Shown one piece after another: positions 1 to 64,000 of a stretch of 64,000 bases of DNA. The notes beneath the pieces were generated by a model, which was given only the letters and a program-made list of their open reading frames with translations, searched no databases and was not told the origin of the DNA. The position numbers were made by a program, and so were the translations under genes. The DNA lies in NCBI GenBank assembly GCA_024641005.1, contig JAHEDX010000012.1, forward strand, positions 1 to 64,000, given 5' to 3'. This DNA comes from Acidimicrobiaceae bacterium. GTDB lineage: Bacteria > Actinomycetota > Acidimicrobiia > Acidimicrobiales > Ilumatobacteraceae. Every line of letters begins with the position of its first letter. The first letter of the stretch is position 1.

Positions 1-538
1 GGATGATTGGCGTCACCGCGAGGTGGAGCACGTCGATCAGCCCCGCCTGCAAGTACTCGCGTACCATCGTCGGGCCACCACCGATTCGGACGTCGGCGCC
101 ATCGGCGGCCTCGACCGCCATTGCGAGAACCTCGGCCGGTGGGGCCGCGACGAAGTGGAAGACGGTGCCGCCCTCCATCTCGATGCTCGGGCGCGGTGCA
201 GTGTGGGTGAGCACGAAGACCGGGTGGTGGAAGGGCGGGTTGTCGCCCCACCAGCCTCGCCACTCCGGGTCGTCGCCGAAGATGTGCAGGCCGAACTTGC
301 CGGCGCCCATGATCTCGGCGCCGGTACCCTCGAAGTACTCGATCGCGTAGCGGTCGTTGACGCCGGTCGTGCCGGTCTCATGGTTGCCGAGCACGTTCGC
401 CTGGAAGGTATGGGTTGCGACGTACGGGGCGACCAGGCGCGACCAGTCCTCACCGAGCGGGTTGTCAGGCGTGCCGCTGTTGGGAGGTGGCGCTGCGTAG
501 CCGTCGAGTGAGATGTTGAGATCGGCGCGAACCCGCAT
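1..538 (-). CDS. RibD C-terminal/dihydrofolate reductase-like protein (partial)
   Basis: The frame is open from ATG at 538 to the window edge, so the C-terminus is missing; about 179 residues are visible. The N-terminus (RADLNISLDGYAA) and the later motif ADVRIGGGPTMVREYLQAGL followed by IDVLHLAVTPI are hallmarks of the RibD C-terminal/DHFR-like fold, which binds NADPH. In this family such stand-alone proteins are usually annotated dihydrofolate reductase family protein, and the substrate is rarely known. An AGGA-like Shine-Dalgarno lies just upstream of the chosen ATG. The ORF track omits this gene because it runs off the edge. The fold is quite certain; the reaction is not. Confidence 0.85.
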   Translation of the reverse strand, partial: MRVRADLNISLDGYAAPPPNSGTPDNPLGEDWSRLVAPYVATHTFQANVLGNHETGTTGVNDRYAIEYFEGTGAEIMGAGKFGLHIFGDDPEWRGWWGDNPPFHHPVFVLTHTAPRPSIEMEGGTVFHFVAAPPAEVLAMAVEAADGADVRIGGGPTMVREYLQAGLIDVLHLAVTPII

Positions 539-1002
539 GATCGTTCCTATCGATGGAGTTGCAGAGGCCGAACACCCTACCTCTGGGCGAGTACACCAGA
601 GCCGTCGATCCCCTCGACGACCCCGCTGTCGTGCCACGCAGCGAGCAGCGGACCAGTTCGGCAACCGGCACACCGCTCATCGTCGACCACACATAACGCG
701 GGCTCCGTAATCCGGTCGAGCGCTCTGGCCACGCGCTCCAGTGCGGCCCAAGCCGAGCGTCCGATAATCCCTGACGATCGCACCGACCAGACCGTCCCAT
801 TTCGTCGGATCGGTGTCGCTGGCGGGGCAAACGTTGCCTGACGCGTACTAGGCATCGCGGGTCGCTGTAGGGGTACCCGGCCGGCTCCACCGTTGCGTTC
901 GCAAGCGAACCCGATGCGTGTCACACGACGGGTACGGGCGCGAACGAACCACCTACGGCCTTGGCAGCGCGCCGCGCAGCCGGGCCGTCCGGGCGAGCGA
1001 CA
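539..1002. other. Intergenic stretch, no convincing gene
   Basis: This gap of about 460 bases lies between the RibD-like gene and the 2TM gene, both on the minus strand. The overlapping ORFs here have irregular third-position GC and no recognisable domain. The least bad is a minus-strand frame at 577-855 ending in a Cys-rich stretch (CVVDDERCAGC), but it uses ATT, TTA and TGT codons unlike its neighbours. A perfect 14-bp inverted repeat, GTTCGCAAGCGAAC, lies at 897-910 and could be an operator or a small hairpin. The promoter of the RibD-like gene should also lie here, but I cannot place it. Confidence 0.5.
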
Positions 1003-1281
1003 TCAGCGCCAGGCTTCGTCCTCGAGGTACTGACGGGTCTTGCGTTGCTCGAGTTGACGGCCTTCGACCAGGTACGCCAGCAGATGGAACGCCAGCGCGA
1101 ATCCCCACATCGCCGTGATCCAATAGGCCCACTGGACGCCTTGCTGACCGAGCGCCAGGTCCATCAGCCAGAACGATGCGTTGATGATCAAGAAGGCGCC
1201 GACGTGCCAGGTCAGCCCGACGAGGTACTTCGCGCGATGCTGAGCGCCGGATTCGCGAGTATCGGCTGGTGCGCTGTTCAT
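1003..1281 (-). CDS. 2TM domain-containing small membrane protein
   Basis: A 92-residue protein beginning MNSAPADTRE. Two hydrophobic segments follow (VGLTWHVGAFLIINASFWL and WAYWITAMWGFALAFHLLAYL), then a basic tail rich in Gln, Arg and Glu. This is the usual arrangement of the 2TM domain family found near histidine kinases and in actinobacterial small membrane proteins. The ORF track extends to 1425, but the ATG at 1281 is preceded by GGGAGG at good spacing, and the upstream extension has no domain character. Function is unknown. It is followed by an apparent intergenic gap and preceded by the metal ATPase gene on the same strand. Confidence 0.75.
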   Translation of the reverse strand: MNSAPADTRESGAQHRAKYLVGLTWHVGAFLIINASFWLMDLALGQQGVQWAYWITAMWGFALAFHLLAYLVEGRQLEQRKTRQYLEDEAWR

Positions 1282-1432
1282 GGGAGCCTCCCAAGTCGAC
1301 GGCATCAATTGTGCACGTTCGCCTCGGACCCGTCCAGGGAACTTGGACCCGGTTCTCAGATATGCGCCGCGCGACAACCATGATCTCCCGGGCTGCACCA
1401 GTGCCACGGTGCACCGGTCCCGCATACGACTG

Positions 1433-3751
1433 TCACACCGACGAGACGTCGTCGTGGGACGCGATGCTCGTCAGCAGTTCCTCCTCCTGGGCGAAATGCA
1501 GGCGCAGGATGGCATCGAGGGCATACAAGATCCGTCGGGCCTCTCCGCGATCGGCCGGGTCGAACCCGTGCATCGTGGCGTCGTCGACGAGCCGGCTCAA
1601 CAGCGACGCCAGGTGGAAGATCTCCTGATGGGATCGGCTCATCGGGGCCAGCGGGTCGTCGCCGCCGAGATGTTCGGCGACGCCCGGATAGATCTCGGAT
1701 TCATCGTCGCGCTCGTGCGGCACGATCTCCCCAGACACCCGGCGGGCGATGTCCTGGAGCGCGCCGAGTGCGGCAGCGTCGTCCGCGTGGTCCAGCAGCA
1801 GCGCCACCGACCGGACATCTTCGAGGACCAGCCGCATGGGTCCATGCCCCTCGGCGAGCTGATGGCTCCACGATTCCGGGACCTTCGTGGCAGCCCGTTG
1901 GGACCGGGGCGGCCATAACGCCCGGAGTGCGTTGGCGACCGCCAGCACGTCGATCACTTCCTGCGCGATGGCACCGCCGACCGGGGACAGCATGCCGACG
2001 GCGGCACCACCCATCCCGAGGAACGACAGCCCCATCCCGAACAGCACGCTCCCACGAGCGATCGCTCGCGCCCGCTTGGCGATGACGACACCCACCGCGA
2101 GCCGGTCGAGCCGATCCACGATCAGCACGACATCGGCGGCTTCGGACGACGCCGTCGCCCCGCGGGCCCCCATCGCCACCCCCAGGTCGGCCGCTGCGAG
2201 TGCGGGAGCGTCGTTCACACCGTCACCGACCATCACGGTCACTCCTGGCCGGGACGATGTTTCGGCGCGCACCACGTCGAGCTTCTCACCAGGTGTACGG
2301 TCCGCGAACACCTGGTCGATTCCCAGCGACAGTCCGATCGGTTCGGCGACCTCGAGTCGATCGCCCGTCACCATCACCACCCGATCGACACCGGCACGTC
2401 GCAGCGCACGCAGCGCTCGGGAACTGTCGGCGCGTAGTTCGTCGGTGAACAGGATCATCCCGGCCGCTTCGTCGTCGATGACCACGACAGCGGTGCTGCA
2501 CCCTTCGCGGCGAGCGCGGCGCGACGCAGCAACCAGCCAGGGCATGGATGCCTGCGCCACCATGTCCGAACTGGCACCGACCCACACCCGCCGTCCGTCG
2601 ACGGCGCCTCCGACGCCCCGCCCCGGCAGCTCGATCACGTCGCGAGGCTCGACCAACTGCAGTCCCCGGTGCTGCGCCTCGCGAACCAGGGTGCCGGCCA
2701 ACACGTGTGGCGACGCCTGCTCGACCGATGCCGCGAGACCGAGCACCTGGGAGGCATCCCACTCGGGTGACGTCACCACCGCAACGACATGGGCACGCCC
2801 GGCGGTCAGCGTGCCGGTCTTGTCCAGCAGCACCGTACGGGTCTGCCCCATCGCCTCCAGTCCAGATCCGTCCTTGACCACCACTCCGCTGCGCGCGGCA
2901 CAGGCGATCCCCGACACGACGGCGACGGGTGCCGCCAGTACGAGGGGGCACGGCGTGGCCACGACCAGCACCGCGAGCGCCCTCACCGAATCTCCCGTCC
3001 ACCACCAGGCCCCGGCGGCCATGACGAACACGACCGGCACGAACACCAGCGCATACCGATCGGCCAAACGAACGAGCGGGGCCTTGCCGACACCGGCCGA
3101 CCGCACCAACGCCACGATCCCCGCGTAGGAACTCTCGGCAGCTGATGATGCTGCCCGCATTCGGAACGCTCCCCCGGCATTCAGTACGCCGCTCCCGATC
3201 GAACCACCTGCTTCGCACTCGACCGAACGGGACTCACCGGTCAGTGCCGACTCATCGAGGACGGCGGGCTCCAAGGCGAACCCGTCGACCGGGACCACTT
3301 CGCCGGGCTTGACCAGCACCACCTCGCCCGGCACCACAGCATCGACCGGGACCGTCTCGATCGAGCCGTCGATCAATCGATGAGCCACCTTCGGCGCCAA
3401 CGACAGCAACTCGGACAGCGAACGCTGCGCACGGCGATGCGCATACTGCTCGAGCGCATCGCCCGACGCCACCATCAAGGCCAGGATCGCCCCGGCGAGC
3501 GCCTCGCCGAGCAGCAACGATGCGACCAGGGCGACCAGCGCCACGAGATCGACGGCGATCCGCCCCTCGCGAAGACGCGCCGACGTGACGAGCACCAGGT
3601 CGACCGCCACGATCACGGTCGACACCGACCACACGACGGCGCCCAGTTCCCCGGCTCCGGACAAGGACGCGACGGCGCCGACGACGAGCGCCGCGAACAC
3701 GAACGGCAACAGCGTCCGACGCACGATGGATCCCACGGCATCAAGCCTCAC
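1433..3751 (-). CDS. P1B-5-type heavy-metal ATPase with C-terminal hemerythrin domain
   Basis: A 772-residue P-type metal-exporting ATPase. Visible landmarks are N-terminal membrane helices (residues 13-100), the actuator loop TGES (171-174), the membrane metal-site motif TPCP (266-269), the phosphorylation motif DKTGT (310-314) and the hinge GDGVNDAPAL (about 509-518). After the last helix, residues 635-765 form an all-helical domain with spaced His/Glu residues (DHADD, PHERDDESEIYP, HQEIFHL, LHFAQEEELL) typical of hemerythrin-like diiron domains. TPCP plus a hemerythrin tail define the P1B-5 subgroup, linked to nickel/iron efflux. No N-terminal metal-binding domain is present. The usual HP dipeptide of the nucleotide domain reads SPHVLA (348-353). 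GTG start. It is divergent from the tetR gene. Confidence 0.9.
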   Translation of the reverse strand: MRLDAVGSIVRRTLLPFVFAALVVGAVASLSGAGELGAVVWSVSTVIVAVDLVLVTSARLREGRIAVDLVALVALVASLLLGEALAGAILALMVASGDALEQYAHRRAQRSLSELLSLAPKVAHRLIDGSIETVPVDAVVPGEVVLVKPGEVVPVDGFALEPAVLDESALTGESRSVECEAGGSIGSGVLNAGGAFRMRAASSAAESSYAGIVALVRSAGVGKAPLVRLADRYALVFVPVVFVMAAGAWWWTGDSVRALAVLVVATPCPLVLAAPVAVVSGIACAARSGVVVKDGSGLEAMGQTRTVLLDKTGTLTAGRAHVVAVVTSPEWDASQVLGLAASVEQASPHVLAGTLVREAQHRGLQLVEPRDVIELPGRGVGGAVDGRRVWVGASSDMVAQASMPWLVAASRRARREGCSTAVVVIDDEAAGMILFTDELRADSSRALRALRRAGVDRVVMVTGDRLEVAEPIGLSLGIDQVFADRTPGEKLDVVRAETSSRPGVTVMVGDGVNDAPALAAADLGVAMGARGATASSEAADVVLIVDRLDRLAVGVVIAKRARAIARGSVLFGMGLSFLGMGGAAVGMLSPVGGAIAQEVIDVLAVANALRALWPPRSQRAATKVPESWSHQLAEGHGPMRLVLEDVRSVALLLDHADDAAALGALQDIARRVSGEIVPHERDDESEIYPGVAEHLGGDDPLAPMSRSHQEIFHLASLLSRLVDDATMHGFDPADRGEARRILYALDAILRLHFAQEEELLTSIASHDDVSSV

Positions 3752-3858
3752 CAGGTCAGCCTCGCCCGACCCGACCGACGGTGCCAGAGCCCATTGTCAC
3801 CGCTCGGCGGGTCCGCGCGAATGGTCACCTGCCATGGATCGCTCACATGTTCAGGGGA

Positions 3859-3887
3859 TTGACAGCAACCAAGGGTTCTGCCAGACT
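3859..3887 (+). promoter_or_regulatory. Probable promoter of the tetR operon
   Basis: TTGACA (3859-3864) is followed after 17 bp by CAGACT (3882-3887), which ends 8 nt before the ATG at 3896. No Shine-Dalgarno is present, so the transcript probably starts at or next to the start codon (inference). Confidence 0.5.
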
Positions 3888-3888
3888 G

Positions 3889-3903
3889 CCTGACAATGTC
3901 AGG
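3889..3903. promoter_or_regulatory. Putative TetR autoregulatory operator
   Basis: The sequence CCTGACAATGTCAGG is a perfect 15-bp inverted repeat (7-1-7) centred on the first base of the tetR start codon and just downstream of the predicted -10 box. A dyad here is a plausible binding site for the TetR product. This is inference from position and symmetry. Confidence 0.5.
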
Positions 3904-4528
3904 TTCACCGAACAGCACCAGGAAAACCTTGCGACGTCAGGAAACGATCGACGAGATCGTCGCGGAGGCGTGGGAACTCAGCCGAGCCAACGGGCTGGCG
4001 AACTTCTCGATGCGTGAGCTGGGAACCCGTGTCGGGATGCGGGCCCAGTCGCTCTACTCCTACTTCGGCTCCAAGCTGGAGATCTGCGATGCGATGTTCC
4101 TCGACGGCAACCGCAGACTGCTCGAGACCATGCGGGCCGAGACGGACGGCTTCGACATCACCGCCGACCCGACCGGCACGATCGAAGCCACTGCCCGCGG
4201 CTTCCTCCGGTTCTGCACCAGCGACCCAGTCCGATACCAGCTGCTGTTCCAACGCACGATTCCCGACTTCGTGCCATCCCCCGACAGCTTCGCCGTAGCT
4301 CAAGAAGCGTTCGACCTCGCCATAGCCCCCCTTCGCGCGCAGGGCATCGACGACCAGGGCGTCGATCTGTTCACCGCAGTCCTGGCGGGGCTCGCAGCCC
4401 AGCAGATCTCCAACGATCCCGGCGGAGACCGTTGGGAGCGCGTCATCCCCTCTGCCATCACGATGCTGCTCCGCGAGCTGTGTCCGAACCTGTATCCCAC
4501 ACCACCTTCCACGAGGAGCCAGCCATGA
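3896..4528 (+). CDS. TetR family transcriptional regulator
   Basis: A 210-residue regulator. The N-terminal helix-turn-helix is clear: residues 17-60 read IDEIVAEAWELSRANGLANF, then SMRELGTRVGMRAQSLYSYFGSK, the classic TetR signature. The remaining helical domain should bind an unknown ligand. The ATG has no ribosome-binding site, but a TTGACA/CAGACT promoter ends 8 nt upstream, so translation is probably leaderless. A perfect palindrome covers the start codon. Its TGA overlaps the next ATG (ATGA), so it is the first gene of a three-gene operon with a DinB-like protein and an MBL-fold protein, which it probably controls. Confidence 0.88.
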   Translation: MSGSPNSTRKTLRRQETIDEIVAEAWELSRANGLANFSMRELGTRVGMRAQSLYSYFGSKLEICDAMFLDGNRRLLETMRAETDGFDITADPTGTIEATARGFLRFCTSDPVRYQLLFQRTIPDFVPSPDSFAVAQEAFDLAIAPLRAQGIDDQGVDLFTAVLAGLAAQQISNDPGGDRWERVIPSAITMLLRELCPNLYPTPPSTRSQP

Positions 4529-5286
4529 CCATCATCGACACCACCACCATCACCCCGCTGACCCACAGCGAAGCGATGGATCTGCTCGGACGCGAGTTCG
4601 AGCAGACGATCGCGATGCTGCGATCGCTCGACGATCACGAGTGGACCATGCAGACCGACTGTCCCGAGTGGGACATCAGGCGTATGTATCTGCACGTCCT
4701 CGGCGCCAGCGAAGCCGGGGCATCGATGCGCGAGAACGTCCATCAGTTGCGCAAGGCGTACGCACACCGCCGACGGCACGACGGCCCGCTCGAGGCGGCG
4801 CTGTCCGGGCTGCAGGTCCGCGAACGCGAAGATCTCAGCGCAGCCGAGGTCGTCGAACGGCTCGAGAAGGTCGCACCCAAGACCGTCAAGGGTCGCCGGC
4901 GCACTCCAGGGCTGATGCGCAACCACGCCAAGCTCAGGGTCGACGGACCGGTGCACGAGACATGGAAGCTCGGCTACCTGATCGACACCATCTATCTCCG
5001 TGACATGTGGATGCACCGGGTCGACACCAGCCACGCGACAGGTCGGCCACTCGTGCTCACCAGCGATCACGACGGGCGCATCATCGCCGACGTCGTTGGC
5101 GAATGGGGCCGACGCCACGGCCGCCCCTTCGTACTCGAACTCGAGGGCGCCGCGGGCGGAACCTTCGCCCAAGACGCTGATGCGCCCGACGCCGAGCGCG
5201 TCACGATCGATGCCGTCGAGTTCTGCCGAACGCTCGCAGGGCGCAACCCGGCAACCGGGCTGCTGACCACCATCGTCCCATTCTGA
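4525..5286 (+). CDS. DinB/maleylpyruvate isomerase-like (mycothiol-dependent type) protein
   Basis: A 253-residue protein of the DinB superfamily, TIGR03083-like. The N-terminal four-helix region contains LDDHEWTMQTDCPEWDIRRM followed by a His-containing helix (YLHVLGASEAG), the usual first metal-ligand helix. A second conserved stretch (YLIDTIYLRDMWMHRVDTSHATG) supplies further His residues. Relatives are mycothiol-dependent maleylpyruvate isomerases or transferases of unknown substrate. The ORF track starts at 4432, but the ATG at 4525 overlaps the tetR stop and has GAGGA upstream. It is co-transcribed with tetR and the downstream MBL-fold gene, which may indicate detoxification of an electrophile. 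Confidence 0.78.
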   Translation: MTIIDTTTITPLTHSEAMDLLGREFEQTIAMLRSLDDHEWTMQTDCPEWDIRRMYLHVLGASEAGASMRENVHQLRKAYAHRRRHDGPLEAALSGLQVREREDLSAAEVVERLEKVAPKTVKGRRRTPGLMRNHAKLRVDGPVHETWKLGYLIDTIYLRDMWMHRVDTSHATGRPLVLTSDHDGRIIADVVGEWGRRHGRPFVLELEGAAGGTFAQDADAPDAERVTIDAVEFCRTLAGRNPATGLLTTIVPF

Positions 5287-5319
5287 GAACACCCACCAGA
5301 GAACAAGAGAGGCACCACC

Positions 5320-6027
5320 ATGACCACCACCATCGACGAGATCGACGATCAGATCTTCCGCATCGCCACCTTCGTCCCCGATATCGGATTGTCCTTCAAC
5401 CAGATCCTCGTCCTCGCCGACGAGCCGATGCTGTTCCACCTCGGCATGCGGGGCCTGTTCCCCGCCGTGAGCGAGGCCGTGCAACGCCTGCTCCCGCTCG
5501 ATCGCCTCCGCTGGCTCGGATTCGGCCACGTCGAGGCAGACGAATGCGGAGCGATGAACCAATGGCTCGCCGCAGCCCCCGGGGCGCAGGTCACGTTCGG
5601 CGGGCTCGGATGCATGGTGTCGGTCAACGATCTGGCGGATCGAGCACCGGTACCCCTCGACGATCAGCAAGTGATCGATCTCGGCGGCAAGCGGCTGCGC
5701 TATCTCCCGACACCCCACGTGCCACACGGATGGGAGGCCGGCGTGTTCTTCGAGGAGACCACCTCGACGCTGTTGTGTGGTGATCTCTTCACACAGACTG
5801 GCGATGGTCCGGCGATCAGTTTCGACTCACCCATCGAGAACTCGATCGCCACCGATCGCCAGTTCGGTTACATGTCCGCCAGTCCCAGCACTGCGACAAC
5901 TCTGGACACACTCGCCTCGCTCGAGCCCACCACCTTGGCGTTGATGCACGGCCCGGCCCAGAAGGGACCCGCGGGCACTTGGCTGCGCGAACTCGCCGAC
6001 GTCCACCGCCACGCCGTGGCTGCCTGA
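5320..6027 (+). CDS. MBL-fold metallo-hydrolase, flavodiiron/ODP-like
   Basis: A 235-residue metallo-beta-lactamase-fold protein. The first metal motif reads GHVEADECGA rather than HxHxDH, which resembles the HxExD motif of the diiron domain in flavodiiron and oxygen-binding diiron proteins. Further ligand motifs are HVPHGWEAG, CGDLF and LMHGP. There is no flavodoxin domain, so it is the stand-alone ODP-like form. A GAGAGG ribosome-binding site lies before the ATG, 33 nt after the DinB-like gene. It is the last gene of the TetR operon and is followed by a strong hairpin. Function may be oxygen, NO or peroxide sensing or hydrolysis; the substrate cannot be told. Confidence 0.8.
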   Translation: MTTTIDEIDDQIFRIATFVPDIGLSFNQILVLADEPMLFHLGMRGLFPAVSEAVQRLLPLDRLRWLGFGHVEADECGAMNQWLAAAPGAQVTFGGLGCMVSVNDLADRAPVPLDDQQVIDLGGKRLRYLPTPHVPHGWEAGVFFEETTSTLLCGDLFTQTGDGPAISFDSPIENSIATDRQFGYMSASPSTATTLDTLASLEPTTLALMHGPAQKGPAGTWLRELADVHRHAVAA

Positions 6028-6040
6028 CGACAAGGTTCCG

Positions 6041-6071
6041 CCGCGTGAGCGCCGGCGCGTCGCTCACGCGG
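6041..6071. terminator. Hairpin after the MBL gene
   Basis: CCGCGTGAGCG pairs perfectly with CGCTCACGCGG across a 9-nt loop, 14 nt after the MBL stop codon. There is no U tract. It could end transcription from either strand between converging units. Confidence 0.55.
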
Positions 6072-6129
6072 TGAGTGCCGCGCCGGCCGGGCGCGTCCCG
6101 ATGTGAGATCGGACGGTACCGGTGAGCGA

Positions 6130-6300
6130 TCAGACTGTCCCCGTCGCCACGACCGCAGGGTTGGTGAACACCACTCGGCCCTGCGGGTCGATGAACTCAC
6201 CGAGCACCGATTCGGCGCGTCGCACGAGGTCTGGGTCGTCCGAGGAAAGATGCCCCGCCAGCGGGGAGCCGTCGATCTCACCTCGGAGCAGTGCACCCAC
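6130..6300 (-). pseudogene. Possible remnant of a SAM-methyltransferase C-terminus
   Basis: Directly downstream of the amidohydrolase stop, a minus-strand frame of about 56 codons from GTG at 6300 has normal GC-rich codon usage. It ends DLVRRAESVLGEFIDPQGRVVFTNPAVVATGTV. That pattern (Arg-Ala helix, Leu, Gly-Arg-Val-x-Phe, Pro-Ala, Val-Ala-Thr-Gly) resembles the last strand of class I SAM-dependent methyltransferases. No catalytic core precedes it because the upstream frame is occupied by the amidohydrolase. It may be a decayed remnant or a tiny real gene. Confidence 0.35.
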
Positions 6301-6320
6301 CGACGAGCCCGAGATTCGGA

Positions 6321-7709
6321 TCAGCGGATCGGGTACTTTGCCTTGTCGGGCAGTCCGGACCGGGTCGTGATCGCCTCGCCGGCGGCCTGAGCCTTCGCAT
6401 ACAGCTGCGCTTCGTCGATCGTGGTCATGCGGCCGTCCTCGACGACGACCTGGCCCCCGACCATCACCGTGTGAACCCCTCGCCCGTCGGCCGACCACAC
6501 CAGTTGATTCATGACGTTCAAGAGCGGGCGCCACTCGGGCCGCTCGGTGTCGTGCAACACGAGATCAGCGTGTTTGCCGACCTCCAGTGATCCGATGTGA
6601 TCGCTCAACTGGAGTGCCGTCGCCCCACCCAATGTCGCCATCTCGAACGCCTTCTCGGCGGGAAACATCTGTGGGTCCTGACGGGCGTCCTTGAACAGAC
6701 CGGCGACGAGATACGTGGCCCGCATCAAGTCCGAGTAGTTGGAGGCATTGTTGCCGTCGGTGCCGATCGCGATGTTGATGCCGGCCATCGCCATTTCGGG
6801 CATCTTGCCGACCTGTGTGATGCCATAGCTGACCTTGAGCGCAGTTGTGGGGCAATGGGCCACCTGGGCACCGGTCTCGGCGATGATCGCGACCTCGCGG
6901 TCGTCGACTTGCACGCAATGCGTCATCACCACATCGGGACCCAGCACCCCGAGCTCGGCGAGGTGCACCATCGGCCGCTGGCCGAACTCGGCGATGAACC
7001 CATCGGGGTCGAGCATCGCCGGCGACATGTGGAAGCTGAACCCGGTACCGCGTTGTGTCGCGAGATCGCGCGCTGCGAGCCACAGCGGATCCGAGCACGT
7101 GGTGTGACCGACGAGGATCGACCAGGCACCGACCCTGTCGTCGGGGCCGGCGGGATAGGCGTCGAGCTGCCGTTCGAGATGGGCGATCGCCTGGTCGGTG
7201 CGCTGCTGGTAGACCGACGGCTCGGGCGGCAGATCCCACACCCAACGACCGACGCGACCACGGATGCCGACCTCGTCGAGCGCTTCGACGACTTCGTCGA
7301 GGAACCGGATCGTGCCCGCCTCGAGAAACGAGGTCGTGCCCGATTTGAGCATCTCGACCGCGGCCAACTGCGCCGACAGACGTTCCTCCTGGGCGGTGAA
7401 GACCGAGTACAGCGGGCACAACCACATGAACACGTTCTCGACGAACGGCGTGTCATCGGGCACGTAGCCGCGGGTCAAGGGTTCGCCCGTGATGTGGATG
7501 TGGCTGTTGACCAGCCCCGGTGTGACCACGAACCGGTCACCACCGATGTTCCGGTGCGCCTCGTAGGCGGCATCGATCACACTCGCCTTGTCGACGGCGA
7601 CGATCCGCCCTGCATCGATCGCGACAGCCCCGTCGCGGATGATGTCGCGTGTCTGGTTCATGGTCACGACCTGCCAGCCGCGAATGATCGAGTCGACGTG
7701 CTGTGGCAT
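6321..7709 (-). CDS. Amidohydrolase (chlorohydrolase/cytosine-deaminase-like, AtzA/SsnA type)
   Basis: A 462-residue metal-dependent hydrolase of the amidohydrolase superfamily. The metal-binding HxH is in TPGLVNSHIHITGE; further ligands are in GFSFHMSP, VVMTHCVQVDD and VAHCPTTALKVSYGI; the catalytic Asp is in IAIGTDGNN. The C-terminal ADLVLHD strand completes the beta-sandwich domain. The family deaminates or dechlorinates N-heterocycles such as purines, pyrimidines, triazines and thiomethyladenosine. It is the last gene of the catabolic operon: its ATG shares one base with the methyltransferase stop (TGATG) and GGGGAG lies upstream. The ORF track start at 7826 is too long. The nucleoside-type importer upstream suggests a heterocyclic substrate. 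Confidence 0.85.
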   Translation of the reverse strand: MPQHVDSIIRGWQVVTMNQTRDIIRDGAVAIDAGRIVAVDKASVIDAAYEAHRNIGGDRFVVTPGLVNSHIHITGEPLTRGYVPDDTPFVENVFMWLCPLYSVFTAQEERLSAQLAAVEMLKSGTTSFLEAGTIRFLDEVVEALDEVGIRGRVGRWVWDLPPEPSVYQQRTDQAIAHLERQLDAYPAGPDDRVGAWSILVGHTTCSDPLWLAARDLATQRGTGFSFHMSPAMLDPDGFIAEFGQRPMVHLAELGVLGPDVVMTHCVQVDDREVAIIAETGAQVAHCPTTALKVSYGITQVGKMPEMAMAGINIAIGTDGNNASNYSDLMRATYLVAGLFKDARQDPQMFPAEKAFEMATLGGATALQLSDHIGSLEVGKHADLVLHDTERPEWRPLLNVMNQLVWSADGRGVHTVMVGGQVVVEDGRMTTIDEAQLYAKAQAAGEAITTRSGLPDKAKYPIR

Positions 7710-8818
7710 CACTCCCCCATATCTGTTGACATTGTCGGCCACCTCGGTTTGATGGCGACGAACTGCTGCTGGAATCCGATCGGTTCGATCAGGCGGATCG
7801 CCTCGAATCCGGCGGCGCGGATCCACTCGGAGAACTGCCTGGCGGTGAACCCGTTGCCGTTGACGGTGCTGGCCATCATCGTCGCGCCCATCAGCACCGC
7901 GTGCGGATTGAGCTTGCGATCGTCGTCACAGAAGTAGTCGGCCAGGATCAGTGTGCCCTCCGGTCGCAACGCTTCGAACGCACGCTCGATCAGATGTCGC
8001 GCGCCTTCGGCACCCTCGGTTCGGCACACGTGCCCCAGCACGACGATGTCGTACCCGTCGGGTTCGAGCGTCACCGTGTGGAAGTCGCCCGGAAGCAGCT
8101 CGGCCCGATCTGCGACGCCGTGTTCGGCGAGCTTGCGCTCGGCAACGTCCACGACGCCGGGCAGGTCATTGATCACCGCGGTCGCTGTCGAGTTGCCGTG
8201 CAGGATCGCGATCGACCACGGGGCCCCGCCGGCGCCGAGGTCGAGCACTCGCGGTGCGTCCAGAGCCGAATATCGCAGCTTGAGGTCGGCTCGCATCGCA
8301 CACCGGTACATGGTGGTGAACGTGCCCTCGACGAGCGGCACGTAGAACGCGGCCGGGTCGTCTTCGATCGGGGTCGCCGGGCGCCCGTTGCGCACGGTGT
8401 CGGCAAGCCGGGTCCAGTTGTCGTGCGGGCCCGGAGCGACCGGGATCAGATCAGCCATCGTGGCCGGACCGTCGCTCACGAGGTACCGCCGGGCGGTGTC
8501 GTTGAGGTCGTAGACGCCGTCGACCTGATCGAGCAGCCCGAGCACGACGATCGAGTCGAGCAGTGTGCGCAGGTGCTCCAGGGAAGCTCCGACCTGGGCG
8601 TTGACCTGCTCGACTCGTGATGGCCCGATGCGCCGCAAGGTGTCGAACAGGTCGAGTTCGAGGGCGGCGACCAGCAGGTGGTACCGCCCGAGCCCCTCGA
8701 TCGCGGCCCACACCGGTGCCGCCGCTGGAGGTTTGAAATCGGTGAACGGGCGGCCGAGATGGGCCATCGTGTGGGTCTTCTTGAGCTCTGGATAAGGGGC
8801 GTCGCGTGGTTCGAACAT
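7709..8818 (-). CDS. Class I SAM-dependent O-methyltransferase with dimerisation domain
   Basis: A 369-residue methyltransferase of the CrtF/plant-type O-methyltransferase family. An N-terminal winged-helix dimerisation domain (residues 30-130, e.g. ELDLFDTLRRIG and LGLLDQVDGVYDLNDTARRYL) precedes the Rossmann SAM-binding domain. The latter shows RVLDLGAGGAPWSIA, then NDLPGVVDVAERKL and LLPGDFH. The ATG at 8818 follows GAGGTAGTG; the track start at 8908 lies in a neighbouring small ORF. It overlaps the amidohydrolase start by one base. In the operon it may methylate or accept a methyl group from an intermediate; the direction cannot be told. Confidence 0.85.
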   Translation of the reverse strand: MFEPRDAPYPELKKTHTMAHLGRPFTDFKPPAAAPVWAAIEGLGRYHLLVAALELDLFDTLRRIGPSRVEQVNAQVGASLEHLRTLLDSIVVLGLLDQVDGVYDLNDTARRYLVSDGPATMADLIPVAPGPHDNWTRLADTVRNGRPATPIEDDPAAFYVPLVEGTFTTMYRCAMRADLKLRYSALDAPRVLDLGAGGAPWSIAILHGNSTATAVINDLPGVVDVAERKLAEHGVADRAELLPGDFHTVTLEPDGYDIVVLGHVCRTEGAEGARHLIERAFEALRPEGTLILADYFCDDDRKLNPHAVLMGATMMASTVNGNGFTARQFSEWIRAAGFEAIRLIEPIGFQQQFVAIKPRWPTMSTDMGE

Positions 8819-8819
8819 C

Positions 8820-8932
8820 ACTACCTCGATCGCGGCAGATCGCGTTCGGGGATGCCGGCAGAGCCGACGCCGGCCACGCTGCGGACCGAACAAACAACCC
8901 GAGCACACACGGGACCGGCGACTACCTCGATC
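8820..8932. repeat. 12-bp direct repeat pair flanking the small ORF
   Basis: ACTACCTCGATC occurs at 8820-8831 and again at 8921-8932, 101 bp apart. On the minus strand the proximal copy includes the GAGG ribosome-binding site of the methyltransferase gene; the distal copy begins at the MDR stop codon. Such a pair can be the footprint of a recombination event. Confidence 0.6.
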
Positions 8933-8934
8933 AT
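8821..8934 (-). CDS. Candidate 37-residue ORF bridging two operon genes
   Basis: Between the MDR gene and the methyltransferase, an ATG at 8934 overlaps the MDR stop as ATGA. It opens a 37-codon frame (MIEVVAGPVCARVVCSVRSV...) that stops inside the methyltransferase ribosome-binding site. Nearly all other junctions in this operon are the same kind of overlap, so it may be a translated coupling ORF. It could also be the relic of a deletion, since a 12-bp direct repeat lies at each end. No family recognised. Confidence 0.3.
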   Translation of the reverse strand: MIEVVAGPVCARVVCSVRSVAGVGSAGIPERDLPRSR

Positions 8935-9965
8935 GGCCTCAGCAGGATCTTGCCGAAGAAGTCGTTGGAGACCATCTTGGTGTGTGCCTCGGCCGCTGCC
9001 TCGAGCGGGAACACCGAGTCGATCACGACATCGAAATGTCCGGCACAGAACTGCTGCCAGACAGGGCCGAACTCCTCGGGACGGTACGGGTCGGAGCCGA
9101 GAATCGAGATGCCCGAATGAAAGAGGTAGCCGAGCGAGGGAATCGTGGCCTCGTCGCCCGACGCGTTGCCGCAGTTGACCAATCTGCCGTGCAGGCCGAT
9201 CGCGAACAGTGACTGCCCGAACAGGGCGGTGCCGACGTGATCGAGCACCATGTCGACACCGGCACCTCCGGTCACCTCGCGAGCCCAACCCGTCACGTCA
9301 CCCGTGCGGTTGTTCAGCACATGATCGGCGCCCAGAGTCAGCGCCCGCTCGCACTTGGCGTCGGTCCCCGCCGTGGCGAGCACCGTGGCACCAGCGTGCT
9401 TGGCGAGTTGGATCGCTGCAGTCGACAAACCGGCGCCCGCAGCGTGGATCATCACGGTCTCACCGGCTTCGAGCTTGCCCACGTCGAACAGCGCGTGAGC
9501 CGCGGTGACGTAGCAGGTCGCGAATGGCGCCGCCTGCTCGAGCGAGATGTCGTCAGGCACGAGATACACGTGCGATGCGGGCACCAGACATCGCTCCGCA
9601 TAGCCGCCGTCCGCTGTCGCCCCGATGATGCCGAGTTCGCCGAACAGGTCGCCCCTGCCTCCGAGTTTCGAGCGGTCGTCGACACCGGCGAGCGACGGAT
9701 CGACGACGACGCGATCGCCGATCGCAACGTTCGCGACCTCGTGCCCGATGGACGAGACGACGCCGGCGACATCCATCCCGGCGATGTGCGGCAGCTGGAA
9801 GCCAGGCATGTTGAACCAGCCGTTGCGCTGCACCACGTCGAGCCGGTTGAGCGCTGCGGCAGCCACGTCGATGACCACGTCGACCGGGCCCGGCTCGGGA
9901 TCGGGGACGTCCTCGTAACTGAGCACCTCCGTGCCGCCGAACTCGCGGTACAGCATGGCTTTCAT
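8931..9965 (-). CDS. Zinc-type alcohol dehydrogenase-like/quinone oxidoreductase (MDR)
   Basis: A 344-residue medium-chain dehydrogenase/reductase. The N-terminal GroES-like domain begins MKAMLYREFGGTEVLSYEDV and contains ALNRLDVVQRNGW and AGMDVAGVV. The Rossmann domain has the NAD(P)-binding stretch MIHAAGAGLSTAAIQLAKHAGA (about residues 165-190). There is no structural zinc Cys cluster, which fits the quinone oxidoreductase branch. The ATG at 9965 follows GGAGG and overlaps the stop of the aldo-keto reductase gene (ATGA). The 535-residue track entry includes out-of-frame upstream sequence. It probably acts as a redox step in the island's pathway. Confidence 0.87.
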   Translation of the reverse strand: MKAMLYREFGGTEVLSYEDVPDPEPGPVDVVIDVAAAALNRLDVVQRNGWFNMPGFQLPHIAGMDVAGVVSSIGHEVANVAIGDRVVVDPSLAGVDDRSKLGGRGDLFGELGIIGATADGGYAERCLVPASHVYLVPDDISLEQAAPFATCYVTAAHALFDVGKLEAGETVMIHAAGAGLSTAAIQLAKHAGATVLATAGTDAKCERALTLGADHVLNNRTGDVTGWAREVTGGAGVDMVLDHVGTALFGQSLFAIGLHGRLVNCGNASGDEATIPSLGYLFHSGISILGSDPYRPEEFGPVWQQFCAGHFDVVIDSVFPLEAAAEAHTKMVSNDFFGKILLRP

Positions 9966-10990
9966 CGTCGCCTCCTTCGGCGGTCGGCGGCCAGGCCCGG
10001 CGGGCTCCAACCAACGTCGTCCGGGTTGAGGTCGACACCGGGTGCCACGACCTCGTCGATCGCGTCGAGCGTGTCGGTGTCGAGTCGCAGCGCTGCGGCA
10101 CCGAGCAGATCGTCGAGTTGCTCCTCGGTGCGAGGCCCGATCAGTGCGCACGCCACCGCAGGATGTTCGACGCCCCATGCCAAGGCGAGATGGGTGAGGC
10201 TCACACCGGCCTCGGCGGCGATCGCCGACAGCTTTTCGACGGCATCCAGCTTCGACTCGTTGCCACCGTCGAAATGATCTGGGTTCGTGGCGCCTCGACT
10301 GTCTGCCGGCGGCGGAGCGGATCGGGTGTACTTCCCGGTCAGCCAGCCTCCGGACAGCGGGCTCCACACCAGCACTCCCATACCGAACCGCTCGGCCGTG
10401 GGCAGCACGTCTCGTTCGATCCCACGCAACAGCATCGAATACGGCGCCTGCTCGGTGTGCGGACCCACCTGGCCACGCCGGGCAGCCGCCCAGTGGGCGA
10501 GCACGATGTCCTCGGCCGGAAAGGTCGACGTGCCCCACGACAGGATCTTGCCGGCAGTGACCAGGTCGTCGAGCGCGGCGACCGTTTCGGCAATGTCCGT
10601 GGCGGGATCCGGTCGGTGCACCTGATACACGTCGATCCGGTCGGTGCCCAACCGCCGAAGGCTGTCCTCGACCGCTCGCCGGATCCAGCGCCGCGAGTTA
10701 CCCCGTCGATTCGGGTCGTCGTGGTCGCCGACCGCATAATGGAACTTGGTGCACAGCACCACCTCGTCACGGCGACCGGAGATCGCCGCGCCGACGATCT
10801 CCTCGTTCTCGCCGTCGGCATACATGTCGGCGGTGTCGACCAGATTGACACCGCCGTCGAGCGCCCGATTGATGATCCGCAGGCACGCAGCACGGTCCGT
10901 GTTGCCCCACGCTCCGAGCACCATCGCACCCAGCCCGAAACGACTGACGTGGATCCCGGTGCGGCCGAGTGGGCGGAGTTCGATCGTCAT
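9962..10990 (-). CDS. Aldo/keto reductase
   Basis: A 342-residue NADPH-dependent oxidoreductase with the TIM-barrel signature. It starts LRPLGRTGIHVSRFGLG and carries the catalytic tetrad Asp/Tyr in NLVDTADMYADGENE, Lys in VVLCTKFH and His in IDVYQVHRPDP. The cofactor loop near IGPRTEEQLDDLL is also visible. ATG at 10990 overlaps the permease stop by ATGA, and its own stop overlaps the MDR start, so it belongs to the long operon. Length is normal for the family. It likely reduces an aldehyde or ketone intermediate; the substrate is unknown. Confidence 0.9.
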   Translation of the reverse strand: MTIELRPLGRTGIHVSRFGLGAMVLGAWGNTDRAACLRIINRALDGGVNLVDTADMYADGENEEIVGAAISGRRDEVVLCTKFHYAVGDHDDPNRRGNSRRWIRRAVEDSLRRLGTDRIDVYQVHRPDPATDIAETVAALDDLVTAGKILSWGTSTFPAEDIVLAHWAAARRGQVGPHTEQAPYSMLLRGIERDVLPTAERFGMGVLVWSPLSGGWLTGKYTRSAPPPADSRGATNPDHFDGGNESKLDAVEKLSAIAAEAGVSLTHLALAWGVEHPAVACALIGPRTEEQLDDLLGAAALRLDTDTLDAIDEVVAPGVDLNPDDVGWSPPGLAADRRRRRR

Positions 10991-11922
10991 GTCAGGCCTC
11001 GCACGAAGGGCCGGGCCAACGCCCCTGGCGGACGCACCCGGTGAGCGAAGATCGCCATCCCGACGAGTGTGACGACGAACGGCAACGACTGCAGCATCTC
11101 CGAGTTGAGCTGGTACCCGAGACCCTGTACCGACAGGCGGAATGACAACGCACCGGCGAAGACGACACACCCGCCGACAGTGCCCCACAACGTCCATCCG
11201 CCGAAGATGACGGCCGCTATGGCGATGAACCCTCGACCCCCGACGATCGAGTCCTCGAAACGACCGACCTGCACGAAGATCAAGAACGCACCACCGAGGC
11301 CACTCGTCATGCCGGCGTAGTAGATCGACTGCCGGCGGCGAAGGTTGACCTTGATGCCCGACACATCGGCGGGCTGCGGATCCTCACCGACGGCACGTAC
11401 CTCGAGTCCCCACCTGGTCCGGTACATCAGCCACCACGAGAACGGGAGCAACGGGTAGAGCAGGTAGAACGGCCAGGGCTGGCCGAACAATGCCTGACCG
11501 ATGAGTGGCAGGTCGCTGAGCAATGGCACGTCGAACGTCGAGGCGATCTTGGTCGCGGGGGCGATCTCACGGTCGAGAAAGCCCGTCAAACCGAAGACGA
11601 GGATGTTCAACGTCAACCCGACCACGAATTGATCGGCCGCCAGCCGATGGCTCATCTCTGCTTGCACCCCGGCCACGATCATGCCGCCGACGACGCCGGC
11701 GAGCAGCCCCAGCGCGACCGACGAGGTCTGGTCGTACGCCACGGCGCTGGTGAATGCTCCGGCGAGCAACATGCCCTCGACCGAGATGTTCAGCGTGCCG
11801 GCCCGCTCGGCCACCCACTCCCCCGTGGCAGCGAAGATGAGCAGGCCGGCGAAGAGCGCTCCGTTGATGTAGGTCGACTCGGCGGTGAAGATCTCGCCGA
11901 TGGCGCGAAACAAGTCGAGCAT
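10987..11922 (-). CDS. ABC transporter permease (BMP/nucleoside-type, BPD_transp_2)
   Basis: A 311-residue integral membrane protein with eight or nine predicted helices. It carries the family motif region ERAGTLNISVEGMLLAGAF, the hallmark of the second permease in simple-sugar and nucleoside importers fed by BMP lipoproteins. It starts two bases after the partner permease stop, and its own stop overlaps the aldo-keto reductase start. With the partner permease, double-NBD ATPase and BMP protein it makes a complete importer. BMP systems of known function take up nucleosides, but the catabolic neighbourhood may indicate another heterocycle. Confidence 0.9.
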   Translation of the reverse strand: MLDLFRAIGEIFTAESTYINGALFAGLLIFAATGEWVAERAGTLNISVEGMLLAGAFTSAVAYDQTSSVALGLLAGVVGGMIVAGVQAEMSHRLAADQFVVGLTLNILVFGLTGFLDREIAPATKIASTFDVPLLSDLPLIGQALFGQPWPFYLLYPLLPFSWWLMYRTRWGLEVRAVGEDPQPADVSGIKVNLRRRQSIYYAGMTSGLGGAFLIFVQVGRFEDSIVGGRGFIAIAAVIFGGWTLWGTVGGCVVFAGALSFRLSVQGLGYQLNSEMLQSLPFVVTLVGMAIFAHRVRPPGALARPFVRGLT

Positions 11923-11924
11923 CG

Positions 11925-13084
11925 CTAGGTCCTCGCAGTGGTGGCGGCGCGGGCACGGCGCCGATCGCGGATGAAGATGACTGCCGGCGGGATCAAGAGT
12001 GCGAGCACCAGCAGCCCCTGGATGACGTCGGTGATACGACCCTCGACCCCGGTGCTCCCCACGAATCCCGAGCCGGTACGCAGCGCAGCGAACACGAACG
12101 CAACCGGGATCGCTGCCAAGGCCTTCTCGCGAGCCACCAGAGCGACGAGCAGGCCGGTCCAGCCGATATTGGTGGAGAATCCGGGCACGAGGCGGTAGTT
12201 GCCGAACGCGAATCCGCCGCCGGCCAACATCGCCGCGCCAGCGAACCCTGCGAAGGCACCCCCGATCAACAAGGCGGCACTGCCGTACTTGGTCTGTGAC
12301 ACGCCCGCTCGTTGGGCAGCGCGTGGGTTACGGCCGAGCATCCGCAGCCTGAAGCCCCACACGGTTCGTGCCAGCGCCCAGGCCACGAGCACCGCCAACG
12401 CGACGGCGATGAACACCGTGACCGGAAATTCGTTGCCGAACAACGTGTGACGGGGCAGGCGACTGCCGTCCGGAATCTGGTCGCTGACCTGGTTCCGGTT
12501 TCCACGATTCGCCTCGGGGGCCAGCAACAACCAGTCGTACCGGAGGCCGAAGGCGACGGCCTGGCCGGCGATCGTGACGAGCAACAGCGTCGAGAGCACC
12601 TCGGGCACTCCGCGCCAGTACTTCAACACTCCGGCGATGCCTGCCCACAGGGCACCACCCAACGCGCCGGCGAGCAGCACGACGAGCATGTTCAACGGCC
12701 CGGGACCTCCGATCACAAACCCGAGATACGTGGCCATCGCGGCGCCGATCAGCAGCTGGCCCTCCTGGCCGATGTTGACCAAGCCGGCCTTCGCCGAGAT
12801 CACCGTGCCCAGCGCGACCAGCAGCAGCGGGGCGGCGGTACCCAGTGTCTCACCCCACCGACCGGGGGCCCGCAGGCTGCCATCGATCAACGCCGACAGC
12901 ACGGGCCGCCACGACCCGCCCGTCGCCTCGACCAGCACGGCGGAGAGCACGAGTGCGGCGAACACGCTGAGCCCGTACCACATGACCCATTCGGCGACGC
13001 GCGCGCCACGGGCGGGTGCGGTGGACGCGGGCCCGCCGGCCGGTTGGCCTGATCCGGCCACGACGTTCGAATCGGCGATCTCGG

Positions 13085-13088
<4 letters not shown>
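11925..13088 (-). CDS. ABC transporter permease (BMP/nucleoside-type, first subunit)
   Basis: A 387-residue permease. A short Ala/Pro-rich cytoplasmic N-terminus precedes about ten hydrophobic helices. The conserved loop SAKAGLVNIGQEGQLLIGA matches the family signature, and GVPEVLSTLLL is the usual pore-lining segment. ATG at 13088 overlaps the ATPase stop as ATGA; the track ORF extends to 13421 only because the upstream frame is open through the ATPase gene. Partner of the adjacent 311-residue permease. Confidence 0.9.
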
Positions 13089-14679
<1,591 letters not shown>

Positions 14680-14683
<4 letters not shown>

Positions 14684-15891
14684 CCGCCGCTGTATGCCTC
14701 GGCCGAGATGCCGCCCAGCTGGTCCATCAGATCGGCATCGTAGGCGCCCAGCAGACCGAAGGCGTCGTCCAGCAACGCCTGAGCCTCTGGTGTCGCGTCG
14801 CACAGCTCGGCGCCGTTGAGGCCTTGCTGGGTCGGGAACTGGTAGGTGCTCCCTTCCGTCAGATCACCGGCGATGATGAGACGCAAGGCCTCGGCGGCGT
14901 AGCGACCACCGTCGAAGACGATGCTCCCGCTCCAGGCGATCCCGTCGTCACGGCTGCAGACGTCGGCCGGACCTGCGGCGAACACCGCGATGCCGTCGTC
15001 GGTCGCCAACTGGCCGACCGGATCGAGCGCTCCACCCAAGTACGCGTAGGCGAGCGTCGCACCGTTGGCCTCGGCATTTGTGAGCGCCGCCGTGGCGTTC
15101 GCCGAGTTGTCGAAGTCGAACTGGAAGTCGCCGGTACCGACATATTCCATCGTGAACGACGGGTCGACCGATTGCAGGCCGAGGACGGTCGCGTTGTACG
15201 ACTCACGCTCGAAGTTGAGGTCGCAGCATCCGAGGAATACCGCCTGGTTGCCACCCTGTTCCTGCAACACGGCACCCATCGCGACGCCGGCCGTGTAATG
15301 GATCGCTGCGCCCCAGTCGGTTGCCTGTGCCAAACCGGGCAACTCCTGGAACCCGGCGCCGCAGTTGCAGTACCAGAAGATGTCGGGGAACTGCTCGGTC
15401 AGATCGGGAAGCGGCTCTGCGATCTCGCTGGCGCCCACGAAGATGATGTCGACGCCCTGCGCCGCGAGGTCGGCCATCGACTGCGCCGCCTCGGCGGATC
15501 CGATGTTGTCGCTCACGATCGGCGGAGCGAACCCGTTCTCGGCCGAGAACTCCTCGGCGAAGGTGACGAGCGACTGGTAGTAACCGTTGTCGTCTCGCGG
15601 ACCTGCCGCGGCAACCCCGATCGTGACCGTCCCGTCGCCATCGGCATCGAACGTCGCGATGATGTCGTCGGTCTCGGGCGCCGCAGCGGTCGTCTCGGGC
15701 GCGTCGGTCGCCATCGGCGCGTCGGTCGCCTCAGGTGCGTCGGTCGCCTCAGGTGCGTCGGTCGCCTCGGGCGCGTCGGTCACCGTGGGCGCGTCGGTCG
15801 CCTCCGTCGCGTCGTCGTCACCGCCGCACGCGGCGACAACGAGCGCAAGCGGAACGAGCAGCGCGCACAGTTTTCTGGACTTGTTGGACAT
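14680..15891 (-). CDS. BMP family substrate-binding lipoprotein
   Basis: A 403-residue extracytoplasmic solute receptor. A signal peptide with lipobox LVVAAC is followed by a repetitive linker of six-residue units (TDAPEA type, residues about 28-62) and then the BMP fold, e.g. [35 protein letters not shown] and [15 protein letters not shown]. Known BMP proteins bind nucleosides or related ligands. GGGAGGGG lies directly before the ATG. It is the first importer gene, separated from the upstream Rieske gene by 96 bp that hold a perfect hairpin, perhaps to allow higher expression of the binding protein. Confidence 0.9.
15701..15808. repeat. 18-bp tandem repeat in the lipoprotein linker
   Basis: Six in-phase 18-bp units (core gcgtcggtcgcctcaggt with substitutions) encode the Thr-Asp-Ala-Pro-Glu/Val/Met-Ala linker right after the lipobox. 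Two neighbouring units are identical, so copy number may vary among strains. Confidence 0.85.
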
Positions 15892-15925
15892 GGTCCCCTC
15901 CCCATCGGAATGCTGATGCTGTTGA

Positions 15926-15950
15926 AGGTCGTCCTCATCGAGGACGACCT
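15926..15950. promoter_or_regulatory. Perfect 25-bp hairpin between Rieske and lipoprotein genes
   Basis: AGGTCGTCCTC and GAGGACGACCT form an 11-bp stem with a 3-nt loop (ATC) inside the only sizeable gap of this part of the operon. It could be an mRNA processing or stabilising element, partial terminator, or a protein-binding dyad. No U tract. Confidence 0.5.
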
Positions 15951-15987
15951 CGTCGCCGTTCAGCTGCGGCGCGAATTGTTGTGATGA

Positions 15988-17166
15988 TCATGATTGTCGA
16001 GCCCGGTCCACCGAGGCCGATCGGTAGCGCTGGACCAGCCACCGGTTGAACTGCACGTGGCTCTCTTCTTGCCACGAGTACCTGCCACGCGGTGCGTATC
16101 GAGAGTTGAGCCCGTATTGCACCTTGGTGGTGGCGTCCTGATCCTGGCGCACGAAGACCTGTACTCCGGCGTCGGACAACGCGACCTTCTCGGCGAACAA
16201 CGGATCGTCGAGCGCCGAGGGGTGGAAGATGTAGCCGATCTCGACATCGATCGTCTGTGCCCCTGTAGGCCGCACGAGAAAGAAGAAGCACTGGTCGGGG
16301 GCAGTTCCGAAACAGAGCGTCGGCGGGATCAGCGAGAACGTCGATCGTGTTCGTTCCTCATCGGTGAGCTCAGGGAAGACCGGCATGATGACGCGGTGGG
16401 TCGCATTGAAGCCGCCGTCGATGTGGGTGTACCCAGAGGTACGGAAGATCACGTTCGAGTCGTCTTTCCACGGCTCGGGAAACGCCGACAGGTTGGATGG
16501 ACAGAAGTCCTGCACGTACTGATGCAGCCGATTGGCGTGGTAGCCGTCGTTGAAGTTCTCGAACATCACCTTCCAGTTCCACGGCATGCCTTCGAGCGTG
16601 AAGGTGCCGGGGCACACGGCCTCGTCGAGGTGGTAGTTCGAGAGATAGGGGGTGTAGCGCTCGAGTGTCGGGGCCAGGGGGGCGGCGTCGGGATCGAAGT
16701 TGACGAAGACGAACCCCATCCACTCCTCGACCTGCAGTTGGGGCAGGCCCCAGTCCGCCTTGTCGAACGCCTCGGTGCGCTCCATCGCAGGGGCACCGAG
16801 CAGCCGGCCGTCGAGCCCGTAGATCCAGTGGTGGTACGGGCACTTGAAGGTGGTGTCGTTGCCCTGTCCTTCACACACCTGCATTGCACGGTGCTGGCAC
16901 ACCGCCGAGACGCAGCGCACCTGGCTCTCCTTGTCACGCACCACGATCAGGGGCTCGCCCACGAGCGTGACAGTGAACCAGTCACCTGGATTCGGGATCC
17001 GTTCGGCCCTGCCGACGCACAACCACTCGCGCGTGAACAATGCCTCCTTCTCGAACGCGAGCACGTCCTCGGAGGTGTAGAGCATCGGCGGCAACGTGGC
17101 CGCCCTGGACACATCGGCGATCGACGCCTCGAGCGAGTCGAGCAATTCGGCGGACAAGGGGTTCAT
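15988..17166 (-). CDS. Rieske non-heme iron oxygenase, alpha subunit
   Basis: A 392-residue aromatic-ring-hydroxylating-type oxygenase. The [2Fe-2S] ligands are C90/H92 and C109/H112 in VCQHRAMQV and [10 protein letters not shown]. The C-terminal catalytic domain holds the mononuclear iron motif [13 protein letters not shown] (H210, H215), with an Asp near QDQDATTK (D342 or D344) as the likely third ligand. Relatives include choline monooxygenase-like and ring-hydroxylating enzymes, so the substrate cannot be assigned. ATG at 17166 overlaps the ligase stop as ATGA. No ferredoxin or reductase partner gene is present in the window. Confidence 0.9.
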
Positions 17167-18680
17167 CGCACTGCCTCCTTCAACAGGAACTTGCGGATCT
17201 TGCCGACGCTCGTTCGTGGCAACTCGTCGAGCATCGTGAACTCGCGGGGCACCTTGGCTTTGCCGAGCCGTTCGGTGCACCAGGCCCTGAGTTCGTCGGC
17301 ATCGGGTGGGGCCGTCGGATCTGCGGCGACGAAGAAGGCGACCGGCACCTCGTCACGAACCGGATCGGGGGCGCCGACGACCGACGCCTCGAGCACGCCT
17401 GGATGAGCGGAGACGACCGCCTCGACCTCGACGGTCGATACGTTCTCGCCGGCGACCTTCAACACGTCGGAGCGTCGCCCGTCGAAGAAGAATCGACCGT
17501 CGCAATCGCGACTCGCCCGGTCGCCGGTGAGGAACCACCCGTCGCGGAACGCTGCCTCGGTGGTGGCCGGATCGTCGAGATAGCCGGCAAACAAGGTGAC
17601 ACCGCGGTCGCCGCGTACCACGATCTCGCCCACCGCGTCGGCTGCCGTCGGGACGCCGTCCGGGTCGTGGATGTCGACCTCGCAGCCGTCGGTGACGAAC
17701 CCCATCGACGTGCAGTTCGGCGCGCCGGCAGCATCGGTGAGCACGGCGGGAATCGTTTCGGTCATGCCGTACAACTGACGAGGCAGACAGCCGAACCAGT
17801 CACCGATGGTGTCGTACTGATCGTCGGTGATGTTCTGGGCGAACCAGCAATGGCGCAGTGTGACACCTTCGGTCCGAGCGCCTCTGGCGAGGATCATCCG
17901 CAATGGAGCGGCGAACAAGCTGGCACATGTTGCCCGATGCCGCGCCGCCTGGCCGAGAAAGCCACTGGCCGAGAAGTTGTGCATCAGGGCCACCGACGCG
18001 CCGACCCAGATCGCGGACGCGAACGAGTAGTACTGGGCATTGGCGTGGAACAGCGGCAGCACGACGAGTTGGCGATCGGCGGTGGTGAGCCCCGCCGCCT
18101 CGGCCATGGTCTTGCCGGCAAACGCATAGTTGGCCTGCGTGATATCGACGCCCTTGGGCCGGCCGGTCGTACCGCTGGTGAACATCACGGCGGCCCGATC
18201 TGCGAGCGTCGGCGCCGGCCAGCCGGAGAATTCGGCGTCGGGGAGCCACCCGAAGCCGGCGTCGGACTCGTCGATGAGGAACAGTGTCAGGTCGCCGGCG
18301 GCCGGCAGGTAGGCGTCGACGCGTGCAACGGAGCAGAACCCGACAGCCGGCGATGTGCGATCGATGTGGTCGGCGAGTTCGGGGGTGCGACCCATCGGGT
18401 CCGATGGCACGATCCACGCCCCCAACCTGATGGCAGCCAGCCATGCGGCGATGAACGTCGGACAGTTCGTGAGCGCCAGGTGAACCGACGCGCCCGGACC
18501 GACGTCGTGGCTGACGAGCTCGGTCGCCATGCGGGCGACGATCGAGTCGAACTCGGCGTAGGTCCACTCGGTGACGGTGCCGTCGGCGGCCTCGAAAACG
18601 AGGAACGAGGCGTCGGGGCGTGAAGCCACCGCAGCAGTCCAGCTGCGAGCGAACGTGACGGCGTCGGGCCAGGTCGCCAT
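17163..18680 (-). CDS. AMP-dependent synthetase/CoA ligase
   Basis: A 505-residue ANL-superfamily enzyme that would activate a carboxylic acid with ATP and CoA. Core motifs are visible: P-loop FTSGTTGRPKGVDITQANY, A5-like YGMTETIPAVL, A7-like DGWFLTGDRASRD, hinge FFFDGRRSDVLKVAGENVST, and the catalytic C-terminal lysine in LPRTSVGKIRKFLL. The ATG at 18680 begins four bases after the hyuB stop; the very long track ORF extends through hyuB in another frame. The enzyme suggests that the island's pathway passes through an organic acid that is converted to a CoA thioester. Confidence 0.9.
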   Translation of the reverse strand: MATWPDAVTFARSWTAAVASRPDASFLVFEAADGTVTEWTYAEFDSIVARMATELVSHDVGPGASVHLALTNCPTFIAAWLAAIRLGAWIVPSDPMGRTPELADHIDRTSPAVGFCSVARVDAYLPAAGDLTLFLIDESDAGFGWLPDAEFSGWPAPTLADRAAVMFTSGTTGRPKGVDITQANYAFAGKTMAEAAGLTTADRQLVVLPLFHANAQYYSFASAIWVGASVALMHNFSASGFLGQAARHRATCASLFAAPLRMILARGARTEGVTLRHCWFAQNITDDQYDTIGDWFGCLPRQLYGMTETIPAVLTDAAGAPNCTSMGFVTDGCEVDIHDPDGVPTAADAVGEIVVRGDRGVTLFAGYLDDPATTEAAFRDGWFLTGDRASRDCDGRFFFDGRRSDVLKVAGENVSTVEVEAVVSAHPGVLEASVVGAPDPVRDEVPVAFFVAADPTAPPDADELRAWCTERLGKAKVPREFTMLDELPRTSVGKIRKFLLKEAVR

Positions 18681-18684
18681 CGGG

Positions 18685-20262
18685 TCACTCCACCGCCGCG
18701 TCGGAGATCGGGCCGTACCCGCCACCACCGGGCAGTTCGAGCCGTACGACGTCGCCGGGCTGCAAGGTGAGGCGGGCCTGGGTGACCACCGACTCGCCGT
18801 TGACCTTGAAGCTGCCGGCCTCTCCCGACTCGCCGCCGAAGACACCTTGCGGTGGCTCAGCGAGACGGCTGGTGACGGCATTGAGCTGCCACGGTCTGCT
18901 GGTGGCGACCGAGAACTCGACGACCTGGCCGAGCCCACCCGTCTGCCGACCGGCTCCGCCGGACCCGCGACGCAACGACTTCTCGTGGAACCGGATCGGA
19001 GCCGATGCCTCGACCACCTCGATCGGGACAGCCGAGACACCGGTCGGGTACGAACAGGCGTCGAGACCCGACTTCGTCGCCCGTGCGCCGACACCGCCGG
19101 CGTAGGTGAACATCGCCGTGATGAACGGCTTGCCGCTGTCGTGGTTGCCGTTGACCTGCATGGTCCACACCGCCCCCGAACCTTCGGCCATCGCGTCGTC
19201 GGGTCGCACCTGGGCGAGCGCCTTGAGCAGCGCGTTGGGGAGGAACATGCCGACCACGTGTCGGGCCGTCCCCGGCTGCGGTAGCACCGCGTTGACGATC
19301 GATCCCTCTGGGGCGACCACCTTGATCGGCCCGAGGCTGCCATGGTTGTTCGGGATGTCGGGATTGAGCACCGAACGCACCGTGAACGTGGTGTATGCGT
19401 GGGTGTAGTTCTTGACCACGTTGATGCCCCATGGGCTCGCCGGAGAGGTGCCCTCGTAGTCGACCGTGACCTCCCCGGCGTCGGCATCGACGTTCACCGA
19501 GCAGACGATGTCGATCCGGCTGCCGTCGGCGAGGTCGAGCACGGCCGACGATGCGTACCTGCCGCTCGGGAGTGCCCGGATGCTCTCGCGAGTGGCAGCC
19601 TCTGAGCGGTCGATGATCTCGTCGGCCAGGCCCTCGATGTCGTCGAGGTCGAAGGTGCTGCACAGCGCCGCCAGGCGTTGCGCTCCGACCTCGCCTGACG
19701 CGAGCTGGGCATGCAGGTCGCCTGCCATGTGATCGGGCTGGCGAACATTGGACAGTATGAACTTCCAGACGTCCTCGTTGCGTTCGCCGCGCTTCATCAG
19801 CTTGCAGATCGGGATCCAGAGACCCTCTTCGAACACGTCTCGTCCACCGGCGCCGATGCCGTAGCCGCCGACGTCGGTGTGGTGGATCGTCGAGCCGAAG
19901 AACGCGATCAACTTGCCGTTGCGCCAGGCGGGTACGAGAACGGTGACGTCGAGCAGCTGGCCGGCGGTCTTGTAGGGGTCGTTGGTGATCAGCACATCAC
20001 CGGGTTCGATGCTGTCGAGCGGGTATTCGACGAGCATGTTGGCGGCGCCGATCGCGAGCGAGTTGATGTGCCCTGGGGTGCCGGTGACCGCCTGGGCGAC
20101 CATCCGGCCGCGTCGGTCGAACACTGCGTTCGCCAGATCACCGGCTTCGCGTACGATCGGCGAGAAGGCTGCCCGTTGCAGGGCGCGGGCCTGCTCGTTG
20201 ACCGTCGCGATGAGCGACTGCCACAGGATCTCGAGCTCGACCGGGTCGAACGAACGGCTCAT
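18685..20262 (-). CDS. hyuB: Hydantoinase/oxoprolinase-type subunit B
   Basis: A 525-residue HyuB-family protein. Typical family segments are FDPVELEILWQSLIATVNEQ at the N-terminus, GTPGHINSLAIGAANML, DVLITNDPYKTAGQL, the metal-binding FFGSTIHHTDVGGYGIGA and the C-terminal Gly-rich PGGGGYGPISDAAVE. With HyuA it forms an ATP-dependent amidase or carboxylase: family members open hydantoin or 5-oxoproline rings or carboxylate acetone and acetophenone. Start overlaps hyuA by ATGA. The pair argues for ATP-driven ring opening or carboxylation in this pathway; which one is unknown. Confidence 0.92.
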   Translation of the reverse strand: MSRSFDPVELEILWQSLIATVNEQARALQRAAFSPIVREAGDLANAVFDRRGRMVAQAVTGTPGHINSLAIGAANMLVEYPLDSIEPGDVLITNDPYKTAGQLLDVTVLVPAWRNGKLIAFFGSTIHHTDVGGYGIGAGGRDVFEEGLWIPICKLMKRGERNEDVWKFILSNVRQPDHMAGDLHAQLASGEVGAQRLAALCSTFDLDDIEGLADEIIDRSEAATRESIRALPSGRYASSAVLDLADGSRIDIVCSVNVDADAGEVTVDYEGTSPASPWGINVVKNYTHAYTTFTVRSVLNPDIPNNHGSLGPIKVVAPEGSIVNAVLPQPGTARHVVGMFLPNALLKALAQVRPDDAMAEGSGAVWTMQVNGNHDSGKPFITAMFTYAGGVGARATKSGLDACSYPTGVSAVPIEVVEASAPIRFHEKSLRRGSGGAGRQTGGLGQVVEFSVATSRPWQLNAVTSRLAEPPQGVFGGESGEAGSFKVNGESVVTQARLTLQPGDVVRLELPGGGGYGPISDAAVE

Positions 20263-22388
20263 GACTCACCTCCTGCGCGTAACGGATCGATGCCAGGCAC
20301 CGGCCCGTTACGGGTGGCGATCAGGCTGCCGTCGGCTGCCACCTCGACCGACCATCCCGGTCGGATCACCGAGGTCGTCTCGCGTTCCTCGACCACCGCC
20401 GGCCCGTCGAACCTGGCGCCGGCGCCGAGATCGGCCCGGCGATACACCGGGGCGTCGACAGCGGGCGCTCCCCGGCCGAACACCATGGGTCGATGGCTCA
20501 CCGGCTGGGGCGGCCCCGTGGCGATCGCGAGCGTGCTCGATGGCTCGACGATCGTGGTGCGAGCCGAAGCAGACAGCCGCCACGTGACCGCCTCGACCGC
20601 CACATCGGGGATCGTGAGGCCATAGATGCGGCGGTATTCCTGGTCGAAGGCGTCGGTGACGTCGGACGGCGATGCCGGCCACGTGTCGCCCTCGCCGACC
20701 CAGATCGTGATCTCGTTGCCCTGCCCCGAATAGCGGGCGTCGACGCCGTAACGGAACTGGACTGCGTCGTCCGGCACTCCTGCGGCCGACAGCACGCGGC
20801 GCCCTTCGGCCCGCAGCTCGTCGAGCAGCGCGTCGCGCTCGGCGGGGTCGATGGTGTCGATCATCCGCGGGAGCGACCGCGCCAGGTCGATACGAACCGG
20901 CGACACGAGCGTTCCGAACGCCGACAGGACGCTGGCATTGACCGGGAAGATCAGTCGGTCGGACTCGAGCAGGTCGGCGACACCGCACGCGTGAACTGGC
21001 CCGGCACCGCCGAATGCGATCACCGTGACCCCGCGCAGGTCGACGCCCATCTCGACGCTGTGCATGCGTGCTGCAGCAGCCATGTTCTGATTGACGATCT
21101 CGTGCATACCGGCGGCCGTGTCGATGGTCGACAGGCCCAGCTGGGCGGCGACACGAGCGACGGCGGCGTCAGCCAGGTCCTGGTCGAGCGGCATGTCGCC
21201 GCCGAGGAACGCGTCGGGGTCGAGCAGCCCGAGTAGCACGTCGGTGTCGGTGACGGCCGGCTCGGTGCCGCCACGTCCATAGCTGGCCGGGCCCGGCTCG
21301 GCACCCGACGATTCGGGGCCGACCTTGAGCAGACCGAACTGGTCGACGCGACCGAGGCTGCCGCCGCCGGCACCGATCTCGACCAGATCGACCGAAGGAA
21401 CCGAGACCGGAAAGCCGGAGCCCTTCTTGAATCGATACGCGCGGGCCACCTCGAAGGTGTTCGTGAGCTCGGGCTCGCCGTGCTCGATCAGGCATGCCTT
21501 GGCGGTGGTGCCACCCATGTCGAAGCACAGCAGCCGCTCTTCGCCGAGCCGTTTCGCGAACCAGCTCCCCGCGAGCGCACCGGCTGCAGGACCACTCTCG
21601 ACGAGTCGGATCGGCGCCCGTGCTGCGTCGTCCGCCGAGACGACACCGCCATTCGACAGCATCATCAGCACCGAGCCACCGAAACCCTCGGCCGACAACC
21701 ACTTCTGCAGCTCGTCGAGGTAGGGCCCGATCACGGGCATCGTCGCGGCGTTACATGCCGTGGTGATCATGCGCGGGTATTCACGGATCTGCGGCGAGAT
21801 CTCCGCAGAAATGCACACTGGGACCCCGAGCTCGCGGCGTAGGTAGTCGGCAATCTTCTGCTCGTTGACGCGATTCACATAGCTGTTCAACAAGCAGATC
21901 GCGACCGACTCGACATGGGACGAGGCAAGTTGGCCGGCGAGTTGTGCCAGATCGTCCTCGGTCGGGTCGACGAGCACCTCGCCGGTGGCGCTGACGCGTT
22001 CGTCGATCTCGAACGTCAGCTCGCGGGCGATCGGAGGTGCCGGGAATTCGATCTGCAGGTCGTACATGTCGTAACGGTGCTCGTCACGGATCAGCAGAGT
22101 GTCGCCGAAGCCCTTCGTCGTGACCAGTCCGCTGCGCCCGATCTTGCCTTCGATCAACGCGTTCGTGATCAGCGTGGTGGCGTGCACGATCGGTGCGGTG
22201 ATCTCGTGCGGAGCGACGCCCGCTTTCGCCAAGAGCTGTGTGACGCCGGCGCGCACGCCGTCGAGCGGAGCGCTCGGCGTCGTGAGCGTCTTGTCGACCA
22301 CGATCCGCCCGGTTGCGGCGTCGAGCAGTACGACGTCGGTGAACGTGCCGCCGATGTCGACCGCGAGTCGCCAGTCGGTCTGTGTCAT
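20259..22388 (-). CDS. hyuA: Hydantoinase/oxoprolinase-type subunit A
   Basis: A 709-residue HyuA-family ATPase subunit. It shows the actin-like phosphate-binding motif VDIGGTFTDVVLLD at the N-terminus, LLCFDMGGTTAKACLIEHGE in the middle, NAATMPVIGPYLDEL and the conserved VIAFGGAGPVHACGVADLL near the C-terminus. ATG at 22388 overlaps the cupin stop (TGATGA); the track ORF begins about 100 nt upstream because the frame happens to stay open. It works as a complex with HyuB. Family chemistry is ATP-dependent hydrolysis or carboxylation of a ring or ketone. Confidence 0.92.
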   Translation of the reverse strand: MTQTDWRLAVDIGGTFTDVVLLDAATGRIVVDKTLTTPSAPLDGVRAGVTQLLAKAGVAPHEITAPIVHATTLITNALIEGKIGRSGLVTTKGFGDTLLIRDEHRYDMYDLQIEFPAPPIARELTFEIDERVSATGEVLVDPTEDDLAQLAGQLASSHVESVAICLLNSYVNRVNEQKIADYLRRELGVPVCISAEISPQIREYPRMITTACNAATMPVIGPYLDELQKWLSAEGFGGSVLMMLSNGGVVSADDAARAPIRLVESGPAAGALAGSWFAKRLGEERLLCFDMGGTTAKACLIEHGEPELTNTFEVARAYRFKKGSGFPVSVPSVDLVEIGAGGGSLGRVDQFGLLKVGPESSGAEPGPASYGRGGTEPAVTDTDVLLGLLDPDAFLGGDMPLDQDLADAAVARVAAQLGLSTIDTAAGMHEIVNQNMAAAARMHSVEMGVDLRGVTVIAFGGAGPVHACGVADLLESDRLIFPVNASVLSAFGTLVSPVRIDLARSLPRMIDTIDPAERDALLDELRAEGRRVLSAAGVPDDAVQFRYGVDARYSGQGNEITIWVGEGDTWPASPSDVTDAFDQEYRRIYGLTIPDVAVEAVTWRLSASARTTIVEPSSTLAIATGPPQPVSHRPMVFGRGAPAVDAPVYRRADLGAGARFDGPAVVEERETTSVIRPGWSVEVAADGSLIATRNGPVPGIDPLRAGGES

Positions 22389-22768
22389 CAGCCGTTCCTC
22401 AGATCGTCTCGTGGCGGAGCGAACACGTCGAGGATCCAGCACTCGTCGTATTCGTCGTCGCCGACGAACACGCTGTCGCCGTGCCACACCCCGTTGGTTG
22501 CCAGATATGCCTGGTGCTCGCCGAGCACCACCCGGTCGGTCGGGTCGTCATCGCCGATCCGGAAATCGAGGGCGCCGCGCACCACCACGCCCAACTGCTC
22601 ATGGTCGTCGTGCTTGTGGAGGAACGAGCCGGTCGCCCCACCCTTGATACGCCAGAAGCACAACTGGAGCTGTTCACCGGTGATGACCCTGCGCCGAAAG
22701 CCCGGACGGTCGGTTTCGACGAACTCGTCGTCATCGAAGAAGTGGCAGTACTGGGCGCTCAGGTCCAC
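22388..22768 (-). CDS. Small cupin-domain protein
   Basis: A 126-residue single-domain cupin starting at GTG. The first cupin motif is HKHDDHEQLGVVVRGALDFRIG and the second GEHQAYLATNGVWHGDSV, so the His/Glu/His metal site is intact. Such proteins can be dioxygenases, isomerases or ligand sensors. It is the first well-supported gene of the long operon, with a GntR-type operator about 130 nt upstream. A 31-codon ORF with a strong ribosome-binding site overlaps its start in another frame, so either the two are coupled or the start is misread. Confidence 0.82.
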   Translation of the reverse strand: MDLSAQYCHFFDDDEFVETDRPGFRRRVITGEQLQLCFWRIKGGATGSFLHKHDDHEQLGVVVRGALDFRIGDDDPTDRVVLGEHQAYLATNGVWHGDSVFVGDDEYDECWILDVFAPPRDDLRNG

Positions 22769-22854
22769 GCCGGGACCCCGTTCGGGTGTGGATCGACGAT
22801 GCTCGTGGGTGCGTGGTCGGCGCCGCCGAGGCGACGCATTCCCTGGATCGTCAT
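22759..22854 (-). CDS. Candidate 31-residue leader ORF overlapping the cupin start
   Basis: ATG at 22854 follows GGGGGAG at ideal spacing and encodes MTIQGMRRLGGADHAPTSIV followed by DPHPNGVPAWT. It stops 8 nt inside the cupin gene. The cupin itself has only a weakly preceded GTG. The ORF may couple translation, may be a regulatory leader, or may represent the true N-terminus of the cupin if a one-base frameshift or sequence error is present. The peptide resembles no family I know. Confidence 0.4.
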   Translation of the reverse strand: MTIQGMRRLGGADHAPTSIVDPHPNGVPAWT

Positions 22855-22899
22855 GCCCGATTCTCCCCCGGTGAACTGCCGACCCGATCGGCTGGACTG

Positions 22900-22912
22900 A
22901 TGGTCAGACCAT
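22900..22912. promoter_or_regulatory. GntR-type operator upstream of the cupin-hyuAB operon
   Basis: ATGGTCAGACCAT is a perfect 13-bp palindrome in the gap between the second Rieske gene and the operon. The same core occurs before the second Rieske gene and before gntR. FCD-family GntR proteins typically bind TGGTnnnACCA dyads. Confidence 0.75.
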
Positions 22913-23005
22913 ACCAGACCTCACCCGATTCGACGACTCGAATGATTCCCGACGCGATGCCCGAGCAGCAGCGGGCTCCGGAGCCGGACGGCAGCATCGT
23001 GGCCC

Positions 23006-24001
23006 TCACCCGGTGACCCCGATCAGCGCCGCGAACCGCCGGCGCCATTCGACCGATGCACGGTCGGCTTGTACGTTGACGAGTCCGGTGCGCTCGAGCG
23101 GCATGGTGCCTGGCACCATCTCGAGCATCCGCTTGTCCTCGGCGCCGATCGCCCGGTCGAACGTGATCACCTCTTGTGGATCGACGGAGAAGTCGTCATT
23201 GCGCCACACCACGAACGTGAACAACGAATGGGTGTCGTCGACCGGCGTGCTGCACAGCAACAAGATGTGTTCGAGGCCGTCTTCGTACCGGATCGTGCTG
23301 CGCACCGAGAACGGCAACTGGAAACCGGTGCTCATGTGTCGATGCACCACCGGTTCGGTGGTGCCGGTCGTGGCGACCGCCTGGTCGGGGTTGTTGGCAT
23401 CGACTTCGTAGGCGTAGCCGAACCAACCATTGTCGAGATCGCCGAGCTCGATGCGAGGCACGAGCGTGCTCTGCCCGGCACCGAACGTGCCGGTGTGGAC
23501 CCAAGGGAAATGACTGATGTCGCAGAAGTTGTCGACCATCCGGGTCGCACAGACACTCCAGTGCTGGATGCCGCTGTTGATCCGACGGAACCTCGGGTCA
23601 TCCTCGTGGGAGATCAGCGGGATGCCTTCGGACGGCTCACCGGGACACATCCACACCAACCCGTACCGCTCTTCGACGTTGACGCAACGCAGGTGAGCGG
23701 TCGGGGGAATCGCTGCGCCCTCGCCAGACGACGGCACGCCGATGCAGTGCCCTCGATCGCCGAACGACCAGCCGTGGTACGGACAGGTGAGCACGCCGTC
23801 GACGACGGCGCCCTGAGACAGCGGGGCTTCGCGGTGTGGACACCGATCCGGGGCAGCGACGACCGTTCCGTCGGCGGTTCGCCACACCACATAGCGATCC
23901 CCGAGCAGGGTGACTGCGTGGGGATCGCCGGCGATGTCGACACCTTCGGCGACCGGGTGCCACGCAGCTCGCAGCACCGGACTTGCGACGAATCCCGTCA
24001 T
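23006..24001 (-). CDS. Rieske non-heme iron oxygenase (VanA/PAO-type)
   Basis: A 331-residue oxygenase. Rieske ligands are C54/H56 in APDRCPHREAPLSQG and C73/H76 in LTCPYHGWSF. The catalytic iron motif is VDNFCDISHFPWVH (likely D157, H164, H169). This shorter architecture fits the vanillate O-demethylase/phthalate oxygenase class, whose members often remove O- or N-methyl groups. ATG at 24001 follows GAGGGGG; the upstream ATG at 24034 is less well placed. A 33-bp palindrome containing two overlapping GntR half-site pairs lies just upstream, so it is probably transcribed separately under the same regulator. Confidence 0.9.
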   Translation of the reverse strand: MTGFVASPVLRAAWHPVAEGVDIAGDPHAVTLLGDRYVVWRTADGTVVAAPDRCPHREAPLSQGAVVDGVLTCPYHGWSFGDRGHCIGVPSSGEGAAIPPTAHLRCVNVEERYGLVWMCPGEPSEGIPLISHEDDPRFRRINSGIQHWSVCATRMVDNFCDISHFPWVHTGTFGAGQSTLVPRIELGDLDNGWFGYAYEVDANNPDQAVATTGTTEPVVHRHMSTGFQLPFSVRSTIRYEDGLEHILLLCSTPVDDTHSLFTFVVWRNDDFSVDPQEVITFDRAIGAEDKRMLEMVPGTMPLERTGLVNVQADRASVEWRRRFAALIGVTG

Positions 24002-24036
24002 ACATCCCCCTCGGCAGCTCCGGACCGCCACCACAG

Positions 24037-24069
24037 TCCCGGATGGTCAGACCATCTGACCATCCGGGA
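24037..24069. promoter_or_regulatory. 33-bp palindromic GntR operator upstream of second Rieske gene
   Basis: Two perfect 15-bp arms (left TCCCGGATGGTCAGA) flank a 3-bp centre (CCA). The left part contains the 13-bp ATGGTCAGACCAT palindrome found elsewhere; the symmetry creates a second, overlapping site. It lies 36 nt before the Rieske start and may bind two GntR dimers. Confidence 0.75.
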
Positions 24070-24121
24070 TATTACTCAGGGTCGACTCGGAACGCCAGCC
24101 GAACCCGACCGCAACACGCGC

Positions 24122-24865
24122 TCAACGCAAGTCGTCGACGATCGAGTGTTCGACCGTGACGAGGTGAGCGGTGACCGCGTCGTTCATCAGCGCGGAGTTC
24201 CCCGCGGCGAACGCATTCGCGATCGCGCGGTGGCCGGCGATCGCATCGACGACCAGCCGCCGAACCTCAGGCCGGTTCTGCTCATCGCGGAGGATCGCGT
24301 CGAAGTCGCGGGAGCGGAAGAGTTGATCGAGGACCTTTCCGTACAACTCGATCAGGAGCGGATTGCCGCACAGGGAGGCGATCGTCGTGTGGAACTCTCG
24401 ATCGAGCCGTCTGAATTCGTCGATCTCCAGATCGTCGTCGAAACGCTGCAGCAGCGAGCGCACCGCCTCACGGCCGGCATCGTCGGCGCGTTCGGCGGCG
24501 AGCGAGAAGATCGGGGCTTCGAGCACTCGGCGCGTCTCGAACAGCTCGCGCACGAATGTCTTGCGATTGTCACCGCGTTCGACCGACACCTCCGGCAGGT
24601 GCTCGGCGACACACGTGCGATTGCCGCGCCGCTCGATCACACCGAGCGACAACAAGCCCTGGATTGCTTCGCGAACCGACGTTCGAGCGACCTGGAACTG
24701 GTCGCTGAGCTCACGTTCGGACGGGATGCGAGCCCCGGGCGCCAGTTCGCCGGTGGTGATCCGTTGCAGCAGCTGCTCACGGATCTGGGTACTGACCGTC
24801 CGGCGGGACACGGGGTCGAAGGTCACGGGTTCAGACAGGACGGACTCCTCCAAGTGTGTGGACAT
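24122..24865 (-). CDS. GntR family transcriptional regulator (FadR/FCD subfamily)
   Basis: A 247-residue regulator. The N-terminal winged helix is clear: TVSTQIREQLLQRITTGELA, then PGARIPSERELSDQFQVARTSVREAIQGLLSLGVIERR. The C-terminal all-helical FCD domain contains ELFETRRVLEAP and LDREFHTTIASLCGNPLL, with His/Asp residues that usually bind a metal and a carboxylate effector. ATG at 24865 has AAAGG upstream; ATG codons at 24883 and 24919 are alternatives. It is divergent from the VOC gene with two TGGTCnGACCA palindromes between them, so it is probably autoregulated and controls the entire catabolic island. Confidence 0.9.
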   Translation of the reverse strand: MSTHLEESVLSEPVTFDPVSRRTVSTQIREQLLQRITTGELAPGARIPSERELSDQFQVARTSVREAIQGLLSLGVIERRGNRTCVAEHLPEVSVERGDNRKTFVRELFETRRVLEAPIFSLAAERADDAGREAVRSLLQRFDDDLEIDEFRRLDREFHTTIASLCGNPLLIELYGKVLDQLFRSRDFDAILRDEQNRPEVRRLVVDAIAGHRAIANAFAAGNSALMNDAVTAHLVTVEHSIVDDLR

Positions 24866-24926
24866 GGCGACCTTTGACGACATCTCGACGATACCTGCCG
24901 CGACATCCCAGGGTGACATCGTTGGA

Positions 24927-24945
24927 CCGATGGTCCGACCATCGG
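24927..24945. promoter_or_regulatory. GntR operator 1 in gntR/VOC divergent region
   Basis: CCGATGGTCCGACCATCGG is a perfect 19-bp palindrome (9-1-9) matching the ATGGTCnGACCAT core upstream of the other island genes. Confidence 0.72.
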
Positions 24946-24988
24946 CCCAGTCAGGCTACCGGCGCCGTGATCGCAGGACAAGACCAAC

Positions 24989-24999
24989 TGGTCAGACCA
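24989..24999. promoter_or_regulatory. GntR operator 2 in gntR/VOC divergent region
   Basis: TGGTCAGACCA, 11-bp palindrome, same core as the site upstream of the cupin operon; 64 nt before the VOC start codon. Confidence 0.68.
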
Positions 25000-25062
25000 T
25001 CGGACCGCGAGCTAGTGTTGGGCGAATCCCACGAACGGAACCGTCGCCATCGGAGGCCAGTG

Positions 25063-25551
25063 ATGCACGAATCGACCTACGACATCCACCCCGCCGAGGC
25101 CAGGTGGACCCATGTCGCCCTACGGGTCGACGACATCGACGCCACGATCGACTTCTACACCTCGATGACCCCGATGGTGCTGATCGACAAGCGCCAGGAC
25201 GACATGGGCTTCGGAGCATGGCTCGGCATGCCCGGTGCGACCACCAACCCGTTCATCCTCGTGGTCGCCCAGTTCCTCGAGGGGTGCGATCCCTTCGCCG
25301 ACGCGCCCAAGGAAGTGCTCGCGCCCTTCGCTCATCTCGGTGTCGAATTGCCCAGCCGCGATGCGATCGACGAGATGGCGGCCCGAGCCGAGGCCGCGGG
25401 TTGCCTGGCGATGCCAGCCACCATGATGCCGCCACCGATCGGATACATCTGCATGGTCCGCGATCCCGACGGCAACATGATCGAGTTCTCGTGGGACCAG
25501 GGCGTGTACGCCACCCTCCGCGACAAGTGGGGCCTCCCCGGCGACGCCTGA
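25063..25551 (+). CDS. VOC family (glyoxalase/extradiol dioxygenase-like) protein
   Basis: A 162-residue protein with two beta-alpha-beta-beta-beta halves. Half one begins WTHVALRVDDIDATIDFYTSM (metal His), and half two ends YICMVRDPDGNMIEFSWDQG (metal Glu). The length fits a single VOC monomer that dimerises. GGAGG lies before the ATG. It is transcribed divergently from gntR with two GntR palindromes in the shared promoter, so it is part of the island regulon. It may be an isomerase, lyase or ring-cleaving dioxygenase; residues do not decide. Confidence 0.85.
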   Translation: MHESTYDIHPAEARWTHVALRVDDIDATIDFYTSMTPMVLIDKRQDDMGFGAWLGMPGATTNPFILVVAQFLEGCDPFADAPKEVLAPFAHLGVELPSRDAIDEMAARAEAAGCLAMPATMMPPPIGYICMVRDPDGNMIEFSWDQGVYATLRDKWGLPGDA

Positions 25552-25661
25552 CTCCCGAGCACTCATCGGCCGATCGGCCGGCCGGTTTCGTCGCGAACTC
25601 GCAGATTCCATCCCCGTTGCAGATCTGTGCCGGCTCGGACCCGCCCGAACATGCAGCGACG

Positions 25662-27047
25662 TCAGGATCCAGAGGGGCGGCCACCGAGGGCAATCCACTG
25701 CTGCGATTCGGACAGAACGGGGAAGGCCTGCCGGGACGATCGGTCATACGCCTCCAGCCCTTGGGCGCCGAGGAAGAACGCGAACCGGCCGTCGGGTGAC
25801 CAGATCACAGTGGGAGCGGCGACCGGTTCGCCGAGCTGGACGAACTCGCCCGTGCCCAGGTCGATCAGACCGAGCGTGAACGCCCCGCCGTTCGACCGGG
25901 CGATCACGGCGCACATGGTTCCGTCGGGAGACACCGCTGGGCTGCGCGCCCCACCCCAGTTGGATGTGGGCTCGTAGCTCGTCTCCGGATTCCACGACGC
26001 CTCCAACTCACGCGCCTCGCCGGTCTCCCGGTCGGTCACCCAGACCCCACAACGCAGCCGAGCGTCACAGTCTCTGGCGACAGCGACAACGCTCGAGACA
26101 CCGAGCAGCACACCGGGGGCGACCAGTTCCGCAGACGACTCGCCGACCGAGTAATACTTGCCCGCCACGTCGACGATCAGATCGCCGTCCGCATCGACGG
26201 ACCAGGCCCAGCCGCTCGGCGGTATGTCGATCGTGGCGCCCGTCGTGTCACCGTGAAGATCGATCTCCTCGTAAGCGAGCGGTTCGGCCCAACCTCCCTG
26301 CGAGTAGCCCACGATCCGCCAGAACCGGCCGGTGCCGGGTTGCCACAGCGGTTGCCACGGCTCGCCCAGATTCACCGTTTCGGACGTACCGTCGTCGTAG
26401 GCCACGAGGCTCTCGCCGGCCGGGCCCCCGAACACGATCCAGTCATCCCCGACGACCATCGTGCCCGTATCGATCGAGGCGAAGGGCGGCAGCGGACGTT
26501 CGAGCAGCGTCTGGCTGGCCAGGTCGAGCTCGACCAATTCGCGAGAGCCGGTCACGCCGACCAGGGTGAGCTCGACACCGGCCACTCGCGGATCGAGTTC
26601 GACCGCTGCCAGGGTCGGCGCGCGCACGGTGGTCGTCGGACGAGACGCGGCGATCGTCGTCGTCGTCTCGACCCCTGGTATCGCCTCGCCCGGCAGGAGG
26701 GTGGTCGTCACCGCGATGGTCACGCCCGCCGTGGTCTCGGTGGGCGTGACAGACCCCTCCGTTCCACCGGCACGACCGATCAACCAGCCGAGCAACAACG
26801 CGAACACCCCGACCAGCGTCGCTGTCGTGTACAGCCGACGCTGGCTCGGATTCGAAGAAGTGTGGGACGGTTCGACCGGTTCGCCGATCACGACGTCACC
26901 TGTCTGACGAGCGGCAAGATCCGGGATCTGATCGTCCGGCTGCCGTTCGGGCGAGTGGCGTCCCCGCTGGCCGTCGATCGGATCGACGTTGGATGTCAGC
27001 TCGATCTCGATGCGCTCGGACTCCGGCCGGCCGTCCATCACCGACAT
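25662..27047 (-). CDS. Membrane-anchored hypothetical protein with extracellular propeller-like domain
   Basis: About 461 residues. A charged cytoplasmic N-terminus is followed by one membrane helix (YTTATLVGVFALLLGWLIG), a Thr/Pro-rich linker, and about 300 residues of repeating beta-strand patterns such as DDWIVFGGPAGESLVAYDDG and SPDGRFAFFLGAQG. These resemble WD40- or TolB-like propeller blades. The start is uncertain: the ORF is open to 27206 but the region above 27098 overlaps the divergent SnoaL-like gene. I chose ATG at 27047. No function can be assigned; the topology suggests an extracellular sensor or binding domain. Confidence 0.65.
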   Translation of the reverse strand: MSVMDGRPESERIEIELTSNVDPIDGQRGRHSPERQPDDQIPDLAARQTGDVVIGEPVEPSHTSSNPSQRRLYTTATLVGVFALLLGWLIGRAGGTEGSVTPTETTAGVTIAVTTTLLPGEAIPGVETTTTIAASRPTTTVRAPTLAAVELDPRVAGVELTLVGVTGSRELVELDLASQTLLERPLPPFASIDTGTMVVGDDWIVFGGPAGESLVAYDDGTSETVNLGEPWQPLWQPGTGRFWRIVGYSQGGWAEPLAYEEIDLHGDTTGATIDIPPSGWAWSVDADGDLIVDVAGKYYSVGESSAELVAPGVLLGVSSVVAVARDCDARLRCGVWVTDRETGEARELEASWNPETSYEPTSNWGGARSPAVSPDGTMCAVIARSNGGAFTLGLIDLGTGEFVQLGEPVAAPTVIWSPDGRFAFFLGAQGLEAYDRSSRQAFPVLSESQQWIALGGRPSGS

Positions 27048-27082
27048 CAAACCACATTGCAGCGCATCCCGGTATCGCTCGC

Positions 27083-27088
27083 TACGGT
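27083..27088 (+). promoter_or_regulatory. -10 box of SnoaL-like gene (leaderless)
   Basis: TACGGT ends 8 nt before the ATG at 27097 and there is no Shine-Dalgarno, which fits a leaderless transcript. Confidence 0.4.
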
Positions 27089-27096
27089 TCGACGGC

Positions 27097-27492
27097 ATGG
27101 ACGCACGTACGACCGTCGAGCAGTATCTGACCGCGCTGTCGAATGCCGACGTCGACACAGTGATCCGTCTCGTCACCGACGACTTCAGCAACGAGCACAC
27201 CAGCACGCTCGGGTCGAGTTCGGCCGGCCGCGACGCCTACCGGGAACGGCTGCCCGGTTTCCTCGCTCAGTTCGTGGCCCTGCACTACGAAGTCGTCGAC
27301 CTCATCACCGAAGGGAACCGGGTCTCCGCTAGGTACCGGTTGACCGCGAACTTCGACGGCCACCCGATCGACATCCCGGGGGTCATGTTGTTCGAGACCC
27401 GCGACGGGCTGATCTCGCGTCGCACCGACGTCTGGGACAGCCTCACGTTCCTGCGCCAGACGGGGGCGGTCGACGAACGCCCGGCCAGGTAG
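27097..27492 (+). CDS. SnoaL-like/nuclear transport factor 2 fold protein
   Basis: A 131-residue protein of the SnoaL/NTF2-like superfamily. The N-terminal helix TTVEQYLTALSNADVDTVIRLVTDDFSNE followed by alternating strands (LHYEVVDLITEGNRVSARYRL, GVMLFETRDGLISRRTDVWDS) matches the fold used by polyketide cyclases and limonene-epoxide-hydrolase-like isomerases. The track start at 26989 would overlap the divergent gene; ATG at 27097 has a TAnnnT box at leaderless spacing. It precedes the TPP riboswitch but is not known to act in thiamine metabolism. Substrate unknown. Confidence 0.75.
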   Translation: MDARTTVEQYLTALSNADVDTVIRLVTDDFSNEHTSTLGSSSAGRDAYRERLPGFLAQFVALHYEVVDLITEGNRVSARYRLTANFDGHPIDIPGVMLFETRDGLISRRTDVWDSLTFLRQTGAVDERPAR

Positions 27493-27518
27493 GGTGACAC
27501 CGCAACACGACACAGATC

Positions 27519-27609
27519 AAACGGGGAGCTCGCTGGCGCGGCGGGCTGAGAGGGTGGACGCCACCACCGACCCGAGAACCTGATCCGGGTAATGCCGGCG
27601 GAGGAACGA
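27519..27609 (+). promoter_or_regulatory. TPP (thiamine pyrophosphate) riboswitch
   Basis: The THI-element landmarks appear in order: ACGGGGAGCTC, GGGCTGAGAGGG, then GACCCGAGAACCTGATCC and GGGTAATGCCGGCGGAGGAA. The 3' end of the aptamer contains GGAGGA, which is also the ribosome-binding site of the following ATG at 27611. TPP binding should therefore hide the site and block translation of thiN and, by coupling, thiBPQ. Confidence 0.95.
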
Positions 27610-27610
27610 C

Positions 27611-28270
27611 ATGGACGAAACAGTCATCGTGGTCACCGGGGCGGAACCACTCGACCCGACAGTCGTCGCGTCGCTCCCGGCACATGGCATCGTGATCGCA
27701 GCCGACGGTGCCCTCGACCACGCACTGTCGGCCGGGCTCACGCCGGCCGGTCTGGTCGGTGATCTCGACTCGGTCTCGGTGGCCGGATTGGAGTGGGCCG
27801 AGGCGCACGCCACCATCGAACGCCACCCTGCCGACAAGAACGAGACCGACACCGAACTCGCGCTGGCCATGGCCGCCGATCTCAACCCTGCCCGGCTGAT
27901 TCTGGTGTCGGGCGGCGGCGACCGGCTCGACCACACGTTCGCGGCGATCGGTGCACTGGGCCATCCCGGGCTCACGAGTGTGCCCGTCATCGAGGCATGG
28001 TGGGGGACGCAGCACATCCGGGTGCTGCACGGCCCCGGCCGACTGAGCTTCGACGTGATCCCCGGCACGACGATCTCCTTGCTCGCGATGCACGGCCGAT
28101 GCAAGGGCGTCTCGATCGCCGGCGTCAAATGGCCGCTCGACGCAGCTCGCCTGACACCCCTCGTCGGTCACGGCGTGAGCAATGTCGCCATCGGCGAGCG
28201 CATCGACATCACCGTCTCGGAGGGTGTGGTCACGATCATGACCACTGCGACGACCGAGCGCTCGTCATGA
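27611..28270 (+). CDS. thiN: Thiamine pyrophosphokinase
   Basis: A 219-residue thiamine diphosphokinase, which makes TPP from thiamine and ATP. Family motifs are GIVIAADGALDHALSAGLTP, VGDLDSVS, the nucleotide-binding HPADKNETDTELAL and LILVSGGGDRLDHTFAAI; the C-terminal thiamine-binding beta domain includes TISLLAMHGRCKGVSIAGVKW. It starts directly after a TPP riboswitch whose aptamer includes the ribosome-binding site. The TGA overlaps the thiB ATG, so kinase and importer are co-regulated: imported thiamine is immediately phosphorylated. Confidence 0.95.
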   Translation: MDETVIVVTGAEPLDPTVVASLPAHGIVIAADGALDHALSAGLTPAGLVGDLDSVSVAGLEWAEAHATIERHPADKNETDTELALAMAADLNPARLILVSGGGDRLDHTFAAIGALGHPGLTSVPVIEAWWGTQHIRVLHGPGRLSFDVIPGTTISLLAMHGRCKGVSIAGVKWPLDAARLTPLVGHGVSNVAIGERIDITVSEGVVTIMTTATTERSS

Positions 28271-29331
28271 TTCGCCGAACGATCTCGGCGGTCGTCATCA
28301 GCGCCCTCGCACTCGCGGCCTGCGCCGACGACAGCGCCACCAGCGACGAGCCCGACACCATCACGCTCGTCGCGTACGACTCGTTCCCGGCGGCCGACCC
28401 CGAGAACCCGATCTATCTCGCGCTCGCCGAGTTCACCGCCGACACCGGAATCGGCGTCGACATCCTGATCTCCGGCGACCCGGGAACGATGCTGTCCAAA
28501 GCAACGCTCACGGCCGGCAATCCCGAGGGCGACGTGATGTGGGGCGTCGACAACACCTATCTCTCTCGCGCTGTCGATGCCCAGGTCTTCGATCCCTATC
28601 TCGCGACCGGCGCCTCCGAGTTGCCCGACGAGTTCACCGAGCTCGTTCCGAACGGCGAGGCCACCCCGGTCGATTTCGGCGACGTGTGCGTCAACTACGA
28701 CATCGCTGCTCTCGCTGCGGCCGGCATCGAGCCGCCGACCTCGCTCGCCGACCTCGCGCTCCCCGAGTACGCCGGGCAACTCGTCGTCGAGAACCCGGCG
28801 ACCGAGTCGACCGGGCTGGCATTCCTGCTCGCGACGATCGCCGAGTTCGGTGACGACGGTTGGGAGGCGTACTGGACGGCGCTGCGAGCCAACGACGTCG
28901 AGATCGTCGACAGCTGGACGCAGGCGTACTACGAGTCGTTCAGCTGGTCGGGCGGATCTCGACCGCTGGTGGTGAGCTATGGGTCGAGCCCTCCGTTCGA
29001 GATGCTGTATGCGACCGAACCGCTCGAAGCGCCACCCACCGCAGTCGTCGAATCGACGTGCTTCAGGCAGGTGGAATTCGCGGGCGTCCTGCGCGGCACG
29101 GACGCCCCCAAGGCCGCCCGGCAGCTGGTCGACTTCTTGATCACCGAACGGTTCCAGCGTGAGGTGCCGTTGAACCTGTTCGTCTTCCCGGTCAACCCGA
29201 ACGTGGAACTGGCCGACGAGTTCGTCCGCTACGCCACCATCCCCGACCGACCTCTCAGCCTCGACCCGGCCGCGATCGATGCCGGGCGCTCGGACTGGAT
29301 CGACCGGTGGACCGATATCGCGATCCGTTGA
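28267..29331 (+). CDS. thiB: Thiamine ABC transporter substrate-binding lipoprotein
   Basis: A 354-residue periplasmic-type binding protein. Signal peptide with lipobox LALAAC; mature part begins with TITLVAYDSFPA as in ThiB/TbpA proteins, with later segments DVMWGVDNTYLSRA, LPEYAGQLVVENPATESTG and VDFLITERFQREVPLNLFVFPV typical of the family. ATG at 28267 overlaps thiN (ATGA); the track start at 27793 is within thiN in another frame. Works with ThiP and ThiQ to import thiamine, TMP or TPP. Confidence 0.93.
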   Translation: MIRRTISAVVISALALAACADDSATSDEPDTITLVAYDSFPAADPENPIYLALAEFTADTGIGVDILISGDPGTMLSKATLTAGNPEGDVMWGVDNTYLSRAVDAQVFDPYLATGASELPDEFTELVPNGEATPVDFGDVCVNYDIAALAAAGIEPPTSLADLALPEYAGQLVVENPATESTGLAFLLATIAEFGDDGWEAYWTALRANDVEIVDSWTQAYYESFSWSGGSRPLVVSYGSSPPFEMLYATEPLEAPPTAVVESTCFRQVEFAGVLRGTDAPKAARQLVDFLITERFQREVPLNLFVFPVNPNVELADEFVRYATIPDRPLSLDPAAIDAGRSDWIDRWTDIAIR

Positions 29332-30938
29332 ACCGGCTCCCGCGCTGGTTCGTGGCAGCGGTGGCGGCGCCCCCGCTGGGGTTCCTGCTGCTGTTCTACG
29401 TCTGGCCGTTCGCGACGTTGGCCTGGCGCGGGCTCGGCGTCGACGCGATCGTCGACACCCTCGACCGCGCGGACACGTGGAAGGTGCTCTGGTTCACCAC
29501 CTGGCAGGCGAGTGCCAGCACGCTGCTCACCCTGACGCTCGGGCTCGCGCCGGCCTGGGCGGTCTCGCGATTCTCGTTTGCCGGCCGACGCGCGTTCTTG
29601 AGTGCGCTGACCGCTGTGTTCGTGCTGCCGACCGTGGTGGTCGGAGCTGCGATCGTCGCCGTGCTCCCGGCATCACTCGATCACAGCGTGTGGGCGATCC
29701 TCGGCGCACACGTGGTGTTCAACCTGGCGGTGGTCGTTCGGACGGTCGGCGCGGTGTGGGAGCAACTCCCACCTGAGCTCGAGGAGGCAGCAGCGACCCT
29801 CGGGGCTGGACCGGGGCGCGCATTCCGATCGGTGACATTGCCATTGCTGCGTCCAGCGCTGGCCGCTGCCGGCGCGATCATCTTCCTGTTCACGTTCACC
29901 TCGTTCGGCGTGATCCGCGTGTTGGGTACCGCCGGCCGGTCGACCATCGAGGTCGAGGTGTGGCGGCGCGCCACACAACTGGGCGACCTCGGTGGGGCGG
30001 CCGTGCTGGCCCTGTTGCAGCTGGCCGTCCTCGCGGCGCTCGTCACGTGGTCGGCACGGGCGCAACGACGCCACACCCACACGATCGGCCTGCAAGGGGC
30101 GCTGCCCCGGCGGCGGCCGATCGGCCGCCAACGTTGGTGGGTCGCGTCGAGCGTGGGGGGCGCGCTGGCGGTCGTCATGGTGCCGTTGCTCGCGCTGGTC
30201 GAACGTTCGATGCGAACGGATGGCTCGTACTCGCTGGCCGCATGGAGATCGCTCGGCGACGACGAGATCAGGCCGGGTCTCCGCCTGGGCGTCGACCCAC
30301 TGGGAGCACTGCGCAACTCGGCGACGACCGCGCTGTGGGCGACACTGTTCGCGGTCGTCATCGGGGGGCTGGCCGTCATCGCGATCACCGCCCTCGGGCG
30401 ATCCGGCCGGCTGCTCGACACCGGACTGATGCTGCCGCTCGGGACGTCGGCGGTGACGATCGGGTTCGGGATGCTGATCACGTTCGATGCCCCGCCGGTC
30501 GACTGGCGTGCCTCGTGGTGGCTCGTCCCCGTCGGCCACGCACTCGTGGCCGTGCCCTTCGTGGTGCGCGCTGCGCTCGGGGTCGGCCGAAGCATCGATC
30601 CCGACCTGAGGGCAGCAGCTGCAACCTTGGGTGCCCCACCGATCAGGGCATGGGCAACGACCACGCTGCCGTTCCTGCGTCGCCCGCTCGCCACCGGCGC
30701 CGGGCTGGCAGCGGCGATCTCACTCGGCGAGTTCGGCGCGACGAGCTTCCTCAGCCGATCGGGTTCCGAGACATTGCCGATCGCTATCGAGCGTCTGCTG
30801 GGACGTACGGGCCGGCTGTTCCAGGCACAGGCGTTCGCGCTGTCGGCAATCCTCGCCGCGGCGACGATGACGATCGTGATGCTCGTCGACGCCGGGGCGG
30901 CCTTCGAGAGGCGGGAGGACCATGCTCGGCGTCCATGA
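29307..30938 (+). CDS. thiP: Thiamine ABC transporter permease
   Basis: A 543-residue permease made of two fused binding-protein-dependent transport modules with about 12 hydrophobic helices. Two EAA-type loops are visible, LEEAAATLGAGPGRAFRSVTL and LRAAAATLGAPPIRAWATTTL, which contact the ATPase. GTG at 29307 (25-nt overlap with thiB) or TTG at 29328 (TTGA overlap) could be the start; neither has a strong ribosome-binding site. Overlaps thiQ by 17 nt, consistent with a tightly coupled transporter operon under the upstream TPP riboswitch. Confidence 0.92.
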   Translation: MDRYRDPLNRLPRWFVAAVAAPPLGFLLLFYVWPFATLAWRGLGVDAIVDTLDRADTWKVLWFTTWQASASTLLTLTLGLAPAWAVSRFSFAGRRAFLSALTAVFVLPTVVVGAAIVAVLPASLDHSVWAILGAHVVFNLAVVVRTVGAVWEQLPPELEEAAATLGAGPGRAFRSVTLPLLRPALAAAGAIIFLFTFTSFGVIRVLGTAGRSTIEVEVWRRATQLGDLGGAAVLALLQLAVLAALVTWSARAQRRHTHTIGLQGALPRRRPIGRQRWWVASSVGGALAVVMVPLLALVERSMRTDGSYSLAAWRSLGDDEIRPGLRLGVDPLGALRNSATTALWATLFAVVIGGLAVIAITALGRSGRLLDTGLMLPLGTSAVTIGFGMLITFDAPPVDWRASWWLVPVGHALVAVPFVVRAALGVGRSIDPDLRAAAATLGAPPIRAWATTTLPFLRRPLATGAGLAAAISLGEFGATSFLSRSGSETLPIAIERLLGRTGRLFQAQAFALSAILAAATMTIVMLVDAGAAFERREDHARRP

Positions 30939-31557
30939 CATCACGATCTCGTTCGAGGGTCGGCCGCTGCTCGAGCGCGTGTCGCTCGCACTCGATGCCG
31001 GTGAGATCGTCGCCTTGCTGGGCCCGTCGGGCAGCGGCAAGAGCACCCTGCTGAGAATCATCGCCGGATTGATCGTCCCCGAAGGCGGCACCGTCGAGAT
31101 CGACGGGGCGGACTGCACACATGTTCCGACCCATCGTCGCTCGGTCGGCATGGTGTTCCAGGACGAGCAGCTGTTCCCTCACCTGTCGGTCGGCGCCAAT
31201 GTCGCCTTCGGACTCAAGATGGCCGGGATGGCGGCTCGTGAACGACGTCGGCGCTCCGACGACATGCTCGAACTCGTCGGGCTGGGGGGGTTCGGTGATC
31301 GGCAGGTCGGGCGCCTGTCGGGCGGCGAGGCGAAACGCGTGGCCCTCGCTCGTTCGTTGGCTCCGACGCCAAAGGTGCTGTTGCTCGACGAGCCACTGAC
31401 CGGCCTCGACCGGGAGTTGCACGATCGACTGGCCGACGAGGTCGCAGCAATTCTTCGCGCCACCGGAACGACGGCGATCTGGGTGACGCACGACGCGGCC
31501 GAAGCTGCGGCGGTCGCCGACCGGATCGTGCGACTCGGTGCGGGCACCAGCTCGTAG
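30922..31557 (+). CDS. thiQ: Thiamine ABC transporter ATP-binding protein
   Basis: A 211-residue ABC ATPase: Walker A GPSGSGKST, Q-loop MVFQDEQLFPHLSVGANV, signature LSGGEAKRVALARSL, Walker B LLLDEPLTGLD and switch His in WVTHD. The small size, lacking a C-terminal regulatory domain, fits ThiQ. Start lies within the end of thiP. It completes thiN-thiB-thiP-thiQ. Confidence 0.92.
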   Translation: MLGVHDITISFEGRPLLERVSLALDAGEIVALLGPSGSGKSTLLRIIAGLIVPEGGTVEIDGADCTHVPTHRRSVGMVFQDEQLFPHLSVGANVAFGLKMAGMAARERRRRSDDMLELVGLGGFGDRQVGRLSGGEAKRVALARSLAPTPKVLLLDEPLTGLDRELHDRLADEVAAILRATGTTAIWVTHDAAEAAAVADRIVRLGAGTSS

Positions 31558-31560
31558 TCT
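31555..31560 (+). promoter_or_regulatory. -10 box of the acetyltransferase gene (leaderless)
   Basis: TAGTCT overlaps the thiQ stop codon (its TAG) and ends 7 nt before GTG at 31568; no Shine-Dalgarno. Suggests a separate leaderless transcript starting at the thi operon end. Confidence 0.4.
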
Positions 31561-31567
31561 TGCCCTC

Positions 31568-32014
31568 GTGAACGCGGAGATCGTCGAGTTGCGACCCGAG
31601 GACACCCACGCGCTTCGCCGTTCGATTCTTCGGGACGGCACCGCCAGCGATGTGGTCGAATTCGACGGGGACGAACTCGCGAGCACCCTCCATCTCGGGG
31701 CGATGGCCGACGGTGATCTGATCGCGATCTCCACATGGCTCGTTCGACCCCATCCCGATCTCGCCGACCGGGTCGGTGTTCAGCTGCGCGGGATGGCCAC
31801 CGCCCCCTCTCGCCGGGGTAGCGGAGTGAGCGCTGCGCTGTTGGCGACCGGCATCGAAAAGTGCCGTGCGGCGGGCGTCGATCACATCTGGGCGAGGGCA
31901 CGGGTGGCAGCGCTGACGTTCTATGTCCGCAACGGGTTCGAGCCAACCGGCTCCGAATACGTCGACCAGACGACCGGTTTGGCCCATCGCGACATCGTCC
32001 GGCTGCTCGACTGA
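31568..32014 (+). CDS. GNAT family N-acetyltransferase
   Basis: A 148-residue acetyltransferase. The acetyl-CoA binding motif A reads LRGMATAPSRRGSGVSAALLATGIEKCRAAG, and motif B has WARARVAALTFYVRNGFEPTGSEY, as in GCN5-related enzymes. I chose GTG at 31568, after the thiQ stop, with a TAnnnT box 7 nt upstream; the track GTG at 31538 overlaps thiQ. The substrate amine is unknown. Confidence 0.82.
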   Translation: MNAEIVELRPEDTHALRRSILRDGTASDVVEFDGDELASTLHLGAMADGDLIAISTWLVRPHPDLADRVGVQLRGMATAPSRRGSGVSAALLATGIEKCRAAGVDHIWARARVAALTFYVRNGFEPTGSEYVDQTTGLAHRDIVRLLD

Positions 32015-32064
32015 CCGTTTCCGCTCGCGACGCCTCACGACCCTCACTGGCGATGGAGGTCATC

Positions 32065-32349
32065 GTGCAACATCACTCGTCCCATCATCCGCTCTCGTCA
32101 GTGCTCCGTCAGCGTGCCGGACATCTCCGCGAACTGGCGTCGGCGATCGAACGCTCGCTGGTGATGAGGCTCGACGATGCCGGCGACACATCATCGTGGA
32201 CGACGAACCGTGGCCGGCTGTGTCGACGGATGTTGGACAGGAATCTGCACCAACTGCATCAAGCCGCCGAGGATCTACTCGAGACGGCGATCAGATTCCG
32301 CCAGCGTGCCGACGAACTCGACCTGATCCACCGGACTCGCGTCGCGTGA
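32065..32349 (+). CDS. Small helical protein, WXG100-like
   Basis: A 94-residue protein starting at GTG (ATG at 32053 is an alternative), with GGAGG 5 nt before the GTG. Predicted as two helices: LRQRAGHLRELASAIERSLVM and DRNLHQLHQAAEDLLETAIR, separated by a turn containing SSWTTNRG, which is near the WxG turn of ESX/WXG100 proteins. It overlaps the next small gene by GTGA. No ESX ATPase or membrane component is visible, so the resemblance may be only structural. Function unknown. Confidence 0.55.
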   Translation: MQHHSSHHPLSSVLRQRAGHLRELASAIERSLVMRLDDAGDTSSWTTNRGRLCRRMLDRNLHQLHQAAEDLLETAIRFRQRADELDLIHRTRVA

Positions 32350-32570
32350 TCGCCGGCTCCGAACCGTCGCCCCTCGCACTGCTCCGAGACCGAACCACCG
32401 ATGCACTCGCCGATCTCGCCGGATTGCGCAGTCATGATCCAGCGGCGGCGCGGGCCATGAGGGCGGTTCGGCTGACCTGCCACACGCTCGAGTACTTCTG
32501 GGTGCCCGCACTCGACAGCGCGCTCGGAGACGGTCCACATCATGACGGCGCATCTGAGGACGCCTGCTGA
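32346..32570 (+). CDS. Small helical hypothetical protein
   Basis: A 74-residue ORF starting at GTG 32346, overlapping the preceding gene stop as GTGA. Mostly helical with an amphipathic core (LALLRDRTTDALADLAGL and AVRLTCHTLEYFWVPALDSAL). No family recognised. The overlap and similar size suggest that it pairs with the WXG100-like product. It ends 24 nt from the convergent DinB-like gene. Confidence 0.5.
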   Translation: MIAGSEPSPLALLRDRTTDALADLAGLRSHDPAAARAMRAVRLTCHTLEYFWVPALDSALGDGPHHDGASEDAC

Positions 32571-32594
32571 GCAGGCGTCGCCCCCCACCACCGT

Positions 32595-33239
32595 TCAGAA
32601 CAGATCGGCCGGCGCAAGGCCTTCGATGTCGATCCGGCCCATCATCCACCCCAACCGAACGGCCGGTGACATCGCCAACGCCGCGTCGGGCAACGGTGTC
32701 ATACCCATCGGTTTGCGCGCCTTCCACAACATGCCCATCAAGCGCAGGTCCCTGCGCACATAGTCGCTCGGCATGTCGTCGAACCCGTATCCCAGCCCGA
32801 GATCGGCTCGGTGCACCTCGACCTCGCGTTGGCGCAACACGGGCAGCAACGACTTGGGGCGTTCACCCGACAGCAACGTGGCAGTGCCGGCCCAGTCGAC
32901 CTCGCTGCCGGAGAAGCGGGCATCGACCTCCGCTGATGTGCCGGCCACATCGTCGACCAGTTCGGCCCACGAGCGGGTGCTGCCCGACGCGATGTCGGCG
33001 TTGCGCCCCTCGACGCCGTGCGGGTATTGCGGGAGCCCGTCGAGCATGCTGACGTGGCCGTCGGCATTGCGGGCGATGTGCGTGAGCACATGCGCCACGG
33101 ACCACCCCGGCAGCAGGCTCGGGCGAGTCGGATCGACCGGCTCGAGCGATCGCAGGTGTACGACCAGCGAGGCGTGCGAACGGCGACACGATTCGATGTC
33201 GCGCCGGAGATCTCGCAGGTCGTTCGGATCACCGTTCAC
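32595..33239 (-). CDS. Maleylpyruvate isomerase family mycothiol-dependent enzyme
   Basis: A 214-residue DinB-superfamily protein of the MDMPI type. It contains the conserved LLPGWSVAHVLTHIARNADG (first metal His), and later RQREVEVHRADLGLGYGFDDMP, which supplies the Glu/His ligands. These enzymes use mycothiol for isomerisation or thiol-transfer reactions. GTG at 33239 is preceded by TACGGT at 6-nt spacing and no Shine-Dalgarno, suggesting a leaderless transcript. It is divergent from gnd. Physiological substrate unknown. Confidence 0.85.
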   Translation of the reverse strand: MNGDPNDLRDLRRDIESCRRSHASLVVHLRSLEPVDPTRPSLLPGWSVAHVLTHIARNADGHVSMLDGLPQYPHGVEGRNADIASGSTRSWAELVDDVAGTSAEVDARFSGSEVDWAGTATLLSGERPKSLLPVLRQREVEVHRADLGLGYGFDDMPSDYVRRDLRLMGMLWKARKPMGMTPLPDAALAMSPAVRLGWMMGRIDIEGLAPADLF

Positions 33240-33245
33240 CGCGCG

Positions 33246-33251
33246 ACCGTA
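33246..33251 (-). promoter_or_regulatory. -10 box of DinB-like gene (leaderless)
   Basis: On the minus strand TACGGT is followed by six bases and then the GTG start at 33239; no Shine-Dalgarno. Confidence 0.45.
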
Positions 33252-33275
33252 TCCCGTTCATGGCAGGCTTTGCCC

Positions 33276-34325
33276 ATGGAACCAACCGTGAAGTCCACGA
33301 TGCAGCTCGGCATGATCGGACTCGGTCGGATGGGCGCCAACATGGTCCGCCGTCTCATGGACGACGGGCACCGATGTGTCGTCCACGACGTCAGTGCCGA
33401 AGCCGTGGACGTGCTCGCATCCCATGGGGCGGTACCCGCCCACACCCTCGAAGAACTTGTCGCCACGCTCGAGGCTCCACGCAACGTGTGGGTCATGATC
33501 CCCGCGGCGTTCGTCGACGACACGATCCAGCGGCTGGCACCGTTGCTGTCGCCGGGCGACACGATCATCGACGGCGGCAACTCGTGGTACCGCCACGACG
33601 TCGACCGCAGCGGGCCGCTGCTCGTCGAGCACGGCATCCACTACGTCGATGTCGGCACGAGCGGCGGCGTCCACGGGCTCGAACGGGGTTACTGCCTGAT
33701 GATCGGTGGCGAGACCGAGGCAGTCCAACGGTTGGCTCCGGTCTTCACCTCGCTGGCCCCAGGGGTCGATGCTGCGGGCCGCACCCCTGGACGCCAGGGC
33801 GATCCCGCTCCCACCGAACAGGGTTGGTTGCACTGCGGCCCGTCGGGCGCCGGCCACTTCGTCAAGATGGTGCACAACGGCATCGAGTACGGGTTGATGG
33901 CGGCCTACGCAGAAGGTCTCAACGTGCTGGCGAAGGCGAACATCGGCGCCACCGACCACGCCGCCGATGCCGAGACCGCCCCGCTCGACGATGCCGAGTA
34001 CTACCGGTACGACATCGATCTGGCCGCCGTCAGCGAGGTCTGGCGACGCGGTTCGGTCGTGTCGAGTTGGCTGCTCGATCTCACCGCCCAAGCCTTGCTC
34101 GATGATCCGAAGCTCGATCGGTACGCGGGCAGTGTCAGTGATTCCGGTGAGGGCCGTTGGACGATTCACGCCGCGATCGACGAGGGCGTTCCCGTACCGG
34201 TGTTGTCGGCGGCGCTCTATCAGAGATTCAGCTCGCGGGGCCGCTCGGACATCGGCGACAAGGTGCTCTCGGCGATGCGAGCCGGATTCGGCGGGCACCA
34301 CGAACAGAAGGACTCGAGCCGATGA
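33276..34325 (+). CDS. gnd: 6-phosphogluconate dehydrogenase (decarboxylating), short type
   Basis: A 349-residue oxidoreductase converting 6-phosphogluconate to ribulose 5-phosphate and CO2. The Rossmann motif is MQLGMIGLGRMGANMVRRL; substrate motifs are DGGNSWYRHD, VGTSGGVHGLERGYCLMIGG and the catalytic KMVHNGIEYGLMAAYAEG. The length fits the short, often NAD-preferring form. The ATG at 33276 has a CAGGCT box 6 nt upstream; ATG at 33300 is an alternative start. The stop overlaps zwf (ATGA), so both oxidative pentose-phosphate dehydrogenases are co-expressed. Confidence 0.93.
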   Translation: MEPTVKSTMQLGMIGLGRMGANMVRRLMDDGHRCVVHDVSAEAVDVLASHGAVPAHTLEELVATLEAPRNVWVMIPAAFVDDTIQRLAPLLSPGDTIIDGGNSWYRHDVDRSGPLLVEHGIHYVDVGTSGGVHGLERGYCLMIGGETEAVQRLAPVFTSLAPGVDAAGRTPGRQGDPAPTEQGWLHCGPSGAGHFVKMVHNGIEYGLMAAYAEGLNVLAKANIGATDHAADAETAPLDDAEYYRYDIDLAAVSEVWRRGSVVSSWLLDLTAQALLDDPKLDRYAGSVSDSGEGRWTIHAAIDEGVPVPVLSAALYQRFSSRGRSDIGDKVLSAMRAGFGGHHEQKDSSR

Positions 34326-35731
34326 TGTTCCTCGACACCCACCAGCCCAAGGCGGACGCGCTGGTGTTGTTCGGCGCCACCGGCGACCTCGCCAGGCGCA
34401 AGCTGTTCCCCGCCTTGTACCACCTCGAGCGGACTGGCGCGCTCGACGTGCCGGTGATCGGCGTGGCCCGCAGCGACTGGTCGGACGAAGCGTTCTGCGA
34501 GCACGCTCGCGATGCGATCATCACTGCGGAACCTCATGCCGACGCCGCCGTCATCGACCCGCTGATGCGGCGACTCGACCTGATCCAGGGCGACTACGCC
34601 GAAGCGGCCACTTGGAACAGCCTGCGTGACACCCTCGACCGACACTCGTCGTCGAACGCGGTGTTCTACATGGCGATCCCTCCGACGATGTTCCCCGAGG
34701 TCGCTGGGCGACTGGCGTCGGTCGGGCTCAACGAACGCGGTCGGATCGTGGTCGAGAAGCCGTTCGGGCGAGACCTCGAATCGGCTCGGCAACTCAACAT
34801 GACGCTGCACACGGTGTTCCCCGAAGAGCGGATCTTCCGGATCGATCACTACCTCGGCAAGGAGAGCGTCGAAGACCTGCTCGTGTTCCGCTTCTCGAAC
34901 ACGATGCTCGAGCCGATCTGGAATCGGCGGTATGTGCGCAGCGTGCAGATCACGATGTCCGAGACGATCGGCGTCGAGGGACGCGGTTCGTTCTACGACT
35001 CGGTCGGAGCGATCCGCGATGTGTTGCAGAACCATCTGCTCCAGGTCGTCTCGCTACTGGCGATGGAGCCGCCGGCGGGCTCCGATCCGCAGTTCCTGCA
35101 GGACGAGAAGGCCAAGGTCATCGCGGCGATGACGCCGATCGATCCCACCCGTCTGGTTCGCGGACAGTACGTCGGCTATCGCGACGAGCCCGGCGTCGCC
35201 GACGACTCGACGGTCGAAACCTATGTCGCGGCGCAACTGACGATCGACTCGTGGCGGTGGGCAGGCGTCCCGTGGTTCGTGCGGGTCGGCAAGGGCCTGG
35301 CCGACGCAGCGACCGAAGCGGTGATCGAGTTCCATTCCCCGCCGCGCATGTTGTTCGACGAGGCGGGTGGACCACCGCCCGGTCGCAATCTGGTCCGGCT
35401 CCGGCTCGGCAAGCGCGACGGCGTCACGTTCACCCTGCAGGCCAAGACGCCGGGGCCACACATGGACAGTCAGGACATCGCCGTCTCGGTCGACTTCGCG
35501 GCCGCCCTCGGTGAGCGATCCGAGGCGTACGAACGGCTGCTGGGCGACGCCCTGGGCGGTTCCCCGCGTCGATTCGCCCGCCAGGACGTGGTCGAACAGA
35601 CGTGGCGAGTGATCCAACCGGTGCTCGACGATCCTGGCCCGGTGCACCCGTACTTTCGAGGCACCTGGGGCCCCGCAGAAGCCGAGCGCCTGCTCGCGAC
35701 CGGCGACCACTGGTTCGACCCGAGCAACTGA
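34322..35731 (+). CDS. zwf: Glucose-6-phosphate 1-dehydrogenase
   Basis: A 469-residue enzyme. NADP-binding motif VLFGATGDLARRKLFPALY near the N-terminus; the active-site motif RIDHYLGKESVEDLLVFRF; the C-terminal signature AYERLLGDALGG. Length is normal. Start ATG at 34322 overlaps the gnd stop; the track ORF starts in gnd. It feeds 6-phosphogluconate (after lactonase action, not encoded here) to Gnd and supplies NADPH. Confidence 0.95.
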   Translation: MMFLDTHQPKADALVLFGATGDLARRKLFPALYHLERTGALDVPVIGVARSDWSDEAFCEHARDAIITAEPHADAAVIDPLMRRLDLIQGDYAEAATWNSLRDTLDRHSSSNAVFYMAIPPTMFPEVAGRLASVGLNERGRIVVEKPFGRDLESARQLNMTLHTVFPEERIFRIDHYLGKESVEDLLVFRFSNTMLEPIWNRRYVRSVQITMSETIGVEGRGSFYDSVGAIRDVLQNHLLQVVSLLAMEPPAGSDPQFLQDEKAKVIAAMTPIDPTRLVRGQYVGYRDEPGVADDSTVETYVAAQLTIDSWRWAGVPWFVRVGKGLADAATEAVIEFHSPPRMLFDEAGGPPPGRNLVRLRLGKRDGVTFTLQAKTPGPHMDSQDIAVSVDFAAALGERSEAYERLLGDALGGSPRRFARQDVVEQTWRVIQPVLDDPGPVHPYFRGTWGPAEAERLLATGDHWFDPSN

Positions 35732-35796
35732 CCACGTCACAGCCCTGCTACCATCGTCCCACTGGTCGGGCCTTATGTCCCGAATAGTGAGACATC

Positions 35797-36687
35797 ATGT
35801 GGATCCTCATCACCCTCGCCGCAGCGACCTTCCAGATCCTGCGCACGTCGCGGCAACACGAGCTGCGATCGATGCTGTCGACCGGCGCCGCCGGCTACGT
35901 GCGCTACGCCTACGGCGCTCCGCTGGCAGTCCTGCTCAGCATCGTCTTGTTCGTCGCTCTCGGGCGCGAACTCCCCACCGTTCCCCACCGTTTCTGGCCG
36001 ATCATCGTTGCGGCGGCCGTGTCGCAGATCGTCGGGACGCTGGCGCTACTCGCTTCGTTCAAGCTTCGCGATTTCGCGATCGGGACCGTCTACTCCAAGT
36101 CCGAGGTGCTGATCGTTTCGGCCCTCGGAGCGATCGGGGTCGGTGCTGCATTGCGGCCACTCGGATGGATCGGTGCCGTACTCGTCACCGCTGGTGTTGC
36201 ATGGCTGGCATCGAAGGGATCGCTGATCGGGCTGCTCCGGCAGGCCGGTGATCCCGCCGCCCTCATGGGCCTCGCGGCCGGCGCAGGGTTCGCCGGTGCA
36301 GCGATCGGCATCCGCGCCGCGTCGCGAACCCTGACCGGCGCGCCCTCGTTCGATCGCGCCGTTCTGACGCTGACCGTGCTCCTGGTCGTGCAGACCGCTT
36401 TCAACACCGCCTGGTTCCTCGCGACCGATCCGGCAGAACTGACCCGCACCGCGAACGCCTGGCGATCGGCCGCCTGGGTCGGGGTGTTCAGCCTGCTCGG
36501 CTCGATCGGGTGGGCGTGGGCATTCACGCTCGAGAGCGCGGCGAAGGTGCGAACCCTCGGCCAGGTCGAGCTCATCATCGCATTCGCGATCGCCCATTTC
36601 ACCCTCGGTGAACGCCATTCCAGAACCGACTACCTCGCGAGCGCGACCGTGTTGATCGGTGTCGCCCTCGTCGCCGTGCTCGGCTGA
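35797..36687 (+). CDS. EamA/DMT-superfamily transporter
   Basis: A 296-residue protein with about ten hydrophobic helices in two repeats. The first ends with LRPLGWIGAVLVTAGVAWLA, and the last helices contain QVELIIAFAIAHFTLGERHSRTDYLASATVLIGVALVAVL, the typical end of EamA repeats (Glu-Arg after helix 9). DMT proteins export or import small metabolites; the substrate cannot be predicted. Start follows GTGAG. It lies between zwf and a methyltransferase with its own promoter. Confidence 0.85.
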   Translation: MWILITLAAATFQILRTSRQHELRSMLSTGAAGYVRYAYGAPLAVLLSIVLFVALGRELPTVPHRFWPIIVAAAVSQIVGTLALLASFKLRDFAIGTVYSKSEVLIVSALGAIGVGAALRPLGWIGAVLVTAGVAWLASKGSLIGLLRQAGDPAALMGLAAGAGFAGAAIGIRAASRTLTGAPSFDRAVLTLTVLLVVQTAFNTAWFLATDPAELTRTANAWRSAAWVGVFSLLGSIGWAWAFTLESAAKVRTLGQVELIIAFAIAHFTLGERHSRTDYLASATVLIGVALVAVLG

Positions 36688-36741
36688 CGCGCTGACGCCG
36701 TCCACCCCGACGTCCCCGGCGAGGTCGGTACGGACCATCGG

Positions 36742-36747
36742 TACAAT
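36742..36747 (+). promoter_or_regulatory. -10 box of methyltransferase gene (leaderless)
   Basis: TACAAT is followed by six bases and then GTG at 36754, exactly -12 to -7 if transcription starts at the start codon. No Shine-Dalgarno. Confidence 0.55.
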
Positions 36748-36753
36748 CAGGGC

Positions 36754-37362
36754 GTGGACATCGGTCACTGGAATGCGGTCTGGCGGGACCGAGCCCCCGA
36801 CGAGATGACCTGGTTCCAGTCCGAGCCGATGCTGTCACTGCGGCTGATCCAAGGCGTCACCAGACCGGACCAGGGCGTCATCGACATCGGCGGCGGGGCC
36901 TCTCGGTTGGCCAGTCACCTGCTGCGCGCCGGATATGGCGACGTGACGGTGCTCGACATCGCGACCGCCTCCATCGACGCCGCCCGGCACCACCTCGGCG
37001 CCGACGCCGCACTCATCACCTGGGTGGTCGCCGACGCGACCGTCGCTGAGTTCGATCGAACATTCGACGTGTGGCACGACCGGGCCGTCTTCCACTTCCT
37101 CATCGAGCCCGATGACCGCGACCGGTACCTCGCGACGCTACGGAGGGCCCTCCGCGTGGGCGGCCACGTGGTCCTCTCGACGTTCGGCCCGGAGGGGCCC
37201 GAACGTTGCAGCGGGCTCCCGGTGCATCGCTACAGCATCGAGTCGCTGCACGAAGCACTCGGTGACGGCTTCGAGCTGCTCACCCACGAGACCGAGCTGC
37301 ACGTCGCCCCCCACGGGAACACACAGCAGTTCGTCTACGGCCTGTTCCGCAGAGTGGCCTGA
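36754..37362 (+). CDS. Class I SAM-dependent methyltransferase
   Basis: A 202-residue methyltransferase. The SAM-binding glycine loop is GVIDIGGGASRLASHLLRAGYGDVTVLDIATASI; motif IV is FDVWHDRAVFHFLIEPDDRDRYL; VGGHVVLSTFGPEGPERCSG follows. The N-terminal HWNAVWRDRAPDEMTWFQSEP is typical of a compact actinobacterial class annotated as methyltransferase-domain or thiol/tellurite-type methyltransferases. Substrate unknown. GTG start with a near-consensus -10 at leaderless spacing. Confidence 0.85.
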   Translation: MDIGHWNAVWRDRAPDEMTWFQSEPMLSLRLIQGVTRPDQGVIDIGGGASRLASHLLRAGYGDVTVLDIATASIDAARHHLGADAALITWVVADATVAEFDRTFDVWHDRAVFHFLIEPDDRDRYLATLRRALRVGGHVVLSTFGPEGPERCSGLPVHRYSIESLHEALGDGFELLTHETELHVAPHGNTQQFVYGLFRRVA

Positions 37363-37394
37363 GCCACCGGAATCGGCACCGACCGGGAACGCGT

Positions 37395-38177
37395 TCAGTC
37401 CAGCGCGTCGCGACGCGGGATCACCACGATCGTCCCATCTGGTTCGCTGTGCACCGTGACCCGGACGCCGTAGAACTCGGCGAGGGTCTCCGCTCGCAGC
37501 ACCTCCTCGGGAACGCCGCTCGCCACCACGGTTCCCGCGTGCAACAACGCCAGCCTGTCGCTGTACAACCCGGCGAGGGTGAGGTCGTGCATCGCCGAGA
37601 TGACGGTGAGGCCGTGATCGTTGCGCAGCCGAGCGACGAGCTCGAGCGCCTGTTGTTGATGGCCGATGTCGAGGGCACTCGTGGGTTCGTCGAGCAGCAG
37701 GATCGGCGCCTCGGTCGCCAACGCCCGTGCGATCACCAGCCGCTGGCGCTCGCCACCGCTCAACCGGCCGAGCCGGCGGTCGGCGAACTCGGAGAGTTCG
37801 AGTCGTTCGAGCACGTCGGCCACCATCGCCCGGTCATGGCGGCTCTCGTGGCCGAAGTAGCCCACATACGGGGCACGGCCAAGTAGCGCGTACTCGAAGC
37901 CGGTCATGTCGGAGGGCATCAGCGGGTCCTGAGGCACGTAGGCCACGATCGCCGCTCGACGCGCGCGGGACCGAAGCGTCATCGACGAACCGTCGACCAG
38001 CACCTCGCCGGCAGACGGGATCACACCCACGATCGCGCGGAGGATCGACGACTTGCCGGCACCGTTGGGCCCGATCAACCCGAGCCACTCGCCCGAGCGC
38101 ACCGTGTCGGTGAAACCCTGGACGACCGTGCGCTTGCCGAACTTGACCGTCAGGTCGCGGAACTCGATCGAACTCAC
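37395..38177 (-). CDS. btuD: ABC transporter ATP-binding protein, vitamin B12/iron-siderophore type
   Basis: A 260-residue ATPase of the FecCD/BtuCD class. Walker A GPNGAGKSS, Q-loop VAYVPQDPLMPSDMTGFEYALLG, signature LSGGERQRLVIARAL, Walker B ILLLDEPTSALD, and the switch His in ISAMHD are all present. GTG at 38177 overlaps the permease stop (GTGA). The upstream cobalamin riboswitch argues for corrinoid import rather than iron-siderophore import. The symbol is assigned on that basis. Confidence 0.88.
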   Translation of the reverse strand: MSSIEFRDLTVKFGKRTVVQGFTDTVRSGEWLGLIGPNGAGKSSILRAIVGVIPSAGEVLVDGSSMTLRSRARRAAIVAYVPQDPLMPSDMTGFEYALLGRAPYVGYFGHESRHDRAMVADVLERLELSEFADRRLGRLSGGERQRLVIARALATEAPILLLDEPTSALDIGHQQQALELVARLRNDHGLTVISAMHDLTLAGLYSDRLALLHAGTVVASGVPEEVLRAETLAEFYGVRVTVHSEPDGTIVVIPRRDALD

Positions 38178-39226
38178 CGGGAGATCTCCCTCGTGCGCAA
38201 CAACACGATGAAGAACGGTGCGCCGACGAACGCCGTGACGACGCCGATCGGCAGCTCGGCCGGAGCGGTGAGCATCCGTCCGGGGATGTCGGCCAGGATC
38301 AGGAACGCAGCGCCGAACGCCACGGTCAGCGGCACCACCCTGCGGTAGCTCGCACCGGCGACCAGGCGCACCATGTGGGGCACGACCAGCCCCACGAATC
38401 CGATCAGTCCGCTGACCGCGACCACCGCCGCCGTCCCCAACGTTGCGGCGATCACCACGATCAGGCGCACCCTGGTGACGGGCACGCCGAGGGTCACCGC
38501 CTCGTCGTCGCCGACGCGCAGCAGGTCGAGCTGTCGACGATGGAAGAACAACACCACGCAACTGACCGCCACGTAGGGAAACACCAGCCGCACGTCGTCC
38601 CATCGCGCCGTCGACACCCGGCCCAGGATCCAGCTGTACACCTCGCGCACGACCTCAGAGTTGCGCTGCAGCACGAATGTCTGCATCGCCGTCAGCAACG
38701 AGACCATGGCCACGCCGGCCAACACCAGTGTCGAAGTGGTTCGCATCCCGCCGAAGGAAGCGCCCACCAAGTAGGTGATCGCCACTGCCCCCAACGCGAA
38801 CACGAAGGCCACGGCCGGCACCGGGTCGACCGGCCAATCGGACCCGATGTCGTCCCAGATCGCGATCATCAGGGTGGCACCGAGGCCCGCACCCGCAGCT
38901 GCTCCGAGCAGATAGGGGTCGACCAGCGGATTGCGGAACACCCCCTGATAGCTGGCGCCGCCCACCGAGAGCATCGCCCCGACCAATCCGGCCAACACGA
39001 CCCGCGGCATCCGGATGTCCCAGATGATCGACCATTCACGATCGGTCACGCCGCTGTCGATCGAGATCAGTGGCAGATGGTCGAGCAGTGCCAACGGCAC
39101 GCGCCACCACACCGGGCCCGCCGGGCCGATCATCGCGCCCAGCAGCACGGCCAACACGACGGCGAGCACCGAGGCGGGCATCCACCCCACTCGGAACCGA
39201 CGGTCGCCATGCTGCTCGGCGTTCAC
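38174..39226 (-). CDS. btuC: FecCD/BtuC-type ABC transporter permease
   Basis: A 350-residue permease with about ten membrane helices. Family signatures are RMPRVVLAGLVGAMLSVGGASYQGVFRNPL, DPYLLGAAAGAGLGAT and VSGLIGFVGLVVPHMVRLVAGASYR (the ATPase-contact loop region). I chose GTG at 39226, four bases after the binding-protein stop; the track start at 39271 would overlap. It partners the adjacent ATPase and the cobalamin-riboswitch-controlled lipoprotein. Confidence 0.88.
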   Translation of the reverse strand: MNAEQHGDRRFRVGWMPASVLAVVLAVLLGAMIGPAGPVWWRVPLALLDHLPLISIDSGVTDREWSIIWDIRMPRVVLAGLVGAMLSVGGASYQGVFRNPLVDPYLLGAAAGAGLGATLMIAIWDDIGSDWPVDPVPAVAFVFALGAVAITYLVGASFGGMRTTSTLVLAGVAMVSLLTAMQTFVLQRNSEVVREVYSWILGRVSTARWDDVRLVFPYVAVSCVVLFFHRRQLDLLRVGDDEAVTLGVPVTRVRLIVVIAATLGTAAVVAVSGLIGFVGLVVPHMVRLVAGASYRRVVPLTVAFGAAFLILADIPGRMLTAPAELPIGVVTAFVGAPFFIVLLRTREISR

Positions 39227-39230
39227 GGCC

Positions 39231-40205
39231 TCAGCCCGCCTTCGCTGCTGCAGCCTGGGCGACCGCCTCACCCGCGATCTGCAGATATTCGACGATACGC
39301 GGTCCCCAACGCGACGCGATGTCGTCGTTCATCTCGATCACATCGCCGTTCTCGACGGCATCGAGCGATTCCCAGCCCGGTCGGTCCGCCACCGACGCTG
39401 CCGACACGTCGCAGTAGAGCGTGCAGGCGAGGAAGATCAGGTCGGGGTTCTGGGCGAGGATGAACTCGGCGCTGAGCTGCGGGTACGGGTTGCCGTCGCC
39501 CACCGCGTCGGCGATGTTGACGATGCCGATCTCGCTGTATACGGCGCCGATGAAGGTCTCACTCGTGACCGAAAAGAACGTGTCATCGAGCTCGTGGTAG
39601 TAGGTCAATGGCTCGGCGAGCTCTGGCAGACCGGCCTTGACCTCGTCGACATCGGCCTGCATCTGGCCGACCAATTCGGCCGCCTCGGCGATGTGACCGG
39701 TCACCACCCCGAGCTGTTCGATCTGGTCGTAGACGTCGCCGAACGAGACCGCCGCATAGCCCTCCCAGTGGGCGATACCGAGCGTGTCGAGCTGGGCGAG
39801 GAAATCGGGATTCGTCCCGTCCGTGACGAGCAGGTCGGGCTCGAGCCCGGCGATCGCCTCGACGTTGGGCTCCCAACCGTTCAGGCCCTGCATCTTCATC
39901 GCTGCTTCCGCGGGAAAGTTCGAGAAGTCGTCGACGGCGAGCACCTGGTCACCGGCACCGATCGCGTACAGCATCTCGGTCGCCGTCGGGGACAGCGAGA
40001 TGATCGCCGACGGCAACATCTGCGGATCTGGCACCGTGTCGTCCGGTTGTACCGTGTCGTCGGTCGGCATCGTGGCGTCGGCCGCCTGCGTCTCAGTGGT
40101 GGTGACGATCGGTTCGGCGGCAACCGGACCGGGTGTGTCATCACCGCACGATGCGGCGATCAGTACGCAGCCGGCGATCAAACCGGCGAGCGTGGTACGT
40201 GTCAT
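39231..40205 (-). CDS. btuF: Vitamin B12-type ABC transporter substrate-binding lipoprotein
   Basis: A 324-residue class III binding protein. Signal peptide with lipobox LIAASC; Thr/Asp-rich linker; then the BtuF/FepB fold starting PSAIISLSPTATEMLYAIGAGDQVLAVDDFSNFPAEA, with NVEAIAGLEPDLLVTDG and GWESLDAVENGDVIEM near the C-terminus. Strong GGAGGAG ribosome-binding site. It is the first gene behind a cobalamin riboswitch, whose expression platform contains a hairpin next to that site. It binds extracellular corrinoids for BtuCD. Confidence 0.9.
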   Translation of the reverse strand: MTRTTLAGLIAGCVLIAASCGDDTPGPVAAEPIVTTTETQAADATMPTDDTVQPDDTVPDPQMLPSAIISLSPTATEMLYAIGAGDQVLAVDDFSNFPAEAAMKMQGLNGWEPNVEAIAGLEPDLLVTDGTNPDFLAQLDTLGIAHWEGYAAVSFGDVYDQIEQLGVVTGHIAEAAELVGQMQADVDEVKAGLPELAEPLTYYHELDDTFFSVTSETFIGAVYSEIGIVNIADAVGDGNPYPQLSAEFILAQNPDLIFLACTLYCDVSAASVADRPGWESLDAVENGDVIEMNDDIASRWGPRIVEYLQIAGEAVAQAAAAKAG

Positions 40206-40215
40206 GGAATCTCCT

Positions 40216-40235
40216 CCACTTGGGAGGACAAGTGG
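40216..40235 (-). promoter_or_regulatory. Expression-platform hairpin with anti-Shine-Dalgarno loop
   Basis: In the minus-strand RNA, CCACTTG and CAAGTGG form a 7-bp stem whose loop is TCCTCC, complementary to the GGAGGA ribosome-binding site that starts at the base of the stem. Suggests translational control of btuF by the riboswitch. Confidence 0.6.
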
Positions 40236-40287
40236 GCCGGAAGATCGGGAGCCGATCCGCGAACCGCCCTTGCCTCGAGGGTCTGGT

Positions 40288-40402
40288 TATCGCGCACGAC
40301 CGGGTCGACCGGGCTCGCCCCGATCGAGTCGTCGAACTCGTCGGGAACCACCGTTGCGGGACAGCGCCGGGATCTCACCGGACTTCGCACCGTACGTGCG
40401 AT
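40288..40402 (-). promoter_or_regulatory. Cobalamin riboswitch
   Basis: On the minus strand the conserved core GAAGTCCGGTGAGATCCC, then CGGCGCTGTCCCGCAACGGT, is followed by the B12-box-like GCGAGCCCGGTCGACC. ATCGCACG and CGTGCGCGAT can close P1. It lies about 80 nt before the btuF start and should repress the importer when adenosylcobalamin is plentiful. Confidence 0.9.
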
Positions 40403-40403
40403 C

Positions 40404-40420
40404 CGAACGTTACACGTTCG
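40404..40420. promoter_or_regulatory. 17-bp palindrome between riboswitch and cobO
   Basis: CGAACGTTACACGTTCG is a perfect 7-3-7 inverted repeat. It lies just upstream of the aptamer where the importer promoter should be, and 40 nt before cobO, so it may be an operator acting on both directions. Confidence 0.4.
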
Positions 40421-40458
40421 AGCCGCACGCCCGTCATTGCAATAGGCTCGCCGGCCTG

Positions 40459-41043
40459 ATGACCAACGAAGCCGACTCCACGACCGAAGCGCTCGCCGAC
40501 GACCCCAGACCCGACGGGCTGCGCTCCGCGCCATCTCTCGTCGTGGTGAACACCGGCAACGGCAAGGGCAAGAGTTCGGCCGCGTTCGGCGTCATGCTGC
40601 GGGCACTGGCCGTCGACTGGAACGTGGCGGTCGCCCAGTTCATCAAGTCGAGTGACTGGAAAGTCGGCGAGGAGAAGATGGGCCGTCGGCTCGGTGTCGA
40701 CTGGTTCGCGTTCGGCGATGGATTCACCTGGGACTCCGACAACCTCGACGACGACAAGGCGCACGCACGCGAAGGGTGGGCGACGGCGAAGCGACTCATC
40801 GCTGCCGGCGAGCACCAGCTCGTAATCCTCGACGAACTGACCTATCTCTGCTCGTGGGGTTGGATCGATCAGGACGACGTGATCGCCACCATCACCGGGC
40901 GCCCCGCACACGTCAACATCGTCGTCACCGGCCGCGACGCTCCGGCCGAGCTGATCGCGATCGCAGACACGGTGACCGAGATGACCGAGATCAAGCACGC
41001 CTACCAGCAGGGCATCCGCGCCAAGCGCGGGATCGACTTCTGA
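40459..41043 (+). CDS. cobO: Cob(I)yrinic acid a,c-diamide adenosyltransferase
   Basis: A 194-residue CobO/BtuR enzyme that adenosylates corrinoids. The P-loop variant NTGNGKGKSSAAFGVMLRAL is diagnostic, followed by VAVAQFIKSSDWKVGEEKM, LVILDELTYLCSWGWID and HVNIVVTGRDAPAELIAIADTVTEM. C-terminal KHAYQQGIRAKRGIDF matches the family end. ATG at 40459 is the only reasonable start in frame; there is no Shine-Dalgarno, but TAGGCT lies 10 nt upstream. First gene of cobO-cobU-cobT-cobS, divergent from the B12 importer. Confidence 0.95.
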   Translation: MTNEADSTTEALADDPRPDGLRSAPSLVVVNTGNGKGKSSAAFGVMLRALAVDWNVAVAQFIKSSDWKVGEEKMGRRLGVDWFAFGDGFTWDSDNLDDDKAHAREGWATAKRLIAAGEHQLVILDELTYLCSWGWIDQDDVIATITGRPAHVNIVVTGRDAPAELIAIADTVTEMTEIKHAYQQGIRAKRGIDF

Positions 41044-41050
41044 GCCCTCG

Positions 41051-41584
41051 ATGCTGACCATCCTGCTCGGTGGCGCCCGTTCCGGTAAGAGCTCTCTCGC
41101 GGTTCGGATCGGCGAACGCCACGGCGGCGACGTCGTGTACATAGCGACCAGCCCCCGCATCCTGGGCGACGACGACCTCGACACCCGCATCACCGCGCAC
41201 CGCGCCGAGCGACCTGCCGACTGGCGCACGATCGAGGAGGAACTCGATCTGGCCGGAGCGATCGCCGCCGCCGACGCCGGGCTCGTGATCGTCGACTGCC
41301 TCACCGTCTGGCTCGGCAATCTCCTGCACCACGGCTACGACGAGCCGGCCATCACGACCGCCTGCCTGGCGGCTCTGGACGCCGCCCACGAAGTCGCGGG
41401 CGACATCGTCGCGATCACCAACGAGGTCGGTCTGGGCATCGTCCCCGCCAACGAACTGGCCCGCCGGTATCGCGATCAGTTGGGGCGGATCAACCAGCGC
41501 TGGGTCGCTGCGGCAGATCGCTCCTACCTGATGGTCGCCGGACGCGCCCTCGCGCTGACCGACCCGGGCAGCGAGCCGGCATGA
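41051..41584 (+). CDS. cobU: Adenosylcobinamide kinase/adenosylcobinamide-phosphate guanylyltransferase
   Basis: A 177-residue bifunctional enzyme of nucleotide-loop assembly. Walker A GGARSGKSSLAVRIG; second motif VVYIATSPRILGDDDLDTRI with HRAERPADWRTIEEE; VIVDCLTVWLGNLL; and TNEVGLGIVPANELARRYRDQLGRINQ are all typical. It starts 7 nt after cobO and overlaps cobT (ATGA). Confidence 0.95.
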   Translation: MLTILLGGARSGKSSLAVRIGERHGGDVVYIATSPRILGDDDLDTRITAHRAERPADWRTIEEELDLAGAIAAADAGLVIVDCLTVWLGNLLHHGYDEPAITTACLAALDAAHEVAGDIVAITNEVGLGIVPANELARRYRDQLGRINQRWVAAADRSYLMVAGRALALTDPGSEPA

Positions 41585-42597
41585 GCGACCAACTGCGACG
41601 CGAGCTGGCTGAGTTGAGCGGGCGGGACGAGTTGGCCGCTTCGCTCGTGAGGGCACGCTCCGAACAGGTGCTTCGCCCCTCCGGCGCCCTGCAACGACTC
41701 GACGACGTGGCCGTGCACATCGCCGCGTGGCAGGGCTCGGTGACACCGACCGTCGAACGGCCGGCCGTGTTGATCTTCGCGGGCGATCATGGTGTCGCTG
41801 CGGCAGGCGTCAGCAACTACCCGGCCGAGGTCACAGCTGCCATGTTCGCGGCGGTGAGGGCGGGTCGAGCAACGATCAACGCCCTCGCCCGCTCGGTCGG
41901 GGCCACCCTCTCGGTCTTCGATGTGGGCGTCGGGCGGCCCACCGGCGACATCCGGTTCGAGGCCGCCCTGTCACCCGAACGTTTCGATCAGGCGGTCGCC
42001 ATAGCTGTGGCAGCGGTCGACGATGCCGTTGCCGACGGCGCCGACCTGCTCGTCCTCGGTGAACTCGGGATCGGCAACACCACGGTCGCCGCCGCCCTGG
42101 CGGCAGCGCTGCTGCGCGGCGACAACGACGGTTGGAGTGGCCGGGGTACCGGCGTCGACGACGACGGCCTGCAACGCAAACGCCGAGCCGTCGACCAGGC
42201 GGTCGTCCGGGTGTCGTCACTCGACGACCCGATCGAGATCATGCGTGAGATCGGTGGCGCCGAACTCGCGGCCATGGCGGCGGCGTGCGCTCGCGCCCGG
42301 CGCCACCGCGTCCCCGTGGTGCTCGACGGCTATGTAGCGACCGCCGCAGTGCTACCGCTCGACATCGCCTGCCCGGGGGCACTCGACCACTGCATCATGG
42401 GACACCTGTCCGCCGAACCGGGTCATCGGCGCATCCTCGATCATCTCGGGGTCCAACCATTGCTCGACCTGGGTATGCGGCTGGGCGAGGGCAGTGGGGC
42501 ACTCGCCGCCGTACCTCTGATCCGCATGGCCTGCGTGTCGGTCGTCGAGGTGGCGACGTTCGACGAATGGTTCGGCGACGAGCCGTTCGGGCAATGA
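41581..42597 (+). CDS. cobT: Nicotinate-nucleotide--dimethylbenzimidazole phosphoribosyltransferase
   Basis: A 338-residue CobT that activates the lower ligand base as alpha-ribazole phosphate. Typical motifs: IFAGDHGVAAAGVSNYPAEVTAAM, LGELGIGNTTVAAAL, VVLDGYVATAAVLPL and the catalytic Glu in LDLGMRLGEGSGA. Normal length. Overlaps both neighbours by four bases, indicating coupled expression with CobU and CobS. Confidence 0.95.
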   Translation: MSDQLRRELAELSGRDELAASLVRARSEQVLRPSGALQRLDDVAVHIAAWQGSVTPTVERPAVLIFAGDHGVAAAGVSNYPAEVTAAMFAAVRAGRATINALARSVGATLSVFDVGVGRPTGDIRFEAALSPERFDQAVAIAVAAVDDAVADGADLLVLGELGIGNTTVAAALAAALLRGDNDGWSGRGTGVDDDGLQRKRRAVDQAVVRVSSLDDPIEIMREIGGAELAAMAAACARARRHRVPVVLDGYVATAAVLPLDIACPGALDHCIMGHLSAEPGHRRILDHLGVQPLLDLGMRLGEGSGALAAVPLIRMACVSVVEVATFDEWFGDEPFGQ

Positions 42598-42608
42598 AAG
42601 GTCCACCG

Positions 42609-43361
42609 ATGCAGGGGTTGCTCGGAGCGATCCAGTTCTTGACCCGCGTCCCCGTGCGCACCCGCGAGGCCGTCGAACACGCCGTCATCGTCCCGTGGTT
42701 CCCGATCGTCGGCACGTTGATCGGTGCCACTGTCGGCGCGGTCGCGGTCGGACTCGGCCAACTCGTGCCGACCGCGGTGGCAGGGACGGTCGCGGTGATC
42801 GTCGGCCTGCTGATCACGGGCGCGTTCCACGAGGACGGCCTGGCCGACATCGCCGACGCATTCGGCGGCGGATGGAGCCCCGCCCAACGGCTGGAGATCC
42901 TGAAGGACTCCCGCCACGGCACCTACGGCGTCGCCGCGCTGTCGTCGTCGATTGCGGTTCGCATCGTGTGCGCGGCTTCGATTGCATCGCCCGCAGCGAT
43001 GTTCGCCGCGTTCGTGGCAGCACACACGCTCGGGCGTGGAGCAGCAGTCGCAGCGATGAGAACCGCGCCGCCGGCATCGGACAGCGGCCTCGGCGTTTCC
43101 GCTGCGCGGGCCCTGCGTCCGGCCACCACAGTCCTCGGGCTGCTGACCGGCACCGCGTTGACCGCGCTCGTCGCCGGTTGGTGGGTCGGTCCCTTCCTGG
43201 CGGCCGCGGCCTTCGCGGTGCTGTCGGTCGTCGGGCTTGCCGTGCGCAAGATCGGCGGGCTGGCAGGCGACGTGCTGGGCGCCGTCGAGCAAGTGGCCGA
43301 ATGCCTCGTGCTGGTCGTCGCCAGCGGACTCGCCGCGCACCATTCGATCTGGTGGTCGTGA
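42609..43361 (+). CDS. cobS: Adenosylcobinamide-GDP ribazoletransferase
   Basis: A 250-residue membrane enzyme joining adenosylcobinamide-GDP and alpha-ribazole. N-terminus MQGLLGAIQFLTRVPV and the metal-binding loop FHEDGLADIADAFGGGW are diagnostic; about six hydrophobic helices follow, and RKIGGLAGDVLGAVEQVAECLVL is the conserved C-terminal part. I prefer ATG 42609 (AAAGG upstream, aligns with family starts); ATG 42594, overlapping the cobT stop as ATGA, is the alternative. Last gene of the lower-ligand operon. Confidence 0.93.
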   Translation: MQGLLGAIQFLTRVPVRTREAVEHAVIVPWFPIVGTLIGATVGAVAVGLGQLVPTAVAGTVAVIVGLLITGAFHEDGLADIADAFGGGWSPAQRLEILKDSRHGTYGVAALSSSIAVRIVCAASIASPAAMFAAFVAAHTLGRGAAVAAMRTAPPASDSGLGVSAARALRPATTVLGLLTGTALTALVAGWWVGPFLAAAAFAVLSVVGLAVRKIGGLAGDVLGAVEQVAECLVLVVASGLAAHHSIWWS

Positions 43362-43400
43362 GTCCCGCCGCCGACCCGGCCATCGACCAGAGGCGTTGGC

Positions 43401-43406
43401 TAGCGT
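43401..43406 (+). promoter_or_regulatory. -10 box of VOC-cupin gene (leaderless)
   Basis: TAGCGT, six bases, then GTG at 43413; no Shine-Dalgarno. Confidence 0.5.
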
Positions 43407-43412
43407 CGCGGC

Positions 43413-44471
43413 GTGACACAGAACGCCCACGTCGTGGTCGCCACCGACCATTTCACCGATGACCTGAACATGTTGCTGGGCGAGCTCGGCTTCCGCGTCG
43501 ATGTGATCTTCCCAGCGGACTCGCCGTCGACGGCGATCGTCTCCGGGCACGGCGTACGGCTCCGGCTCGAATCGGCCGCCACACCCCGCCCGGTGCTGTT
43601 GCACCTGCTGACGGACCAGCCAGGTGAACGCGTGACGCTCCCGGGTGGTTCGGTGATCGAACCTCGACCCGTCGCCACCGCGTACTCCCTCCCCGACAAC
43701 AGACCATCACTGGTCATCTCCCACGACACGGGCGAGTCCGGCGTCGGTCGGGCAGGCATGAGGTACCGCGACCTGATCCCCGATCGCTGGGGTGGACGCT
43801 TCATCGCTTCCCACATCACGATCCCGGATGGAGGCCCCGTCCCCGATTACGTGCACTTCCACAAGATCCGGTTCCAGTTGATCTTCGTGAAGTCTGGTTG
43901 GGTGAAGGTCGCCTACGAGGATCAGGGCGAGCCGTTCGTCCTGCAAAGGGGCGACTGCGTCATCCAACCGCCGGAGATCCGACACCGCGTGCTCGAGAGC
44001 TCGACCGGGCTCGAAGTGATCGAGATCGGCTGCCCGGCCGAACACGAGACGATCGCCGACTGGTCGCTGCCGCTGCCGACCGGCATCGGCGACCCACAGC
44101 GCACCTGGGGCGGCCAACGATTCGTGCGTCACATCGCCGAAGGCGCTCGCTACCAGCCATGGCGCATTCGAGGTTGGGAATACCGCGACAGCGGCATCGG
44201 CTCGGCGACCGCCGGTCTCGCCGGCGTGCGTGTCGCGCGGCCGACCGGCCCGGTCGACGATGGCTGGATCGCCCACGACACCGAGTTCTCGCAACTCGTG
44301 GTACTGCGCGGCGCGACCATGTTCCACTCCGACGGTGGAGACAGTGTGCGGTTGTCCGACGGCGGCAGCGCCGCCATCCCGGGCGGCCTGCGCTACCGGC
44401 TGACGGACCCGACCGACGACTGCGAGTTGCTCGACGTCACGATGCCCGCCGCGTTCGTCTACAGCGCCTGA
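43413..44471 (+). CDS. Two-part VOC-like/cupin-domain protein
   Basis: A 352-residue protein. Residues 1-55 (HVVVATDHFTDDLNMLLGEL with later VSGHGVRLRLE) look like a half glyoxalase/VOC module. Residues 140-215 are a cupin with HFHKIRFQLIFVKSGWVKVAYEDQ and VIQPPEIRHRVLES. A second cupin-like fold follows (LVVLRGATMFHSDGG, AAIPGGLRYRL). Similar large cupins are annotated only by domain. GTG start with a leaderless -10. It is adjacent to cobS, but no role in B12 synthesis is established. Confidence 0.75.
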   Translation: MTQNAHVVVATDHFTDDLNMLLGELGFRVDVIFPADSPSTAIVSGHGVRLRLESAATPRPVLLHLLTDQPGERVTLPGGSVIEPRPVATAYSLPDNRPSLVISHDTGESGVGRAGMRYRDLIPDRWGGRFIASHITIPDGGPVPDYVHFHKIRFQLIFVKSGWVKVAYEDQGEPFVLQRGDCVIQPPEIRHRVLESSTGLEVIEIGCPAEHETIADWSLPLPTGIGDPQRTWGGQRFVRHIAEGARYQPWRIRGWEYRDSGIGSATAGLAGVRVARPTGPVDDGWIAHDTEFSQLVVLRGATMFHSDGGDSVRLSDGGSAAIPGGLRYRLTDPTDDCELLDVTMPAAFVYSA

Positions 44472-44542
44472 CGCCGACACCCCTCGGGCACGATGCCCCA
44501 GGGTGCCTGGCCGCCGCGGACGCCGCCTTGCCTCGCCGCCAG

Positions 44543-44548
44543 TAGCCT
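44543..44548 (+). promoter_or_regulatory. -10 box of DUF368 gene
   Basis: TAGCCT ends 8 nt before GTG at 44557, with no Shine-Dalgarno. Confidence 0.35.
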
Positions 44549-44556
44549 TCGCCGAC

Positions 44557-45471
44557 GTGTCTGTTCCCACTCCCGCTGCCCAAGTCGTCCGAGGTTTCAC
44601 GATGGGTGCGGCCGACATCGTGCCGGGTGTATCGGGCGGAACGGTGGCGCTGGTGCTCGGCATCTACGAGCGCTTGATCCGCAACGTCCACACCGGCGCA
44701 CAGTCGCTGAAGTCGCTGATCACCGCCGACATCAAGGGTTTCGGCACGACGATTCGTCAGGTCGAGTGGGTATGGCTGTTGTCGCTCCTGGCCGGCATAC
44801 TCGCCGCCGTCGCTGCGCTGTCGTCGGTCATCGAACGGCTCCTGAACGACCAGCCGGTTCGCATGGCCGCACTCTTCTTCGGGCTCGTCGTCGGCTCGCT
44901 CACGGTCGCATGGCGCCTGATCCGTTCGGTCGGGCCGATCGAGATCGGCACCGTGATCGCGGTGGCGATCGCCTTGTTCCTCGTACTCGGCCTGCGCAGC
45001 GACACGGCCGTCGCCGAAGACGCCGCGGAGGTCGTCACCAAGTCGTGGTGGATCTTCTTCCTGTCGGGTGCGGTGGCGATCTGCGCCATGATCCTGCCCG
45101 GCATCTCCGGATCGTTCATCCTGGTCATGCTGGGGATGTACACCGAAGTGCTGGGGGCCGTGAACGATCGCGATCTGGTTGCCCTCGCCGCCACCGCCGC
45201 GGGTTGTGTCGTCGGCCTCGCCCTGTTCTCGACCGTGCTCAACTGGGCGCTCGAACAGCATCATGATCTGGTGATGTCTGCGATGGTCGGACTGATGCTC
45301 GGCTCATTGCGCGTGCTGTGGCCGTGGCCGTACGGCACCAAGACCACCGAACTCGCGGCACCGTCGGGCGACGTCGTGGTCCCGATCCTGCTCGCGATCG
45401 CCGGATGCGTGCTGGTGATCGGTGTCGAGATCGCGGCGACCCGCAAGACGCGACGCTCGCTCGCCCACTGA
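44557..45471 (+). CDS. DUF368 (PopT-type undecaprenyl-phosphate translocase) family protein
   Basis: A 304-residue membrane protein with about eight helices. Both diagnostic DUF368 repeats are present: VRGFTMGAADIVPGVSGGTVALVLGIYERLI near the N-terminus and ICAMILPGISGSFILVMLGMYTEVL in the middle. DUF368 proteins recycle undecaprenyl phosphate across the membrane in Gram-positive bacteria. GTG at 44557 is preferred over the longer track start at 44503 because of the -10 box and family alignment. Confidence 0.88.
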   Translation: MSVPTPAAQVVRGFTMGAADIVPGVSGGTVALVLGIYERLIRNVHTGAQSLKSLITADIKGFGTTIRQVEWVWLLSLLAGILAAVAALSSVIERLLNDQPVRMAALFFGLVVGSLTVAWRLIRSVGPIEIGTVIAVAIALFLVLGLRSDTAVAEDAAEVVTKSWWIFFLSGAVAICAMILPGISGSFILVMLGMYTEVLGAVNDRDLVALAATAAGCVVGLALFSTVLNWALEQHHDLVMSAMVGLMLGSLRVLWPWPYGTKTTELAAPSGDVVVPILLAIAGCVLVIGVEIAATRKTRRSLAH

Positions 45472-45491
45472 ACCCAGCGCTGCGAACGTCG

Positions 45492-46265
45492 TCAACTTCC
45501 GAGCAATCCGACGGCTCGTTCGGCGACGAACGCCGCCAGTGCCGGACCGAGATCGGGCGATCCGAGGGCGTCGAGCCGGTAGGCCGGGCCGTACAGCGTC
45601 GCGACGGCGACCTGTTTTCCGGCGCCATCGCGAATCGGCACCGCGAGGCCGTTCACCTCGAGATCGAGTTCCTGGTCGGTCCAGGCGAACCCCAGGGTGC
45701 GAATGCGCGCGAGTCGAGATCTGATCGCATCGACATCGGTCACCGAATTTGCCGTCGACGCGGCCAACGGCCGGGCGAGCAAAGCGTCGAGACGGTCTCG
45801 GGGCCAATCGGCCATCACCATCAGACCGGGGGCCACCAGGTGGAACGGAAACGTCAAACCCGCCGGGTCGGCGACCTGCACCGCAGTCTGCGAACGGGCG
45901 CTGTCGAGATACAAGAAGCCGTCGCCGTCGTCGATTCCCACCGCCGCGTTCTCGCCGTAGACCCGAGCCATCTCGGCGGTCAGGGGGCGGAGCAGATCCC
46001 GCAACACGGCCGGTGAACGCTCCACGCGACGGGTCAGCGCCGCAAGGCCGGCACCCGGACGCGCTGCGCCCGCGGCAGTGCGCTCGACCATGCCCAGCTC
46101 GTCGAGGATGCCCAGCATGCGTGCCGTCGTCGACTTGGACAGACCGGACCGGCGCGCCAGCTCGCGCACCCCGACGGGCTCATCGGCAGCAACGACCAAC
46201 TGCAGCAACCCGAACGCTCGATGCACCGGGCCGACAGGCCTTGACGCGGTGCCCCAGTCGCTCAT
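45492..46265 (-). CDS. IclR family transcriptional regulator
   Basis: A 257-residue regulator. The N-terminal winged helix contains VHRAFGLLQLVVAADEPVGV and RELARRSGLSKSTTARMLGILDELGMVER; the C-terminal effector domain has GLAVPIRDGAGKQVAVATLYGPAYRLD, the usual IclR ligand-domain end. ATG at 46265 has TAGATT 7 nt upstream and no Shine-Dalgarno (leaderless). A perfect 17-bp palindrome overlaps its probable -35 and lies between it and the divergent carnitine operon, so it likely represses both. Confidence 0.9.
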   Translation of the reverse strand: MSDWGTASRPVGPVHRAFGLLQLVVAADEPVGVRELARRSGLSKSTTARMLGILDELGMVERTAAGAARPGAGLAALTRRVERSPAVLRDLLRPLTAEMARVYGENAAVGIDDGDGFLYLDSARSQTAVQVADPAGLTFPFHLVAPGLMVMADWPRDRLDALLARPLAASTANSVTDVDAIRSRLARIRTLGFAWTDQELDLEVNGLAVPIRDGAGKQVAVATLYGPAYRLDALGSPDLGPALAAFVAERAVGLLGS

Positions 46266-46272
46266 ACGCTGC

Positions 46273-46302
46273 AATCTAGCTGAACCGGGACGTCCTATTC
46301 AA
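46273..46302 (-). promoter_or_regulatory. iclR promoter
   Basis: On the minus strand TTGAAT (46302-46297) and TAGATT (46278-46273) are 18 bp apart, and the -10 ends 7 nt before the ATG. The -35 lies in the centre of the palindrome, which would let bound IclR block transcription. Confidence 0.5.
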
Positions 46303-46308
46303 TAGGAC
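46292..46308. promoter_or_regulatory. IclR operator
   Basis: GTCCTATTCAATAGGAC is a perfect 17-bp palindrome (8-1-8), AT-rich against a GC-rich background, located between iclR and the gamma-butyrobetaine hydroxylase gene. Confidence 0.75.
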
Positions 46309-46369
46309 ACTCACAGAACGGCACCGCCACGCCACAGGTCGACACGAGCAGGAGAGACGGGGAACTCAC

Positions 46370-47593
46370 ATGAACGCACCGCCACTGACACCCGACTTCA
46401 TCCCACACGAATGGCGACCGTTGGCCTCCGCCCACCTCGCCGACGGATTCGTCACGCTCGAGTGGGCAGACGGCATGACGTTTGCCGCCTATTCGCTGTG
46501 GCTGGCCGAGAACGCCGAAGGGTTCGGCCTCGAGTTACTCACCCGCGAATCGATGCTCGAACCGCGTGACCTTCCCGCACCGAGCGACCTGATGTCTGCC
46601 GGCGTCGACGACGACGGCGCGCTCGTGCTCGGCTGGAGTGGTGGACGCACCGTGCGCGTCCACCCCGGTTGGCTCCGCTATGTCGCCGACGGCGCTCTCG
46701 TGCCTTCCAGCGCCCTGCCCGAGCCGACGATGTGGACGGGCACCGACTTCTCCGAGCCGCCCACGCTCGACGGATCGCGGATCCTCGACGACGACGACGT
46801 GCTCGACCAGTGGATCGCGACCCTCGTGCAATACGGACTGTGCCGCCTCACCGACACCCCGACCGACCTCGACTTCGTCGGCCGTCTCGTCGCTCATGTC
46901 GGCCCGATTCGCGATACCAACTTCGGACCCGTATGGAGTGTGCAGTCCAAGCCCAACCCAGACTCGACCGCATACACCGGGCTCGACCTCGGGCAGCACA
47001 CCGATCTGCCCACCCGCGAGGTGCCACCCGGTTTCCAGTTCCTGCATTGCATCGAGAACAGCGTGCAGGGTGGATGGTCGCGGATGAGCGATGGCTGGGC
47101 GGTCGCCGAGGCGATCCGGGCCGAGCATCCCGACGCCTACGACGCGCTCACCTCGCTCGAATGGGTGTTCATGAATCGCGCCAAGGATGCCGAGCACCGC
47201 TGGATCGGCCCGATCATCGATCACGGCGGCAAGCGCCAGCCCCTCACGTTGCGTGCTTTCTACCCGGTTCGCAGCGCGCCGCACATGGATCCCGCCGATA
47301 TGCCGAGAGCCTACGAATCGCTGCGGGTGTTCGCCGAGATGGCACGCGATCCCCGGTTCCAGGTTGCCTACCCGTTCCGCCCCGGCGACCTGGTGGGGTT
47401 CGACAACCGACGTATCCTGCACGGACGCGACGCGTTCGAGAGCGGCGGTGCCCGACTGCTGCGCGGCTGTTACGCCGACCACGACGATTTCTACTCACGG
47501 TTGCGCGTCCTGCGTCGCGATCGCTCGCGTCCGGCCGGGCCTCTGTCCTACGCTTCCACCCACCTGCCTTCCACCCAAGGGGTTCCAGCATGA
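46370..47593 (+). CDS. Gamma-butyrobetaine hydroxylase-like Fe(II)/2-oxoglutarate dioxygenase
   Basis: A 407-residue enzyme with the two-domain BBOX1 layout. An N-terminal DUF971-type domain (FVTLEWADGMTFAAYSLWLAENAEGF, GRTVRVHPGWLRYVADG) is followed by a TauD-like catalytic domain with the iron motif LGQHTDLPTREVPPG (H-x-D) and the distal His/Arg region FDNRRILHGRDAFESGGARLLRG. In this family gamma-butyrobetaine is hydroxylated to L-carnitine, and the two following genes encode the next two carnitine-degradation steps. It is the first gene of the operon under the IclR palindrome. Confidence 0.9.
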   Translation: MNAPPLTPDFIPHEWRPLASAHLADGFVTLEWADGMTFAAYSLWLAENAEGFGLELLTRESMLEPRDLPAPSDLMSAGVDDDGALVLGWSGGRTVRVHPGWLRYVADGALVPSSALPEPTMWTGTDFSEPPTLDGSRILDDDDVLDQWIATLVQYGLCRLTDTPTDLDFVGRLVAHVGPIRDTNFGPVWSVQSKPNPDSTAYTGLDLGQHTDLPTREVPPGFQFLHCIENSVQGGWSRMSDGWAVAEAIRAEHPDAYDALTSLEWVFMNRAKDAEHRWIGPIIDHGGKRQPLTLRAFYPVRSAPHMDPADMPRAYESLRVFAEMARDPRFQVAYPFRPGDLVGFDNRRILHGRDAFESGGARLLRGCYADHDDFYSRLRVLRRDRSRPAGPLSYASTHLPSTQGVPA

Positions 47594-48480
47594 GTTCAGT
47601 GTTCATCACGTGTGCCGTCACAGGTAGCGGCGACACCGTCGGCAAGAGCGACAAGGTGCCGGTCACCCCCGAGCAGATCGCCAACGACTGCATCGCGGCG
47701 GCACGGGCGGGGGCCGCCGTCACACACATCCACGTGCGCGACCCGATCACGGGCGCCGGTGCTCGCGAACCCGACCTGTACGCAGAGGTCGTCGAGCGTG
47801 TACGCGCCTCGGATGTCGACGTGATCATCAATCTCACCGCCGGCATGGGTGGTGACCTCGCGTTCGGTTCGGCCGAGCGACCGTTCCCCGTCGACGAGGC
47901 CGGCACCGACATGGCCGGCGCCACCGAGCGCCTCGAGCACGTGCGGCGGATCATGCCCGAGATCTGCACCCTCGACTGCGGCACCATGAACTTCGGCGAG
48001 GGCGACTACATCATGACCAACAGCACCGCGACGCTCAAGGAAATGGCCCGCCAGATCCAAGCGCTCGGAGTGCGCCCCGAGATCGAAGCGTTCGACACCG
48101 GTCACCTCTGGCAGGCCAAGTCGCTGGTCGACGAAGGCCTCATCGACGACCCGGTCATGATCCAACTCTGCATGGGCGTGCCCTGGGGCGCGCCCCCCGA
48201 CATCAACACGTTCATGGCGATGGTCAACAATGTGCCCGATTCGTGGACCTTCAGCGCGTTCTCGATCGGTCGGCGCCAACTCGAATACGTGGCGTTGGCC
48301 GCGATCGCCGGCGGCAACGTCCGCGTCGGGCTCGAGGACAACCTCTATCTCGGGCGCGGCACCCTGGCCACCAACGCCGAACTGGTGACCCGCGCGGTCG
48401 AGATCCTCGAGAGCATCGGATACGGCATCAAGGGCCCCGACCAGGTGCGCGCCGACCTGAAGCTGACCCGACATGGATGA
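47590..48480 (+). CDS. Beta-keto acid cleavage enzyme (BKACE, DUF849), probable 3-dehydrocarnitine cleavage
   Basis: A 296-residue TIM-barrel enzyme. BKACE motifs: FITCAVTGSGDTVGKSDKVPVTPEQIANDCIAAARAG, zinc-ligand VTHIHVRDPITG, INLTAGMGGD, and the C-terminal VRVGLEDNLYLGRGTLATNAELV. Family members condense a beta-keto acid with acetyl-CoA; in carnitine degraders the product pair is glycine betaine plus acetoacetyl-CoA. ATG overlaps the hydroxylase stop, and the C-terminus overlaps the carnitine dehydrogenase. The assignment to 3-dehydrocarnitine comes from the neighbours. Confidence 0.92.
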   Translation: MSSVFITCAVTGSGDTVGKSDKVPVTPEQIANDCIAAARAGAAVTHIHVRDPITGAGAREPDLYAEVVERVRASDVDVIINLTAGMGGDLAFGSAERPFPVDEAGTDMAGATERLEHVRRIMPEICTLDCGTMNFGEGDYIMTNSTATLKEMARQIQALGVRPEIEAFDTGHLWQAKSLVDEGLIDDPVMIQLCMGVPWGAPPDINTFMAMVNNVPDSWTFSAFSIGRRQLEYVALAAIAGGNVRVGLEDNLYLGRGTLATNAELVTRAVEILESIGYGIKGPDQVRADLKLTRHG

Positions 48481-49477
48481 TGACACCGCTGCTGCTCCCG
48501 CCACCGCGGCGGCAGCGGTCGGGTGTGGGGTGATCGGTGCCGGCTGGATCGCTCGGCTGCGATTGAGCGGGATCGACGTCCGCGCCTACGACCCCGCGCC
48601 GACGGCGCTCGACGTGATCACACAGGTGCACGACAACGCGCGGCTGGCGTGGCGAGAGCTCGATCTCGAACCCGACGACGACGCGATCGGGTCGCTCACG
48701 ATGTGCGCCACGATCGACGAAGCGGTCGCCGAGGCCGACTTCATCGTCGAGAGCGTGCCCGAACGGCTCGACCTGAAGCACGCCACGCTCGTTGCCATCG
48801 ACGCGGCGTCGATCCCGACGGCGATCATCGCCTCGTCGACGTCCGGGTTCAAGCCGTCTGTTCTGGCCGAACCCCTCACCCACCCACGGCGCCTCGTCGT
48901 GGGCCATCCGTTCAACCCGGTGTACCTGCTCCCTCTCGTCGAGGTGGTGGGCGGAGCCGACACGGCCGACGACGTGATCGAGTGCGCGATGGGGCTGTAC
49001 CGGTCGCTCGGGATGCATCCGCTGCGGGTCCGGGCCGAGATCGATGCCCACATCGCCGACCGGCTGTTGGAAGCGGTTTGGCGAGAGGCACTGTGGCTGG
49101 TCAAGGACGGCATCGCCACCACCGAAGAGATCGACGATTCGATCCGTTACGGATTCGGGTTGCGGTGGGCGCAGATGGGGCTGTTCGAGACCTACCGCAT
49201 CGCCGGCGGGCTCGGCGGTATGCGTCACTTCATCAGCCAGTTCGGCGAGTGCCTGTCCTGGCCGTGGACCAAGCTGATGGACGTTCCCGAGCTGACCGAC
49301 GAGCTGATCGACACCATCGCATCCCAGAGCGACGAGCAATCGGGCCATCTGACGGTGCGTGAACTCGAACGCATCCGCGACCGCAACGTGGCCGCCATGA
49401 TGCTCGCGCTCGAACGCAACGAGTGGGGTGCCGGGCAGGTGGTCGCCGAGATGCGCCAGCGCGGCGCCGTTCGCTGA
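48473..49477 (+). CDS. lcdH: L-carnitine dehydrogenase (3-hydroxyacyl-CoA dehydrogenase family)
   Basis: A 334-residue NAD-dependent dehydrogenase. Rossmann motif AVGCGVIGAGWIARLRLSGIDVRAYDPAP; ADFIVESVPERLDLKHATL; catalytic region VVGHPFNPVYLLPLVEVVGG; and C-terminal GLRWAQMGLFETYRIAGGLGGMRHF, characteristic of carnitine 3-dehydrogenase rather than fatty-acyl enzymes. Starts 8 nt inside the BKACE gene. It oxidises L-carnitine to 3-dehydrocarnitine for BKACE. The three genes form a complete route from gamma-butyrobetaine. Confidence 0.92.
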   Translation: MDDDTAAAPATAAAAVGCGVIGAGWIARLRLSGIDVRAYDPAPTALDVITQVHDNARLAWRELDLEPDDDAIGSLTMCATIDEAVAEADFIVESVPERLDLKHATLVAIDAASIPTAIIASSTSGFKPSVLAEPLTHPRRLVVGHPFNPVYLLPLVEVVGGADTADDVIECAMGLYRSLGMHPLRVRAEIDAHIADRLLEAVWREALWLVKDGIATTEEIDDSIRYGFGLRWAQMGLFETYRIAGGLGGMRHFISQFGECLSWPWTKLMDVPELTDELIDTIASQSDEQSGHLTVRELERIRDRNVAAMMLALERNEWGAGQVVAEMRQRGAVR

Positions 49478-49635
49478 ACCAGCCGCTCCGCTGATGAGAT
49501 GCCTGTGATGCGTACCAGCCGCGCGCCGAGCACTACCGTCCGATCCGTGACACCACCGAGCGCGGCTCTGCAACCTGATGCCGAGCAACCACGACCAGCC
49601 CGACACCGCGTTGCGGCACCGACGGTCGTGCGGCC

Positions 49636-51510
49636 GTGAGCGAGCACATCTCGAAGGCGCAGACCGCCGGGATCGGCCTCACCGTCGGTGCGCTCGGCGT
49701 GGTGTTCGGCGACATCGGCACCAGCCCGCTCTACGCGTTCCGCGAGTCACTGGCCGGCGAACACAACCTCGCCGTCTCCGAGGCGAACGTGCTCGGTGTG
49801 CTGTCGCTGATGTTCTGGTCACTGATCATCGTGATCACGATCAAGTACCTCCTGATCGTGATGCGGGCCGACAACGACGGCGAGGGCGGCATCCTCGCCC
49901 TCGGAGCGCTGGTCACCGGCGGTGAGGGCAAACGCACCCGGATGCTCGTGCTGATGGCCCTGTTCGGCACCGCCCTGCTGTACGGCGACGGCATGATCAC
50001 CCCGGCGATCTCGGTGTTGTCGGCCGTCGAAGGCGTCGAGGTCGCAGCGCCGTCGGTGCACCAATGGGTGGTGCCGATCGTGGTCGTGATCCTGGTCGCG
50101 CTGTTCTCGGTGCAGCGCCACGGCACCGAGATGATCGGCCGCTTCTTCGGGCCGATCATGTTGCTGTGGTTCGGCACGCTCACCGTGTTGGGCGCCGCCG
50201 AACTGTCGACCGAGCCGTCGGTGCTGCGGGCGCTCGACCCCACCCGCGCCATCCAGTTCTTTGCCGACAACGGCGGCCGCGGCTTTCTCGTACTGGGTTC
50301 GGTGTTCCTGGTCGTCACCGGCGGCGAGGCCTTGTACGCCGACATGGGCCATTTCGGGCGCAGCCCGATCCAGCGCGGCTGGTTCTTGCTGGTGCTGCCG
50401 GCGCTGGTGATCAACTACCTCGGACAAGGTGCGCTACTGCTCAATCGGCCCGATGCGATCGAGAACCCGTTCTTCCTGCTGGCGCCCGGGTGGGCCAACT
50501 GGCCACTCGTCGTGCTGGCCACCGCCGCGACGGTGATCGCCTCGCAGGCCCTCATCACCGGCGCGTTCTCGCTCACGGTGCAAGCGGTCAACCTGGGCTA
50601 CCTACCCCGCATGCGCACCGTGCAGACCTCGCACCACCACCGCGGCCAGGTCTACGTGCCCAGCATCAACTGGTTCCTGTTGGCGGCCTGCCTCACGCTC
50701 GTGTTCTCGTTCCGCTCGTCCAGTCGCCTGGCGGCGGCCTACGGCGTAGCCGTCACGCTCACGATGATCATCACCACGATCCTGATCGCCGCGGTGGCCG
50801 ATCAACGATGGGGATGGTCACGCTTGCGGATCGCGCTCATCACGACGCCACTGATCATCATCGACCTCGCCTTCGTGATCGCCAACCTGTTCAAGATTCC
50901 GGCCGGCGGCTGGATCCCATTGGTGATCGGTGGTGTCGGATTCACCATCTTCACCACCTGGAACACCGGCCGGCGCCTGCTGACCGACCGAGTCGCCAAG
51001 GAGGCGTTGAGCGTCGACCGATTCGTCGAAGGGTTGGCCAAGAACCCGCCCTTGCGTCACCCGGGCACCGGCGTCTACCTGCACCGCACCCCGGGTCGGG
51101 TCCCCCCTGCTCTGCTCACCAACCTCCGACACAACCACAGCCTGCACGAGACCGTCGTATTCCTGTCGGTGGTGACCGACAACCGTGCTCATGTCAACCT
51201 CGCTGAACGCGACCATGTCACCCATTACGACTTGGGCTTCCACACCCTCGAGATGCGCTACGGGTTCACCGACGAGACCGATCTCGCCCAGGACCTCCGC
51301 AATCTGATGGCCGGCGGCCTCACCTTCGATCCCAACCAGACCACCTTCTTCCTCGGACGCGAGCGCATCTCTGTGACCGACCGGCCCGGCATGGTGGAGT
51401 GGCGCGAGCGATTGTTCGCCTTCTTGTTCCGTAATGCCGGCGACCCGGCGTCGTATTTCAGCCTGCCGCCCGATCGCAGCGTCGACATCGGAACCCACAT
51501 CGACATCTGA
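49636..51510 (+). CDS. kup: Kup-type potassium transporter
   Basis: A 624-residue KUP/HAK transporter with about 12 helices. Diagnostic N-terminus: ALGVVFGDIGTSPLYAFRE; then LLIVMRADNDGEGGILALGAL, ALLYGDGMITPAISVLSAVEG, and QRGWFLLVLPALVINYLGQGALLL. The cytoplasmic C-terminus has TGVYLHRTPGRVPPALLTNLRHN. GTG start at 49636; no clear ribosome-binding site. Monocistronic, with a gap of about 160 bp on the left and 180 bp on the right with nothing recognisable. Confidence 0.95.
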   Translation: MSEHISKAQTAGIGLTVGALGVVFGDIGTSPLYAFRESLAGEHNLAVSEANVLGVLSLMFWSLIIVITIKYLLIVMRADNDGEGGILALGALVTGGEGKRTRMLVLMALFGTALLYGDGMITPAISVLSAVEGVEVAAPSVHQWVVPIVVVILVALFSVQRHGTEMIGRFFGPIMLLWFGTLTVLGAAELSTEPSVLRALDPTRAIQFFADNGGRGFLVLGSVFLVVTGGEALYADMGHFGRSPIQRGWFLLVLPALVINYLGQGALLLNRPDAIENPFFLLAPGWANWPLVVLATAATVIASQALITGAFSLTVQAVNLGYLPRMRTVQTSHHHRGQVYVPSINWFLLAACLTLVFSFRSSSRLAAAYGVAVTLTMIITTILIAAVADQRWGWSRLRIALITTPLIIIDLAFVIANLFKIPAGGWIPLVIGGVGFTIFTTWNTGRRLLTDRVAKEALSVDRFVEGLAKNPPLRHPGTGVYLHRTPGRVPPALLTNLRHNHSLHETVVFLSVVTDNRAHVNLAERDHVTHYDLGFHTLEMRYGFTDETDLAQDLRNLMAGGLTFDPNQTTFFLGRERISVTDRPGMVEWRERLFAFLFRNAGDPASYFSLPPDRSVDIGTHIDI

Positions 51511-51691
51511 CGTTCGCCCCAGGGGCTCGACCCAACCGGGAACCGTCGACATGGACTCGTTTCCTGCCGTCAGGCGACGCCGCCGAGCAGCTCGATCGGG
51601 GGACGACGTACCAGCCGAGCGAACCCATCGAGGTCGTGGACCAGCGTTGGAGCCATGCCACCGGATGTACCCGTTCACCGGACTGTGGTCC

Positions 51692-52519
51692 TCAACTCAC
51701 GACGATGGCGACCGCTCCCATCACGGCGATCACGATCGCCACGGTTTGGCGAAGGGTGACCCGTTCATGGAGCAGGCGATGGGCGATCAGCAGACCGAAC
51801 AGCACCGAGGTCTCGCGCAAGCCTGCGACCAGGCCGAGCGGCTCGGTGCGGGCAGCGATCATCACGAGCAGGTATGCGCCCGCGTTGGCGCCGCCGCCGA
51901 GCAGCAGCCGTCCCGGGCTCTGCAGGACCGCTCGACGCATCCGACCGACGTCGCGACGCGACCAGACGATGACGGTGAACACGAACGCGTACAGGATGAA
52001 GCTCGAGCAGATGTACTGGGCGGCTTCACCGTTGCGACGCACGCCGTACCCATCGACGAATGTGTATGACGCGATCATGAGCCCGGTAGCGATCGCCCAT
52101 CGGGTGTCGTGCAGGGGATGGGCCGTCGCGACCACGCCCAACCCACTCACCACCAGCAGAACACCGATCACCCCGAGGGCGGTGACGCGGTCGTCGAGCA
52201 AGGTGATGCCGGCGATCGTGACGATCACGGGCGCGACACCGCGGGCGATCGGATAGGCGACGGCCAGATCGGCCCGTTCGTATGCGGCGACGAGGAACAG
52301 GTTGTACGCGATGTGGAGCGCGCCGGTCACGACCAGCACCCACCACACCCGCTGGTCGGGCAACCCGACGACCAGCAACACCGGGATACTGACGATGGCT
52401 GCAGCCGACACGATCGCCCAGCTCGTGATGAGCCGGTCGCCGCCCGCTTTGACCAGTGCGTTCCAACCGGCGTGGAGCACCGCTGCGATCAGCACCAACA
52501 CGAACGAGGTGAGCGACAA
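51692..52519 (-). CDS. EamA family transporter
   Basis: A 275-residue DMT-superfamily protein with ten helices: N-terminal FVLVLIAAVLHAGWNALVKAGGD is the typical EamA start, and AAYERADLAVAYPIARGVAPVIVTI is the conserved helix-4 region. It begins with TTG at 52519; GGAGGGAAG lies directly before it, which decides this start. The 70-bp inverted repeat lies upstream. Substrate unknown. Confidence 0.88.
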   Translation of the reverse strand: MSLTSFVLVLIAAVLHAGWNALVKAGGDRLITSWAIVSAAAIVSIPVLLVVGLPDQRVWWVLVVTGALHIAYNLFLVAAYERADLAVAYPIARGVAPVIVTIAGITLLDDRVTALGVIGVLLVVSGLGVVATAHPLHDTRWAIATGLMIASYTFVDGYGVRRNGEAAQYICSSFILYAFVFTVIVWSRRDVGRMRRAVLQSPGRLLLGGGANAGAYLLVMIAARTEPLGLVAGLRETSVLFGLLIAHRLLHERVTLRQTVAIVIAVMGAVAIVVS

Positions 52520-52563
52520 CTTCCCTCCATCCGGTCAGCCCGACCGCCCAGCAACCTACTGAT

Positions 52564-52633
52564 CCCAAACCCCGTTCTGTTCAGCAGACTGCAGACCCGG
52601 GTCTGCAACTTGCTGAACAGAACGGGGTTTGGG
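52564..52633. repeat. 70-bp nested inverted repeat
   Basis: A perfect 23-bp outer stem (left arm CCCAAACCCCGTTCTGTTCA...) encloses a perfect 16-bp inner palindrome GCAGACCCGGGTCTGC, separated by 4-nt unpaired stretches. It begins 8 nt after the MalK-like gene stop on the minus strand and probably ends that transcript or protects its 3' end. No U tract. Confidence 0.85.
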
Positions 52634-52641
52634 TCGACGAC

Positions 52642-53784
52642 TCAGGGCGACGACATGGTGGTCAGCGCGACGCCGGTGTCCCGGTCGAAGAGGTGGATCT
52701 GGCTGTGATCGACAGCGAGCCTCAGCGGTTTCCACAAACTCACCTCCCCACGACCGTCGAGGGAAGCGATGACCGTCGACTCGGCCAGGCTCTGCGCGTG
52801 GGTGACGTCGATCACGGAGGCGTCGATGTAGGCGTGGACCCATTGCCGGGACCCGAGTTGCTCGTGGAAGCGGACACTCAGCACGAACTCGCCGTTCGGA
52901 TCTCGGCGAAACGCCTCGGGACGTATGCCGACAACGACCTCACCCCCGATCCTGTTGACGAGATCGGGCCACCGTGCCGAGACATCACCGATCGGAATCC
53001 GGTGCGAACCGACGCACAGAGCGAGACCCGCATCGTCGGCCGCTACCTGACCGACCAGCAGATTCATCGGCGGGATGCCAATGAACTGGGCGACGAACGT
53101 GTCGGTCGGAGCACGATGGATCTCGATCGGTCGCCCGGATTGCACGACCCGGCCCTGCCACATCACCGCCAGATCATCGCCGAGTGCCATCGCCTCGACC
53201 TGGTCGTGGGTCACGAAGATGGTGGTGATGCCGAGCCCCCGCTGCAGTGTCAGCAAGTCGGCGCGCAGTTCGGTCCGCAGTTTCGCGTCGAGATTCGACA
53301 TCGGCTCGTCCATGAGCAGCAGACGGGGTCTGCGCACGATCGCCCGGCCCATGGCGACCCGTTGACGCTCGCCACCCGATAGCCGTTGAGGCAGCTCGTC
53401 GAGCCGCTTCGTCAGCCCGAGCAAGTCGGCGACCTCAGAGACCTTGTCGAGCTTCGTGGCCTTGCCGACCCCGGCCAGCTCGAGTGGGAAGCCGAGGTTT
53501 TCGGCCACAGTCAGGTTCGGATACAGCGTGCTGCTCTGGAATACCATCGACAGATTCCTGGCGTTCGTCGGCGTGTCGTTGACGCGAACGCCGTCGATCA
53601 GGACATCGCCACCGGTGACCGGCTCGAGGCCAGCGATCATGCGCAGCACCGAGGACTTGCCACAGCCGGACGGGCCGACCAGCACGAAGAACTCACCGTC
53701 GACGACATCGAGGTCGATATCGGTCACCGCGACATATCCATCCGGATAGACCTTTCGAACACCTCGCAGTTGCACCGTCGACAT
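52642..53784 (-). CDS. MalK/UgpC-type ABC transporter ATP-binding protein
   Basis: A 380-residue ATPase with a C-terminal TOBE/MOP domain. Walker A GPSGCGKSS, Q-loop MVFQSSTLYPNLTVAENL, signature LSGGERQRVAMGRAIVRRP, Walker B LLLMDEPMSNLD, switch His in FVTHDQVEAM. TOBE region around IGGEVVVGIRPEAFRRD and LGSRQWVHAYIDA. ATG at 53784 rather than 53823. No permease or binding-protein gene is adjacent, so it is an orphan and may serve several carbohydrate importers encoded elsewhere (MsmX-like inference). Confidence 0.9.
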   Translation of the reverse strand: MSTVQLRGVRKVYPDGYVAVTDIDLDVVDGEFFVLVGPSGCGKSSVLRMIAGLEPVTGGDVLIDGVRVNDTPTNARNLSMVFQSSTLYPNLTVAENLGFPLELAGVGKATKLDKVSEVADLLGLTKRLDELPQRLSGGERQRVAMGRAIVRRPRLLLMDEPMSNLDAKLRTELRADLLTLQRGLGITTIFVTHDQVEAMALGDDLAVMWQGRVVQSGRPIEIHRAPTDTFVAQFIGIPPMNLLVGQVAADDAGLALCVGSHRIPIGDVSARWPDLVNRIGGEVVVGIRPEAFRRDPNGEFVLSVRFHEQLGSRQWVHAYIDASVIDVTHAQSLAESTVIASLDGRGEVSLWKPLRLAVDHSQIHLFDRDTGVALTTMSSP

Positions 53785-53914
53785 CACAGCCTCACTGCCG
53801 CAGTGCGCCGATGCCGGCAACAACGGAGCGGCACTGCGTGTGCCGACACTTCACTCACTGCAGCATCCGCGACCGTATCGGATCAACCATCCGCCGATCA
53901 GGGGTGAGACGGGC

Positions 53915-54676
53915 TCACGCCCCGAGCAGACGTCCGGTGACGTCGGTGGACTGGACGTCGATGGCCGAGTAGGGCAGGCGCGCGAAGAACTCGTCGGCAT
54001 TGCGGGCGAGCGTGCGAATAGCGACGTAGTTGGCACTGCCACCGATGAACGCGCCGATACCGATGGGCAACGCTCTGCCGACCGCGATCAGCCCGCGCCG
54101 CGAGCCGTACCGGCGCAGCAACGACCGGCTCATCAGCAAATTCGCCGTCTGCAGGGTGGCGAGCGGCACCCTGTTGTTGACGACCGGCACGGTGCCAGTC
54201 GTCGCCTCGTTGATGGCACGGGTGAGCCCGCCCCTGGCAGAGCTCCCGTAGATCAGCACCGCAAGCACCCACGCCCGGCGCTCGTCGACGGTGGGTTCGG
54301 GCCGGCCATGGGCCGCGGCGATCGTGAGGATCAGATCTCCGGCGCGGGCGGTGAACCATCCGAGCTCGGCCGTGGTGGCCAACAGGGTGGCAGCCGTGCC
54401 GACGGTCGGTGCCACGGCCGCCGCGCCGGCCGCCGCGCCGGTCGCACCGAGCTCACGTGCCAACGAGTCGGTGAGCGCCTTGATCTTCTCGGGTCTGATG
54501 TCTCCGGGAAGCGCGGCGGCACGCCGAGTGGCGGCATCCCATCGATTACTCGAGACGTCGTCGATCGTGTCGAGCATCCGTTGCGAGATCCTGACGACAT
54601 CGTCGGCGCCGACACGGTCCGCCAGGCGGGCAGCCCATTCGGTCGCCCTCGCGTTCAGTCGCGCATTTTGTCGCAC
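53915..54676 (-). CDS. EcsC family protein
   Basis: A 253-residue protein with the EcsC-like middle region: LARELGATGAAAGAAAVAPTVGTAATLLATTAELGWFTARAGDLILTIAAAHG, then RAWVLAVLIYGSSA and IGAFIGGSANYVAIRTLARNADEFFA. EcsC-type proteins are found beside ABC exporters in Bacillus but have no known reaction. GTG start with TAGAAC 6 nt upstream and no Shine-Dalgarno. Flanking gap of about 130 bp to the ATPase contains nothing recognisable. Confidence 0.75.
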   Translation of the reverse strand: MRQNARLNARATEWAARLADRVGADDVVRISQRMLDTIDDVSSNRWDAATRRAAALPGDIRPEKIKALTDSLARELGATGAAAGAAAVAPTVGTAATLLATTAELGWFTARAGDLILTIAAAHGRPEPTVDERRAWVLAVLIYGSSARGGLTRAINEATTGTVPVVNNRVPLATLQTANLLMSRSLLRRYGSRRGLIAVGRALPIGIGAFIGGSANYVAIRTLARNADEFFARLPYSAIDVQSTDVTGRLLGA

Positions 54677-54775
54677 GCGAGAGTTCTACCGCATACGAGA
54701 CCTCTGGTGGCGTCCACCGCCCGGCAGACGCGATCGTCACCATTTCGCGGGATGTCGAGACACCCCACCGAACCG

Positions 54776-55966
54776 TCAGCTGACGAGTTCGGCGATGCGG
54801 CGGATGCCCTCTTCCATGTCGGCGTCACCGAGCGCGAAACTGAACCGGGCATAGCCGGGGGCACCGAACGCCTCACCGGGCACGAACGCCACCTTGGCCT
54901 GCTCGAGCACCAGATCGGCGAGTTCGAGCGTGGTGCCGGCGGTCTGCCCGTTGATCGGGCGTCCCAGCAGACCCGACACGTTGGGGAAGCAGTAGAACGC
55001 ACCCTGCGGCTCGATGCACGAGACACCGTCGATGTCGTTGAGCATCCGGTGCATGTTGGCGCCGCGACGGGTGAATGCGTCGCGCATCATCACGACATCG
55101 TCGAGCGAGCCGGCCACGGCGGCCAACGCGGCACGCTGTGCCACATTCGAGACATTCGACGTGGCATGGCTCTGGAAGTTGGTCGAGGCCTTGACGATGT
55201 CGTTGGGGCCGATCAGCCAGCCGACGCGCCACCCGGTCATCGCGTAGGTCTTGGCAACGCCGTTCAACACCAGGCACTGGTCGGCGAGGTCGGGGACGAG
55301 CGTCGGCATCGACGCAAAAGCGTGGCCACCGTAGGTGAGGTGCTCGTAGATCTCGTCGGTGATCACCCAGACGCCGCGCTCGACCGCCCACTCGCCGATC
55401 GCCTTGACCTCGGCCGGGCTGTACACGGCACCCGACGGGTTGTCGGGACTGACGAACAGCAGCACCTTGGTGCGATCGGTGACCGCCGCATCGAGCTGGT
55501 CGATGGTGACCTTGAAACCGGTCTCGTCGGCGGTGTCGATGACCACCGGCACGCCGCCGGCCAACGTGATGGCCTCGGGATACGTGGTCCAGTACGGGGC
55601 AGGCAACAGCACTTCGTCACCCGGGTCGCACAATGCAGCGAACGCCGTGAACACGGCGTGCTTTCCGCCATTGGTGACGAGCACCTGGGCGGCATCGACC
55701 TGATAGCCGGAATCGCGCAGGGTCTTCTCGGCGATCGCCTGCTTGAGCTCGGGGAGACCGCCGGCCGGCGAGTACCGGTGGTTCTTCGGATCACGGCACG
55801 CGGTGACGGCCGCTTCGACGATGTGGGCCGGCGTCGGGAAGTCGGGTTCTCCCGCTCCGAAGCCGATCACATTCTCACCGGCAGCCTGCAGGGCCTTGGC
55901 CTTCGCGTCGACGGCGAGGGTCGCAGAGGGGGCGATGGCAGCGAGTCTTTTCGAGGTTCGGTTCAC
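54776..55966 (-). CDS. aspC: Aspartate aminotransferase (class I/II, PLP-dependent)
   Basis: A 396-residue fold-type I aminotransferase. Substrate arm [62 protein letters not shown], and the PLP-lysine motif [16 protein letters not shown] are typical of the I-gamma aspartate aminotransferase branch; C-terminal [19 protein letters not shown] matches. GTG start. Converts oxaloacetate and glutamate to aspartate and 2-oxoglutarate. Prephenate specificity cannot be excluded. Confidence 0.92.
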
Positions 55967-56015
55967 GATCTCAATGCTGCCAGAGAATCCCCCCGATTCC
56001 CCGCCCGGTAACGAA

Positions 56016-56048
56016 GAGTTGGGGGCCGCGCGATGCGGCCCCCAACTC
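56016..56048. terminator. Hairpin between spondin-domain gene and aspC
   Basis: GAGTTGGGGGCCGC pairs perfectly with GCGGCCCCCAACTC across a 5-nt loop, 20 nt after the spondin-domain gene stop (minus strand). Likely transcript 3' end; no U tract. Confidence 0.75.
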
Positions 56049-56068
56049 GTGTGCCCGGCACAGGAAAC

Positions 56069-56734
56069 TCAGTCGATCCGTTCGATCGTGATACGGGCAA
56101 CCGGTCCGATCCAGCCGTGCACGCCGGGATCGAGATCACCGACTCCGAGCACCCCCTGGTGGTGCATGATCACGCCGCCCTCCGGCGCGCGTTCGAACGG
56201 GCTGTTGCCGGCAGGGCCGGGGATGTGCGCCGCCAGCTCGTCGTTGGTCTCCGTGCCGGCGTCATAGGCCCCGACTTCGACGACCTGGGTGCCCCCTCCC
56301 AACCTGACCGAATCGAGGCCCGTGAACGCGTCGTTGGTGTTGACCAACATGCTCACGAGGCTGAGCCGGTCTCCCTGACGAGCGTCGAACTCGAACGAGT
56401 CCGAACCCATCGGGCCGATCGGGGTTGCACCCCCGACGAACGACTGCGACACGCCAGAAGCACCCCCATAGGTGTCGACGAACACGGCGAGGTTGGCGTC
56501 CTCCGCGACCGCGGCGACAGCCGCTGTCGCCGGTGCCCCCGTGCTCCACACGTCCGTCCAACGGCTGTGCACCACCACCCCGGCCGGCGACAATGGCTGG
56601 AACCCGGTCGCGATGTTCTCGATCGTGACCCGGTAGGTGGAGGTCGAACGGCCGTGGCCGGCGTTGGCGACCGCCGGGACGGCAGCGAGCCCGACGACCG
56701 CTGTGGCCGCCGCGAGAGAGTGTCGAATCTTCAT
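56069..56734 (-). CDS. Secreted spondin-domain protein
   Basis: A 221-residue exported protein. Signal peptide MKIRHSLAAATAVVGLAAVPAVANA is followed by a Spondin_N-like domain: STYRVTIENIATGFQPLSPAGVVVHSRWTDVW, VAEDANLAVFVDTYG, and MLVNTNDAFTGLDSVRL with a C-terminal TNDELAAHIPGP. Bacterial spondin-domain proteins are secreted and of unknown role. ATG at 56734 follows GGAGA and is in phase with the signal peptide; the track start at 56779 would add an untypical leader. Monocistronic with its own strong 3' hairpin. Confidence 0.82.
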   Translation of the reverse strand: MKIRHSLAAATAVVGLAAVPAVANAGHGRSTSTYRVTIENIATGFQPLSPAGVVVHSRWTDVWSTGAPATAAVAAVAEDANLAVFVDTYGGASGVSQSFVGGATPIGPMGSDSFEFDARQGDRLSLVSMLVNTNDAFTGLDSVRLGGGTQVVEVGAYDAGTETNDELAAHIPGPAGNSPFERAPEGGVIMHHQGVLGVGDLDPGVHGWIGPVARITIERID

Positions 56735-56894
56735 GGGAATCTCCTGTTCGAGGTGTGTTCGTGGACGTTCCCCACTCAACGGATCAGCCGGGAAACGAAC
56801 AAGGCGACCTGGCGAAACAAGACGGTCCGAACACGAAACGAATCGTGAAGCGCTCTGTGTGGGAAGCGCAGGAGTGCGCTGCCATGCTGGGCCC

Positions 56895-58025
56895 GTGGAT
56901 CCTCAGACCATCCGACTTCCCGACTCGATCCTGCCCGCCGACGGCCGATTTGGATGCGGTCCGTCGAAGGTCCGCGCCGAGCAGATCGAGGCGATCGTCG
57001 CCGGCGCGTCCACGATCATGGGCACGTCGCACCGCAAGCCCCAGGTCAAGGCTCTGGTCGGGTCGGTTCGTGCCGGGTTGACCGAGCTGTTCTCGCTGCC
57101 CGACGGCTGGGAGATCGTGCTCGGCAACGGTGGCACCACCGTGTTCTGGGACGCAGCGACCTTCGGACTGGTCGATCGCCGCAGCCAGCACCTGGTGTTC
57201 GGCGAGTTCTCGTCCAAGTTCGCCGAGGCCTGCGCCGCTGCCCCCCACCTCGATCGGCCCGACGTCGTCGAGAGCCCCACGGGTGATCATCCGGCACCCG
57301 TCGCCTCCCCGGGCATCGATCTGTACGCCCTGACCCACAACGAGACCTCGACCGGTGTGGCGATGCGACCCGTACGACCCGCCGGCGCCGACTCCGGCGC
57401 GATCGTCGCCGTCGACGCCACCTCGGCCGCCGGTGGACTCAGATGGGATCCGGCGGAGGTCGACGTCTACTACTTCGCCCCTCAGAAGTGCTTCGCCGCC
57501 GACGGCGGGTTGTGGTTGGCCGCCTGCTCCCCCGCGGCGACCGAACGGGTCGAGCGGATCGCCGCCGGTGACCGCTGGCGCCCGGCATCGCTCGACCTCG
57601 GCATCGCCCTCACGAACAGTCGCGCCGACCAGACCTACAACACGCCTGCTGTCGCCACGCTGATCATGCTCGACGCCCAGCTCCGGTGGATGAACGGCAA
57701 CGGTGGACTCGAATGGTGCGCTGCCCGCAGTGACAATTCGGCGGCGATCATGTACGGCTGGGCGGAGGCGCGCGAATGGGCGACCCCGTTCGTCACCGAT
57801 CCGGGCAAGCGTTCGTCTGTGGTCGCGACGATCGACCTCGATGACTCGATCGACGCCAACACGGTCTCGGCGGTACTGCGAGCGAACGGGGTCCTCGACA
57901 CCGACAGCTACCGCAAGCTCGGCCGGAACCAGCTCCGAGTCGGCATGTTCCCCGCTATCGACCCGGCCGACGTCCACGCCCTCACCCAGTGCATCGACGC
58001 CGTCGTCGAGTCGCTCGCCGCCTGA
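56895..58025 (+). CDS. serC: Phosphoserine aminotransferase
   Basis: A 376-residue PLP enzyme of serine biosynthesis (3-phosphohydroxypyruvate to phosphoserine). Motifs: RFGCGPSKVRAEQIEAIVAG, MGTSHRKPQVKALVGSVRAGL, LGNGGTTVFWDAATFGL, AVDATSAAGGLRWDPAEVDVYYFAPQKCFAADGGLW with the PLP lysine, and LRVGMFPAIDPADVHALT. Fits the actinobacterial SerC. I chose GTG at 56895, where the family N-terminus begins and a CATGCT box is 6 nt upstream; the track start at 56637 is in an antisense overlap. Confidence 0.92.
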   Translation: MDPQTIRLPDSILPADGRFGCGPSKVRAEQIEAIVAGASTIMGTSHRKPQVKALVGSVRAGLTELFSLPDGWEIVLGNGGTTVFWDAATFGLVDRRSQHLVFGEFSSKFAEACAAAPHLDRPDVVESPTGDHPAPVASPGIDLYALTHNETSTGVAMRPVRPAGADSGAIVAVDATSAAGGLRWDPAEVDVYYFAPQKCFAADGGLWLAACSPAATERVERIAAGDRWRPASLDLGIALTNSRADQTYNTPAVATLIMLDAQLRWMNGNGGLEWCAARSDNSAAIMYGWAEAREWATPFVTDPGKRSSVVATIDLDDSIDANTVSAVLRANGVLDTDSYRKLGRNQLRVGMFPAIDPADVHALTQCIDAVVESLAA

Positions 58026-58038
58026 CACACTGGTCACC

Positions 58039-58914
58039 GTGAACATCGACGACGTGCTGCAACTCGAGATCGAGGATCTCGGGCCGTTGCGGTCGCCGGT
58101 GATGCTGATCGCCTTGACCGGCCTGTTCGACATCGGCGGCGCTGCGACCACCGCGCTCGATCGGTTCGCTCCGGCCGATACCGCGATCACCATCGGCGAG
58201 ATCGATCCCGACCCGTTCTACGACTTCACCCAGGAGCGCCCACAAGTCGAGTTCGACGAGGGCGAGGTACGCCTGATCAGGTGGCCCGAGAACCAGTTCG
58301 ACGTCGTGCGCGGGCGCGGCGGGCGCGATCTGGTGGTGCTCGTCGGTGTCGAACCACACCTCGGGTGGCGCACCTATTCGGCGTGCATCACGTCGGTCGC
58401 CCGCCGACTCGGTTGCGAGGCCGTCGTGACCGTCGGCTCCGCTGCCGAGGCCGTGCCCCACACCCGCACACCGCTGGTCACTGGCAGCACCACCGATGCC
58501 GATCTCGCACGGCGGCTCGGCATCGGACAGCCGTCCTATCAGGGAGTCACGGGCGTCGTCGGCGTGATCCAATCCGATCTCGCCGAGGCCGGCATACCAT
58601 CGGTCTCGCTGCGGGTCGGCGTGCCGCACTACCTGATGAACGCCGAGCACCCGCAGGCCGTCGCCGCGCTCCAGACCCACCTGTCACACGTGTTGAACGT
58701 CCCGGTGCCCGCCGATGACGGTGAGCTGGCCGACGAGATCACCAAGTGGCGCTCGCTCCACGACGAAGTGGTCGACGGCGACATCCAACTCCAGTTCTAC
58801 GTACGCATGCTCGAACAAGAGCACGACCGTCGCTCCGAGGCCGCGATCCCGTCGGCCGACGACCTCGGGGCCGAATTCGAACAATTTCTGCGCGAACAAC
58901 GCGACGACGACTGA
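58039..58914 (+). CDS. PAC2 family (proteasome assembly chaperone-like) protein
   Basis: A 291-residue PAC2-domain protein: PVMLIALTGLFDIGGAATTALDRF at the N-terminus, VVLVGVEPHLGWRTYSACI, TVGSAAEAVPHTRTPLV, GVPHYLMNAEHPQAVAALQTHL, and a charged helical C-terminus (EFEQFLREQRDDD). Actinobacteria with the Pup-proteasome often carry such proteins, whose job is undetermined. Start GTG at 58039, 13 nt after serC, not the track start within serC. Confidence 0.88.
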   Translation: MNIDDVLQLEIEDLGPLRSPVMLIALTGLFDIGGAATTALDRFAPADTAITIGEIDPDPFYDFTQERPQVEFDEGEVRLIRWPENQFDVVRGRGGRDLVVLVGVEPHLGWRTYSACITSVARRLGCEAVVTVGSAAEAVPHTRTPLVTGSTTDADLARRLGIGQPSYQGVTGVVGVIQSDLAEAGIPSVSLRVGVPHYLMNAEHPQAVAALQTHLSHVLNVPVPADDGELADEITKWRSLHDEVVDGDIQLQFYVRMLEQEHDRRSEAAIPSADDLGAEFEQFLREQRDDD

Positions 58915-58918
58915 GCCG

Positions 58919-60394
58919 TCAGTCGCCGACCAGCGAACCGCGACCGCCCGGTAGGGCCCGCATCGCGGACGCGAGGCGTCGGGCGGCGAGCAGACACGCC
59001 ACCGCCACCACGAACGAGAGCAGCGTCGTCCAGGCGAGACCGGCACCGATCGCGCTTGCCGTCTGCTCGCCGAGCTCGACGTCCTTACCTGCGAGGACGT
59101 CGCGAACCGCCTCGATATCGCCGACGCGACGATCGACGACCAGCAGCAGGATCGCCCCGCCCAACGCGACCCCGTAGGTGATGCACAAGGTGCGGATGAA
59201 CTGATGAGCGGCGTTCGCCCTGCCCATTTCGGATTCGGCGCTGCTCGCCTGCAACAAGGTGAGCCCTGCCGTCGAGACGAACCCGATCGACAAGCCGACG
59301 GCGGCGAATCCGGCGAACACGAACCCGAGGTGCCAGTCGAACGCGATCGCCAGACCCGACAACGTCGTCGCCGGGACGATCAGGACGGCGCCGAGCAGGA
59401 TCACGTCCGACTCGCGCCATCGGTGGAGCAGACGGCTGAACACGACCGACCCGATCGTCCATCCGACGGTGAGGAACATCAGTGAGAACGCGGCGAACCC
59501 CTCCGAACGGCCACGCGTCGTCTGTACATACAAGGGCAGGTAGTTGTCGGTTGCGAGTCCGGCGATCAGCACGAGGCCACTCGTCAGGTGCACCCACCGC
59601 AACGGAAATCTGGTGAGATGCTCGCGATGGAGCACGGGATCGGGGGTGCGACCGCTGTGCCGCCAGTACCCGGTAGCGCTCGCCGTGGTGACCGCTACGC
59701 CGCCGACGACGAGCCACCATCGGTGGCCGATCTCGGACACGGCGATGAGCGATCCGATGGTGACGATCGACAGCAGCGCGACACCGGTCCAGTCCATCCG
59801 GACCGATGTCGCGCGCTCACGCGTGCTCGGCAGGGATCGCCAACCCACGGCGAGCGCGAGGGCGGTCAACGGCAACTGCACCAGGAAGATCGACCGCCAG
59901 TCGCCCATGGTGAGCAGGGCACCGGCGAGCGCGGGCCCGCCGAATCCCATGCCGCCCCAGACGAGGGAATTCGCCGCGAACGCCCTCGGTCGCAGCTCGT
60001 GTGGGTACGCCAGCCCGACTGCGGCCAGCGCCACCGCGATCACCAGCCCGCCACCGAGCCCCTGCATCACCCGCGCCGCGATCAGCATCGGAAGGTTCGG
60101 TGATGCTGCTGCCGCCGCGCTCCATGCGAGGAACCACACGCCGGTGACCCGGAACGTTCGTCGAACACCGATCGCGTCGATCACCGGACCGGCGACGATC
60201 ACCGCGACAGCAGATGTCGCGAGATATGCCGTGATCACCCACGGCACCAGACCGACATGGCCGAGGTCTTCGGTGATGTTGGGTAGGGCGGCGACGATCG
60301 CCAGACCGTCGAACGCCGCGATCGCGACAATGGTCAGGTTCGCGATCGTGACCGGAAGGTACCGACCGGCCCAGATGCTCTGGTCGGTGCTCAC
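58919..60394 (-). CDS. MFS transporter
   Basis: A 491-residue major facilitator with 12-14 helices. Loop A-like DAIGVRRTFRVTGVWFLAWS and the motif-C-like VWGGMGFGGPALAGALLTMGDWRSIFLVQLPL indicate the drug/proton antiporter branch (EmrB-like). GTG at 60394 has TACTCT exactly 6 nt upstream and no Shine-Dalgarno. It faces serC-PAC2 tail to tail. Substrate unknown, probably export. Confidence 0.88.
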   Translation of the reverse strand: MSTDQSIWAGRYLPVTIANLTIVAIAAFDGLAIVAALPNITEDLGHVGLVPWVITAYLATSAVAVIVAGPVIDAIGVRRTFRVTGVWFLAWSAAAAASPNLPMLIAARVMQGLGGGLVIAVALAAVGLAYPHELRPRAFAANSLVWGGMGFGGPALAGALLTMGDWRSIFLVQLPLTALALAVGWRSLPSTRERATSVRMDWTGVALLSIVTIGSLIAVSEIGHRWWLVVGGVAVTTASATGYWRHSGRTPDPVLHREHLTRFPLRWVHLTSGLVLIAGLATDNYLPLYVQTTRGRSEGFAAFSLMFLTVGWTIGSVVFSRLLHRWRESDVILLGAVLIVPATTLSGLAIAFDWHLGFVFAGFAAVGLSIGFVSTAGLTLLQASSAESEMGRANAAHQFIRTLCITYGVALGGAILLLVVDRRVGDIEAVRDVLAGKDVELGEQTASAIGAGLAWTTLLSFVVAVACLLAARRLASAMRALPGGRGSLVGD

Positions 60395-60400
60395 CGCGGC

Positions 60401-60406
60401 AGAGTA
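60401..60406 (-). promoter_or_regulatory. -10 box of MFS gene (leaderless)
   Basis: On the minus strand TACTCT, six bases, then GTG; perfect leaderless spacing. Confidence 0.5.
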
Positions 60407-60443
60407 ACGAGCGTCGGGGGCGAGGGCGGCACCGTGCCGATGG

Positions 60444-60476
60444 TGTTCGGTTTGGTGCCTGGCACCAAACCGAACA
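60444..60476. terminator. 33-bp hairpin after metY
   Basis: TGTTCGGTTTGGTGCC and its exact complement flank a single T. It begins 2 nt after the metY stop (minus strand). No U tract; likely 3' end or transcription stop. Confidence 0.8.
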
Positions 60477-60478
60477 GC

Positions 60479-61792
60479 TCAACTCGCGGCTGCTGCGAAA
60501 CCCTGATCGAGGTCGGCGATGATGTCGTCGATCAGCTCGAGCCCGACGCTGAGGCGGACCTGGCCAGGGGTCACACCTGCGGCCGCCTGCTCGTCGGCAG
60601 AGAGCTGGCTGTGGGTGGTCGCGGCCGGCTGGATCACCAGGCTGCGAACGTCACCGATGTTGGCGACATGACTGTGGAGCGTGAGCGCCTCGACGAACTT
60701 CTTGCCCGGCTCAGACCCGCCCACGATGTCGAACGCGATGATCGAGCCATAGCCCTTGCCCTGTCCGTACACGCGTGTGCGGTCGTGCCACGGGCTCGAC
60801 TCGAGCCCGGCATACGAGACGCCGGCGACCTGCGGGTGGGCGTCGAGATACTCGCCGACCTTCTGTGCGTTCTCCCAGTGACGGTCCATCCGGAGGCTCA
60901 ACGTTTCGAGACCCTGCAGGATCATGAACGCGTTGAACGGCGAGATCGCCATGCCCATGTCTCGCAGCATCTGGACCCGCGCCTTGAGAATGAACGAGCC
61001 GTGACCGAGCGCGGGCCAGTAGGCCAACCCGTGGTAGCTGGGATCGGGCTCGGTGAAGTTCGGGAAACGACCCGATGCTCCGTAGTCGAACGTGCCACCG
61101 TCGATGATGGCACCGCCAATCGAGGTGCCGTGACCGCCGATGAACTTGGTCAGGGAATGCACCACGATGTCGGCACCCCACTCGAGCGGCCGCACGAGGT
61201 ACGGCGTCGGCACCGTGTTGTCGACGATCAGGGGCACCCCGTGCTCGTGGGCGACCGCAGCGATGTTCTCGATGTCGAGGAAGTTGTTGCGGGGGTTGGC
61301 GAGCACCTCGCCGTAGAACGCCTTGGTGTTGGGCTGTACCGCTGCCCGCCACGCATCGAGATCGTCTGGGTCGTCGATGAAGGTGACCGCGATCCCCATC
61401 TTGGGCAGTGTGTAGTGCAGCAGGTTGTAGGTGCCCCCGTAGAGCGATGCCGACGCCACGACGTGGTCACCCGACTCGCACAGGGTGAGAATCGCCAACG
61501 TCTCGGCTGCCTGTCCGGATGCAACCGCCAGGGCGCCCGGAATACCGATCGCCGTCGTGCACCCACCTTCGAGCGCGTTGAGCCGCGCTTCGAGCGCCCC
61601 TTGCGTGGGGTTCATGATGCGGGTGTAGATGTTGCCCACCTCGGCCAAGCCGAACAGGTTCGCGGCATGCTCGGTGTCGCGGAACTCGTACGAGGTCGTC
61701 TGGTAGATCGGCACCGCCCTCGCACCGGTCGCGACATCGGGTTCGCCCCCGACATGGATTTGCTTGGTCTCGAAACCCCAGTTGTCACTCAT
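60479..61792 (-). CDS. metY: O-acetylhomoserine aminocarboxypropyltransferase (sulfhydrylase)
   Basis: A 437-residue Cys/Met-metabolism PLP enzyme making homocysteine from O-acetylhomoserine and sulfide. N-terminus GFETKQIHVGGEPDVATGARAVPIYQTTSYEF, YTRIMNPTQGALEARLNALEGG, the PLP lysine in VVHSLTKFIGGHGTSIGGAI, and C-terminal HSQLSADEQAAAGVTPGQVRLSVGLE are diagnostic of the MetY/Met17 branch. ATG with TAGAGT 8 nt upstream. Followed directly by a strong hairpin. Confidence 0.93.
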   Translation of the reverse strand: MSDNWGFETKQIHVGGEPDVATGARAVPIYQTTSYEFRDTEHAANLFGLAEVGNIYTRIMNPTQGALEARLNALEGGCTTAIGIPGALAVASGQAAETLAILTLCESGDHVVASASLYGGTYNLLHYTLPKMGIAVTFIDDPDDLDAWRAAVQPNTKAFYGEVLANPRNNFLDIENIAAVAHEHGVPLIVDNTVPTPYLVRPLEWGADIVVHSLTKFIGGHGTSIGGAIIDGGTFDYGASGRFPNFTEPDPSYHGLAYWPALGHGSFILKARVQMLRDMGMAISPFNAFMILQGLETLSLRMDRHWENAQKVGEYLDAHPQVAGVSYAGLESSPWHDRTRVYGQGKGYGSIIAFDIVGGSEPGKKFVEALTLHSHVANIGDVRSLVIQPAATTHSQLSADEQAAAGVTPGQVRLSVGLELIDDIIADLDQGFAAAAS

Positions 61793-61800
61793 CGCCCGCG

Positions 61801-61806
61801 ACTCTA
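61801..61806 (-). promoter_or_regulatory. -10 box of metY
   Basis: On the minus strand TAGAGT ends 8 nt before the ATG at 61792; no Shine-Dalgarno. Confidence 0.4.
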
Positions 61807-61810
61807 GACG

Positions 61811-61841
61811 TCTAAACCCGACCTTTCAACTCGGGTTTAGA
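61811..61841. terminator. Hairpin after mdh
   Basis: TCTAAACCCGA and TCGGGTTTAGA form an 11-bp stem with a 9-nt loop, 37 nt after the mdh stop on the minus strand and just upstream of the metY promoter. Confidence 0.7.
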
Positions 61842-61878
61842 ATTGCTGGGAAGATCGACCCACCGGTGAGCCCTCGGT

Positions 61879-62865
61879 TCAGATCAGACCGAGTTCGGCG
61901 ACAGCGTCGCGTTCAGCCGTCAGCTCCGCGGCCGACGCGTCGATCTTGCCGCGGCTGTAGTCGTCGATGTCGAGCCCCTGGACGATCTCGTACTTGCCGT
62001 CCTTGCAGACGCAGGGGAAGCTCGACATGAGGCCTTCTGGCACGCCGTAGCTACCATCGGACGGCACGCCCATCGACACCCAGTCGCCCTCGGGCGTACC
62101 GAGACTCCACGACCGGATGTGGTCGACAGCGGCGTTCGCCGCCGATGCTGCCGACGACGCCCCACGGGCCTTGATGATCGCGCCGCCGCGTGTGGCAACG
62201 GTCGGGATGTAGGTCTGGTCGACCCACTCGTGATCGCCGACCGCCTCGTAGGCGTTGCGGCCGCCGACCTCGCAGTGGAACAGGTCGGGATACTGCGTGT
62301 TGGAGTGGTTGCCCCAGATCGTCATCTTCTTGACGTCGTTGACGCTCACTCCCAGCTTGGTCGCGAGTTGGCTGATCGCCCGGTTGTGGTCGAGCCGGGT
62401 CATCGCCGTGAAGCGGCCGGGATCGAGGTCGGTCGCATTGCTCCTCGCGATCAACGCGTTGGTGTTGGCAGGGTTGCCGACCACGAGCACCTTCACGTCG
62501 CGCTTGGCCGAGCGCGAGAGCGCCTCGCCCTGCGGCTTGAAGATGCCACCGTTGGCAGCGAGCAGATCGGAGCGGTCCATGCCGTCCTTGCGGGGCATCG
62601 CTCCGACGAGCAGAGCCACATCGGCGTCGCCGAACGCTACATCGGCGTCGTCGGTGCACACGACCGACGACAGCAACGGGAACGCACAGTCGTCGAGTTC
62701 CATCCTGACCCCTTCGAGCGCGCCGAGCGCCGGAGTGATCTCGAGGAGCGACAAGGCGATCGGCGTGTCGGGGCCGAGCATCGAGCCCGAGGCGATACGG
62801 AAGAGCAACGAATAACCGATCTGACCGGCAGCGCCGGTCACTGCAACACGAACTGGTGACGTCAT
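61879..62865 (-). CDS. mdh: Malate dehydrogenase
   Basis: A 328-residue NAD-dependent malate dehydrogenase, the typical length of this clade. NAD-binding motif [73 protein letters not shown]; and the catalytic His in [20 protein letters not shown] at 62865 has TACGCT 7 nt upstream and no ribosome-binding site, so leaderless; the track start at 62976 is too long. Interconverts malate and oxaloacetate in the TCA cycle. Confidence 0.95.
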
Positions 62866-62872
62866 GTCATTG

Positions 62873-62878
62873 AGCGTA
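62873..62878 (-). promoter_or_regulatory. -10 box of mdh (leaderless)
   Basis: On the minus strand TACGCT is 7 nt before the ATG at 62865. Confidence 0.45.
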
Positions 62879-63035
62879 TGCGCGCCGTGGCGCGCCGACC
62901 CAACGGATGGCGGCACCGCCTTCGAAACGTGGAGGCGGGACCCGCTTCGGGCATCGCTTGCACACATGCCGACCATCGCGGTCGAAGCTCTCAGGGCGTT
63001 CAGGTGGCGCCGGATTCCACGGGTTCGTCAGCCGG

Positions 63036-64000
63036 TCATCGACCGGTGATGTCACCGATCATGTCGGCGTAGAACTTCTGGCCGTCGGCCGACAGGTGGA
63101 TGCCGTCGGAGGCGAAGCAATTACCGACACAGTTGTTCGAGATCGTGTTCCAGTCGATCAGGATGATGTTGTCGCCCGGGCGGTCGCGCGCTGCGAGCAG
63201 GGCATTGTTCTGCGCCGTCCACGGGCGGTTGGCGCGGACATTGATGAGTAACACGTTGGGCACCTTGCTCAGCGGTCTCAGGAAGTCGTCGAGCGTCTCC
63301 TTCGTGAACGGTCCGTTCGTGCCGAGGTGGATGATCACCGGATCGCCGAACAGGTCTGCCGCGCCGAGCTGTTCCATGACCGGCACCATGTCGATCATCT
63401 GGCGGCTCTTCTCGGCGTTGACGGTGTAGCCACGGTCGGTGAGCACCCCTGCCGCACCCAGCATCACCGAGTCGCCGATCGCGAAATAGCTCACAGGTTC
63501 TGGCGGCAAGGTCGTGGTCGTCGTGGTGGTCGTGGTGGTGGTCGGAATCTCGGGAACGACCGGGATCGAATCGTCGGCGGGCACGGTCGTCTGGGTGACG
63601 GGTGGGTCGGCCGGAGCCGCGCCCTCACCGGCGTTGCCGGAACCCAACAAGTCGTCGAGACTCGTGACGTTCTCTTCGCCTTCGACCAACATCTGATCGA
63701 TCTCGTTGCGTTGCAGGTCGGCGAGGCCGAGACGGAGGACACCGAAGCTCAGCAGTGCGAGGCACGCCAGGGCCGTGCCACCCGCGAGTTTGCGCGGCAG
63801 CGGATCGCGGCGCCGGCGCAGGCTGTCCCACCAGATACCGACCTCGCCTCGGCGGATGGGCGTCTCGATGTAGGTGTACGACACCTCGGTGATCACACTG
63901 GTCACGATCATCGCCACGATGAACTGACGGAAGGTCAGCGCGTTCCCGGCGACCTCACGGATGATCTGATAGATCGGCCACGAGTAGAGATAGAGGCCGT
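63036..64000 (-). CDS. OafA/YrhL-type acyltransferase with C-terminal SGNH domain (partial)
   Basis: The frame continues past 63917 (the track start is only an internal GTG) to the window edge, so the N-terminus is missing. The visible part begins GLYLYSWPIYQIIREVAG, a late membrane segment of acyltransferase-3 proteins, followed by a Tyr/Ile-rich SYTYIETPIRRGE, another helix (ALACLALLSFGVLRLGL), a Thr-run linker, and an extracytoplasmic SGNH hydrolase-like domain with GDSVMLGAAGVL (block I) and SDGIHLSADGQKFYA (block V Asp/His). Such proteins O-acetylate surface polysaccharides or peptidoglycan. Length visible about 320 residues. Confidence 0.88.
   Translation of the reverse strand, partial: GLYLYSWPIYQIIREVAGNALTFRQFIVAMIVTSVITEVSYTYIETPIRRGEVGIWWDSLRRRRDPLPRKLAGGTALACLALLSFGVLRLGLADLQRNEIDQMLVEGEENVTSLDDLLGSGNAGEGAAPADPPVTQTTVPADDSIPVVPEIPTTTTTTTTTTTLPPEPVSYFAIGDSVMLGAAGVLTDRGYTVNAEKSRQMIDMVPVMEQLGAADLFGDPVIIHLGTNGPFTKETLDDFLRPLSKVPNVLLINVRANRPWTAQNNALLAARDRPGDNIILIDWNTISNNCVGNCFASDGIHLSADGQKFYADMIGDITGR

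Follow-up and report, generated by a model that had tools for sequence, protein, structure and literature searches.

The 253 bases that separate btuF (ATG at 40205, minus strand) from cobO (ATG at 40459, plus strand) raise the question of whether a corrinoid importer and the divergent cobOUTS operon share one regulatory element or are each controlled by signals of their own. In the window, by which we mean the whole 64,000-nucleotide stretch analysed here, the first-pass annotation had treated this gap as a single control region with a possible operator for both sides. We put a probability of roughly 85% on a different reading, in which the gap holds a cobalamin riboswitch of the translational OFF type acting on btuFCD, the inverted repeat is the btuF -10 region, and cobOUTS has its own overlapping promoter with no riboswitch. 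The aptamer match, its strand, the conserved alternative pairings and the promoter positions are given by sequence comparison, and we infer the identity of the ligand, the direction of switching and the start sites.

The divergent corrinoid locus and its aptamer

Pfam and NCBIfam searches bore out the divergent arrangement of btuFCD (minus strand) and cobO-cobU-cobT-cobS (plus strand) that had first been described from the sequence. The importer genes are btuF (39231..40205, minus strand), for a putative corrinoid-binding lipoprotein (PF01497, E 1e-35), btuC (38174..39271, minus strand), for a permease of the FecCD type whose start codon is possibly further in (PF01032, E 2.1e-87), and btuD (37395..38186, minus strand), for the ATPase (PF00005, E 1.5e-32), where the top NCBIfam model was a corrinoid ABC transporter ATPase, under its cut-off. 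NCBIfam matches of these genes include BtuF, BtuC and the corrinoid ATPase, but no specific transporter model reaches its cut-off, and the names btuF, btuC and btuD are therefore based on context. Across the gap, cobO (40459..41043, plus strand) encodes a corrinoid adenosyltransferase (PF02572, E 1.5e-61; NF004637 and TIGR00708 above cut-off), and cobU, cobT and cobS (41051..43361, plus strand; PF02283, PF02277 and PF02654) serve nucleotide-loop assembly, with the NCBIfam models for CobU and CobT above cut-off and that for CobS slightly under. A search for CbiC (PF02570) found it in none of the 10 genomes of the genus, 5 of which are at least 90% complete, and this marker was detected in seven control genomes. 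As CbiC was not found in the genus, the locus looks like one for corrinoid salvage, through import, adenosylation and nucleotide-loop assembly with riboswitch control on import only, even if one missing marker is not proof.

The aptamer (40261..40414, minus strand) is of the AdoCbl type, and its 3' end carries the P13/L13 hairpin. RF01482 was the best model, giving a full-length match (model positions 1-149) at 38.8 bits (E 9.2e-6; genome-wide E 2.2e-5), which takes in the last hairpin with its conserved loop UCGAGGCAA but falls under the gathering score of 50 set as the curators' cut-off; the expression platform lies outside this model. RF00174 scored the same element at 28.2 bits (40289-40418; genome-wide E 4.6e-5), likewise under its curated cut-off, and the aptamers found at the same place in relatives exceed or approach the curated Rfam cut-offs. 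By these covariance-model matches the element is a member of the cobalamin riboswitch clan (Rfam CL00101; RF01482, RF00174), and it is the only cobalamin riboswitch match in the genome at E 0.001, in an assembly that is 94% complete and from which another could be missing. With Rfam gathering thresholds the sole match in the window was a TPP riboswitch (27512-27621, plus strand; 54.5 bits, barely above its gathering score), and the cobalamin match needs an E-value threshold. Both cobalamin models matched the minus strand only, and no riboswitch was found on the cobO strand in the Rfam model search, in agreement with the earlier view that the riboswitch is restricted to the importer strand and that cobOUTS has none of its own.

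An RF01482 match was present in 194 of 298 genomes of the order. The element stands ahead of btuF, with divergent cobO, in seven congeneric genomes and in an Ilumatobacteraceae metagenome-assembled genome (L115), and these eight loci together with the window are referred to here as the nine close loci. Cobalamin riboswitches were also seen ahead of other predicted secreted proteins, not btuF, in L003, L005 and L010 (congener G002), the last being a different riboswitch that falls outside the nine close loci. In the literature we found nothing specific on cobalamin in Ilumatobacter or on actinobacterial btuF riboswitches. The P13 hairpin (40263..40287, minus strand; loop CUCGAGGCAAGG) is the conserved hairpin of RF01482 and is kept in the nine close loci, and UCCCG (40357..40361, minus strand), the L5 side of the proposed kissing loop, agrees with the published L5 consensus UCCCG (PMC10653944). 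L13 CGAGG could pair with CCCG of L5 only if one A bulges, and other members are known to have bulges (PMC10653944).

Alternative pairings in the expression platform

The btuF Shine-Dalgarno (SD) sequence GGAGGA (40212..40217, minus strand) is conserved and lies seven bases (GATTCC and one overlap-free spacer) before the ATG at 40205. The anti-SD strand CUUGUCCUCC (40223..40232, minus strand) is complementary both to the SD and to L13, so that two mutually exclusive pairings are possible, namely anti-SD with SD or L13 with anti-SD. For the first of these, it had been suggested that a hairpin loop reading TCCTCC could pair with the btuF ribosome-binding site. UCCUCC can indeed pair with GGAGGA, but the hairpin is not conserved in the genus, as complete pairing of CCACUUG(UCCUCC)CAAGUGG is confined to this genome (-9.4 kcal/mol, compared with -5.3 to -5.7 kcal/mol in four congeners), and the genus-conserved structure is a direct UCCUCC:GGAGGA hairpin. 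While these are the arms within the genus, other arms that are still complementary are found elsewhere in the family and order, and sequence comparison thus shows the SD-sequestering arms to co-vary at both levels. Predicted SD accessibility across 65 loci was 0.17, compared with 0.36 when the upstream sequence was shuffled (p 5e-9). In the window alone it was 0.21 against 0.15 in shuffles, i.e. not lower, and here the CCACUUG/CAAGUGG hairpin private to this genome competes with the SD pairing.

In the second pairing, GAGGCAAG of L13/P13 (40269..40276, minus strand) forms eight pairs with CUUG-U-CCUC around one bulge. The bulge is an A in L056 and L059 and is missing in L063, and the eight pairs are kept in all family members that share this layout; by hand alignment, L017 retains all eight through two compensatory, both-sided changes and one wobble. 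Across the order, inspection by eye showed that L13 UCGAGG often occurs with a matching CCUCGA, and that in L086 and L101 L13 CGGAGG occurs with CCUCCG. In L107, L108, L111 and L112, which belong to other families, the SD hairpin looks by eye as if rebuilt upstream of the start codon (CCUGUC...GACAGG), with a CUCGA complementary to L13 retained inside it. The duplex of L13 with its arm had an energy of -12.9 kcal/mol compared with -10.1 kcal/mol for shuffled arms, and the gain over arms swapped between species was modest, with 578 of 20,000 permutations equally good. As L13 resembles an SD, part of this pairing is automatic.

The predicted minimum fold was the L13:anti-SD form in seven of the nine close loci, with this form within 0.1 kcal/mol in the window and L016, and barring the L13 loop from pairing, as the kissing loop would, led to predicted forms with the SD paired. 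Several of the predicted L13:anti-SD (ON) forms still engage the SD in a small hairpin that also takes up the start codon, and those of L011 and L014 have it paired to the P13 5' strand; free-energy models cannot decide how open the SD is in the L13:anti-SD form.

We propose that L13 acts as an anti-anti-SD strand, which refines the anti-SD idea of the first-pass annotation. When coenzyme B12, the presumed ligand, is lacking, GAGGCAAG would pair with the anti-SD strand CUUG-U-CCUC, and with the anti-SD held by L13, UCCUCC could not hold the SD and btuF would be translated. With ligand bound, the L5-L13 kissing loop and P13 would tie up L13, so that UCCUCC would capture the SD GGAGGA and bring translation to a stop. 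Translation of the importer is thus most likely shut off when B12 is plentiful.

The inverted repeat and the two promoters

The sequence first described as a perfect palindrome where the promoters should be does lie at a promoter, but is in fact an inverted repeat, CGAACGT-TAC-ACGTTCG (40404..40420), of two 7-base arms and a 3-base spacer (7+3+7). Its centre coincides with the proposed btuF -10 box TAACGT (40407..40412, minus strand), and on the btuF strand it reads CGAACGTG-TAACGT-TCG. The arms are not conserved, whereas the position of the TANNNT is: it precedes the aptamer core by 33 bases in eight of the nine close loci and by 35 in L015. Likewise, in 82 riboswitches of the order, TANNNT peaks at -30 to -38, with 13 occurrences at -33 against a mean of ~1 per offset.

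On the other strand, the proposed cobO -10 box TAGGCT (40443..40448, plus strand) is present throughout the nine close loci, as either TAGGCT or TATGCT, and, judged by eye, lies 7-10 bases before the cobO ATG. The cobO transcript is therefore probably leaderless or nearly so, with no room for a riboswitch. In eight of the nine close loci the cobO -10 box is 30, 31 or 34 bases away from that of btuF, by which the two promoters appear to overlap back to back. The shared promoter region of L014 (congener G006) is a natural deletion variant with 7 bases between the boxes.

The first-pass annotation had proposed a protein that binds the repeat as its operator and co-regulates btuFCD and cobOUTS; the repeat is exact, it is placed between the two start regions, and CGTGTANCGTTCG has just one further exact occurrence in the genome, likewise at a riboswitch promoter. 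We regard such an operator as highly improbable. The arms were not found at the same place in any of the eight related loci, they occur exactly only once in this genome and not at all in nine congeneric genomes, and L014 has only 7 bases between its two -10 boxes. Repeats of such quality are also common in this sequence: the 64-kb window holds 111 that have 7-base arms and a spacer of 3-10 (1.7 per kb, or ~0.4 expected per 253 bases), and 23 in which the spacer is exactly 3. The genome search for further copies, suggested with the operator idea, recovered a single near-identical site, CGAACGTGTAGCGTTCG at G000:C117:8568, which is another -10 box and precedes a tandem glycine riboswitch by ~ten bases. 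This riboswitch (L055, G000:C117:8364-8558, minus strand) belongs to the same genome, and exact copies of CGTGTANCGTTCG are found only at its promoter and at that of btuF. At the corresponding place, GTGTARCGT occurs in six of seven other congeneric glycine loci, with flanks that vary between species. As only GTGTARCGT recurs at the glycine loci, what the repeat shares with them is a -10 sequence with a nearly self-complementary core. Four copies of the repeat with one mismatch comprise two inside likely genes, one beside a hisG-like gene and the one at the glycine-riboswitch promoter. A control with reversed patterns, ill suited to such CG-rich words, was given no weight. The arms are thus neither conserved at orthologous promoters nor repeated at related ones, and an operator forming a two-site system private to this species has nothing in its favour.

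A LexA-like site was also considered and rejected. The half-sites CGAAC/GTTCG are 7 apart in the repeat, while those of mycobacterial SOS boxes are 4 apart, and they carry little information because the genome has 570 occurrences of CGAAC-N(2-14)-GTTCG.

The repeat could instead be a hairpin of the riboswitch RNA, either P2-like or a competing stem, given that the minimum-energy fold of a longer strand extends it with GUGCG/CGCAC and that the RF00174 match has its 5' end inside it. This too is very unlikely and was rejected on conservation and position, since the repeat is not retained in relatives and the conserved TANNNT would place the transcription start downstream of most of the repeat. 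The repeat is most likely the importer's promoter, in its -10 region, and not a protein-binding switch, and the locus illustrates how a -10 box can mimic an operator.

Of the single control region first described, the shared operator falls away and only the two overlapping promoters are left. Compatible with a translational OFF riboswitch is a reading in which these back-to-back promoters couple the operons, with RNA polymerase on one at a time and B12 shutting off the importer only. The spacing of 30, 31 or 34 bases in eight of the nine close loci places each -35 region inside the other promoter, as such coupling would have it, but the spacing is 7 in L014, and the overlap could simply follow from the short gap; we consider coupling rather unlikely. 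If true, transcription of the importer and of the corrinoid-completion operon would be mutually exclusive in this genus, with the riboswitch acting on the importer only.

Relation to known cobalamin riboswitches

The riboswitch itself is ordinary, a known mechanism in a new lineage. In the metE riboswitch of Mycobacterium tuberculosis, a translational OFF design was established by in-line probing and reporter constructs, and an anti-anti-TIR forms a hairpin with L13 as its loop, while the kissing loop reinforces the anti-TIR:TIR pairing (PMC11260477). By analogy, the btuF platform may work in the same way, as both have an SD region, an anti-SD strand and an anti-anti-SD overlapping L13, with the kissing loop, here a predicted one, deciding which pairing forms (PMC11260477). 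However, metE is regulated there and an importer here, the authors assign the metE switch to class I (PMC11260477) whereas the best Rfam model here is RF01482, and the pairing strands are much shorter in the btuF element.

Throughout the class, the L5-L13 kissing loop controls P13 (PMC10653944). The Priestia megaterium metE and Escherichia coli btuB riboswitches share the L5 UCCCG, and in them the L13 kissing loop stabilises P13 and sets the downstream hairpin; in P. megaterium metE the 3' side of P13 also pairs with the downstream hairpin when ligand-free (PMC10653944). Unlike the proposed btuF switch, that of P. megaterium metE works through a transcription terminator, and it has a kissing loop of five contiguous pairs (PMC10653944), where the btuF element would need a bulged A in L13.

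This switching design has so far been tested mainly in one mycobacterial riboswitch. The order would offer natural variants of it, with L13, anti-SD strand and SD identified at 63 distinct loci, and the compensatory changes in L017 suggest a direct rescue experiment.
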